A stretch of 37,128 bases of DNA from Verrucomicrobiota bacterium (lineage in GTDB: Bacteria > Verrucomicrobiota > Verrucomicrobiia > Limisphaerales > JADLHS01), in contig JANXWY010000195.1 of the NCBI GenBank assembly GCA_025350905.1, positions 1-37,128 of the forward strand, written 5' to 3'. This document shows, piece after piece, positions 1 through 37,128 of this stretch. How positions within the stretch are numbered: the stretch's first letter is position 1; each line of letters opens with the position of its first letter. The notes under the pieces are model-generated. The model had not been told where the DNA came from and made no database searches. It worked only from the letters and a program-made list of their open reading frames with translations. The translations under genes and the position numbers were made by a program.

Positions 1-56
1 ACGGCTCGCAGCGCGAGCCGTTCTACCACACTGCCCGCCACTTCCAGTCGCACCCG
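1..56. repeat. Partial copy of a palindromic intergenic repeat, cut by the window edge
   Basis: Bases 1-21 form a perfect hairpin: 9-base arms at 1-9 and 13-21 around the loop AGC. From base 1 to about 56 the sequence matches the right half of the longer element at 9179-9344 (hairpin, then TTCTACCACACTG, then a CGCCACTTCC-type tail). Both copies end just beyond the stop codon of a minus-strand gene. The left half lies outside the window. No transposase is visible, so this is a non-autonomous or REP-like repeat. The similarity is seen directly; the class is inferred. Confidence 0.75.
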
Positions 57-58
57 GT

Positions 59-1120
59 TCACTTGATTTCCAGCAAGGGGCGGTGGAAAACCCACGCCAA
101 CCCGCGCGCCAATCGCTCCGGCAGATGATCGCCGTGGCCCCCGGGTGGTTCGTAGAACGCGCACCGTGCCGGGCGTTCGCGCAGCACGTCGTAAAGCTTC
201 CGGGCGCCGATGTTGGCCTGGAAACTATCCTGCGCGGCGCCTTCGAGATAGATGGCCTGCTGCGGGTCGAAGGCGCTGTGGTCGCGCTGCACTATCGTGA
301 GCGGGTCGTTGTCGAGCCACCGCTGCCAAACTTTTTCGCGGAACTGGCCCTTGGCATCGTAGAGCCACTCGAATTCTCCCGGATGCCGGTGGCCGGTGGC
401 GGCGTAGGCCGCCGACAGGCCCAGCGCGTAGGTCAAATCGCCGTCGGTGGGCAAAGGGCTCGTCATTTCTGCGGCCATGCAGGCCGTGATCGCCGCCAGC
501 GGAACCTTGGAAACGCCCGGCACCTGGACCAGCGTTAGATGCGACAACGGGAAATCGGAATCGGGACTGAGCGCAACGACGCCCGCGAAAAGTTTCGGCC
601 GCAGCATCCCCAAACGCAGGGCGCCAAATCCGCCGCTCGAGTGACCGGCAACGATGCGCTGCGGATGGGTCGTGGTTATGTGATAACGCGCTTCGACCAA
701 CGAGACAATTTCGTCGCAGATGTAGTCGGCGTAATTTCCTTGGGCGGGGGAGTTGAGATATTGACTGCCGCCCCAGCGATTGCGCCCGTCCACGACCACG
801 AACAGAACGGGTGTCACTTGCTCCGCCAGTTTTTGGGTGAAGCGAGTCCACGCGGTCGCGTCTTTGATGAATTGGTCCGAAGCACTGCCGTAGCCGGGGA
901 GATAGTACACCACCGGCAACGCGGCGTGATTTGTGATTTGGTCGGGGACAAAAATGGCGACGCGGCGAGTCACGGGATCGTGGAGCGGATTATTTTGGAG
1001 GACCCGGCTGGCGAACTCGATCACCTCCAGCCGGGCTTCCGCCCGCGCGGAATTCCAGCCGGCCAGGCAAAGCATTCCGAGCGCGCAGCCAAGCCGGTGG
1101 ATCAGGGGATTTGGCTTCAC
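59..1120 (-). CDS. Secreted alpha/beta-hydrolase esterase (esterase D/Fes-like family)
   Basis: A 353-residue protein. The GTG start at 1120-1118 is chosen because it overlaps the mgtE stop as GTGA and gives a clean signal peptide: a basic start (KPNPLIHR), a hydrophobic stretch, and a likely Ala-x-Ala cleavage near residue 29. An upstream extension would read back through mgtE in another frame. The mature part looks like the PF00756 esterase fold. It has an oxyanion-side YYLPGYG segment, the nucleophile elbow G-H-S-S-G-G with Ser161, and a C-terminal G-G-H-G-D-H segment supplying the probable catalytic His. The family hydrolyses carboxylic esters, including siderophore, feruloyl and acyl-sugar esters; the substrate cannot be read from the sequence. 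The overlap suggests translational coupling to mgtE, although no functional link is obvious. The repeat at 1-56 follows the stop codon immediately. Confidence 0.82.
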   Translation of the reverse strand: MKPNPLIHRLGCALGMLCLAGWNSARAEARLEVIEFASRVLQNNPLHDPVTRRVAIFVPDQITNHAALPVVYYLPGYGSASDQFIKDATAWTRFTQKLAEQVTPVLFVVVDGRNRWGGSQYLNSPAQGNYADYICDEIVSLVEARYHITTTHPQRIVAGHSSGGFGALRLGMLRPKLFAGVVALSPDSDFPLSHLTLVQVPGVSKVPLAAITACMAAEMTSPLPTDGDLTYALGLSAAYAATGHRHPGEFEWLYDAKGQFREKVWQRWLDNDPLTIVQRDHSAFDPQQAIYLEGAAQDSFQANIGARKLYDVLRERPARCAFYEPPGGHGDHLPERLARGLAWVFHRPLLEIK

Positions 1121-2514
1121 AGCAGCGTCCCGTGCAGAATCTGATACGCGATGGAAAAATAAATTACCAACCCGGTCACATCCACCAGGGTGGCGACGAA
1201 CGGGGCGGACGCGGCTGCCGGATCGAATCCCAAGCGGCGCAGGATGAACGGCAACATGGAGCCGGCCACACTGCCGAACAAGACCACGCCCACCAAGCTG
1301 CATGCGACGGTCACGGCGACGAGGCCGTAATGGGGGCCATACACCTGTTCCTTGTGCGGCCAGAGTAAAATTCGCATCAAGGCGATGGACGCCAGGACGC
1401 AACCCAACGCGCAGCCGGCGACGAGTTCCCGCTTCATCACGCGCCACCAGTCGCCGAGGGAGATGTCGCGGACCGCCAGCGCCCGGATAATGAGCGAGGT
1501 GGCTTGCGAACCGGAATTGCCCCCGCTGGAAATAATGAGCGGCACGAACAGGGCCAGCACCACGGCTTTGGCGATTTCGTCCTCGAAATAACCCATGGCG
1601 GTGGCGGTGAACATTTCCCCGACAAACAGGACGGCCAGCCAGCCGGCGCGTTTTTGGATCATCGAGAACAACCCGATCTTCAGGTACGGCGCGTCCAACG
1701 CCTCCATACCGCCGAGTTTTTGAATGTCCTCGGTGGCCTCCTTTTCCGCGAGATCGAGCACATCGTCCACGGTGATCACCCCGACCAGCACGGCCTTGGA
1801 GTCGGCCACCGGCAGCATCGTGACGTCGTATTTTTTGAACGCGGCAATCGCCGTCTCCTGATCATCCGTCGCGCGCAACGCGAGATTTTGGTTTTCGAGC
1901 AGCTCGGTCACGGGGGTTTGGGGATCGGCGACCACCAGGTTGCGCAGGCGCACGTAATCCACCAACCGGCCCTGGTCGTCCACCACGTAGAGCTGATTCA
2001 TGGAATTCCGTTTGTCCGGCTCGCGGCGAAGCTGGGCGAGAACTTCCCCCGCGTTCCAGTTTTGTTTGATGGCGACGTACTCCGGGGTCATGCGCCGGCC
2101 GATCGAACTTTTGGGATAACCTAGCAGGTCCGTGGCGATTTTGCGTTCCGCGGGCGACAGCAGGTTCAGCAACTTCTGCGTCGCGGCGGAGGGGAGTTCC
2201 TCCAACAGGGCCGTGCGATCGTCCGGCGCAATGTCATTGAGGATCTGGGCGACTTGCTCCGAGCCAAGCGCCTGCAACATTTGCTCCTGATCTTCGACGC
2301 TGAGATGTTCAAAGACCTCGGCGGCGAGATTCCGGGGCAGGATGCGCAACAACACGGCCTCGTCGTCGGGGCGGAGGTCGGTGAAGATCTCCGCAATATC
2401 CGGGGCCGGAAACTCGCAGAGGATCTCGCGGAGCTGATTGAAACTGCGCTGGCGAATCAACTCGGCGAGTTCGGGCTTGAGCAAACTACCAATCACCAAG
2501 CTACTCAACGGCAA
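1117..2514 (-). CDS. mgtE: Magnesium transporter MgtE
   Basis: A 465-residue inner-membrane Mg2+ channel, close to the usual ~450. The start is set at the TTG at 2514 because GGAG lies five bases upstream and the protein then opens with the family's N-terminal region; longer readings add only low-complexity Pro/Gly-rich sequence. The layout is canonical: an N-terminal helical superhelix (about residues 15-125, with E-L-P-S-A-A-T-Q-K-L-L), two CBS domains (about 130-260) that bind Mg2+ and nucleotide to gate the pore, a connecting helix, then a five-helix pore domain from about 285. The pore signature G-G-N-S-G-S-Q is at 331-337. It is the first gene of a two-gene unit with the esterase (4-bp overlap) and diverges from the leuA leader. 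No Mg2+-sensing riboswitch was recognised upstream. Confidence 0.93.
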   Translation of the reverse strand: MPLSSLVIGSLLKPELAELIRQRSFNQLREILCEFPAPDIAEIFTDLRPDDEAVLLRILPRNLAAEVFEHLSVEDQEQMLQALGSEQVAQILNDIAPDDRTALLEELPSAATQKLLNLLSPAERKIATDLLGYPKSSIGRRMTPEYVAIKQNWNAGEVLAQLRREPDKRNSMNQLYVVDDQGRLVDYVRLRNLVVADPQTPVTELLENQNLALRATDDQETAIAAFKKYDVTMLPVADSKAVLVGVITVDDVLDLAEKEATEDIQKLGGMEALDAPYLKIGLFSMIQKRAGWLAVLFVGEMFTATAMGYFEDEIAKAVVLALFVPLIISSGGNSGSQATSLIIRALAVRDISLGDWWRVMKRELVAGCALGCVLASIALMRILLWPHKEQVYGPHYGLVAVTVACSLVGVVLFGSVAGSMLPFILRRLGFDPAAASAPFVATLVDVTGLVIYFSIAYQILHGTLL

Positions 2515-2740
2515 TTCATCTCCAGACGCAAAACAAAACGTCGCGGCCGGGGCCGGTTGGAGCGGGTCTGGACACGGCGCCCGCCCCGGCGGGAAGGGGA
2601 ATGGCTCGGAAGCGGTTTGGCTTGGTGGTCGGCCCACCAACAGCAAATGATGAGCGCGGCTGGGGCCACCGGCGCCCGGCCGTTTCCTGGGGGCAACAAA
2701 TAAATTGACCCGCCCGTTGCCGGCGAGTTAAGGTGCGCCT
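2515..2740. other. Divergent intergenic region between mgtE and the leuA leader
   Basis: This 226-bp stretch must hold the promoters for mgtE (minus) and the leu leader (plus). The mgtE-proximal part is GC-rich and low in complexity and can be read as a Pro/Gly-rich extension of mgtE, which I do not accept as coding. Near the leader I see TTGACC at 2705-2710 and TAAATT at 2701-2706 as possible promoter elements, but neither forms a convincing -35/-10 pair with suitable spacing. AAGG at 2730-2733 is a plausible ribosome-binding site for the leader peptide. Confidence 0.4.
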
Positions 2741-2812
2741 GTGAGTCGCAATTTGAATCTGAACCTGCTGCTAAATGAGCTGCTTCCGGGCCGCGCGGTA
2801 GCTGGGTTCTAA
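2741..2812 (+). CDS. leuL: Leucine-rich leader peptide of the leuA attenuator
   Basis: A 23-codon reading frame: GTG start, TAA stop at 2810-2812, and AAGG seven bases upstream of the start. Seven of the 23 residues are leucine (positions 5, 7, 9, 10, 11, 14 and 15). They include a run of three consecutive Leu codons at 2765-2773 and a pair at 2780-2785, using TTG, CTG, CTA and CTT. The Asn-Leu alternation before the run is unusual. The peptide sits 177 bp upstream of a 2-isopropylmalate synthase and directly before a terminator that overlaps an alternative stem. In known leu attenuators (Enterobacteria, Actinobacteria) such a peptide measures charged tRNA-Leu supply: stalling at the Leu codons favours read-through. 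Too short to find by homology; the call rests on composition and position. The name leuL is by analogy. Confidence 0.82.
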   Translation: MSRNLNLNLLLNELLPGRAVAGF

Positions 2813-2838
2813 TTGCACGACGAGAATTTCGAGAACCC
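2804..2838 (+). promoter_or_regulatory. Antiterminator stem of the leucine attenuator
   Basis: GGGTTCT at 2804-2810 pairs perfectly with AGAACCC at 2832-2838. The stem continues as AATT (2811-2814) with AATT (2825-2828), leaving a three-base bulge and a ten-base loop, for about 11 pairs in all. The right arm uses bases 2834-2838, which are also the base of the terminator's left arm, so the two structures exclude each other. The left arm covers the last codons of the leader peptide (GGG TTC T). A ribosome that finishes the peptide would therefore mask it, while one stalled at the upstream Leu codons would leave it free. The pairings are read directly; the mechanism is inferred from the classical model. 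Confidence 0.78.
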
Positions 2839-2865
2839 CACTGCCAGCCCGGCGGTGGGGTTTTT
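2834..2865 (+). terminator. Rho-independent terminator of the leucine attenuator
   Basis: The left arm AACCCCACTGCC (2834-2845) pairs with GGCGGTGGGGTT (2851-2862) in a 12-bp stem with one G-U pair and the loop AGCCC. The T tract at 2861-2865 begins in the last stem bases and is followed by GTTTG. It lies 22 bases after the leader stop codon and about 120 bases before the leuA start, so it would cut the transcript before the structural gene. This is the strongest intrinsic terminator I found in the window. Confidence 0.88.
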
Positions 2866-2944
2866 GTTTGGTTCGATCAGAATTTTTGCCACGCTCGCGA
2901 GCTGGAACGCTGGAGCTGAGGTTTTGGATTTAGAAGAAGATTAC

Positions 2945-2968
2945 GATTAAGAGCAAGATTAAGAGCAA
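2945..2968 (+). repeat. Two tandem copies of a 12-bp unit before leuA
   Basis: GATTAAGAGCAA occurs twice in direct succession (2945-2956 and 2957-2968), preceded by the related AGAAGAAGATTAC. The purine-rich segment lies in the untranslated region just upstream of the leuA start, after the attenuator terminator. It could act as a ribosome-standby or spacer sequence, or simply be a short tandem duplication; no function can be assigned. Confidence 0.6.
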
Positions 2969-2988
2969 ACGCAGCCAAAGGCCCGATT

Positions 2989-4644
2989 ATGTTGAAAGAT
3001 CCGTCCCAAAAATATCGACCGTTCCCGCCGGTGGTGTTGCCCGACCGGCAATGGCCCAACCGGGTGCTGACGCGCGCGCCGCGCTGGTGCAGCGTGGATC
3101 TCCGGGATGGCAACCAGGCGCTCGCCGTGCCGATGAACGTTTCGCAAAAGCTCGAACTGTTCACCACGCTCGTGAAGTGCGGGTTCAAGGAAATCGAAGT
3201 CGGCTTCCCATCCGCGTCGAACACCGAGTTCACGTTCAACCGCCGGCTGATTGACGAACAGCGCGTGCCCGCCGACGTCTGGATGCAGGTGCTCGTGCAG
3301 GCGCGCGAGGATTTGATCGAGCGTACCTTCGAATCGCTCGTGGGCGCCAAGAAAGTAATCATTCATTTGTACAACTCCACCTCCCCGGCGCAACGCCGCG
3401 TGGTCTTTGGCAAGTCGAAGGACGAAATCAAGGCGATGGCGGTCAACGGTGCGAAGTTGATCCAAGCGCGTTTGCCGCGGCTCCGGGGCGCGGAGGTCCG
3501 GCTCCAGTATTCCCCGGAAAGCTTCAGCATGACGGAAGTTGAGTTTGCCAAGGAAATTTCCGAGGCGGTGATGGACGTCTGGCAGCCGACGCCGGAGCGG
3601 CCCATGATTTTGAATCTGCCGGACACCGTCGAAGTGGCCATGCCCAACGTGTATGCGGATCAGATTGAGTGGATGTGCCGGCACCTTAAACGTCGGGACG
3701 CGCTCGTCATCAGCTTGCACACGCACAACGATCGCAGCACCGGAGTGGCGGCCACGGAGTTGGGCCTGCTCGCCGGGGCGGACCGTGTCGAAGGCACGCT
3801 CTTCGGGAACGGTGAGCGCACCGGCAATCTCGACCTCGTCATCGTGGCGATGAATCTCTACATGCACGGCATTGATCCGAAGCTCGACTTTGGCGACCTC
3901 AATGCCATCCGCGACGTCTACGAACGCTGCACCGGCATGACGGTGCCGGAGCGTCAGCCGTACGGGGGCGAATTGGTATTCACCGCGTTCAGCGGTTCGC
4001 ATCAGGATGCCATCAACAAGGGATTGGCGGAACGGGAACGCGGCGGGCCGGCGCATTGGGACGTGCCGTATCTCACGATCGACCCCACGGACATCGGCCG
4101 CGAATACCGGGAGGTCATCCGCGTCAACTCCCAGTCCGGCAAGGGCGGCGTGGCGTATTTGCTGGAGACGGAGTTCGGCATCTTGCTGCCCAAGGAACTG
4201 CAGCGGGAGTTCGGACCGATTGCGAATGAGATCGTGGACAGGCTCGGACGCGAAGTTAGCGGCGCCGAATTGAAGACGATGTTCTGGCGCGAATATATTG
4301 AGCGCCCGCAGCCGTGGGCTTTGCAAGGCTTCGAGACGGAGAGTAAGGATGGCGTCGTGAAGTGCCGGGTCAAGCTGCTGCGCGACGGCCAGCCGGTGGC
4401 GTTTTCGGGCGAAGGGAATGGGCCGCTTGCGGCGCTGGTGCACGGTTTCAGCACCGCCGGCGTGCCGCGCTTCGAGATTGCCAATTACAGCGAACACGCC
4501 CTGAGCGCCGGGGAGGAGGCCAGCGCCATCGCTTACATCCAGATCAAACCCGCCGGCGGGAAATCCCGCTGGGGCGCGGGCGTGGACACGAACATCGAAC
4601 TCGCCTCGGTCCGCGCCGTGCTGAGTGCGCTGAACCGGTCTTGA
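2989..4644 (+). CDS. leuA: 2-isopropylmalate synthase, long (LeuA type 2) form
   Basis: A 551-residue cytosolic enzyme for the first committed step of leucine synthesis: acetyl-CoA plus 2-oxoisovalerate gives 2-isopropylmalate. The N-terminal TIM barrel carries the DRE-TIM metallolyase signature D-L-R-D-G-N-Q (residues 37-43). Metal ligands lie in H-T-H-N-D (244-248), followed by the G-N-G-E-R-T-G-N loop. The final ~110 residues (from about W-A-L-Q-G-F) match the LeuA regulatory domain that binds leucine for feedback inhibition. The opening motif R-A-P-R-W-C-S-V-D-L and the length point to the fungal/actinobacterial long form (TIGR00970 type) rather than the ~515-residue E. coli type. The ATG at 2989 follows AAAGG. 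Expression is probably controlled by the leader and attenuator at 2741-2865. No other leu gene follows, so leuBCD must lie elsewhere. Confidence 0.94.
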   Translation: MLKDPSQKYRPFPPVVLPDRQWPNRVLTRAPRWCSVDLRDGNQALAVPMNVSQKLELFTTLVKCGFKEIEVGFPSASNTEFTFNRRLIDEQRVPADVWMQVLVQAREDLIERTFESLVGAKKVIIHLYNSTSPAQRRVVFGKSKDEIKAMAVNGAKLIQARLPRLRGAEVRLQYSPESFSMTEVEFAKEISEAVMDVWQPTPERPMILNLPDTVEVAMPNVYADQIEWMCRHLKRRDALVISLHTHNDRSTGVAATELGLLAGADRVEGTLFGNGERTGNLDLVIVAMNLYMHGIDPKLDFGDLNAIRDVYERCTGMTVPERQPYGGELVFTAFSGSHQDAINKGLAERERGGPAHWDVPYLTIDPTDIGREYREVIRVNSQSGKGGVAYLLETEFGILLPKELQREFGPIANEIVDRLGREVSGAELKTMFWREYIERPQPWALQGFETESKDGVVKCRVKLLRDGQPVAFSGEGNGPLAALVHGFSTAGVPRFEIANYSEHALSAGEEASAIAYIQIKPAGGKSRWGAGVDTNIELASVRAVLSALNRS

Positions 4645-4818
4645 ATCCATGCACCAAGCTAGCCCACGTTTTTTGCCGTCGCCACGCTCGCGCTTATGGC
4701 GAAACGGAGCCCAAAGCCGTCGAGCCCGGAGCGGGAGGGCCGGCTCGGATTTATGCGGCGTGTAGTCCCCCTGGCCACTCAGCAGCATCGCGAGTCACCC
4801 CTTTACCGATGGCTGACT

Positions 4819-7473
4819 ATGAGAGATGATGTCCGCGTGCGCATTTGGAATCGCCTTGCCGGCGCGGTTTTCGGCAGCGTTGTGCTGGCGACCCGCGTGT
4901 TCGCGGGCGGCAGCGGCCTGAACGTCGCCGTGGTGGTCAATCAGATCAGCCCCGACTCCGTCGAACTGGGCAATTACTACTGCGAGCAGCGCGGCGTGCC
5001 CCCGCAGAATCTGCTTCGGGTCAACTGGGCCGGGGGCAACACCGCGTGGACGACCGCCGACTTCGAATCGTATTTGCGCACGCCGTTCACCACCATGTTG
5101 GCCGAGCGCCAGCTCACGAACCAGATTGACGTCGTCTTGCTCAGTATGGATCTCCCGTATCGCGTCACGCTGACGACCGGCGACTCGGCGACCAGCGGCG
5201 TGAATAGCACCACGGCGGCGTTGTTTTATGGCTTCAAGCCGGACGGTTGCTCCAGTAGCTGTCCGGCGGGTTATCCGTCGTGCAATCTGGCGCCGGCCAG
5301 CACCAATCTCTACGCGGGCAGTGAAGACATTTTTCGCTCCACCCCGCCCCTCAGCGCAAGCAGCAATTCGTGGCTGGTGATGATGTTGACTTCGAGCAAT
5401 CTCGCGCTGGCCAAGCAGGTCGTGGATCGTGGGGTGGCCAGCGACGCCAGCGCGCCGACGCAGAAGGTTTACCTGGCGAAAGGGACGGACCGCTTGCGTA
5501 ATATCCGGCATTACCTGTTCGATGATGTCGTGCTCAACACCCGCATTCTGGGGGCTGCGCGGGTGGTCCGAACCAACGTCTCGGATCCAACCAGTTTGGG
5601 CGTGATCCAGGGATATCAATGTGGCGAACAGGTTTTCTCCCTGAGTGCGAGCAATTTTCTTCCCGGTGCGTTGGTGGACAACCTGACCTCCTATGGCGGA
5701 TTGATTTTTCAGGAGAGTGGCCATACCGACGCCTTGGATTGCCTCAATGCCGGGGCCACGGCCAGCCATGGCACGGTGGTCGAACCGTGCGCTTACTTGC
5801 AAAAATTTCCTTCCCCCCAACTCTTCTTTTATCAGGCGCGTGGCTTCAGTGCAGTGGAAAGTTATTACCAAAGCCTTACGAACCCGTACCAAGGGCTGCT
5901 GCTGGGCGAACCCTTGGCGGCGCCCTTCGCCGCGCCGGCCTCTGGCGCGTGGCTGAATCTTCCGGTTGGCGCCGGACTGGCGGGGACCACGAATCTCACC
6001 GTGCAATTCCAGGCGGGGGCCGCAGGCGGACCGTTGCAACAGGTGGACTTGTTTATCGATGGGTTGTGGGCGCAAACGCTCACCAATTTGCCGCCGCAAC
6101 CGAACAATATCCTCTATGTCACCCTGAACGGCGTGCAGACCAACTACCCCGTGCCGGCCAATGCCAGCCTGCAATCGGTGGCGAGCAATTTGACGTTGCG
6201 GCTGAGCGCCACCGCTTTTACCAATGCCACCAAAGTGGTCGCGTACGCGTATGGCGACCGGATCGAATTGCAATCGCTCGACCGCGCCCGCGCCGGCGCG
6301 GCCACCACCTTGGTCACGAGTAATTATCCAGGTGCGGCCGGGGTCCTGACCACCCGCGCCAAAGCCGCCCGCCCGGATTTTCTGGATCGCGTGGCGCAGG
6401 GGCTGCGCTCGTATGTGGTCACCAACGCGCTGGGCAGCAATCTTCCTCCCGGCAGTTGGATGCAAGCCATGGTGTTTAAGACCAACGGCAGCGTGGTCAC
6501 CACGGCGGTCACGAATGCCAGCAGCACCAATACGCTCCGACTTTTGGCCCACGAGTTGTTCGATCGGCTCAACACCAACGCGGCCCTGGTGGCCGCGGAT
6601 GGGATTCTGGTGGACAACATCAACCTGCACGAAGATCCGCCGTTCGCTCAGTATATTTATGGCTACAATGATCACTCCGGCGAGTTCGACGTGCTGGCGC
6701 GAAGCCCGGGCTGGTTGGAAGCCCAGATCAGCGTGCGTTTCACCAGTTCGTCGGGTTTGGCTTTCACGCCGGGGACCACCAAGCAACTGGACGAAAATCT
6801 AACCGACCTCCGCCCGCGCAACCACCTTTACCTCACCACCGGGCTGACCAACCTGAATCTTACTTTCCCCTTCAATACCACCACCATCGCCGACGGCTAC
6901 CACGAACTGGCCGCCGTCGCTTACGAGGGCAGCCACGTGCGCACGCAGAAGCGCATCGCTCAAAACGTGCGCCTCCAGAATCATGCCTGGTCCGCCACGC
7001 TCAGCACCCTCCTCGGAGGTACGAACACCGGGCTCGAGGCCACGCTGCAGTTCGCCGTCGTGGCCAGCACCAACAACATTACGCAGATCGAGTTCTTCAC
7101 CACGGGCGGGCGGTTCGCGACTGCAAATAATGTCAACTCGACCACGTTCGCCATCGCCGCCAGCTATCTCGGCCTCGGCTTGCATCCGTTCTGCGCCCTC
7201 GTCACGCGCAACGATGGCCAACAGTACCGCACGGAAACAAAATGGCTGCGCATTGTCGGCACGGAGCCGCCTTTTAGCGTGTCCCTGCTGGGGACGGTCC
7301 CAACCTTGACCTGGCCGGCCTCGGCGGGGCGGTCGTATCAAGTCTTGAGTGGGACGGACCTGACCAATACCTTCCTCCCGCGCGCGGCGGTGACGCCTAC
7401 CAATTCCACGGGCCGGTGGTCGGAGACGAATGACGCGGCGCCGCAACGCTTTTATCGGGTCGCGACCCCTTGA
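4819..7473 (+). CDS. Exported TIGR03790-family protein with C-terminal beta-sandwich and FYRV module
   Basis: An 884-residue protein. The ATG at 4819 is chosen because a signal peptide begins there (MRDDVRVR, then a hydrophobic run, cleavage after about V-F-A). An upstream in-frame ATG at 4696 would bury that signal. The block of about residues 30-400 matches the TIGR03790 family of unknown function: V-A-V-V-V-N near its start, then L-G-N-Y-Y-C, R-G-V-P, N-L-L-R-V-N-W, and later F-Q-E-S-G-H-T-D. The cysteines in the C-S-S-S-C-P-A-G-Y-P-S-C segment may form disulfides outside the cell. The rest is Thr/Asn-rich beta-sandwich, and the last ~70 residues form a module ending F-Y-R-V-A-T-P that recurs in other exported proteins here. 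The weak ribosome-binding site leaves the start uncertain. It lies 54 bp upstream of the STN-subtilase gene on the same strand, so the two may be co-expressed. No function is assigned. Confidence 0.82.
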   Translation: MRDDVRVRIWNRLAGAVFGSVVLATRVFAGGSGLNVAVVVNQISPDSVELGNYYCEQRGVPPQNLLRVNWAGGNTAWTTADFESYLRTPFTTMLAERQLTNQIDVVLLSMDLPYRVTLTTGDSATSGVNSTTAALFYGFKPDGCSSSCPAGYPSCNLAPASTNLYAGSEDIFRSTPPLSASSNSWLVMMLTSSNLALAKQVVDRGVASDASAPTQKVYLAKGTDRLRNIRHYLFDDVVLNTRILGAARVVRTNVSDPTSLGVIQGYQCGEQVFSLSASNFLPGALVDNLTSYGGLIFQESGHTDALDCLNAGATASHGTVVEPCAYLQKFPSPQLFFYQARGFSAVESYYQSLTNPYQGLLLGEPLAAPFAAPASGAWLNLPVGAGLAGTTNLTVQFQAGAAGGPLQQVDLFIDGLWAQTLTNLPPQPNNILYVTLNGVQTNYPVPANASLQSVASNLTLRLSATAFTNATKVVAYAYGDRIELQSLDRARAGAATTLVTSNYPGAAGVLTTRAKAARPDFLDRVAQGLRSYVVTNALGSNLPPGSWMQAMVFKTNGSVVTTAVTNASSTNTLRLLAHELFDRLNTNAALVAADGILVDNINLHEDPPFAQYIYGYNDHSGEFDVLARSPGWLEAQISVRFTSSSGLAFTPGTTKQLDENLTDLRPRNHLYLTTGLTNLNLTFPFNTTTIADGYHELAAVAYEGSHVRTQKRIAQNVRLQNHAWSATLSTLLGGTNTGLEATLQFAVVASTNNITQIEFFTTGGRFATANNVNSTTFAIAASYLGLGLHPFCALVTRNDGQQYRTETKWLRIVGTEPPFSVSLLGTVPTLTWPASAGRSYQVLSGTDLTNTFLPRAAVTPTNSTGRWSETNDAAPQRFYRVATP

Positions 7474-7527
7474 CCACCCGCAATTGAACACGTCGGATGA
7501 TTCGGCGTCCAACCCACATTGAATTCG

Positions 7528-8904
7528 ATGCAACAAATCCGGCGCCGTCTTTTGCCGCTGATCTTTCTCGTGACGAGCTGGGCGGTCGCTGCCGCCGAGC
7601 CGACCACGAATCTGTTGACGTGGAACGCGGCGGGCGATCGCGTGAGCGCCGATGCCCGCGGTTGGCCGTTGCTGAACCTGTTGGAGGCCATCGCGGCACA
7701 ATCGGGCTGGCAGGTCCTGGTCGAGCCCGGTTTGGAACAACCCGCTTCGGTGAAGTTCAAAAATCTCCCCTATAGCGAAGCCTTGCGGCTGTTGCTCGGC
7801 GACTTGAACTATGCGCTCGTGCCGCAGACCAACGGCGTGGCCCGCTTCTATGTGTTCCGGACCGAGCAGGCGCGGGCCACGCAAGTGGTGCGCGCCGCGC
7901 CCGACTCGGCAACGGACGTTCAGCCCCGGCGGGTGCCCAACGAATTGATCGTCCGGGTCAAACCCGGTACGGACATCGTAGCCCTGGCAAAATCCTTGGG
8001 CGCCAAAGTCGTCGGGACCATTTCGGAGCTGAATGCGTATCGGTTGCAGTTTGCGGATGAGGACGCGACCGAAGCCGCGCGCACCAAATTGCTGGCGAAT
8101 CCCGAGGTCGCGAGCGTCCAGGATAATTATTACGTGGATCCGCCGCGTGCGCCCCAAGTTCTTGGCGGCGTGGCCGCGCCCGAAATCAAGTTGACGCTCG
8201 ATCCGCCCAAGCAAGATGCGTGTAAGGTTGTGATTGGCCTCGTGGATAGCCGGTTGCCGAACCTCGGCCCGCAAATGGAGCCGTTTATCCTGGAACGAAT
8301 TTCCGTCGCCGGTCCGTCCACCGGTGACGACAGCCAGCCGACCCATGCGTCGTCAATGGTGCCGGCAATTTTGCAAGCGCTGCAGGCGGCGGGCAAGTCC
8401 AGCACCTCGGTGCCAATCATCCCGGTGGACGTTTTCGGGGCGAGTACCTCCGCCAATACGTTTAATGTCGCCGTGGGCATGATCGCGGCCGCAAACAAAG
8501 GGGCGACCATTATCAACGCGAGTCTCGGTGGTTACGGCAACAGCCCGATCTTGAGCGACACCACGCGGCTGCTCGCCTCGAAAAACATCGCGGTGTTTGC
8601 GGCCGTGGGGAACGATGCCTCCACCAAACCTTTTTATCCGGCCGCGGATCCGTCCGTCACGGCGATCACGGCCTCCGAGCGGGGTCGGCTCGCCGCCTAC
8701 GCCAATGTCGGCACCGTGGCCACGATTGCCGCTCCGGGGACGGTTTTGTTTTCGTACCGCGGTCAGACGTACGGTGCGCAGGGCACGTCGGTTTCAACGG
8801 CGGTGGCGACCGGAGTGGCGGCGGGAATTGCGGATGCCAATTGCGCTCCTTGGTCCCAGGTGATTCCGCTGCTCCAAAAGCAAATGCCGGTGCCCGCCCC
8901 TTAA
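7528..8904 (+). CDS. Exported STN-domain/subtilisin-like fusion protein
   Basis: A 458-residue protein. The ATG at 7528 starts a typical signal peptide (QQIRRRLLPLIF, ending A-V-A-A-A-E); a TTG nine bases earlier is possible. Residues ~40-110 look like a secretin/TonB short N-terminal (STN) domain. Residues ~132-205 resemble a subtilase propeptide: P-N-E-L-I-V-R-V-K-P-G, then a beta-alpha-beta fold ending near D-N-Y-Y-V. The catalytic part keeps all expected residues, Asp240 (V-D-S), His273 (T-H-A-S), oxyanion Asn362 (V-G-N-D) and Ser421 (G-T-S-V-S). However, the motifs around them are degenerate: H-A-S instead of H-G-T, and no proline after the serine. It is either a divergent active S8 protease or a pseudo-protease. 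The combination with STN suggests a role at the cell envelope. It probably forms a unit with the TIGR03790 gene. Confidence 0.75.
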   Translation: MQQIRRRLLPLIFLVTSWAVAAAEPTTNLLTWNAAGDRVSADARGWPLLNLLEAIAAQSGWQVLVEPGLEQPASVKFKNLPYSEALRLLLGDLNYALVPQTNGVARFYVFRTEQARATQVVRAAPDSATDVQPRRVPNELIVRVKPGTDIVALAKSLGAKVVGTISELNAYRLQFADEDATEAARTKLLANPEVASVQDNYYVDPPRAPQVLGGVAAPEIKLTLDPPKQDACKVVIGLVDSRLPNLGPQMEPFILERISVAGPSTGDDSQPTHASSMVPAILQALQAAGKSSTSVPIIPVDVFGASTSANTFNVAVGMIAAANKGATIINASLGGYGNSPILSDTTRLLASKNIAVFAAVGNDASTKPFYPAADPSVTAITASERGRLAAYANVGTVATIAAPGTVLFSYRGQTYGAQGTSVSTAVATGVAAGIADANCAPWSQVIPLLQKQMPVPAP

Positions 8905-8965
8905 AGGTAGGTACGTTCCGGAAGGGAGACTTCAATTTTTCCGGCCGGTAAGATCCGAGTTGGTC

Positions 8966-9121
8966 TCAGTGGGCGGTGCAGCCAATCCGGCCGAACGCCA
9001 CGACGTAGGCGATGAGGCTGCCAATGAGCAACCCCGGCTTACCGCCCATCGCCAGGAGAATTCCCCACGACAACACGGCGCCGATGAGCAAGTAAACGAA
9101 AATCGCGAGAAACAATTTCAT
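8966..9121 (-). CDS. Small membrane protein, 51 residues
   Basis: The sequence opens MKLFLAIFVYLLIGAV and contains two hydrophobic segments (about residues 3-24 and 29-44) joined by a short M-G-G-K-P-G turn, ending G-R-I-G-C-T-A-H. A two-helix hairpin in the inner membrane is likely. The ATG at 9121 is the only sensible start; a longer upstream reading runs into the inverted-repeat element. No ribosome-binding site is evident. It converges with the subtilase-like gene. I believe proteins of this size and pattern recur in Verrucomicrobia, but I know of no function. Confidence 0.65.
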   Translation of the reverse strand: MKLFLAIFVYLLIGAVLSWGILLAMGGKPGLLIGSLIAYVVAFGRIGCTAH

Positions 9122-9178
9122 GGCCGCAAGTCTAGCCCGCCGCAGGGCCAAAACGCAAGCGGGGGAATTTCGGTGGCT

Positions 9179-9344
9179 GTGACCGGAAGTGGTGGTCAAA
9201 CTGGGTGGTAGGAGTGTTCGCGCTGCGAACACTCCGCCCGCGTAGAGCGGGCGGAATGGGCGGTGACTCGGGCGTGCCGCTGGACGCGGCGCGACGACTC
9301 GCAGCGCGAGCCGTTCTACCACACTGACCGCCACTTCCGGTCGC
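9179..9344. repeat. Long inverted-repeat (MITE/REP-like) intergenic element
   Basis: The outer arms, 9179-9230 and 9298-9344, are imperfect inverted repeats of about 47-52 bases; both, read inward, run GACCGGAAGTGG, GTGGTAG and CGCGCTGCGA. Nested inside are two perfect hairpins: 10-base arms at 9211-9220 and 9226-9235, and 9-base arms at 9233-9241 and 9247-9255. The right arm holds a third small hairpin (9298-9310). The right half matches bases 1-56 of the window. It lies between the stop codon of the phosphoesterase gene and the start of the 51-residue membrane protein, both on the minus strand. There is no coding capacity and no clear target-site duplication. Confidence 0.8.
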
Positions 9345-9380
9345 ATCCAATTCAGATTGCGTTGCGCCGCGGGCCATCAA

Positions 9381-11867
9381 TCAATTCCTGGTGAACACGG
9401 CCCGATGGATGGGCGCCGGATAGGTCGCCGCCGGCCCCCGGCTGACGGCCCACAGAATCCGGTTGAGTTCGTCCTCGGGCGCCCGATCGTACTCCTCGAA
9501 ATTCATCTGCTGCGATTGCAGCGCGAACGGCGATTTCTCCGTGTTTCGCGCCGACAAATCCACCGTCGGTTGGCGGAGCTGATAGGCGGTTAGTTTGGCG
9601 GTTTTGCGGAAGCAACCAAACATCGGCGTAGCGCCAGCATCGTATTGCGTCAAGGGCGGTAGTCCCAAAATAAGTTCCATCGTCCGAATCATACTGGCGG
9701 TTGTGTAAAGGGTGCTGTCCACCACGCCGCGCTTACAGTACGGGCTGATCACGAAACCGGTGGTACGGTGTGCGTCCACATGGTCAGGGCCGTTTTGCGC
9801 GTCGTCTTCGATCACAAAGATCGCCATCTCCTTCCAAAATCGGGAGCGCGTGGCGGCCGCGACGATTTTTCCCAGACCGAGGTCGTTGCTGGCGACGCAC
9901 GCGTCCGGCGTGAAGGCGCCCGGGGTCGTGCCTTTGGTGTGATTCTCCCCCAACGACATGATGGTGAAACGCGGCAGCGCCCCGGCTTTCTCCGCCGCGT
10001 GCAAGTCGTCAATCCAGCATTGCGCCTTGTCCGTGTCGCGTTCGCCCGTCCAATTGCCGCGGTTGACCGAGGCCACGCGCTGGGCGCCTTCGCCGTAATT
10101 CTTGTAGCTCACGCCGTGGCGTTGGCAGAGATCCCACAGATATCCGGCCGCCGGATTTTCCATCTCCTCGTTGCCGGGCAGCTTGCCATGCTTGGAATAG
10201 GAGATGATCCAGGAACGTTGGTTGAAGTCCGTCGCGATGGCCGCGTCGCACCAACTGTGGCCGTCCACGCTCACTTCGCCATTGCAATAGAGATTGTCGA
10301 GCAGGACGTAGTCGCGAGCGAGTTGATGTTGGTTGGGCGTCACCGCCTCGCCAAACATCACCAGGTTGGAATCACCATTGCCTGCGGGCCGACCTTGGGC
10401 GTCCTTGAACGCACCCAACACCTGGTCATAAGTGCGGTTCTCCTTGATGATGTAGAGCACGTATTTGATCGGACACGGCTCGCCCACTTCATCCGGGATC
10501 ACACTGTTGCTTTTCATCCCTACGCGCCGCAGGGTCTCCGGCGTGTACGGCGAGTTGCGGCGGACTTGCTCCGTGTAGGCCGCCATGCGGGCCGCGTCCG
10601 GCCGGGCAATGATCGAGAGCGCGCCTTGCAAGGTCCGGCCGATGTGATCAAACGGCGGGGGCTTGTGCAACCGCTTGGGTTCGGTCCGTTGGGGCGGAAC
10701 GTTGGCGCGCGAAATCAAGCCTTTGCCGTTACCCACCAACACGGTTTGGTCGTCCGGGCTGACGGCCAAGGCCGTGGGATACCAACCGACCGGAATGAAC
10801 CCGTTGACCACAGAGGTACTGGGATTCGAGACGTCTACCACCATCACGCAGTTGTTGTCCGCATTGGCGATAAAGAGCGTGTTGCCGTCCGCAGTGAGGG
10901 CGACGGCGTCGGGCGTACTGCCTTCCGGCGATTGCGGATAAAGTGACGTCGAGATAATCTCGCGCGTTTTGTCCCACAGCCGGCGTGCGGGACTGGCCGG
11001 CACCGCCTCCTCTTCCAACGTCCGCGTCTGAATCACGTGCACCGTATTATCGCCAGCGCACGCCACGAACAACCGTCCGTCCGGCGCCAGCGCCATGTCG
11101 TTCGGGCGCAGGCCGACCGTGATGTCCCGCACCCGGCGATTTGTTTCAGTGTCAATCAGGCTGACGCTGCGGCTGCCCCAATTGCTGACGTAAAGATGCT
11201 GGCGGTCGGCGCCCATGACGCAAGTGTGCGGATGTTGGCCCGCCGCGATTTTGGTTTCGAGCGCGAGCGTGTCGGCGGCCAGCACCCAGACCTCGTGATT
11301 GCCTTCGTTGCAAACGTAGAGTTTACCGGTGGTCGGATGAACGGCGATGGCCCCCAGCACCGTGCCCGGCGCGTCGGGCGCGGGGTTGACCGGCTCGGCG
11401 GCGGTCGCCTGGCCGTCGGTGTAGTTGAAAACGTGGAGGACCCCCGAATCTCCGCCCGATACAAAAATGCGGCGACCGTCCTGGCTGAACGCGAGTCCAT
11501 TCCAGACCTTCGGCAGCGGCAGGAACTGGCTCACGCGCCGGCTCGCCAGCTCAAACAAGGTGAGGCCCGTGTCGTTGTAGCCGCCACTCGCCGCCAGCAG
11601 CATTTTCTGGTCGGGCGCGATCACGAATTTCAGGGCCATGTCACTGATGGCCACCGATGCGCCGGCCGGCGTCATGCCCCAACCGTTGAACAGCAGGCTG
11701 TCCTTCGGCCGCAGTCCGGGCCGGAGGCGGAGGCTGGGGCTTTTGACATCTTCGTCCGTTGCTCGCGCGGTGACGGGCGGCGCCGCTGGGGAGAAATCGG
11801 GGAGCACCAGCAGCGCCAGGAAGAGGAGTCGCGGCCAATTCGTCGTCACGATTTTGCAGGGTTTCAT
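9381..11867 (-). CDS. Exported YncE-type beta-propeller fused to a phosphoesterase
   Basis: An 828-residue protein. The ATG at 11867 gives a signal peptide (KPCKIVTTNWPRLLFLALLV, cleavage near S-P-A-A-P). Residues ~60-400 form a YVTN/YncE seven-bladed propeller, with blades marked by K-L-Y-V-C-N-E-G-N, Q-H-L-Y-V-S-N-W-G, G-R-L-F-V-A-C-A-G-D and N-T-L-F-I-A-N-A-D-N-N. From about 480 a domain of the phosphoesterase family (PF04185, phospholipase C/acid phosphatase type) begins with Y-I-I-K-E-N-R-T-Y-D-Q-V. It continues with S-V-D-G-H-S-W and V-I-E-D-D-A-Q-N-G-P-D-H-V-D-A-H, the last likely carrying metal ligands. Such fusions are annotated as bifunctional YncE/alkaline phosphatase-like proteins; the substrate is unknown. 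It is a single gene, transcribed divergently from recA, and the inverted-repeat element follows its 3' end. Confidence 0.88.
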   Translation of the reverse strand: MKPCKIVTTNWPRLLFLALLVLPDFSPAAPPVTARATDEDVKSPSLRLRPGLRPKDSLLFNGWGMTPAGASVAISDMALKFVIAPDQKMLLAASGGYNDTGLTLFELASRRVSQFLPLPKVWNGLAFSQDGRRIFVSGGDSGVLHVFNYTDGQATAAEPVNPAPDAPGTVLGAIAVHPTTGKLYVCNEGNHEVWVLAADTLALETKIAAGQHPHTCVMGADRQHLYVSNWGSRSVSLIDTETNRRVRDITVGLRPNDMALAPDGRLFVACAGDNTVHVIQTRTLEEEAVPASPARRLWDKTREIISTSLYPQSPEGSTPDAVALTADGNTLFIANADNNCVMVVDVSNPSTSVVNGFIPVGWYPTALAVSPDDQTVLVGNGKGLISRANVPPQRTEPKRLHKPPPFDHIGRTLQGALSIIARPDAARMAAYTEQVRRNSPYTPETLRRVGMKSNSVIPDEVGEPCPIKYVLYIIKENRTYDQVLGAFKDAQGRPAGNGDSNLVMFGEAVTPNQHQLARDYVLLDNLYCNGEVSVDGHSWCDAAIATDFNQRSWIISYSKHGKLPGNEEMENPAAGYLWDLCQRHGVSYKNYGEGAQRVASVNRGNWTGERDTDKAQCWIDDLHAAEKAGALPRFTIMSLGENHTKGTTPGAFTPDACVASNDLGLGKIVAAATRSRFWKEMAIFVIEDDAQNGPDHVDAHRTTGFVISPYCKRGVVDSTLYTTASMIRTMELILGLPPLTQYDAGATPMFGCFRKTAKLTAYQLRQPTVDLSARNTEKSPFALQSQQMNFEEYDRAPEDELNRILWAVSRGPAATYPAPIHRAVFTRN

Positions 11868-11969
11868 AACATTTGGTAAGCGAGCGGATTTATTCCGATG
11901 GCACGGGCACCTTGCGCCGCCGCACGTCAGCTCGTCAAGCCCCACCCGTCCTCAAAACCAGACGCGCCG

Positions 11970-11998
11970 TTGACTCCGCGGCCCGCCTTCGCTAACGT
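11970..11998 (+). promoter_or_regulatory. Possible sigma70-type promoter of recA
   Basis: TTGACT (11970-11975, five of six consensus bases) is followed after 17 bases by TAACGT (11993-11998, three of six). This would give a leader of about 40 bases before the recA ATG. I see no recognisable LexA/SOS-box palindrome in the 179-bp recA/phosphoesterase gap, though the LexA motif of this phylum is not one I can search for reliably. The -10 match is weak. Confidence 0.35.
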
Positions 11999-12046
11999 CG
12001 CCGCCAGTTAACAAACCGCCGGAAACATTTTACCCGATTACTATTT

Positions 12047-13129
12047 ATGCCCCCCAAAGCCGCCGACAAAACCGCCGACAAAGCCGTCGCCGAAACGAAA
12101 CCCACTGAAGCGGCGAAGCTCGCCGCGGCCCGCGAGCGCGAGCTGGAAGCCGCGATCTCCTCCATCACCAAGGCCTATGGCGAAGGCAGCATCATGCGCC
12201 TCGGCGACGCCCGCGCGCAAACCAAGATCCAGGTGATCCCGACCGGCGCCCTGGCCGTTGACCTCGCGTTGGGTGTCGGCGGTGTGCCGCGGGGCCGCGT
12301 GATCGAAATTTTCGGCCCGGAATCTTCCGGCAAGACGACCCTGATGCTCCACGTCATCGCCAACGCGCAGAAAGAGGGCGGGCTGGCGGCGTTCATTGAC
12401 GCCGAGCACGCGCTGGATCCGGGCTACGCGAAGAAACTCGGCGTCAATCTTGACGACCTGCTGGTGTCCCAGCCCGACAGCGGCGAGGAGGCGTTGACCA
12501 TTTGCGAAACGCTCGCCCGCTCAAATGCGCTGGATGTGATCGTGATTGATTCCGTCGCCGCGCTGGTGCCGAAGGCGGAGCTCGAGGGCGAGATGGGCAT
12601 GGCCACGATGGGCATGCAGGCGCGGCTGATGAGCCAGGCCTTGCGCAAGCTGACCGCCATTCTGGCCAAATCCAAAACCACATGCATTTTCACCAACCAG
12701 TTGCGCGAGAAGGTCGGGGTGATGTTCGGCAATCCGGAGACGACGCCCGGCGGCAAGGCGCTGAAGTTTTACGCCAGCGTGCGCATCGACATCCGGCGCA
12801 AGGAAACGCTCAAGGACGCCGCCGGCAATGCCACCGGCAATCACGTCAAGGTGAAGATCGTGAAGAACAAGGTGGCCCCGCCGTTTTGCGAAGCGGAATT
12901 CGACATTATCTACAATCACGGCATTGACAAGGAAGGCAGCATCCTCGACGTGGGCATCGAATGCGGGGCGGTGGACAAGAAGGGCGCCTGGCTGCAGTTC
13001 GACGGCGAGTTGATTGGCCAAGGCAAGGATGCGGCCAAGAAGGCGCTCGCCGAGAAGCCGGCGCTGGCGAAGAAAATCGTCGAGGCGATCATGGCCAAGC
13101 GCAACGCACCGGTGGCGGCCGTTGCCTGA
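12047..13129 (+). CDS. recA: Recombinase RecA
   Basis: A 360-residue DNA recombinase for homologous repair and SOS signalling. The Walker A motif G-P-E-S-S-G-K-T is at 90-97. The Walker B-type [10 protein letters not shown] segment, the L1 loop (E-G-E-M-G-M), L2 region ([10 protein letters not shown]) and the C-terminal domain are all present, so it should be functional. Compared with E. coli RecA there is a charged Ala/Lys-rich N-terminal extension of about 24 residues before the usual start, and L2 has a Pro (T-T-P-G-G) where Thr is common. The ATG at 12047 has no Shine-Dalgarno sequence (ATTACTATTT precedes it). The gene stands alone, convergent with the MATE gene 22 bp away. Confidence 0.97.
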
Positions 13130-13151
13130 GGATCACCCGGACCAGGCACGA

Positions 13152-14594
13152 TCACGGCAGCGAACCGTGCTCGGGGAATGCCGCGCCCACGGGCGGCACC
13201 GATCGATGGTGCTCGGCGGCTTTCCCGGTTTGGGTGTGAAAGCGCCACGCCAGTCCGATCGCCGCGGCCCCCAACCCACCCGCCAGGCCAATCCAAATTC
13301 CTACCGCGCCGTAATGACCGGGAAACGCCAGCGCGGCCCCCACCGGCACCGCGAACACCCAATACGCCAGCACCGCGATCAGCGCCGGCACGCGCACGTC
13401 GCCCAAGCCGCGCAGGGCGGAGATGGAAACGATCTGGATTCCGTCGGCCATCTGGAACACGGCCGCCACGACGAGCAGTTGCGCCGTCAGGCTCACCACG
13501 GCGGGTGAGCCGATGAACATCCCGGCGATCGGTTTGCCCGCAATCAGGAGCACGATGCCAAACGAACCCATGATGCCGGCGGCGAGACTGACGCCGCCGA
13601 AACCGATGCGCCGCATGCGGGTGTATTGCGCCGCGCCGTAGGCATGCCCGACCCGGATGCAAACCGCGGTTCCGATTCCCAGTGCGCACATGAACGTGAA
13701 GGCCGCGCAAGACAATGCGATTTGATGCGCCGCGATGGCGTCCGCGCTGATCCAGCCCATCATGATGGCTGCAAAGACGAACGCGCTGACCTCGAAGAAG
13801 TGTTGGATCGCCACCGGCCAGCCCAGGTTGAGCAGTTGCCGAAAGCGTTCCCGGCTCAAGGGCGACCGCCAGCGCACTGGTTGAAACGTCCGCAAAGCCG
13901 GCGCTCCCAGGACGTATCCAAGCATCACCAGCGCCATCAACGTCCGCGCGATCAAAGTCGCCCACCCGGCGCCTTCCAGCCCCATCGCCGGCAACCCCCA
14001 ATGCCCGTAAATCAACACCCAATTCAGCAGCAGGTTTATGATTACCCCGCCGAGCAGAACCAACGTTGGCGGCCAGGGATGTTTGAGCGCCTCGCTGAAT
14101 TGCTTGCAACCGTGCCCCACCAGTGCCGGTAGGAGCGACAGGCCGAACAGAAGCAAAAATTTGCCCGCTGCGGCGACCACTTCTGGCGGTTGACCCAACC
14201 GATTCAGAAACGGAGCCAGGGCAATCATTGAGAGCGCCGCCAGCAATCCCATCGCGGCGGACACAACCAATCCGTGCCGCAATACTTCGCCGGCCTCGCG
14301 TGGTCGTCGCGCGCCGAAGGCCTGCGAAGTCAGTACTGCGATGGCGGACAGCAGGCCAAGGCCAAACACCAGCGGCAGATGGGCGACCGCGATGACAAAC
14401 GCCGCCGCCGCCAGAGGTACCACCCCCACGCGGCCCACCATGATCGTGTCCGTCAGGCCCATCAACGTCTGGCCCACCATGCCCGCCATGATGGGCAATG
14501 CCAGCGCCAGCGTGGGCCGTACCTCGCGGGCCCAGAGGCGGACATTTCGAACTATTCGCAAACCCATAAATCGGTTGGGCAAGTTTTTGGTCAT
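13152..14594 (-). CDS. MATE-family multidrug efflux pump (NorM-like)
   Basis: A 480-residue inner-membrane protein with about 12 hydrophobic segments in two matching halves, the standard MATE size. Typical sequences include P-I-M-A-G-M-V-G-Q-T-L-M-G-L-T-D-T-I-M-V-G in helix 1-2, L-T-S-Q-A-F-G-A-R, and in the second half V-C-I-R-V-G-H-A-Y-G-A and Q-M-A-D-G-I-Q. The family exports cationic drugs or metabolites in exchange for Na+ or H+. The ATG at 14594 follows a possible TTG two codons earlier. Ending convergently with recA, it has no visible operon partner. Substrate and coupling ion cannot be told from the sequence. Confidence 0.9.
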   Translation of the reverse strand: MTKNLPNRFMGLRIVRNVRLWAREVRPTLALALPIMAGMVGQTLMGLTDTIMVGRVGVVPLAAAAFVIAVAHLPLVFGLGLLSAIAVLTSQAFGARRPREAGEVLRHGLVVSAAMGLLAALSMIALAPFLNRLGQPPEVVAAAGKFLLLFGLSLLPALVGHGCKQFSEALKHPWPPTLVLLGGVIINLLLNWVLIYGHWGLPAMGLEGAGWATLIARTLMALVMLGYVLGAPALRTFQPVRWRSPLSRERFRQLLNLGWPVAIQHFFEVSAFVFAAIMMGWISADAIAAHQIALSCAAFTFMCALGIGTAVCIRVGHAYGAAQYTRMRRIGFGGVSLAAGIMGSFGIVLLIAGKPIAGMFIGSPAVVSLTAQLLVVAAVFQMADGIQIVSISALRGLGDVRVPALIAVLAYWVFAVPVGAALAFPGHYGAVGIWIGLAGGLGAAAIGLAWRFHTQTGKAAEHHRSVPPVGAAFPEHGSLP

Positions 14595-14918
14595 CGCCAA
14601 GGTATTTCCGCCGCGAGTGAATCTCCGACGGAAGCGGGCTGATGATCACGCCGCCGGCTAGCTTTTGGAAAGGTTGATTTGGCCGCGCGAAAGTCCTGGG
14701 GCGGATCCGGTGACGGGCTCGCGACGGAGCGCGACCGGGCCCCGGTCGCTGCAAACGGAATGGGAAAGGCCGGGGAAATTAGCGGTGACTCGGAGGCTGG
14801 CGACGGGCTGCGGTCGAGGGTCCACCGACCTTCCCCAAGCCTGGCGTGGCAGGTAACCAATTGCCGGAGCCAGCATAGAAACCTTGTTGAATCGGGTTGG
14901 TTAAGCTTCCCTGTGGTC
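14595..14918. other. Divergent intergenic region between the MATE and PQQ-propeller genes
   Basis: 324 bp without a convincing gene. It can be read as an N-terminal extension of the propeller protein, but that reading is Ser/Arg/Gly-rich and would place a signal peptide in the middle of the chain, so I treat it as non-coding. The only strong structure is a short GC palindrome at 14731-14749 (GCGACCGG, three-base loop, CCGGTCGC). There is no T tract after it on either strand. No clear promoter was identified. Confidence 0.5.
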
Positions 14919-16640
14919 ATGTTACCGATACGCCAAAGGCTTTTCTTTCTGCCGCTGTGCTGCTGCCTGACGGCGGGAGTGTGGCCGCTGCGCGCGTTCG
15001 CCGCCGACCAACCGCAGTGGGGCGAGGCGTGGTCGCGCAACATGGTTTCGACGGAGCGAGGATTGCCGGAAGCGTTCGATCCCAAGTCTGGAAAAAACAT
15101 CAAATGGACGGCGAAGCTTGGCACGCAGGCCCATTCCACACCAATCGTCGCGGGCGGGCGCATCTACATCGGTACGAATAACGGCGAACCGCGCGATCCC
15201 AAGCATCAGGGCGATCGCGGCGTGTTCATGTGTTTCGACGAAAAGACCGGTCACTTGCTCTGGCAACTCGTCGTGCCGAAGCGCGACGAAGATGCCTTCA
15301 TGGATTGGCCCAACATGGGCATGTCTTCGACCGCCACCGTGGAGGATGAGCGCGTTTATCTCGTGGACAATCGTGGCGCCGTGCTTTGCCTCGACGCGCA
15401 CGGACTGGCGAACGGCAACGACGGTCCCTTTCGCGACGAAAGCGCGTACATGACGCCGCCGTCGACCGCCGGATCACCGCCTCGACAGGTGATCGGGGCC
15501 GAGACCCGGCCGGAAGTACTGCATCCGCCCGCCGATGGAAGATTGCTGCAACCCGGCCCGCTTGACGCCGACATCCTCTGGAAGTTTGATCTAGTGGCCG
15601 AGGCGGGCATCTGGCCGCACGACGCGGCCCATAGTTCGATCCTCATCCACGGCGATTATCTTTACCTGAACACGGCCAACGGCGTGGACAACACGCACAA
15701 ACGCATCCGCGCCCCCGACGCTCCCAGCTTGATCGTGCTCGATAAACGCACGGGCCGACTCGTGGCGCGCGACGACGAACACATCGCCCCGAATGTATTC
15801 CACAACACCTGGGCGTCACCTTCGTTGGGTGAAGTCCAGGGCCGCCCGCTCATTTTTTTCTGCGGCGGGAACGGCGTGGTGTACGCCTTTGAACCTGTCC
15901 GTCGTAGCAGCCGAGGTAACGAGGCTCACTCTTCCAAATCCGACAGCCGGCGTCCCCAAGCCAAAGTTGATCAGAGCCTCCTGACGTCGGCTGCTACCTC
16001 AGCCGACGAGGTGCTCAAGCTGGGAAAAGTTTTTCAATTCGACTTTGACCCGACCGCGCCGAAAACCGACGTGCACAAGTACAGCACGAATCGTCGGGAA
16101 AGTCCGAGCAGCATTTATGGCATGCCGGTATTCCGGCAAAACCGCCTTTACGTGGCCGGCGGCGGCGACCTCTGGTGGGGCAAGAACGAGGCGTGGCTCA
16201 AGTGCATTGATGTGATGGCCCTCACCCGGCGTGACGGCCACCTTCTCCCATCCGATGGGAGAGGGCCAGGAGGTGAGGGTTTGGTGTGGTCGTATCCATT
16301 GGAAAAGCACGTCATGGCCACCCCGGCGGCGGAGGATGACTTGGTGTTCATGGCTGACTGTGGGCGCACGTTTCATTGTGTGAATGCAAATACCGGCCAG
16401 CGGCACTGGACGCACGAAATCAAGGGCGAAGCCTGGGCGTCGCCATATGTAGCTGATGGCAAAGTTTACCTCGGCACCCGCAGCGGAAGTTTTTATGTGT
16501 TCGCCGCGAGCCGGGAGAAGAAAGTCCTCGCGGAACTTGAACTCGGCAACCCGATCAGCGCCACCGCCACGGCAGCGAACGGCGTGCTCTATGTTGCCAC
16601 GATGACGGACCTGTACGCCGTGCAAAAACAGAGCGAATAG
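14919..16640 (+). CDS. Exported PQQ-type beta-propeller protein with two in-frame repeat insertions
   Basis: A 573-residue protein. The ATG at 14919 opens a signal peptide (MLPIRQRLFFLPLCCCL, cleavage after A-F-A-A). The mature chain is a PQQ/BamB-like propeller with repeated blades such as G-T-Q-A-H-S-T-P-I-V-A-G-G-R-I-Y-I-G-T, G-V-F-M-C-F-D-E-K-T-G-H-L-L-W, E-R-V-Y-L-V-D-N-R-G and G-K-V-Y-L-G-T-R-S-G-S-F-Y-V-F. It may bind a cofactor or act as a periplasmic scaffold; no catalytic residues are evident. Two stretches break the propeller pattern: about residues 329-360 (Ser/Arg/Ala-rich, encoded by 15904-15997) and about 434-454 (Gly/Arg/Pro-rich, encoded by 16219-16279). Each coincides exactly with a DNA inverted repeat and leaves the frame intact. 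Removing them would give about 520 residues. It is followed by the giant metzincin on the same strand. Confidence 0.85.
   Translation: MLPIRQRLFFLPLCCCLTAGVWPLRAFAADQPQWGEAWSRNMVSTERGLPEAFDPKSGKNIKWTAKLGTQAHSTPIVAGGRIYIGTNNGEPRDPKHQGDRGVFMCFDEKTGHLLWQLVVPKRDEDAFMDWPNMGMSSTATVEDERVYLVDNRGAVLCLDAHGLANGNDGPFRDESAYMTPPSTAGSPPRQVIGAETRPEVLHPPADGRLLQPGPLDADILWKFDLVAEAGIWPHDAAHSSILIHGDYLYLNTANGVDNTHKRIRAPDAPSLIVLDKRTGRLVARDDEHIAPNVFHNTWASPSLGEVQGRPLIFFCGGNGVVYAFEPVRRSSRGNEAHSSKSDSRRPQAKVDQSLLTSAATSADEVLKLGKVFQFDFDPTAPKTDVHKYSTNRRESPSSIYGMPVFRQNRLYVAGGGDLWWGKNEAWLKCIDVMALTRRDGHLLPSDGRGPGGEGLVWSYPLEKHVMATPAAEDDLVFMADCGRTFHCVNANTGQRHWTHEIKGEAWASPYVADGKVYLGTRSGSFYVFAASREKKVLAELELGNPISATATAANGVLYVATMTDLYAVQKQSE
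15904..15997. repeat. Palindromic element inserted in frame within a coding sequence (first)
   Basis: The left arm 15904-15927 (GTAGCAGCCGAGGTAACGAG and four more bases) pairs with the right arm 15974-15997; the arms match at 21 of 24 positions. The spacer is 46 bases. Translated in the host frame it gives a Ser/Arg-rich, hydrophilic peptide with no stop codon, placed between two propeller blades. The arm sequence resembles a dispersed repeat I associate with verrucomicrobial genomes, but I cannot verify copy number here. Confidence 0.8.
16219..16279. repeat. Palindromic element inserted in frame within the same coding sequence (second)
   Basis: The outer arms CCCTCACC (16219-16226) and GGTGAGGG (16272-16279) and the inner arms TTCTCCCATC and GATGGGAGAG form an imperfect palindrome of 61 bases around 16251. 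It is unrelated in sequence to the element at 15904-15997. Read in frame it encodes a peptide rich in Gly, Arg and Pro between I-D-V-M-A and L-V-W-S-Y-P-L. Similar CCCTCACC...CTCTCCC...GGGTGAGGG palindromes usually occur between genes. Confidence 0.78.
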
Positions 16641-16693
16641 CCGGCCAAGGCGGCCCTTTCGCGATTTGAGACAAAAGCTGCGCCGGTTCCCGG

Positions 16694-16724
16694 TTGACAT
16701 TGAGGCGGAATCCGCGGATAGGAT
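16694..16724 (+). promoter_or_regulatory. Candidate sigma70 promoter of the giant metzincin gene
   Basis: A perfect TTGACA (16694-16699) is followed after 19 bases by TAGGAT (16719-16724, four of six consensus bases). Transcription would start near 16731, about 26 bases before the ATG at 16757. The spacing is at the long end of the permitted range. It suggests the giant gene is expressed separately from the propeller gene that ends at 16640. Confidence 0.45.
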
Positions 16725-16756
16725 GCAGTGCATTCACCCGTTCCCGGCGAGAAAAT

Positions 16757-19700
16757 ATGAAGCGCATTGCCTTTTCCGTAATCGTGGGCGGCGCTTTAAC
16801 CTTGGCGCTTCTCCTATGCGGGCGGGTCTCGCTGACGCCGGTCGCCAGTCCAAATTCCCAAACGCCCCCGCCGATCGTCTCGAAGGTTTCGGCACCGACC
16901 AACCCATTACTTGGGACCCGGCCCGTCCTGACCAAATCAACCGCCCAGCCAGCAGGCCTGGGTCCAACGGCCATCGAAGGGCCCGCGGCCATGTCTGCTT
17001 TCGCCCACTGGGCTGCGGATTTTCTTGCCGGTGATGCTTCGGCCGGCGTGGCGCGCGGTGAGGCACTGGCGTGGAAACGGCGCGAAGCCATGCGCGAATT
17101 GATCGAAACCGATCCCGCCCAAGCGTTGAAGGCGGCGGTTCCCTACCGGTGGCGCGAGGCACTACCGGCGAACATTACGCGTCACTTTGAACAATGGGTG
17201 GACGGTACGGGCGCGCTCACGGTGCTGGTGGGCACGGATTTCGAACGCGGGCATACGACCGTGACTCGCACGGTGGAAGTCGGTGGAAAAACCTATCAGG
17301 CCTTTGTCTATGGCCGGCGGTCGGCCCAGGTTTCGCAGACGAGCATTCCGCTGCACGGCCTGGCGCTGGCGGGCCAGCTGGCCGTTCACGCGGATCCGGT
17401 CCGCCTCCTGGAGCCGGGCGAGGCGGCCGCGCTGGCCCAAGCGCGCGGGCAGTCCGCGGAAGCCATCTGCGGCGTGTCCGGTCGCAATGCGGATTTTCGC
17501 GATCAGAGGGTGGCCGCGGACCTGGGCGGGGAGGTCAAATACTTCTGCGGGGTGGATCATGCGGAGTTGGTTAACCGGCGGTTGTTGCTGGCGGAGAGCG
17601 GTGGCAACGGCGGCTTCGGCAGTCTGGCCACGGCTGCGAATGATGCCTGGACCCACGGCGAGAAAAACGTGCTCTACATGCGCGTCAATTTCCCGGATGA
17701 CCTGACCGAGCCGATTTCCGAAGCGCAGGCCTACAACGTGATGGACGAAGTCAATGCGTTCTACACGGAAGGGTCGTACGACGTCACTTCACTTGACACC
17801 ATCGTGACGCCGCTGATGACGCTGCCGGAAACGAAGGCCTGGTACAGCACCGCCGGCCCCGGCGCGTTGCTCGGCCATGCGCGCGAAGCGGCGCGCCGCG
17901 CGGGCTTCGAGACGGCGAATTATCCGCTCGACATCGTCGCGTTCACGACGGTACCCGATTATGATTTCGGCGGGCTGGCGGCGGTTTATGGCAAAGGGGT
18001 CTGGCTGCAAAGCCCGGGCCCGGGGGTGACGGCGCACGAACTCGGCCACAACTACGGCCTCTGGCACGCGAACTACTGGATCGCCACGAATAGCAGTGTC
18101 ATCGGCGTGGGCACCAACCTGGAGTATGGAAACATTTTCGACACGATGGGCAACGCCACCGCCGGGAACAATCAGTTCAACGCGGCGCACAAAAACATTC
18201 TCAACTGGCTGCCCGATCCGGCGGTGCATTCCGCGGGGAGCAACGGAGTTTACCGGATCTATGCCTTTGACGCGCCCAAACGGATCGATGGCCGATTTTA
18301 CGCCGCGAAGGTGGCGAAGGATTACGAACGCGATTATTGGATCGAGTTCCGCCAGAAATTCACGGGCAATCCCTGGTTGCAATCCGGCGTGCTGTTGAAC
18401 TGGTCGCCGTGGGAACAAAGCAAAGGCGGCACGCATCTGCTCGATACGACCCCCGGCACCTTGAGCCGCAACGACGCGGCGTTGGTGATTGGTCGGACCT
18501 TCAGCGATCCGGGGGCCGGCGTTCATATCACGCCGCTGGCGCGCGGCATGACCGGCTCGGAGCCGTGGATGGACGTGCAGATCAATCTCGGCCCCGCGCC
18601 GGGCCACTGGCCGCCGTTTCTAAGTCTGGAGGTGGACCCGACGAATGCGCCGCCGGGGCAACTGGTTCATTTTCACGCCACCGCGGTGGATCTCGACGGC
18701 GACACTCTGGCGTACGCGTGGTCCTTCGACGACGGCACCTTTTCCACGAACAATCAGCCGTGGGCATTCAAGCGCTGGTCGCAGCCGGGCGAACACGTGG
18801 TGCGTTGCGAAGTCAGTGACCTGTGGGGCGGCCGCGCGAGCGCTAACGCGATTGTACCGGTCGGCCCGCCGGTGGGATTTCGCCTCACCGGAATTGTGCT
18901 GGCGGCGAACGATGAGCCGATCGAAGGCGTGCGCGTGGATAACGGCAACACCAACACCACCGGCTACGTCGTCGGCTACACCGACAGCGACGGGGTTTTC
19001 GTCCTCACCGGTTTGAACGGCGACTATACGCTCGAGGCTACGAAATACGGGTACACGTTCGAGCCGCTCAACTGGCAGAATCCGCTGACGGTGAGTTCCA
19101 ATCAGGCGCGGGTGGATTTCTTCGCCACTGCGCTGCCTACCGTCCGGATGGTGGCGAGCACCAACGCCGTTACCGAAGCCAGTACCGCACGGCAAACTTT
19201 CACCCTGACGCGCACCGGCGAAATCACCAATGATCTGACCGTAACGGTCTTTCTCTCCGGGACGGCGGACGTGGGCGGCGATTACTCGCTGACGCCAGCC
19301 TTAATCGGCGCACTCACCAATGCGGTGGTCATCCCGGCCGGCACGCAGAGCGTGTCTATAGTTTTCCAGGTCATCAATGACCTCATCGGCGAACCGGACG
19401 AAACCGTCACCCTGACCATCGTTGACGATCCCGCCTACGTGGTTGCAGCGCCCGGCGCGGCCACGATCACGATTCTGGACGATGACCGCGCCAGCGTGCC
19501 GGTCGTCTCGGTCGCTGCCGTGACACCAACCATCCCCGAGAACGGCATGGATCGCGGCACATTTCTGTTCACGCGCAAAGGCAACACGCAAAATGAACTG
19601 ACCGTTTACTATTCCGTCGGTGGCACGGCGACGCCCGGCACCGATTACAGTTCGCTGGTGGGGGTCGTCCTCCTTCCGGCGGGAAGTGAAACCGCGACGG

Positions 19701-22700
19701 TTCAGTTTCAAACCCGCGACGACAAAATTCTGGAGCCGGATGAAACCGTTACGGTCGCGGTCAACCCCGATGCCGCCTACAGCGTCAGCGGTTCGGCGGC
19801 GACGGTGACCATCATCGACGATGACTTTTTGACGGTGACGATCTTCCCCACGGGCGCGGGCGCGGCAGAGCCGGCTTCCCCCGGAACGTTTACGGTCAAA
19901 CGCGACGGCGATTTGACGGCCAATTTATCGGTCTTTTATACCGTCAGCGGCACGGCCACCAGCGGCAGTGACTTCGTCCCCTTGAGCGGATCGGTCATCC
20001 TTCCCGCCGGCGCCACGTCCGCCGACATCACGCTCACTCCGTTGGACGACTCGTTGCTCGAAGGCGATGAATCCGTCGTCCTCACGCTCGCCACCAATCT
20101 CGCCTACAACATCGGCACGCCGGGGGCCGCCACGCTACTCATCCGCGATGACGAGAAAGTCTCCGTCAGCATCACGGCCACGGATGGCACTGCTTCCGAG
20201 CCGGGGGACGACACCGGGGAATTCAGGATCACGCGCGGTTCGGTGGTCAACGGCGACCTCACGGTGTATCTGGCGATCAGTGGTACGGCCATCAGTGGGG
20301 TGGATTACGTGCCGATCGACAATCCGGTCGTGATTCCCAACGGAGCCAGCTCGGTGAGTTTCAAATTAATTGCGTTTGATGACTTGCATCAGGAACTGGT
20401 GGAGGACGTCATCCTCACGATTCTGCCCAGCACGAATTACAACATTGGCAGCGGTCCGGCCGTGGTCAGAATCTTGGACGACGACCCGAACAACGTGCCG
20501 GCGGTCGGCTTCAGCTTTAGCACGTCCGCCGCGGTGGAGAGCCAGTCGCCGGGCATCAGTGTCTCGCTCAGCACGACGTCCGCGCTGCCGATCACCGTGG
20601 ATTACGTTGTCATCGGTGGGACCGCCACGAGCGGCATTGATTACCTGTTACCGCCGGGGACGTTGACCTTTGATCCCACCAACCGCGCCAAGTCAATTCC
20701 CCTGACGATTCTCAACGACACCCTGGTCGAACCGAATGAAACCATCCGCGTGGCGCTTTTCAATCCGATTAATGCGACCCTCGATGGCATCAAAATCCAC
20801 ACCTATACAATTCTGGACGATGACAGCGCTTCCGTAAGCGTGACGGCCACCGTGCCCAGCGCCTCCGAGACGGGGCCGCCTGCCAACTTCCGAATTTCCC
20901 GCAGCGGCGGGACGACGGCCGCGTTGCAGGTCAACTTCGAATTGACCGGCACCGCCAGTGCGCCGGCTGACTACGCCCCCATCGGGCCTTCGGTGACGAT
21001 TCCCGCGGGCGCCACCTTTGTGGATCTGCCGGTAGTGCCGACCAACGACCAAACCGTCGAGCCGGCCGAAACCGTCCGGTTGACCCTGCTCACCGCGCCG
21101 ACTGCCAAAATCGTTTCGCCCAACGTCGCCACCATCACTCTCTACGACAATGATCCGGATACGCTGCCGCAGGTGGTGGTCACGTCCACGAATCAGCCGG
21201 CGGCCGTGGAAGGCGGCAGCGGTGGGGCGTTCGTGTTTACCCGCACCGGCTCGACGACCGGCGCATTGGTGCTGTCGTTCTCGATCACGGGCACCGCGGG
21301 GAACGGAGCGGATTACGCCGCGCTTTCCAACTCGATCACGATTCCCATCGGACAAGCCTCGGTGACGTTGCCGGTAATGGCGGTGGACGACAGCCTGATC
21401 GAGGGCGAGGAAACGGTGATTGTGTCTTTGACCACCAGTGACACGTATCGTGTGGCGTATCCTTCGGCTGCCACCGTGACGATTCAAGACAATGATCAAC
21501 GCGTCTGGATTGATGCCAGCGACTTTAACGCGGCCGAACCCGGCACGAATCCGGGCGAATTCACCTTCACCCGCTTCGGCACGACCAACACACCGCTCCA
21601 GGTTTTCTACACGATCACCGGTACCGCGGGTAATGGCGTGGATTACGCGGCCATTCCCAATTCCTTCGTTATCCCTGCCGGCAGTCTTACCGGCAAATTG
21701 CCAATCATTCCCCTGGACGATTCGCTCGTGGAACGCTCGGAAACGGTCACGCTTACGCTGCAAAGCGATGCCGCCTACACGCTCGGCTCGCCGACGACCG
21801 CGACGGTGACGATCCAGGATGATGAGCCGATGGTCAGCCTCGTGGCGGACCCGGCTGAGGTCGTGGAAGGCAGTCCCGCTCCCGGCGTTTTCACCGTGCT
21901 GCGCGGCGGGAATCCCAATTTCGAATTCACCGCGCGCCTGGCCGTCGGCGGCACGGCTCGCTACGGCGTCGATTACCCTCCGTTCTTTACGAACGTGTTT
22001 TTTGGCCGCGGGGTCAGCGGGGTTCACTTGCAAATTTTCCCGACCAATGAATTGGTCATCGAACCCGCCGAAACCATTACCGCGGTGCTGGTGCCGGACC
22101 CTGCCTACACCATCCTGGCGCCAAGTAACGCTGTCATCACCATCGTCGACGCCGGCACGAATCGCGCGCCCGCCATCACCCTCACCAGTCCGACGGCCAA
22201 CACCATTTTCCTGCTGCACACCAACGTGAACCTGATCCTTGAGGCCACGGTCCCGGGCGCCGGCGGGACAAATCCGCCGATTACCATCACCTGGACCAAC
22301 GTCAGCGGCCCCGTGCCGGTGACGTTTGGCAACACGAATCAAACCAACTCGACCGTCAGCTTCACCAATGGCGGGGTGTACGTGCTGCGGCTGTTGGCCG
22401 ACGACGGGCAACTCACCAACTTCACCGACCTGACCGTGGTGGTGGACGCAGTGGAACGGCTGACGACGAATCTGCTCCATTGGACTTTGGACCAAACCAA
22501 CGGCGCGAAGGTGCCGGACGTTTCCGGCAACGCGCGGCACGGGGTGGTCGTCGGCGATCCCACCTGGACGACGAACGGCGTGCTCGGCGCCGCCTTGGAC
22601 CTTTCCGGCACCAACAATTACGTCCGGGAGACGTTGGACAGCGAATTGTTCAACGGCCGCAAGCAGTTCACGCTTTCGCTCTGGACGAAGTCCGCCGATC

Positions 22701-24166
22701 CCACCACCAGCCGGGGATTGGTCACGGCGGGCACCAACTCCGCGACCGCCCCGCTCACCTTGAGTTCACGCCGCACGGCCAGTTCCGGCTCCGGGAGCAA
22801 CCTGTTCGAGGCGACGTTCGCGACCTCGCGCGGTGGGGCCCAACGCTCCAGCGCGAACAATATTCTCACCAACGGCTGGCAGCACTTGGCGTTGACCTGG
22901 AGCAACGGACTGGCGCCGGCGCTGTTCCTCAACGGCCAGTTGGATCAGCCGCTTAATGATTTCGTGGCGTTGCAGGGCGTCCTGACCGACAGCCCGCAAT
23001 TCCTCGTGGGCCTAGGTGCGGCCGACCTCACCAATTCCTGGCGTGGGCTGGTGGATGACGTGCGCGTCTTCCCGCGGGCGTTGCACCCGGCGGAAGTCGC
23101 CGCGCTGGTCGCGACGAATTACGGCGCGATTGTGACCGTGCCCACCAACTTCACCTGCCCCGTCCTGCTGACCGTCACGCTGCCCGGCACGGTCACAGAC
23201 GACGGTCGACCCCTTCCGCCGGGCGTGGTCAGCAATACTTGGTCGCAGATTGACGGCCCGGTCCTCGTGACCATCACCAACGCCGATAGCCTGACCAACA
23301 CGGTGTATTTCACCCAGGCCGGTCAATATATCTTTCGGTTGATCGCCGATGATGCCCAGGTCAAGACCTTCGCGGACCTGAACGTGACGGTGATTGAACC
23401 GACCCTGGTGAACGTAATCGCCACGGACCCCGAAGCCGCCGAACTCGGCCCCGACCCCGGCGAAATTACTTTCTCCCGCGTGGGCGACACCAACTTCAAT
23501 CTCACGGTTTACCTTACGGTCAGCGGCGCAGCCAGCAACGGTGTGGATTTCCCGTTCATCCCCGTGACGAACTCCGTCACGTTTCCCGCCGGCGTCGACA
23601 CCTTCGCGTATGTGTTGACGCCCTTTCTCGATGATCGCACCGAAGGCGACGAACTTTACACCCTGACCATCGTCAGCAACGTGGCCTACACCATTGGCAG
23701 TGGCGAAGCGACGGTGACGATCCACGATTCGCCCTACGGTGTCTGGAACATCGCGCATTTCACGCTGGAGGAGCTCACCGATCCCACGCTGAGCGGCCAA
23801 GGCGTGGACTTTGATCACGATGGCCGCGCGAATTTTGTGGAATACGCAGCCAATTTTGACCCGAAAGCGCCCGAGACCAACTCGCCGCTGACCACGGCGG
23901 TGGAATTAAACCCGACGAACAGCCTCAGCTATATTACGCTCACCTATCAGCGTCGCCTGCCCCCTACCGACACGGCGTATGGGGTATATATTTCGCCCGA
24001 TTTACGGACTTGGTACACCGGCACGAATTACGTGGAGGAAATTTCCGCGACGGACGATGGCAATACCCTGACGGAAACCGTCAAGGCCCGGCTCGTGGCC
24101 CCCTACGGAACGAACACGAACACCTTCCTCACCGTCCGCGTCTGGCTGATGACCACCGGGCCATGA
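16757..24166 (+). CDS. Giant secreted metzincin-like protein with ten Calx-beta domains and a LamG domain
   Basis: A 2469-residue protein. The ATG at 16757 starts a signal sequence (MKRIAFSVIVGGALTLALLL). Residues ~100-590 hold a zinc metallopeptidase of M11/M6 type with H-E-L-G-H-N-Y-G-L-W-H at 427-437 and a Met-turn (D-T-M-G) near 463, both hallmarks of metzincins. Then follow a PKD domain (~618-703), a carboxypeptidase-regulatory-like domain (~708-771), nine tandem Calx-beta domains (~793-1800, each ending near I-x-D-D-D), a PKD/Ig-like domain, a LamG/concanavalin-like lectin domain (~1904-2121), another Ig-like domain, a tenth Calx-beta (~2215-2326), and a C-terminal module beginning Y-G-V-W-N-I-A-H-F. 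Calx-beta domains bind Ca2+ and form long stiff rods, so this is probably a cell-surface or released protease/adhesin. The target is unknown. It ends 57 bp before the cupin gene. Confidence 0.88.
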   Translation: MKRIAFSVIVGGALTLALLLCGRVSLTPVASPNSQTPPPIVSKVSAPTNPLLGTRPVLTKSTAQPAGLGPTAIEGPAAMSAFAHWAADFLAGDASAGVARGEALAWKRREAMRELIETDPAQALKAAVPYRWREALPANITRHFEQWVDGTGALTVLVGTDFERGHTTVTRTVEVGGKTYQAFVYGRRSAQVSQTSIPLHGLALAGQLAVHADPVRLLEPGEAAALAQARGQSAEAICGVSGRNADFRDQRVAADLGGEVKYFCGVDHAELVNRRLLLAESGGNGGFGSLATAANDAWTHGEKNVLYMRVNFPDDLTEPISEAQAYNVMDEVNAFYTEGSYDVTSLDTIVTPLMTLPETKAWYSTAGPGALLGHAREAARRAGFETANYPLDIVAFTTVPDYDFGGLAAVYGKGVWLQSPGPGVTAHELGHNYGLWHANYWIATNSSVIGVGTNLEYGNIFDTMGNATAGNNQFNAAHKNILNWLPDPAVHSAGSNGVYRIYAFDAPKRIDGRFYAAKVAKDYERDYWIEFRQKFTGNPWLQSGVLLNWSPWEQSKGGTHLLDTTPGTLSRNDAALVIGRTFSDPGAGVHITPLARGMTGSEPWMDVQINLGPAPGHWPPFLSLEVDPTNAPPGQLVHFHATAVDLDGDTLAYAWSFDDGTFSTNNQPWAFKRWSQPGEHVVRCEVSDLWGGRASANAIVPVGPPVGFRLTGIVLAANDEPIEGVRVDNGNTNTTGYVVGYTDSDGVFVLTGLNGDYTLEATKYGYTFEPLNWQNPLTVSSNQARVDFFATALPTVRMVASTNAVTEASTARQTFTLTRTGEITNDLTVTVFLSGTADVGGDYSLTPALIGALTNAVVIPAGTQSVSIVFQVINDLIGEPDETVTLTIVDDPAYVVAAPGAATITILDDDRASVPVVSVAAVTPTIPENGMDRGTFLFTRKGNTQNELTVYYSVGGTATPGTDYSSLVGVVLLPAGSETATVQFQTRDDKILEPDETVTVAVNPDAAYSVSGSAATVTIIDDDFLTVTIFPTGAGAAEPASPGTFTVKRDGDLTANLSVFYTVSGTATSGSDFVPLSGSVILPAGATSADITLTPLDDSLLEGDESVVLTLATNLAYNIGTPGAATLLIRDDEKVSVSITATDGTASEPGDDTGEFRITRGSVVNGDLTVYLAISGTAISGVDYVPIDNPVVIPNGASSVSFKLIAFDDLHQELVEDVILTILPSTNYNIGSGPAVVRILDDDPNNVPAVGFSFSTSAAVESQSPGISVSLSTTSALPITVDYVVIGGTATSGIDYLLPPGTLTFDPTNRAKSIPLTILNDTLVEPNETIRVALFNPINATLDGIKIHTYTILDDDSASVSVTATVPSASETGPPANFRISRSGGTTAALQVNFELTGTASAPADYAPIGPSVTIPAGATFVDLPVVPTNDQTVEPAETVRLTLLTAPTAKIVSPNVATITLYDNDPDTLPQVVVTSTNQPAAVEGGSGGAFVFTRTGSTTGALVLSFSITGTAGNGADYAALSNSITIPIGQASVTLPVMAVDDSLIEGEETVIVSLTTSDTYRVAYPSAATVTIQDNDQRVWIDASDFNAAEPGTNPGEFTFTRFGTTNTPLQVFYTITGTAGNGVDYAAIPNSFVIPAGSLTGKLPIIPLDDSLVERSETVTLTLQSDAAYTLGSPTTATVTIQDDEPMVSLVADPAEVVEGSPAPGVFTVLRGGNPNFEFTARLAVGGTARYGVDYPPFFTNVFFGRGVSGVHLQIFPTNELVIEPAETITAVLVPDPAYTILAPSNAVITIVDAGTNRAPAITLTSPTANTIFLLHTNVNLILEATVPGAGGTNPPITITWTNVSGPVPVTFGNTNQTNSTVSFTNGGVYVLRLLADDGQLTNFTDLTVVVDAVERLTTNLLHWTLDQTNGAKVPDVSGNARHGVVVGDPTWTTNGVLGAALDLSGTNNYVRETLDSELFNGRKQFTLSLWTKSADPTTSRGLVTAGTNSATAPLTLSSRRTASSGSGSNLFEATFATSRGGAQRSSANNILTNGWQHLALTWSNGLAPALFLNGQLDQPLNDFVALQGVLTDSPQFLVGLGAADLTNSWRGLVDDVRVFPRALHPAEVAALVATNYGAIVTVPTNFTCPVLLTVTLPGTVTDDGRPLPPGVVSNTWSQIDGPVLVTITNADSLTNTVYFTQAGQYIFRLIADDAQVKTFADLNVTVIEPTLVNVIATDPEAAELGPDPGEITFSRVGDTNFNLTVYLTVSGAASNGVDFPFIPVTNSVTFPAGVDTFAYVLTPFLDDRTEGDELYTLTIVSNVAYTIGSGEATVTIHDSPYGVWNIAHFTLEELTDPTLSGQGVDFDHDGRANFVEYAANFDPKAPETNSPLTTAVELNPTNSLSYITLTYQRRLPPTDTAYGVYISPDLRTWYTGTNYVEEISATDDGNTLTETVKARLVAPYGTNTNTFLTVRVWLMTTGP
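19133..22156 (+). repeat. Nine tandem Calx-beta-encoding units
   Basis: Protein-level repeats of roughly 105-115 residues, recognisable by F-x-x-x-R-x-G, G-T-A-x-x-G-x-D-Y, I-P-A-G, E-P-x-E-T-V and a final T-I-x-D-D-D. The units have diverged clearly at the DNA level, so this is an old array rather than a recent amplification. The ninth is the most divergent (A-R-Y-G-V-D-Y and a V-D-A-G end). A tenth unit lies apart at about 23400-23733. Confidence 0.85.
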
Positions 24167-24223
24167 ATTTCCGCGACCAGGTGAGGCCTTGGTGGAATCA
24201 TCGCGCGACCCATTCGTGAATTT

Positions 24224-24553
24224 ATGTTTCCCTATGTCGCATTGATCCAAGAGAAAGCATGGCAGCCCGGCCCATATCCCGGCGTTGAGTTGATGGTGCT
24301 GCACAAAAATGAATCCACGGGCGGGGTCGTCGTGCTTCGCAAATTCAAGGCCGGCTGCACAATCCCCGCCCATACGCACCTGGACGCCAACGAATGGGCC
24401 TACGTGCTGGCCGGGGAATGGGAGGAATCCGGCGTGACCTACGCCGTCGGCACGCTGTTCCACGCGCCCAAAGGCGTCCGTCACGGCCCGCACTTTGCCC
24501 GCACGGAAGTCATCAGCCTGACGACCTTTGACGGGCCGTTGACCGTGGCGTGA
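24224..24553 (+). CDS. Small cupin-domain protein
   Basis: 109 residues forming one cupin barrel. Motif 1 carries P-A-H-T-H-L-D-A-N-E-W-A-Y-V-L-A-G, giving two His and a Glu as metal ligands; motif 2 contains A-P-K-G-V-R-H-G-P-H. It resembles ChrR-type cupins and small dioxygenase-like cupins. The function could be metal-dependent sensing or catalysis; nothing narrower can be supported. The ATG at 24224 has no clear ribosome-binding site. It is followed 10 bp later by the DUF6483-like gene, so the two are probably co-transcribed. Confidence 0.82.
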   Translation: MFPYVALIQEKAWQPGPYPGVELMVLHKNESTGGVVVLRKFKAGCTIPAHTHLDANEWAYVLAGEWEESGVTYAVGTLFHAPKGVRHGPHFARTEVISLTTFDGPLTVA

Positions 24554-24563
24554 TCCGTTGGGC

Positions 24564-25238
24564 ATGATTCGGCGCGATTACATTCTGCGGATGATCGAGG
24601 AGTGTATCCGGGCCCTGGCGCGCATCAATTCGCTCAAACAAGACCAACGCTGGACGGAAGCGTCGGTCGAACTGGACGGGGAATTCAGGAAGCTCCTTGG
24701 CGCCGACGCGCCGGAGGTCGCACGCCTTTCCGAATCCGACCTGCTGGCGCGGCTCATGCAAGACGGGCCGACCCATGCCCTGCGGGAAAAGACGCTCGTG
24801 CTGACCACACTCCTCCAGGAAGCCGGCGACGTGGCTGCAGCAGCCGAGCGCACGGAAGCGAGCCGGGACTGTTACCTCAAGGCTTTGCACCTATTGCTCG
24901 AAGCTCTCGCGCGCGGCGAAGTTTTTGAATGTCCCGCGTTCGTGCCGAAAGTCGAGCGGCTGCGGGCCGCCCTCGCCGGCGCACCGTTGTCCGGGCGAAC
25001 GTACGCGATGCTGATGCAACACTACGAACGCACCGGCGAATTCGCCAAGGCTGAAGATGCGCTCTTCGTCCTGCTCGACGCCGAATCAGACAACCCCGCC
25101 CTGGTGGAATTCGGGATTATGTTTTACCAACGCCTGCTCGCGCTGAGCGACGCGGTGCTGACCGCAGCCAACCTGCCGCGGGCCGAAGTGGCAGGCGGAT
25201 TGCAAGAACTCCAGCAGCGGCGAGAGCGCGGCGAATGA
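24564..25238 (+). CDS. DUF6483-like helical repeat protein
   Basis: 224 residues, beginning MIRRDYILRMIEECIRALAR, a pattern I associate with DUF6483. The sequence is almost wholly helical. The region around R-T-Y-A-M-L-M-Q-H-Y-E-R-T-G-E-F-A-K-A-E-D-A-L looks like a TPR hairpin, so a protein-binding role is likely. No enzymatic motif, signal peptide or membrane segment is present. The ATG at 24564 is preferred over a TTG two codons earlier because it fits the family's start. It lies 10 bp after the cupin stop and overlaps a 39-codon ORF by four bases (ATGA). Confidence 0.7.
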   Translation: MIRRDYILRMIEECIRALARINSLKQDQRWTEASVELDGEFRKLLGADAPEVARLSESDLLARLMQDGPTHALREKTLVLTTLLQEAGDVAAAAERTEASRDCYLKALHLLLEALARGEVFECPAFVPKVERLRAALAGAPLSGRTYAMLMQHYERTGEFAKAEDALFVLLDAESDNPALVEFGIMFYQRLLALSDAVLTAANLPRAEVAGGLQELQQRRERGE

Positions 25239-25354
25239 CCCAAGACCAAGGCTCCGGGTCCTTGGCGCTGGCCGAACTCAACCGCCGCGTCCCGCCGCCG
25301 CGGGTGCGCGCGACGGAAGCGTTTTTCGTGGACAATCCACTCCCATCTGCGTAA
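25235..25354 (+). CDS. Possible 39-residue protein coupled to the DUF6483-like gene
   Basis: An ATG that overlaps the preceding stop as ATGA opens a 39-codon frame ending in TAA at 25352-25354. The peptide starts M-T-Q-D-Q-G-S-G-S-L-A-L-A-E-L-N-R-R-V and is Pro/Arg-rich in the middle. No domain is recognised. The stop/start overlap is the only evidence for translation. It is followed 33 bp later by the FHA gene. It may instead be chance. Confidence 0.35.
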   Translation: MTQDQGSGSLALAELNRRVPPPRVRATEAFFVDNPLPSA

Positions 25355-25387
25355 AAACTTTGGTCGTCGCCGCGGCGCACGTAGCCA

Positions 25388-26782
25388 ATGACCTACCGAC
25401 TCTTGATTAATCCAGGTTCGCCACAGGCGTGGGAAATACAGCTCCAGCCGGGCGCGAATCGTATCGGCCGCAATGAGGCGAATGATTTTATCATCAGTCA
25501 CGAATCGGTCTCCGGGGCCCACTGTGAGATCACACTGAGCGACGTGGGGATTTTTCTCAAGGATCTCGGCTCCACCAATGGCACGTTTGTCAACCGTGTG
25601 CCGGTGACCGAAACCAAGCTCCAGCCCGGCCAGCATGTGCAACTGGGGCAGGTGGACATGGCGTTCGAGGCCAGTAACGCCGCGCCAAACCCGCCGCCGC
25701 CGCCGCCCATGGCGGTGCCAATTTCCGGGCCGACGCCCGGCAGGATCCGGCTGCCAGCCACAGGTTCGCCGACCCCGGGCGTGCGTCTTTCCAGGGCGGT
25801 TGTGGAGGCGCCGGCGCCGGCCGAGCCGGAAGTCGAAATCGAAGTGGCCGCCGGCACGCCGCCGGCACCGGCGACGCCCATGGCGGACGCGGGAAATGCT
25901 GTCTGTAAATCACACCCAAAGACGCCGGCGCGATTTCTGTGCGGTCGCTGCCAAAAATACTTTTGTGACCTTTGCGTCAACACGCGCGGCCTGGAAAAGT
26001 ATTGTCGCACGTGCGGGCAGGCGTGCACCCCGTTGCGGGTGACGGCCGCCCGCCCGGCGGCCGCCAAAAGTTTTTACGCGCGGTTGCCGGGTGCGTTTGT
26101 GTATCCGTTTCGCGGCATTGGCCTGCTGATCCTGGTCTGCGCTACCATCGCTTTTCTGGCGTTGGAGTTTGTCAGTGCGGGCATTTTTTCCATTCTCGCC
26201 AAGATGGCCGTGTACGGTTTTGTGTTTCTGTTTATGCAGAACATCATTCACACCACCACCGCCGATGAAAATGAACCTTTAAGTTTCCCCGAGGCGAGCG
26301 GATTGTTCGGCGCCTTTTTTGCCTTGCTGGGCACCATCCTGGCCGCCTTCGGTCTGGCCATCGGGCTGCTGGTCGCCAAGTCCTTCTTCGACGTGGAAAT
26401 TCCGCTACCCGCCATTGTCGGGGCCGTTGTCCTCGGTTGTCTTTATTTTCCGATGGCTTTTCTAGCGGTGGCCATGAAGGACTCGGTGATGGCCGCCAAC
26501 CCGATGCTCGTCGTTCCGACCATCTTGCGGATGCCGTTGGAGTATCTCGTCGCGTCCGTGGTGCTGATGGGTGTGTTCGGGGTCCGAGTCGCCGGCGGCC
26601 TGCTTTCGGGCCTGGCTGGATCGGTTTCCCTTTCCACCCGGGACATGTCGGTATTGCTCATGGCCTTGGGCGGGCAGGCGGTCTGGGGCTTTATCAGCGT
26701 TTACCTGCTCACCGTCAGCATGCGCATCCTCGGGTTGCTCTACCTGGCGAAGAAGGATCGTTTCGGGTGGTTCTCACATTGA
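25388..26782 (+). CDS. FHA domain, zinc-finger and multi-pass membrane protein
   Basis: 464 residues in three parts. Residues 1-95 are an FHA domain that binds phosphothreonine: R-I-G-R-N, then S-V-S-G-A-H-C and L-K-D-L-G-S-T-N-G-T-F-V-N, with the conserved Gly, Arg, Ser, His and Asn all present. A Pro/Ala-rich linker follows (~97-165). Residues 173-209 hold a B-box-like zinc cluster: C173, H176, C185, C188, C193, C196, C206 and C209. From about 238 onward there are about six hydrophobic helices resembling a Yip1/DUF-type membrane domain. The cytosolic head could read kinase activity and the membrane part act as scaffold or channel; this is inference. It follows the DUF6483-like gene on the same strand and converges with the cytochrome gene. 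Confidence 0.82.
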   Translation: MTYRLLINPGSPQAWEIQLQPGANRIGRNEANDFIISHESVSGAHCEITLSDVGIFLKDLGSTNGTFVNRVPVTETKLQPGQHVQLGQVDMAFEASNAAPNPPPPPPMAVPISGPTPGRIRLPATGSPTPGVRLSRAVVEAPAPAEPEVEIEVAAGTPPAPATPMADAGNAVCKSHPKTPARFLCGRCQKYFCDLCVNTRGLEKYCRTCGQACTPLRVTAARPAAAKSFYARLPGAFVYPFRGIGLLILVCATIAFLALEFVSAGIFSILAKMAVYGFVFLFMQNIIHTTTADENEPLSFPEASGLFGAFFALLGTILAAFGLAIGLLVAKSFFDVEIPLPAIVGAVVLGCLYFPMAFLAVAMKDSVMAANPMLVVPTILRMPLEYLVASVVLMGVFGVRVAGGLLSGLAGSVSLSTRDMSVLLMALGGQAVWGFISVYLLTVSMRILGLLYLAKKDRFGWFSH

Positions 26783-26847
26783 GCAAGGTGGCGGCGCGCC
26801 GGAGAATTTGCGATGGCTTGCTCCTCGCTGGCGGCGGAGCAGTCAGA

Positions 26848-29121
26848 TCACCGCGCGATGGCGCGCAATAATTCCGCCGCGCCCGGAAAACCCGGCTGTA
26901 GTTCCAGCGCCCGTTGGGCGGCGCGTCCCGCTTCTTCCGTCCGACCCAGCCGCGCCAGAATGGTTGCCCGCGCGTAGGGAATCTGCGGTGAGCGCGCATC
27001 CAGCGACTCCGCGCGGAGCAACGCGGTGAGGGCGGGCTCCGGATTCTCCTGAGCTGAATAAGCCAGGCCGAGATTGTACCACGCTCGGGCGAATTGCGGA
27101 TCGAGCTGCACGGCCTCGGCGAGCGCCGTTTGGGCTTCGGCCAGCCGACCGACTTCATTGAGCGCCAGACCGAGCTGGTAGCGATATTCCGCGTCGCGCG
27201 GCACCAGGCGGCTGGCCGTCTGCAAGGCCGTCACTGCCTCAGCACTCTGGCCCGCGACGCTCGCTGCCACCGCCAACGCGTGATACAACGGTGCAGAATT
27301 CGGATCCCAACTCACCGCGCGATGGAGCAACGCGAGCGCCCCGGCGGCGTCACCTCGATCAAGCTGAAACACGCCCGCCTGCATCACGCTGGCCGGTTGA
27401 TCGGCATTGTGCCGCAGGTACGCCAGCAAATCCCTGCCCGCCGGCGCATTCGTATCCACGGTGGCATGCAGCGCCCACGCGGCCGCCACGCGCACGGCCC
27501 GCACCGGATCGGCGAGGCGCGCGGTGAGCACCTGGACGACCGGGGCGGATCCGGACAGCGCCAGCGGCTCCAACCCGCGCACGGCCGCCGTCCGCACCAG
27601 CTCATTCGTGTCGCTCGCGCCCCGTAGTAACGCGGCCGTGACATTGGTCTCGGCGGCCCAGCGCTGCAACAAATTCGCCGCCACGGCCCGCCAGAAAAAA
27701 TTGGTATCCGCCGCGGTTATTTGCACCAGCGCCGGAACGGCGGTCGCATCGCCCGCCCGGGCCTTGGTGATGGCGGTCGCGCGGGTGTGCATGAGTTCGT
27801 TTGTGCGCGGGCCATACCATTGGTTCATGGCCTCGAGCGACCACGCGGGCGTCTGGTTCGTGTGACAACGGTTGCACGCATTCGGGATGGCCAGTTCTTG
27901 CGTCAGGCGCGGGTCGGGGATGGTGAAGCCGTGATCGTGGCGCGGGTGGCGTTGCATGTAGACCGTCGTGGGCATGTGGCAGTCCGTGCACCGGTCGCCG
28001 GCGGTGTCGAATTTGTGGTGACTGTGCGTGGCGAGGTCAATGCGCGGCGCGGCGTTCGTCGCGGTCGTGCCATGACACGCCAGGCAAATGAGATTGCCGG
28101 GCACCCGAAGCTTGCTCGTGTGGGGTTCGTGGCAATCCACGCACCGCACGCCGGCCGCGTGCATCTTGCTCCCCAGGAACGCGGTGAATTCGTAATCCTC
28201 TTCCCGCACCTGGCCGTCGGCATAGAAAAGGTCCGTCTCGTCGGGAATCGTTAGGTGATGATGATCAAAAAAGTTTTCGCCGGGCCGGAAATCGCCGGTC
28301 AGCTCGGCGCGCCGCGCATGGCATTGGCCGCAGGTGGCAAACATTTCCGGGCGCGTTATTTTCCGGAGCGTCGGGTCGCCGGACTGGTTGGGGTGTTTGG
28401 CTTGCCACCCGTTGTGATCGACCAGCGGACCGTGACACGCCTCGCAGCCCACACCCTGCTCGGCCCTGGTGGTGTTGTAACTATCCGATCGGGCGTCGTA
28501 GTTTTTTCGCAACCGGGTGTTGTGGCAGGTGGCGCACATGAAATTCCAATTCATGCCGCGCCCGGTCCAGTGGCCCCATTCGCCGGGCTGCCGGTCTTCC
28601 GCGCCATAAACATTGAACCACTCCCCCCGGTTGGGATCGAAGCACAATTCGCTCGTCTGCAGCCGGCCACCACTGGCCGGCAACAGGAATTGCCGCAGCG
28701 GATCCACCCCAATCACCCGGGCGACGGGGAACGGCTGGTTGGTCTGGCCCCAACCCTGAGTGACCAATTCGAGCTGGCCGGCGGTGACGCGGGCCTCGGA
28801 TTGTTGCGAACCGTGTGGAATCAGCCGCGCCGGATCAAACGCCGCACGGTCCCGCTGCCGATCCACCGCCCGCTCCGCCTGTGCGTGGTGCGAGCCTTGC
28901 CAGTTCTTGAATTCCTCTTCGTGACAGGATTGGCAACTGGGCGATTTGCCGTACGCGGCAAACAAGCTGGTCTCGGAGACCGGAGCGAGTTTTGGCAGGG
29001 GGCGCCAGCGCGAAGTGGCGATGACGACGGCAAACACGAACGGCAGCAGGCAAGCTAGACCGCACGCGGCGAGAAAAAGTTTCCCGACGGCGCTAGCTGG
29101 TTTTTTCTTATCCGCTCGCAC
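26848..29121 (-). CDS. Octaheme c-type cytochrome with HEAT and TPR repeats
   Basis: 757 residues with a GTG start at 29121. One N-terminal hydrophobic segment (~13-36) acts as membrane anchor or uncleaved signal. Eight CxxCH heme-binding motifs lie at 63, 196, 226, 264, 327, 346, 378 and 416, with many extra His residues for axial ligation (H-H-H, H-S-H-H-K, H-P-R-H-D-H). The heme part resembles the cytochrome c554 family (PF13435 type). From about 430 to 600 there are HEAT-like repeats, and from about 600 to the end TPR repeats (A-W-Y-N-L-G-L-A-Y and similar). It probably faces the periplasm and carries electrons, possibly with a partner held by the repeats; substrate or partner unknown. 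No cytochrome maturation genes are nearby. Confidence 0.9.
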   Translation of the reverse strand: MRADKKKPASAVGKLFLAACGLACLLPFVFAVVIATSRWRPLPKLAPVSETSLFAAYGKSPSCQSCHEEEFKNWQGSHHAQAERAVDRQRDRAAFDPARLIPHGSQQSEARVTAGQLELVTQGWGQTNQPFPVARVIGVDPLRQFLLPASGGRLQTSELCFDPNRGEWFNVYGAEDRQPGEWGHWTGRGMNWNFMCATCHNTRLRKNYDARSDSYNTTRAEQGVGCEACHGPLVDHNGWQAKHPNQSGDPTLRKITRPEMFATCGQCHARRAELTGDFRPGENFFDHHHLTIPDETDLFYADGQVREEDYEFTAFLGSKMHAAGVRCVDCHEPHTSKLRVPGNLICLACHGTTATNAAPRIDLATHSHHKFDTAGDRCTDCHMPTTVYMQRHPRHDHGFTIPDPRLTQELAIPNACNRCHTNQTPAWSLEAMNQWYGPRTNELMHTRATAITKARAGDATAVPALVQITAADTNFFWRAVAANLLQRWAAETNVTAALLRGASDTNELVRTAAVRGLEPLALSGSAPVVQVLTARLADPVRAVRVAAAWALHATVDTNAPAGRDLLAYLRHNADQPASVMQAGVFQLDRGDAAGALALLHRAVSWDPNSAPLYHALAVAASVAGQSAEAVTALQTASRLVPRDAEYRYQLGLALNEVGRLAEAQTALAEAVQLDPQFARAWYNLGLAYSAQENPEPALTALLRAESLDARSPQIPYARATILARLGRTEEAGRAAQRALELQPGFPGAAELLRAIAR

Positions 29122-29242
29122 GGCGGCGGATGCTTACCAGATGGCCCACAGTTTGGGGATAAAAGATTTGTGAAAAAGCGGCGCCCCAAAATACCCGAAT
29201 TAACGGCAGACCCGCGACGAAGCGCCAGTTTGCCTGCCCGGT

Positions 29243-29264
29243 GACCCACTGCTTGGCGTGGGTC
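29243..29264 (-). other. Hairpin after the PEP-CTERM gene
   Basis: A perfect 7-bp stem (GACCCAC with GTGGGTC) and an 8-base loop lie 18-39 bases beyond the stop codon at 29282 on the minus strand. It has no T tract, so it is a weak candidate for transcript end formation or stabilisation rather than a proper intrinsic terminator. Confidence 0.3.
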
Positions 29265-29281
29265 GGTGGTGGGTTTCGCAA

Positions 29282-30022
29282 CTATATCCGGCGTCGGCGC
29301 GACCCAAGCAAGGTTACCACTGCACCGGCACCGAGGATCGAAAGCGAGGAAGGCTCGGGCACGACTGAGTAAGTTCCGAGCCCGGTCTGGGTGAAAGCAT
29401 TCCAACCCTGGGTGCCGGTGACATTGCCGGGTAAGGCCTCATCGGAACGATACCCGGAATTGGAAATGTAAGTGCCTAGCAGGTCAAAGGTGAAAGCGGT
29501 ATTGGGGGTGATTCCGATCTGACTCAGGTTGAAGGAAAAGGTGTAGGTGCCCGAGTTGCCATCCCCGATCGGGACCAAGTCCACGCTGCTGACGAAGTTC
29601 AGGCTGTTGGCCCCGCCGTTGGCCAGTTGCCACAGTCCGCCAAAGCTGTCACTCGTCGGCCCGAGGGCAATCGCGTAGTCCGGCGTCATGCCGTTGAAAG
29701 TCAGGAGGCTGCGGTTGTTGCCGCCATCAAAACCGGAGATGGCCCGGCGCAAGCCATCCGCGCCATCGCCGAAACCCGAGGTGTTCGCAAAGCCGCCCGT
29801 GATCGAATCAATGTAAAGCACGAGCACATCATTAAACCCATTCGGCCCCTTGTTCACCGTGCCGGACACGGTCGTGCCATCGTCCGTTAAATAGAGACTC
29901 CCTTGTCCGATCGGACCGCCGAAACCGGTGTTGCCATTGCCAGAATAGGTCGCCGCGCCAGCGGTGAAGGCGCACGTCGCCACGGTTAAAGCCAGAGCCC
30001 GCTGCATAAATTTCATAGTCAT
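29282..30022 (-). CDS. PEP-CTERM sorting-domain exported protein
   Basis: 246 residues with an N-terminal signal peptide (KFMQRALALTVATCAFTAGA). The Gly/Asn/Ser-rich beta-type body is of no recognised family. The C-terminus is a classic PEP-CTERM tripartite signal: V-P-E-P-S-S, a hydrophobic helix, then S-R-R-R-R-I at the end. Such tails are cleaved by an exosortase (EpsH/XrtA type), which is not encoded in this window. The protein is likely an exopolysaccharide-associated or surface protein. The ATG at 30022 is followed two codons later by another ATG. It lies between the Kelch gene and the cytochrome on the same strand, with gaps of 91 bp and 160 bp. Confidence 0.9.
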   Translation of the reverse strand: MTMKFMQRALALTVATCAFTAGAATYSGNGNTGFGGPIGQGSLYLTDDGTTVSGTVNKGPNGFNDVLVLYIDSITGGFANTSGFGDGADGLRRAISGFDGGNNRSLLTFNGMTPDYAIALGPTSDSFGGLWQLANGGANSLNFVSSVDLVPIGDGNSGTYTFSFNLSQIGITPNTAFTFDLLGTYISNSGYRSDEALPGNVTGTQGWNAFTQTGLGTYSVVPEPSSLSILGAGAVVTLLGSRRRRI

Positions 30023-30113
30023 AGTTTTGCTCGTCTTGCCTGAGGATCAATGCACCAGTTTTTCTCACTGGCGACAAGGGAAATCTCGAGTGTCAGAAGT
30101 TCGCGGCGGCCGG

Positions 30114-31502
30114 CTAATCGGCTTGGACGCGGTAGAAACGCTGAGCCGAATTTGTCGCTTGCGGATCGGTAAATTGGAAATGGCCGGGGGAAATTTCCGT
30201 GACGCCGCCGAACGCCGCCCAGTTGCTTGACGCGAGTGATGGATTTCCCGCCGCCAACACACTGAAGCCGAGGCCCGGCAGATTGGTAAATCCAAACTGA
30301 AATGCGCCGGTGGGCAGGCTGGCCGGATTGATCAAATTGATCGGAGCGGCCTGGACAAACACCTCCGTGCTCGAAAGATAACCGCCGCTTCGATAGCCGC
30401 CAGCCAGCATCACCTGGCCGCTCGGGAGCCGGGTTGCCGAGTGGTAAGCCCGGGCGGTGTTCAAGGCCTTGGTTACGGTCCACTCCCCGGTGGTCGCATC
30501 GTAGGTTTCAGCCAGCGCCACCATCACGCCCATCAGCGACCAGCCGCCGGCAACCAGAACGTTCCCATTCGGCAGCAAAGTCGCGGTGTGGGCATTGCGA
30601 GGGAGATGCAACACGCCGGTCGTCGTCCAACTTCGGGTGGACGGGTGGTACAACTCCGCGACCGGGATATCGTTGGTACTGGCTGCCCCACCGGCGATAA
30701 GAACTTGCCCGTCCGGCAGTCGAGTCGCCGTATGAATGCGCCGGGCACCGCCCATGGCCTCGGTTGGGGTCCAAGTACCAGGGTTGGGATCGTAAAGTTC
30801 TGCGGTGGCCAATACGTTATTGCTGCCAATACCTCCGGCGACCAAGACCTGCCCGGTCAGAAGCAGCGTGGCCGTGTGCTGTTGCCGCGAGCTGGTGAGC
30901 GAGCCGGTGGCGGTCCAGGCTCGCGTCACGGGATCGTAAATCTCCGCGCTGTCGAGTTCGAGGTCGGACGTATTCAAACCCGCATAACCCCCGGCGGCCA
31001 GAACCCTGCCATCCGATAGGAGTGTGGCCGTATGACCATGGCGACCACGGTTCAGAGCGCCGTTCGTTTCCCACAACCTGGTGCCGGGATTGTAAAGTTC
31101 GGTACTGCTCAGACCGCCGGTTGGCCCTTGCCCGCCGGTTACCAACACCAGTCCGTTGGTCAGCGGGGTGAGCGTAGGCCCCAATCGCGCAGCGCGCATC
31201 GCACCTGTATTCGTCCAACGGCTGGTGGTCGGATCAAACAACTCCGCACTCGCGGTATACTCGGTGCTCGTAGCACCACCCACGACCAATACCTGCCCGT
31301 TGGTCAATAGCGTCGCGCTGTGGCCATAACGTCCCACGCTCAGTGGACTGTTGGTGACCCACGAAGCGGCATCGGCCGTTTTCGGAACCAACGACCCAAG
31401 CGCCAGTACCGCCAAACTCATCCCAAGCGCGACCATCTTGGCGGGATACTTTATTACTTTAAGGTCGATGCCCTTTGTGCGGGAACCATGGACGCGATGC
31501 AT
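30114..31502 (-). CDS. Exported Kelch-repeat beta-propeller protein
   Basis: 462 residues. The ATG at 31502 is chosen because AAGG lies eight bases upstream; the signal peptide's hydrophobic part follows a long n-region (A-L-G-M-S-L-A-V-L-A-L-G-S-L-V, cleavage near A-D-A-A). An ATG at 31436 is an alternative. About seven Kelch blades follow, each with G-R-x-x-H-x-A-T-L-L, V-L-V-A-G-G and E-L-Y-D-P. These form a propeller that usually binds carbohydrate or protein. The last ~70 residues are the FYRV module, ending R-F-Y-R-V-Q-A-D, shared with the TIGR03790 protein. A decayed copy of the same module lies just upstream (31623-31688), suggesting that a second such gene once stood there. Confidence 0.87.
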   Translation of the reverse strand: MHRVHGSRTKGIDLKVIKYPAKMVALGMSLAVLALGSLVPKTADAASWVTNSPLSVGRYGHSATLLTNGQVLVVGGATSTEYTASAELFDPTTSRWTNTGAMRAARLGPTLTPLTNGLVLVTGGQGPTGGLSSTELYNPGTRLWETNGALNRGRHGHTATLLSDGRVLAAGGYAGLNTSDLELDSAEIYDPVTRAWTATGSLTSSRQQHTATLLLTGQVLVAGGIGSNNVLATAELYDPNPGTWTPTEAMGGARRIHTATRLPDGQVLIAGGAASTNDIPVAELYHPSTRSWTTTGVLHLPRNAHTATLLPNGNVLVAGGWSLMGVMVALAETYDATTGEWTVTKALNTARAYHSATRLPSGQVMLAGGYRSGGYLSSTEVFVQAAPINLINPASLPTGAFQFGFTNLPGLGFSVLAAGNPSLASSNWAAFGGVTEISPGHFQFTDPQATNSAQRFYRVQAD

Positions 31503-31840
31503 GATCGTGACCTTAATCAAGCCGCACCCTATTCGTCGAGGATGGAGTGCGCCCTGATCTGACGAGCGAGTGCCGATTGGGAGCAGGAGGCAAACTGGAA
31601 AACACCGGCAAAGTACATCGGTTTCAATGCGCCCGAATACAAACGCGGGACTGCGGTTGGTTCGCCGCCTGCAGGTCGGTGAACTGGAACTAGCCGGAAA
31701 GACTTGCGAGAGGCTGGCTAGCGCCAAAAAATCAGAGGGGCTGCTACCGTTTTCCCAGCACCGACGCGTACCTCTTTAGATTTGGATCCAATTGGCATCC
31801 GGAACGCACATCCAACAGCGCGCTGACGTGGGATTCTAAG
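31503..31840. other. Intergenic region carrying gene debris
   Basis: 338 bp between the Kelch gene and the zinc-ribbon gene. It holds the small pseudogene remnant at 31623-31688 and otherwise no reading frame with recognisable features. The Kelch gene's ribosome-binding site is at its low-coordinate end, and its promoter should also lie here. I see no RNA gene or strong terminator. Confidence 0.45.
31623..31688 (-). pseudogene. Remnant of an FYRV C-terminal module
   Basis: In one minus-strand frame 22 codons read F-Q-F-T-D-L-Q-A-A-N-Q-P-Q-S-R-V and then a short tail to a TGA. The Kelch protein's end reads F-Q-F-T-D-P-Q-A-T-N-S-A-Q-R-F-Y-R-V. A stop (TAG) directly precedes the F-Q-F segment, and the expected F-Y-R has been garbled, so the piece cannot be a working gene end. 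It looks like the last trace of a deleted neighbour of the same class. The match is about 20 residues, so chance is unlikely but not excluded. Confidence 0.5.
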
Positions 31841-32311
31841 TCAGGCTGGCTTGATCCGCCCGACTGGATGGTGGCACACCCGGCAGTGTTCATACCAGTT
31901 CGGGCAAGGGAAGCCGCACCGCGGACAGAATCGTGACGAATACTTCAGCGCCCGCAACGCCTCCGTCTTCATTTCATCCAAAATGTATGCCCGCTGCTCG
32001 GCCCGTTCGTCCGGGCTGGGTTCATCGCTCGGCTTCAGCATCCCTACTTTCAGCATGCGCACGCCGTCGCCCGTGTGACGCCGCAAAGCCACACAATTCC
32101 CCAGCTTTGCCTGCGTCAATGCCGCTGCATCCGATTCACACAAAACGACGTTCAGCCGGCAAACGTCGCAGAACCGGATGGCCGCCTCAGCCGTCGCGGT
32201 CATTTTTTCCCAATCCTGCGGACACTGAAATCGGAACTCGATTGCGCAGTTCTTTACTTCCTTGGCCGGACGACGGCGCACAAAGTTAGGGTTTTCGTTA
32301 TCCGGGAGCAT
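31841..32311 (-). CDS. Double zinc-binding protein of unknown function
   Basis: 156 residues without signal or membrane segments. The N-terminal half carries F-Q-C-P-Q-D-W-E-K-M and I-R-F-C-D-V-C-R-L-N-V-V-L-C, then L-G-N-C-V-A-L. This matches a small Cys-rich domain found in many bacterial hypothetical proteins. The C-terminal end is a zinc ribbon: F-C-P-R-C-G-F-P-C-P-N-W-Y-E-H-C-R-V-C-H. A cytosolic protein- or nucleic-acid-binding role is possible; none is demonstrated. The ATG at 32311 is the first in frame. It stands alone, with gene-poor DNA on both sides. Confidence 0.7.
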   Translation of the reverse strand: MLPDNENPNFVRRRPAKEVKNCAIEFRFQCPQDWEKMTATAEAAIRFCDVCRLNVVLCESDAAALTQAKLGNCVALRRHTGDGVRMLKVGMLKPSDEPSPDERAEQRAYILDEMKTEALRALKYSSRFCPRCGFPCPNWYEHCRVCHHPVGRIKPA

Positions 32312-33086
32312 ACCTAAACCGTTTCGCTCTGATTGATAAGTGAGCGCGGGGTGTTAAGTCTGATGGCAATGAGGACGATTGCGGGGTAACTCTGGCCGAC
32401 GGCGACCAAGACGAATCCCAACCGGCTCGTGATTCTCGTGATTCTCGAATGGGTTTTCCCCCGTCGCAGCAAGCAGAGCGTGTTTCTATCCCTCAAAACG
32501 TTTTCGTAAGGTTTCATCAGAAAATTTGCGCTTAAATGCGTATTCTTTGCGAGCCATGCTCGTAGCCCCAAGTGCGGCCGCATCCTGCTATAAATCATCA
32601 CGGGGTTCGCCGTTGGAAACGTTTCTGTTTGCTGGCTTGAAGACGAAGGACCTGCCGTGGATTTAGTAAATGCAATAGTCGGAGTGGGTCGGATCACCGT
32701 GGTTATTGCCGAAGTAGAGCTGGTTCATCCGCGCTTGGGTTTAACAAAGCGGTAGGCCGAGGGCGAGCGGGAATTTGCGGAGAGCATCACGACGTTGTTT
32801 CGTCCCGGTCGGGGGGACCGCCGGACCTTAGCCAGCCACACGCTGGCTGGAAAGCATGTCCGTACAACATTGCCTCCTGAAGGGACGCCGGAAACCTCCA
32901 AACAACTCCACCCTCCCTTGCGGGACGAATTCATCCTGTTTGCCGCAACCAGCCACTTCGTAGCTGGCTAATCTCCGTTGGCCGCTTTGCAACTGGGCGG
33001 CTTGGCATTAAATCATTAAAAGCCCGCCGAAGTCGCTCAAAATTGAATTGTTCCCACCGCGTTTCCCCGGCAATCTGTGCTGCTCT
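32312..33086. other. Gene-poor 775-bp region upstream of hom
   Basis: No reading frame here shows a recognisable domain or a plausible start. The segment 32480-32600 is visibly poorer in GC than the genes around it. Two short hairpins share the stem AGCCAGC/GCTGGCT: one near 32833-32851 and a weaker one near 32950-32968. The hom promoter should lie at the high-coordinate end; TTGCAA (32987) and TTAAAT (33008) are the best but weak candidates. I looked for a threonine- or isoleucine-rich leader peptide and terminator before hom and did not find one. The region may be an old insertion or deletion scar. Confidence 0.45.
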
Positions 33087-34418
33087 ATGCAGCAAGTGAA
33101 CCTCGGAATGATCGGTGGCGGCACGGTGGGCAGCGGTGTTTTCCACGCGTGGCAGCAGAACGGCGACCTCATGGCCGCGCGCCTCGGCGTGCCGCTCGCC
33201 TTTCGCCAGATCGCGGTGAAGGCGTTCGACGAACCCCGCCCCTATCCGATCCCGCGCCACCTCATGACGACCGACTGGCAGGAGGTCGTCAACGATCCCC
33301 AAATTCACGTGCTCATTGAGCTGGTCGGGGGCACGGGCATTGCGAAAACCATGGTGCTGGCGGCGCTCGCGCAGGGTAAAACGGTGGTGACGGCGAACAA
33401 GGCCCTGGTCTCGGCGCACGGCCCGGAATTATTTGCGGCGGCAGCGCAGCGCGGGGCGAACCTTTATTTCGAAGCGAGCGTTTGCGGCGGCATTCCCATC
33501 ATCAAATCGTTGCGCGAAGGCTTCGTTGCGAATCAGTTCCCGGCGATTTACGGCATCGTCAACGGCACCTGCAATTATATCCTCACGCGCATGAAACTGG
33601 AAGGCGCAGATTTTGCCGCCGTGTTGGCCGACGCGCAGAAACTGGGTTACGCCGAGACGCCGCCCGACCTCGATATTGACGGGCACGACGCGCAGCACAA
33701 GACCGGCATCCTGGCCTCGCTGGCGCACGGCTTCTGGGTGGCTCACCACAAAATCCACACCGAGGGGATCCGGGACGTGTCGAAGCTCGACATGCAATTC
33801 GCCCAGCAACTGGGCTATACGATCAAGCTGCTGGGCATCGTCAAACGGGTCGAGGGCCGAGGATCCAAGGTCGAGCGCCAGAAAACGGCCGGCGTGCAGG
33901 TCTCTGTTTATCCTACGCTCATCCCCAATGCCCACGTCCTCGCCAGCGTCAACGGGGTTTTCAACGCGTGTTTTGTGCGCGGCGATGTGGTAGGCGACAC
34001 GCTGTTCTACGGTCGCGGCGCGGGCAAGGACGCCACCGCGAGCGCGGTGTTGAGCGATGTGGCGGATGCCGCGCTCGACTTGAAGAACGGCGGAAAAGTT
34101 CGCGTGCCGCCCTTCGTGGCGCATGCCCGGAGCGGCCGGGTGCTGCCGCTGGATGAAATCACGTCGCGCTATTACGTGCGGTTGAGCGTCGTGGATCGCC
34201 CCGGCGTGTTGGCAAAAATCTCCGCCATCTTTGCGGCGGCGAAGATAGGCATCTCCTCCGTCATCCAGCCGGAAGGTCACGAGGGCGAAAGCGTCCCGCT
34301 GATCCTGATGCTGCACGACGCCCCCAATGCGGCGATGCGCCAGGCACTCGCGCAGATCGCGAAGCTTCCGGTCGTCAAAGGCCGGCCGGTCATGTTCCGG
34401 GTGGAGAATCTGAATTAG
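33087..34418 (+). CDS. hom: Homoserine dehydrogenase
   Basis: 443 residues. It reduces aspartate semialdehyde to homoserine with NAD(P)H in the threonine/methionine branch. The ATG at 33087 starts directly at the Rossmann strand: M-Q-Q-V-N-L-G-M-I-G-G-G-T-V-G with the nucleotide motif at residues 10-15. Further family marks are T-A-N-K-A-L-V, F-E-A-S-V-C-G-G-I-P-I-I, I-V-N-G-T-C-N-Y-I-L-T-R-M and D-I-D-G-H-D-A-Q-H-K. A C-terminal ACT domain (R-L-S-V-V-D-R-P-G-V-L-A-K-I) gives likely threonine feedback. Residues 255-268 (V-E-G-R-G-S-K-V-E-R-Q-K-T-A) look like an extra loop; their DNA contains GGTCGAG twice. It heads the group hom, toxin-antitoxin, thrC, lysC on one strand, with only 18 bp to the next gene. 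Confidence 0.95.
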   Translation: MQQVNLGMIGGGTVGSGVFHAWQQNGDLMAARLGVPLAFRQIAVKAFDEPRPYPIPRHLMTTDWQEVVNDPQIHVLIELVGGTGIAKTMVLAALAQGKTVVTANKALVSAHGPELFAAAAQRGANLYFEASVCGGIPIIKSLREGFVANQFPAIYGIVNGTCNYILTRMKLEGADFAAVLADAQKLGYAETPPDLDIDGHDAQHKTGILASLAHGFWVAHHKIHTEGIRDVSKLDMQFAQQLGYTIKLLGIVKRVEGRGSKVERQKTAGVQVSVYPTLIPNAHVLASVNGVFNACFVRGDVVGDTLFYGRGAGKDATASAVLSDVADAALDLKNGGKVRVPPFVAHARSGRVLPLDEITSRYYVRLSVVDRPGVLAKISAIFAAAKIGISSVIQPEGHEGESVPLILMLHDAPNAAMRQALAQIAKLPVVKGRPVMFRVENLN

Positions 34419-34436
34419 ACGGCTTATCTTCCACCC

Positions 34437-34664
34437 ATGAGCACTGTTGCCGAAATAACGAGCGCCTTGGCAAACCTGAGCACGGAAGAGTTGCATCAGG
34501 TGGAACGAACTTTGATCAGTATCTACCGGCAAAGGAAATCGGGAATTATTTTTGACGACGCTTACGGAGTTTGGACGGAAGCAGATCAGATGGCTGTGGC
34601 GGATCAGACGTTACAAATGTTCGACCGGGCGGAGGCGAAGGACAAGAAAGCCGGGCCACCATGA
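34437..34664 (+). CDS. Probable antitoxin partner of the PemK/MazF-like toxin
   Basis: 75 residues, small and mostly helical, opening with A-E-I-T-S-A-L-A-N-L-S-T-E-E-L and ending in an acidic/basic tail (F-D-R-A-E-A-K-D-K-K). It is not one of the antitoxin folds I can name with certainty. The assignment rests on its size and on its ATGA overlap with the toxin gene downstream. In such pairs the antitoxin neutralises the toxin and usually represses the operon. It begins 18 bp after hom. Confidence 0.65.
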   Translation: MSTVAEITSALANLSTEELHQVERTLISIYRQRKSGIIFDDAYGVWTEADQMAVADQTLQMFDRAEAKDKKAGPP

Positions 34665-34975
34665 ATATCCCCGAGCGGGGAGAAGTCTGGCTGGCCGACT
34701 TGGGCATGGTGGCGAAGGTTCGTCCCGTGTTGGTATTGAGCACGCGGTTCGGCGATCAGGATTACGCCCTGTTTCATGTGGTGCCGCACACGACCACCGT
34801 GCGCGGCTCGCAGTTTGAGGCGGCGGTGGAGGTGACTTGGTTGCAACGCGGCGTTTTCAATGTGCAAGGTTCGCAGTCCGTTCCCCGCGTCAATCTGCTC
34901 CGCCGGCTCGGCTCCCTGAACGTGTCCCAACTTGAATCCATCGCAGCCGCCGTGCGTCGTTGGTTGGACTTGTAA
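34661..34975 (+). CDS. PemK/MazF-family toxin (endoribonuclease)
   Basis: 104 residues. The ATG at 34661 overlaps the antitoxin stop (ATGA); a longer in-frame reading would run through the antitoxin gene. The sequence shows the family's opening R-G-E-V-W-L-A-D-L-G, the core K-V-R-P-V-L-V-L-S, V-V-P-H-T-T-T-V-R-G-S and a C-terminal helix with V-S-Q-L-E-S-I-A-A-A-V. MazF/PemK toxins cut mRNA at short sequences to halt growth. The Arg-Pro and Thr residues of the active region are kept, so it may be active. It stops only 7 bp before thrC, placing the pair inside an amino-acid operon. Confidence 0.85.
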   Translation: MNIPERGEVWLADLGMVAKVRPVLVLSTRFGDQDYALFHVVPHTTTVRGSQFEAAVEVTWLQRGVFNVQGSQSVPRVNLLRRLGSLNVSQLESIAAAVRRWLDL

Positions 34976-34982
34976 TTTCAAA

Positions 34983-36344
34983 ATGGCCACCACTCTCTTT
35001 CACAGCACCAACGGGCAATCGCCACCGGTGAATTTACGGGAGGCTTTACTGGCCGGGCAGGCCCCGGATCGCGGGTTGTATTTCCCGCAGCAATTCCCGA
35101 GGCTCACACCCGGGGAAATCGCCGCCTTCGCCAAGCTGCCGTATCACGAAATCGCTTTTCGCGTCCTGTCAAAATTCACGGAAGATATCATCCCCCGCAC
35201 TGATCTCGCGGCGATGTGCCACTCGGCCTATAACTTCCCCGTACCGCTGGAGATCATTCACGTCCGCGTTTTTTTGATGCGACTGGATCAAGGGCCGACG
35301 GCGTCCTTCAAGGATTTTGCCGCGCAGATGATGGCGCGAATGTTTGGAAAATTTTTGCGGGAGGATAACCAGCAGGTCACGATCCTCACCGCCACCAGCG
35401 GCGACACCGGTGCGGCAGTCGCGCACGCGTTCCACAACATCCCCGGCGTGCGCGTCATCGTGCTGTTTCCTTTGGCCGAGGTGAGCGAGAGCCAGCGCAA
35501 GCTGATGACTTCGCTGACCGGCAACGTCCGCACCGTGGCGATTGACGGTAAATTCGACGACTGTCAGGCGATGGTGAAACAAGCTTTCGCCGATCCCGCG
35601 CTGAAACACATTCCGCTGTCGTCCGCCAACTCCATCAACATCGGCCGGTTGCTGCCGCAGAGCGTTTATTTTTTCTACGCCGCGTCACGTGTCGCGCAGG
35701 CGGGCGAGCCGGTCGTGTTCTCCATTCCCAGCGGCAATTTCGGCGACATGATGGGCTGCGTGGTCGCGAAGCAGATGGGCTTGCCCGTGAAAAAAATCAT
35801 CGCGTCCGTCAACGACAACGACGCCTTCCCAAAATTTCTGGCGAGCGGCAACTATCAAAAAATTTCGCCGTCGCGCAATTCGCTTTCGAACGCGATGAAC
35901 GTCGGCCATCCGAGCAATCTCGCACGACTTGTGGCGGTTTACGGCGGGCAGATGGACGAGACGGGCAAGATCAACCGGATGCCCGACCTCGTCGCGATGC
36001 GCCGCGATATTTTTTCCACTTCCATTTCCGACGAGCGCACCGTGACGGGCGTGCGCGAGTTCTGGAACAATTTTCAACTGTTGCTGGAACCGCACGGCTC
36101 CGTCGCCTGGCAGGGTTTTCAAGACTGGAGTGCCGCGGAACCGCTCGGCAATTCGCCGGCCGTCATCGTCGAGACGGCCAACCCGGCAAAATTTCCCGAA
36201 GAGGTTGAGAAAGTCGTGGGCTGGGCGCCGGATGTGCCGACGAATATGCTGGCCTCGCTGAAATTGCCGGAAGCTTTCGACCGCTTGGGCGCGGATTATG
36301 AGACGTTCCGCGCCTATCTTCTCCAGCGTCATGCAGCCACTTGA
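34983..36344 (+). CDS. thrC: Threonine synthase
   Basis: 453 residues. This PLP enzyme converts O-phosphohomoserine to threonine. The ATG at 34983 is chosen because it gives the family N-terminus (M-A-T-T-L-F-H-S-T-N-G); a longer frame reads back into the toxin. The cofactor lysine is K110 in P-T-A-S-F-K-D-F. Other marks are A-T-S-G-D-T-G-A-A-V, V-S-E-S-Q-R-K-L-M, S-A-N-S-I-N-I-G-R-L-L-P-Q and the phosphate-binding S-G-N-F-G-D. Length and motifs fit the E. coli/yeast-type long class rather than the plant-like short class. It lies between the toxin and aspartokinase. Confidence 0.95.
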   Translation: MATTLFHSTNGQSPPVNLREALLAGQAPDRGLYFPQQFPRLTPGEIAAFAKLPYHEIAFRVLSKFTEDIIPRTDLAAMCHSAYNFPVPLEIIHVRVFLMRLDQGPTASFKDFAAQMMARMFGKFLREDNQQVTILTATSGDTGAAVAHAFHNIPGVRVIVLFPLAEVSESQRKLMTSLTGNVRTVAIDGKFDDCQAMVKQAFADPALKHIPLSSANSINIGRLLPQSVYFFYAASRVAQAGEPVVFSIPSGNFGDMMGCVVAKQMGLPVKKIIASVNDNDAFPKFLASGNYQKISPSRNSLSNAMNVGHPSNLARLVAVYGGQMDETGKINRMPDLVAMRRDIFSTSISDERTVTGVREFWNNFQLLLEPHGSVAWQGFQDWSAAEPLGNSPAVIVETANPAKFPEEVEKVVGWAPDVPTNMLASLKLPEAFDRLGADYETFRAYLLQRHAAT

Positions 36345-36369
36345 TTGCCGGGTAATTTCTGGCATCCTG

Positions 36370-36386
36370 ACCGGCCCGCCGGTTTT
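36370..36386 (+). terminator. Weak hairpin between thrC and aspartokinase
   Basis: ACCGG (36370-36374) pairs with CCGGT (36379-36383) around a four-base loop, followed by three more Ts. The stem is short, so this is at best a partial terminator. It could lower transcription of lysC relative to thrC, or be meaningless. There is no room for a lysine riboswitch in this 70-bp gap. Confidence 0.25.
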
Positions 36387-36414
36387 CTGGCGGAAGAATT
36401 GTGTGTGAAATAAC

Positions 36415-37128
36415 ATGGCTTTGATTGTTCAAAAATACGGTGGCACATCGGTAGGCAACACCGACCGCATTAAAAATGTCGCCGCCCGGGTGGCGAAGTA
36501 TCGCGCGCAGGGCGACCAGATCGTCGTCGTCGTCTCGGCGATGAGTGGTGTCACGGATGGCCTAATCAAACTCGCCAAGGACATCGCGCCCCTGCCCAGC
36601 GAGCGTGAGATGGACATGCTGCTGGCCACGGGCGAACAGCAGACCATCGCACTTACGGCCATCGCGCTGCACGCCATCAACATCTCGGCGGTGTCCATGA
36701 CGGGGGCGCAGGCCGGCATTGTCACCGACGGCGTTCACACGAAAGCGAAGATTCACAACATTACGCCGAAGCAGGTTCACGAACAGCTCGACGCGGGCAA
36801 CGTGGTCATCGTGGCCGGCTTTCAAGGCGAGACGAAGGACGGTCAGATCACGACGCTGGGTCGCGGGGGTTCGGATCTTACCGCCATCGCCCTGGCTGCC
36901 GCGCTCAAGGCCGACCTGTGCCAGATTTATACCGACGTGGACGGTGTCTATACCGCCGACCCGCGCATCGTGCCGGGCGCGAAGAAGCTCGCCGAGATTT
37001 CCTACGATGAAATGCTTGAACTCGCCAGCCTCGGCGCGAAAGTGATGCAGTCGCGGTCAGTGGAATTTGCCAAGAAGTTCGGCGTGGTGTTTGAAGTCCG
37101 CAGCAGCTTGAACGACAACCCCGGAACG
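36415..37128 (+). CDS. lysC: Aspartokinase (partial, runs off the window)
   Basis: 238 codons are present, open to the window end. The enzyme phosphorylates aspartate, the entry step to lysine, threonine and methionine. The ATG at 36415 opens with the diagnostic K-Y-G-G-T-S-V (residues 7-13). [32 protein letters not shown] and [10 protein letters not shown] follow, so the whole kinase domain is intact. The C-terminal ACT regulatory domains lie beyond the window. The sequence fits a single-function aspartokinase (LysC type), separate from the hom gene, as in Gram-positives and many other phyla, unlike the fused E. coli ThrA. Confidence 0.95.

Follow-up and report, generated by a model that had tools for sequence, protein, structure and literature searches.

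Organization of the leuA locus

The window, that is, the whole stretch of 37,128 nucleotides that was analysed, contains leuA, whose product is the committed enzyme of leucine synthesis. The gene stands alone, with an unrelated TIGR03790 gene as its downstream neighbour. Between mgtE and leuA lie a promoter pattern, a short Leu-rich ORF and a hairpin with a T tract. Because mgtE is on the opposite strand, no upstream gene on the strand of leuA ends at this predicted terminator. The features are:

1117–2646, other strand: mgtE, the upstream neighbour (TIGR00400)
2705–2710, plus strand: -35 element TTGACC (most of 69 relatives have TTGAC ~36 nt upstream of the leader's start)
2729–2734, plus strand: -10 element TAAGGT (spacer 18, with 6 nt between the box and the leader GTG; from 69 upstream regions)
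2741–2812, plus strand: leader peptide ORF of 23 codons, VSRNLNLNLLLNELLPGRAVAGF, with 7 Leu (sequence read directly, and order-wide consensus)
2755–2771, plus strand: region 1, Asn/Leu codons that serve as the pause hairpin's left arm (fold; duplex and recoding z over 63 sequences)
2795–2810, plus strand: region 2, the last leader codons (AVAGF) together with the first stop-codon base, pairing with region 1 or region 3
2830–2845, plus strand: region 3, shared by the antiterminator (as its right arm) and the terminator (as its left arm) (fold, covariation and duplex tests)
2851–2869, plus strand: region 4, the right arm of the terminator and the T tract (16-bp stem; covariation in 72 relatives)
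2989–4644, plus strand: leuA, 2-isopropylmalate synthase of the PRK03739/TIGR00970 class, the putatively regulated gene (NCBIfam NF002991 at 807.8 bits and TIGR00970 at 721.0 bits, both above the cut-off)

The leader reads GTG AGT CGC AAT TTG AAT CTG AAC CTG CTG CTA AAT GAG CTG CTT CCG GGC CGC GCG GTA GCT GGG TTC TAA, which translates to (V/M)SRNLNLNLLLNELLPGRAVAGF-stop with the stop codon at 2810–2812. Leu accounts for 7 of the 23 codons, including a run of three at 2765–2773 and a pair at 2780–2785, exactly as a previous reading made from the sequence only had it. The window's LeuA class is held by 69 of 146 Limisphaerales genomes, and the regions upstream of leuA in the order give the leader peptide consensus VNxNLNLLLxNALLLxxAAVGF, with V or M as its first residue. 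The leaders of 69 relatives contain a mean of 6.4 Leu (range 4–9); the number and position of the Leu codons differ from one relative to another, while Leu-richness is kept. In the alignment Leu is spelled with different codons and the residue is retained. Synonymous changes make up 0.248 of the codon differences in the leader frame versus 0.131 and 0.107 in the other frames, an excess restricted to the leader frame and about twofold over either alternative.

In 69 relatives TANNNT is found ~12–13 nt upstream of the leader's start. Of 71 promoter pairs, 51 have a spacer of 17, and a gap of 6 or 7 nt from the -10 hexamer to the start codon is likewise seen in 51. Thirty-eight of the 69 relatives show a strict promoter-plus-start pattern, for which shuffles give an expectation of 0.005; 56 leaders begin with GTG and 13 with ATG. 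Since bacterial transcription begins ~7 nt past the -10 box, the mRNA should begin at the leader start codon, and the leader mRNA is probably leaderless, with its 5′ end at or next to GTG 2741. The hexamer AAGGTG at 2730–2735 was considered as a Shine-Dalgarno sequence for the leader and rejected, because the relatives keep TANNNT at this place and have no purine-rich box; the apparent Shine-Dalgarno is more likely a part of the -10 box TAAGGT (2729–2734). In an AT-rich relative (L258, G032:C2:71239–71384) the same layout is written in different letters, TTGACA-N17-TAATAC with GTG 7 nt on, and a Leu-containing leader and a terminator lie upstream of leuA.

Three helices and the proposed attenuation of leuA

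For the 132-nt RNA the folding energy is -54.9 kcal/mol (z -3.5), and its minimum free energy fold consists of a pause hairpin and the terminator. The terminator had been described as a 12-bp stem at 2834–2865. A hairpin with a T tract is indeed there, and its extent is larger: 16 pairs at 2830–2866 (2830–2845 with 2851–2866, loop 2846–2850), with the T tract inside the right arm and continuing to 2869. Its sequence is CGAGAACCCCACTGCC-AGCCC-GGCGGTGGGGTTTTTG, the 16 pairs including the A-U tail. The claim of an alternative stem using the same bases as the terminator's left arm is also borne out. In this antiterminator GGGTTCT (2804–2810) pairs with AGAACCC (2832–2838) over 7 bp, and past a 2-nt internal loop the pairing is extended by GGTAG (2797–2801) with CTGCC (2841–2845), so that it occupies nearly the whole left arm of the terminator. 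Its own left arm had been placed in the last leader codons, in agreement with the position of region 2. A third helix, the pause hairpin, pairs 2755–2771 with 2795–2809 over the regulatory codons. It was absent from the sequence-only reading, as were the probable leaderless start and, to be described below, the leader of a second LeuA class and a putative attenuator of ilvB.

All three helices are kept among relatives and show covariation. In 72 of them, 96.9% of 864 terminator cells are paired, compared with 38–62% when the alignment is slid; both sides have changed in 5 of 12 pairs, in 35 cells versus 7.0 in shuffles, a type of covariation control that is inflated by sequence relatedness. 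For the antiterminator 80.6% of cells are paired versus 33–55% when slid, with a consistent mismatch at alignment columns 90/133. Over 63 sequences, a leader's own arms fit better than swapped arms with z of -5.0 (2:3), -9.9 (3:4) and -6.4 (1:2), values likewise uncorrected for kinship. Synonymous recoding of the same peptides weakens 1:2 (z -10.5) and 2:3 (z -3.8), so the nucleotide sequence is kept for pairing, over and above the peptide. The alternation of Asn and Leu at the start of the leader, previously noticed as unusual, is real and finds an explanation here, because the Asn/Leu codons supply the pause hairpin with its left arm. CTGAACCTGCTG would be this left arm, partly mimicking region 3.

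The possibility should be weighed that the product of the 23-codon ORF is a small hydrophobic protein with a function of its own, with the hairpin as the terminator of that gene and leuA under a separate promoter. The peptide end AAVGF is conserved across relatives, which speaks for a protein, yet the same stretch is region 2 and matches regions 1 and 3 better than synonymous recodings do. The varying number and position of Leu in a peptide that stays Leu-rich also argue against such a protein, and so does the layout of three relatives. The distance from the leader stop to leuA varies from ~60 to 300 nt, and in L021, L031 and L032 it is 59–66 nt, where the terminator fills the gap and almost reaches the leuA ATG. 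Since no room is left for a second promoter, the leuA mRNA of these three must cross the terminator. We regard the small protein as highly improbable. A transcription start downstream of 2865, named by the sequence-only reading as a finding that would count against attenuation, is also unlikely in view of this layout and of the promoter conserved 5′ of the leader.

The arrangement is very probably a ribosome-mediated transcription attenuator of the classical three-helix type, with charged leucyl-tRNA as its signal and leuA as its target. Leucine-responsive attenuation of leuA had been proposed by the previous reading; the conserved Leu codons and the compensatory changes in both stems, which were to be looked for by alignment among Limisphaerales, support it. 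As in other ribosome-mediated attenuators, a predicted short ORF is rich in cognate codons, a terminator lies upstream of the structural gene, the 1:2 helix covers the regulatory codons, and the downstream gene makes the amino acid that would be sensed. An antiterminator that is mutually exclusive with the terminator (2797–2810 with 2832–2845) has its left arm where a ribosome at the stop codon would lie.

Transcription would start at or next to GTG 2741, and ribosomes would load on the 5′ end of the leaderless RNA. When leucine is ample, the ribosome would reach the stop codon at 2810–2812 and cover region 2 (2795–2810); region 3 (2830–2845) could then pair with region 4, and RNA polymerase would stop in the T tract near 2866. 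When leucine is scarce, the ribosome would stall at the Leu codons 2765–2773 and cover region 1, so that 2:3 pairs before region 4 is made, no terminator forms and leuA is transcribed. With no translation, 1:2 would form and termination would be the default. The mechanism was checked by folding 69 sequences. When the first Leu run is masked by a ribosome, 2:3 forms in 69 of 69, and without a ribosome pairs of 1:2 appear in 57. With the ribosome placed at the stop codon, the terminator of the window remains, at -28.6 kcal/mol. The window's antiterminator, at -17.4 and with the 2-nt internal mismatch, is weaker than this terminator, and its formation would have to be favoured by kinetics, as holds for classical attenuators.

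Spread of the leader and two classes of LeuA

Nearly all upstream regions long enough to judge show the leader followed by AACCCCACTGCC-loop-GGCGGTGGGGTTTTT. A covariance model, R1, was built from 72 leuA leaders of relatives. The sequence-only reading had staked itself on conservation of the ORF and the stems in relatives, and R1 matches the element in 129 of the 146 Limisphaerales genomes, where the training sequences match by construction and the independent part consists of ~60 genomes from which the window's LeuA class is absent. R1 gives the window 117.7 bits (E 6.5e-32), compared with 31.7 bits for the second-best place in the genome it comes from. With the fold z of -3.5 and this order-wide conservation, the leader arrangement is more than chance. 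A wider spread of the leuA element beyond the order was considered and rejected; in a scan of the phylum outside Limisphaerales, R1 matches reach at most 33.3 bits and mostly cover the terminator part. Two weak R1 matches in the window's genome (G000:C33 and G000:C378) were likewise rejected as leu leaders, the former resembling an ordinary gene-end terminator.

The genes behind 40 fetched R1 places, mostly in genomes without the window's LeuA class or second matches, are the other LeuA class in 30 places, the window's class in 1 and ilvB in 4, with 5 unassigned (2 of them at contig ends). The other class is TIGR00973/NF002086, with two examples above the cut-off. The same leucine leader thus precedes the TIGR00973-type LeuA (L222–L250 and L258–L261). 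Two genomes, G063 and G124, hold both LeuA classes, each class with its own leader. The idea that leader lineage follows LeuA class was set aside, since in a leader tree from an alignment too short for a decision the class changes 19 times versus 25.8 in shuffles (minimum 19). One leader upstream of two LeuA classes points to a regulatory element that may have outlasted replacement or duplication of the enzyme.

In Verrucomicrobiales (L058–L062, L066 and L115), the region upstream of leuA carries a strongly conserved Leu-rich ORF ending in TALLLLSLRLTxG-stop, followed by a conserved GGCGGCCCGCGTTTCCTCGTCATGC. This ORF differs from the Limisphaerales leader, has no T-tracted hairpin and possibly represents a different leucine control. 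Between the terminator and leuA of the window, at 2936–2967, lies a repeat of the GATTAAGAGCAAGATTAAGAG type, of which six other similar copies were matched in the genome.

Relation to known systems and a putative ilvB attenuator

No Rfam 15 family, including Leu_leader (RF00512) and the T-box model, matches the window or 17 loci at the gathering score, and a relaxed threshold gives only unrelated families. The absence of such matches bears on the possibility that a riboswitch, a T-box or a protein-binding leader senses leucine or tRNA directly, with the ORF being incidental. A conserved RNA upstream of leuA would suit direct sensing, but what is conserved is a coding frame with many cognate codons. 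Furthermore, the codons must be read, because the ilvB counterpart described below has Val codons instead. Direct sensing is accordingly a very improbable account.

The leu attenuator of Salmonella and E. coli (leuL) consists of a Leu-rich leader ORF, pause, antiterminator and terminator helices and a T tract, with a leucine gene downstream. The attenuator proposed for the window resembles this system (RF00512) in the Leu-rich ORF, the three helices, the T tract and the downstream leucine gene. It differs from leuL in that leuA is alone with an unrelated gene next to it, and in that the leader is predicted to be leaderless and mostly starts with GTG. The actinobacterial LEU element has a Leu run that pairs to the Shine-Dalgarno box of leuA, and no typical terminator; judged by its T-tracted terminator and by the variable leader-to-gene distance (~60–300 nt), the window's leader is not of this kind. 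The LEU element has been proposed as a pseudoknot formed by leuA leaders of Actinobacteria (PMC1262725). According to the account given in that paper, mutational results for the leuA leader of S. coelicolor did not agree with classical attenuation (PMC1262725), which advises caution for the reading of the window. In Streptomyces lividans, leaderless Leu-rich leaders are located upstream of leuA (leuL1) and of leuS (leuL2); of the two, leuL2 contains a hairpin as well as a U stretch, and leuL1 has no typical Rho-independent terminator (PMC8079986). The window's leader shares with them a Leu-rich peptide and leaderless transcription, the latter predicted here (PMC8079986). Unlike leuL1, it has a classical terminator, and the peptides differ, the S. 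lividans leader being MRFGLLLLSCRGEGL and the Limisphaerales one following the consensus given above.

Such leucine-rich leaders without typical terminators upstream of leuA in Actinobacteria (PMC1262725, PMC8079986), and the Leu-rich ORFs without a T-tracted hairpin in Verrucomicrobiales L058–L062, raise an alternative: the leader could alter the translation of leuA or the stability of its mRNA, with the hairpin as a mere roadblock or end-protector that does not terminate transcription. In the analysed leaders, however, a strong T-tracted hairpin (mean -23.9 kcal/mol) follows 10–26 nt past the leader stop. The distance from stop to leuA, by contrast, ranges over ~60–300 nt; the leader is tied to the terminator and not to the ribosome site of leuA. 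An effect on translation or stability is therefore very unlikely, though slightly less so than the small protein or direct sensing, and transcription attenuation is preferred.

A second, Val-rich leader was found in the order:

G000:C346:4657–4850 (L263), the window's own genome: Val-rich leader MFGQIRQVIAVVVVVVGDAVGTGRG, beginning at 4657, and a T-tracted hairpin, upstream of ilvB

Most of 33 ilvB loci across the order have the Val-rich leader and the terminator, and the spacing from promoter to start is similar to that of the leuA leader, mostly 7–8 nt. Homology of the two leaders is unsupported, since a profile of the leuA leader ORF alone reaches at most 3.2 bits on ilvB upstream regions versus 5.7 on shuffled ones; their similarity is confined to the terminator part. 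In Corynebacterium and Mycobacterium, ilvB attenuators have a branched-chain leader ORF with a terminator and an antiterminator (PMC11857589, PMC13236596). These are the functional counterpart of the Val-rich ilvB leader, and they differ from the window's leuA leader in gene, phylum and leader sequence.

We lean, with some reserve, towards the view that Limisphaerales possess a set of attenuators on branched-chain genes that have no Shine-Dalgarno sequence and whose leaders are translated from leaderless RNA, with the -10 box fixed 6–7 nt upstream of the leader start codon. A leucine cassette would precede the two LeuA classes, and a separate valine cassette ilvB. If this is true, leaderless initiation is an integral part of sensing in a Gram-negative phylum. 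The leuA leader is a likely example, from outside Actinobacteria, of a leader peptide translated from leaderless RNA; no open-access paper was found that joins Verrucomicrobiota and leaderless start sites. The mechanism itself is that of the textbook. Judged by Rfam 15 and open-access papers, its probable occurrence in this phylum is new, and no description of a leucine attenuator of Verrucomicrobiota was found in these sources, in keeping with what the sequence-only reading had supposed. Leader-peptide attenuation, documented mainly in Proteobacteria and Actinobacteria, would be extended to Verrucomicrobiota with order-level comparative evidence, and the covariance model is available for annotating leuA leaders in this phylum.

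A repeat related to the GATTAAGAGCAAGATTAAGAG type also lies upstream of ilvB in the window's genome (L263). In two genomes a conserved CCCGCGATTGCCAGTCAATCGCGGG terminator is located just 5′ of an ORF beginning MMKTN and after another short ORF (G000:C378:14944–15011, L264; and L253/L269, G074:C316). This terminator and the preceding short ORF are perhaps another leader.

Follow-up and report, generated by a model that had tools for sequence, protein, structure and literature searches.

How did a long inverted repeat come to lie inside the coding sequence of a beta-propeller gene in a Verrucomicrobiota bacterium, and does it belong to the gene or to a repeat family that has entered it? A total of 37,128 nucleotides (the window) were analysed, and the features around the repeat are collected in Table 1. 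The original prediction of a 94-bp inverted repeat with 24-base arms and three mismatches, wholly inside the gene, was confirmed at 15904–15997, where 21 of the 24 arm positions are paired (88%) across the 46 intervening nucleotides. Arms of 24 nt with up to three mismatches within 150 nt occur at two places in the window, the other being 9174–9349, and ten dinucleotide shuffles of the window gave zero inverted repeats of that quality; a chance origin was rejected. At 9174–9349 lies a large compound palindrome, whose outer arms of 25 nt (88%) enclose inner arms of 46 nt (72%); it contains GGTAGGAGTGTTCGC and is probably another dispersed element.

Table 1 Features of the beta-propeller gene and its palindromes
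Feature	Positions	Strand	Remarks
Host gene, secreted PQQ/BamB-like beta-propeller protein, 573 aa	14919..16640	+	Pfam PQQ_2 E=1.7e-21; PDB relatives are PQQ propellers and BamB
Probable REP dimer, head-to-head, GTAG outside	15904..15997	+	In frame; encodes residues 329-360 (RSSRGNEAHSSKSDSRRPQAKVDQSLLTSAAT); empty in orthologues
Left arm GTAGCAGCCGAGGTAACGAGGCTC, body type GAGGTAACGA	15904..15927	+	
Spacer, 46 bp	15928..15973	+	Varies among copies
Right arm GTAGCAGCCGACGTCAGGAGGCTC, body type GACGTCAGGA	15974..15997	Read on -	
Second palindrome, unrelated, dispersed, CTCACCC..CATCCGATGGG..GGTGAGG	16221..16278	+	In frame, about residues 435-454
Family arm form, also written GTAGCAGCCGA			

The propeller gene and its two palindromes

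The host gene opens with a stretch that, judged by eye, resembles a signal peptide. The claim that the repeat keeps the frame stands insofar as the 573-codon reading frame is open throughout; 94 bp is, however, no multiple of three, and the net gain relative to the empty site of G004, a member of the same genus (..PVGAPPPAGEVLKLEKV), is 29 residues (87 bp). An 87-bp gain from a 94-bp element would mean that a few bases of the old propeller loop were lost, and we count this difference against the insertion model. The expectation that some 31 residues would be missing elsewhere was borne out by the alignment of orthologues, most of which lack them. Two relatives carry other forms at this site, namely a collapsed 28-bp remnant (GTAGCCTCCGAGGTAACGAGGCGGCTAC) in G001, also of the same genus, and a 70-bp dimer with an altered stem in G008, which belongs to another genus.

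A further palindrome (16221–16278), overlooked in the original prediction, lies in frame in the same gene and stands in place of an ..ATKTGDITTN.. turn. It occupies the same codons in G004, G006, G010, G011 and G036 and is missing in G001, G008, G025 and G056, which are interspersed with carriers on the gene tree, so that repeated gains or allele exchange are needed. Both inserts sit at the 'D..TG' turn position of other blades (e.g., FMCFDEKTGHLLW and CIDATKTGDITTNGLVWSY); judged from the sequence, they are predicted to lengthen equivalent turns of different blades, the second in a later blade. Palindromes of the form CTCACCC...GGTGAGG occur in many bacteria. There are 48 matches to the family in the host genome, and about 17 of 26 readable copies are in frame. 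We found no named family for them, and no paper that calls them protein-invading, in a literature search aimed elsewhere. Other in-frame members lie in a Dus-like protein (L134) and in a protein kinase, where the insert falls in the activation loop (L127); an HsdM-type methylase reading frame (L148, G000:C63) seemingly contains three repeat-derived stretches, a REP dimer together with the CTCACCC-like peptides PGSHPSPSGRRDGDEG and SPRKRGEGQGEG.

A dispersed arm family in the host genome

Based on the evidence below, the 94-bp stretch is very probably one copy of a dispersed GTAG-tagged REP in dimer (REPIN-like) form that was inserted and is translated. The host genome is a draft of 6.27 Mb in 489 contigs, probably assembled from a metagenome. 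A search with the 94-bp element, which the original prediction had proposed as its check, showed that the arms do recur: blastn returned 117 pieces, and the 14-mer GTAGCAGCCGABGT had 88 exact matches versus one for the reversed control. A census drawn from genome stretches fetched around the matches yielded 139 arms, of which 31 stand alone and the others pair up as 54 head-to-head dimers whose GTAG ends face outwards; this is the high copy number, dispersal and mixture of single and paired units that characterise GTAG-tagged REPs. Nearly every one of the 139 arms carries GTAG (or the variants GTGG and GCAG) at its outer end. The arm, GTAGCAGCCGACGTGAGGAGGCTC, occurs in two body types, GACGTGAGGA and GAGGTAACGA, and with stem variants, and the dimer spacers, mostly 20–50 bp, differ from copy to copy.

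The arm stem is short (4–5 bp, AGCC/GGCT), with pairing modestly above the shuffle mean. Some stems carry compensatory changes (GAGAC/GTCTC, CCGCC/GGCGG and GAGTC/GACTC), a modest covariation that is suggestive only. No constant target duplication was present in the dimer flanks examined, which showed only a weak TC|GTAG...CTAC|GA preference. Heptamer arrays (AAATCCG, TCAACCC and ACTCCGC) were seen in spacers of REP dimers (e.g., L153 and L186) as well as alone in protein loops (L376, L378 and L380).

In-frame copies in unrelated genes

Two procedures were used to place the 54 host dimers relative to genes. Requiring a reading frame of 150 aa or more that extends 25 aa or more to either side of the dimer and shows coding GC periodicity puts 30 of them inside genes. 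A codon model that scores the flanks and disregards the element itself assigns the two flanks to a single open coding frame for 24/54, a stop in 4/54, and flanks on the same strand in differing frames for 10, which may be gene boundaries; the remainder have flanks on different strands, one-sided coding signal or positions at contig ends. Among random 94-bp windows from the same stretches, 1570 of 2400 were flanked by a single coding frame, and dimers are thus not strongly excluded from genes. A dimer length of 1 mod 3 is more frequent among intragenic copies (22/30) than among the others (10/24; Fisher p=0.027), which fits selection on frame. The arm itself is stop-free in two of its three sense phases, reading VAADVRRL and xSSRREEA.

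The affected genes are unrelated to each other, as are those that receive in-frame insertions of Rickettsia palindromic elements. Many of the host genes are confirmed by Pfam. The insert falls within a single Pfam envelope in N6_Mtase (HsdM-type), SNF2, Exonuc_VII_L (XseA, the exonuclease VII large subunit) and HATPase_c (a hybrid kinase), and other insert-bearing genes have it between pieces of one Pfam family. Dimers were also found in genes for MutY, Hsp70, AcrB (two inserts), HrpB, a U32 peptidase, an FtsX permease and Vsr, and a RecB-like nuclease gene holds three elements; the names HrpB, MutY, HsdM and RecB-like are our reading of the domains. From frame, codon usage and orthology we infer that the inserts are translated.

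Distribution across the phylum

The arm pattern was detected in 51 of 96 relatives, with none in the reversed control, and in three of 239 genomes sampled from the rest of the phylum. Copy numbers reach about 200 in G048 and G331. A scan of GTDB genomes returned at least 116 stretches, whose titles almost all read Verrucomicrobia, Limisphaerales or Pedosphaera, and 26 of 95 dimers among the GTDB matches listed lie in frame inside genes according to the codon model. The family is order-wide, its named matches belonging mostly to Limisphaerales/Pedosphaera (Verrucomicrobia subdivision 3). The suggestion of a protein-invading repeat family in Verrucomicrobia is upheld, except that it is not the first of the phylum, which was reported from Opitutus terrae (PMC3733652). 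Exact arms were also noted in GTDB records titled as Akkermansia muciniphila and Klebsiella pneumoniae MAGs (L227, L286 and L237), titles that are probably wrong.

Same loops, different occupants

Empty sites exist among orthologues of the propeller, XseA and HrpB genes, and the occupied sites do not always hold the same repeat. The XseA loop that follows LLNxF carries the dimer family of the host in two genomes, the host itself and G001. Elsewhere it holds other GTAG or GGAG palindromes (G009, G034, G036 and G049) or heptamer arrays (G008 and G033), and in many genomes it is short. After the LxxYL motif of HrpB, five genomes (the host, G001, G008, G011 and MAG locus L251) carry the host family and four are empty; G006 and G009 have a GTAGGACAGGC palindrome there, G002, G004 and G010 have heptamer arrays, and G007 has a CTCACCC-like palindrome. 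It is just these two genomes, G006 and G009, that are rich in the GTAGGACAGGC repeat (72 and 69 copies); the host has 34, and G008 and G036 have none. One place in a UvrD-like gene holds a CTCACCC element in the host versus a REP dimer in MAG locus L286. These comparisons indicate that, at the XseA, HrpB and propeller loops, the site persists while the element apparently turns over.

Copies that share a site can be compared with the coding sequence around them. Between the HrpB genes of the host and L251, 46 of 48 arm positions are identical, versus 66% of the flanks and 42% of fourfold sites (P=9e-7); the corresponding values are 45/48 versus 65% flank identity at the second RecB-like site (P=3e-6) and 44/48 versus 71% in the FtsX permease (P=5e-4). 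Synonymous arm positions are conserved too in same-site copies, and selection on the peptide alone is thus no explanation. The spacers of such copies are usually unalignable, even at the third RecB-like site with its 88% identical flanks. In XseA, the host and G001 have arms identical at 45/48 versus 83%, and the spacer can be aligned, a pair that fits plain inheritance. The same-site copies may owe their likeness either to fresh insertion into a tolerant loop or to homogenisation with other copies.

Origin of the inserts and alternative explanations

The steps that we propose would run as follows. Copies would travel as DNA hairpins, assisted by a candidate Y1 (HUH) transposase, and land both inside and outside genes; since two of the arm's three sense phases lack stops, any copy whose net length keeps the frame could survive, and purifying selection would clear the rest, so that copies remain in tolerant surface loops, which in the propeller would be the turn after the 'D..TG' motif of a blade. 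A tolerant loop could then be used again: copies at the same codons would later be replaced or homogenised, their arms staying alike while spacers change, and unrelated repeats or heptamer arrays may take the same loop in other species. Sixteen Y1_Tnp (PF01797) reading frames of several sizes are present in the host genome. None of the 16 has an arm of the family beside it; the nearest arm is about 1 kb away, and the dimer at roughly that distance from one of them (C407) lies within a Vsr-like reading frame. None of 30 Y1_Tnp loci in eight repeat-rich relatives has an arm close by either, with one arm at about 0.5 kb. A RAYT gene flanked by the same REP, the hallmark of REPIN/RAYT systems, was not found in these genomes, which as drafts may miss one. 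Some of the 16 host Y1_Tnp reading frames are flanked by other short GTAG or GGAG hairpins (Y1_Tnp loci include L069, L070, L071 and L073). In a wider version of the proposal, certain loops would be stable landing pads at which unrelated palindromes and heptamer arrays have been swapped repeatedly, partly by recombination between arms, with the repeats as a supply of loop cassettes; we advance this tentatively, at somewhat under even confidence.

The main competing account of the same-site copies is that each descends from one old insertion by inheritance, its arms appearing young through gene conversion among dispersed copies; it challenges only the re-insertion part of our explanation, and we regard it as quite possible, if a little short of probable. 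It accounts for the HrpB copies, which share a 22-bp spacer and codon position in five genomes, and for the alignable XseA spacers of the host and G001, and same-site arm identities (up to 46–47/48) are within the spread seen among unrelated copies of a single genome (median 42/48, 5–95% 37–46). It is harder to reconcile with the unrelated repeat families and heptamers that occupy the same loop in sister genomes, with the unrelated spacers at the third RecB-like site, or with the scattered occupancy of the second propeller site.

Three other readings concern the nature of the inserts as a whole. That the elements are a regulatory device (an mRNA hairpin, attenuator, or supercoiling or nuclease site) with translation as a side effect is unlikely, albeit worth weighing: in some same-site pairs conservation of the arm DNA goes further than the peptide it encodes, and known REPs are believed to act as RNA or DNA elements (PMC3733652), but the target genes are functionally unrelated, the position within the gene varies, and the stems are weak and of varying type. 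An artefact of assembly or binning, by which repeats were stitched into genes, might be suspected in a draft of 489 contigs, as assemblies break at repeats; we rejected it as highly improbable given in-frame inserts at the same codons in independent assemblies (XseA in G001, HrpB in G001 and L251, FtsX in L252 and the RecB-like gene in L294/L406), with diverged flanks and intact frames. A repeat native to the gene, either a loop whose code is palindromic by chance or an RNA structure for its own regulation, would agree with an in-frame repeat in an otherwise intact gene, yet some 100 copies across the genome, both within unrelated genes and in intergenic stretches, and its absence from most orthologues leave this reading with hardly any probability, and it was ruled out. 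Insertion of a dispersed REP dimer is the reading that we retain.

Comparison with known systems

The hosts of these inserts are well-known enzymes with many sequenced orthologues, which makes it testable whether inserts are tolerated or feed new loop sequence, in a bacterial order outside Rickettsia where repetitive DNA seems to enter proteins on a large scale. There is also a warning for annotation, namely that 20–30 residues in many Verrucomicrobial proteins (xSSRREEA...SLLTSAAT, VAADVRRL... or ..SPSDGER..) are repeat-derived.

Intragenic dimers of GTAG-tagged REPs were described by Di Nocera et al. in 2013, the largest number coming from the Verrucomicrobium Opitutus terrae (PMC3733652). 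The present family shares with those REPs the GTAG at one end, apparently the palindromic body, the high copy number and head-to-head dimers with spacers of 20–100 bp, and with the O. terrae dimers, from the same phylum, their frequent presence in reading frames, where they encode 20–30 aa, sometimes twice per gene, with uvrA and helicases among the targets (PMC3733652). It differs in host order and in its stem of 4–5 bp rather than mostly 6–9 bp, the consensus being compared by description only, and the search here turned up no tyrosine transposase with this repeat on its flanks. The family also shares the unit of two inverted REPs and a spacer with REPINs (Bertels and Rainey 2011, PMC3116915), which are tied to a RAYT gene (PMC3733652), a link not found for the host family.

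In-frame palindromic repeats are known from Rickettsia (PMC10969869), and the likeness to these elements that was originally proposed is supported by the genome-wide arms and by the residues absent from most orthologues: both are palindromic repeats in frame in unrelated genes that add a peptide. The Rickettsia elements are, however, about 150 bp long with one conserved peptide per family (PMC10969869), and come from a different phylum, and the R. conorii repeats covered in PMC3733652 are CGTC-tagged rather than GTAG-tagged; tag and distribution, set apart by description, argue against membership in the Rickettsia sequence family. Different REPs near the same recB site were described in two Xanthomonas species, the only such case in that study (PMC3733652), whereas here unrelated repeats share several loops across species. 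The kind of element is thus already known, from the in-frame REP dimers of O. terrae and the Rickettsia elements; what appears to be new, in the literature searched, is this order-wide family with its large intragenic share, a further repeat family that has entered the same propeller gene, and loops that unrelated repeats have occupied in turn.
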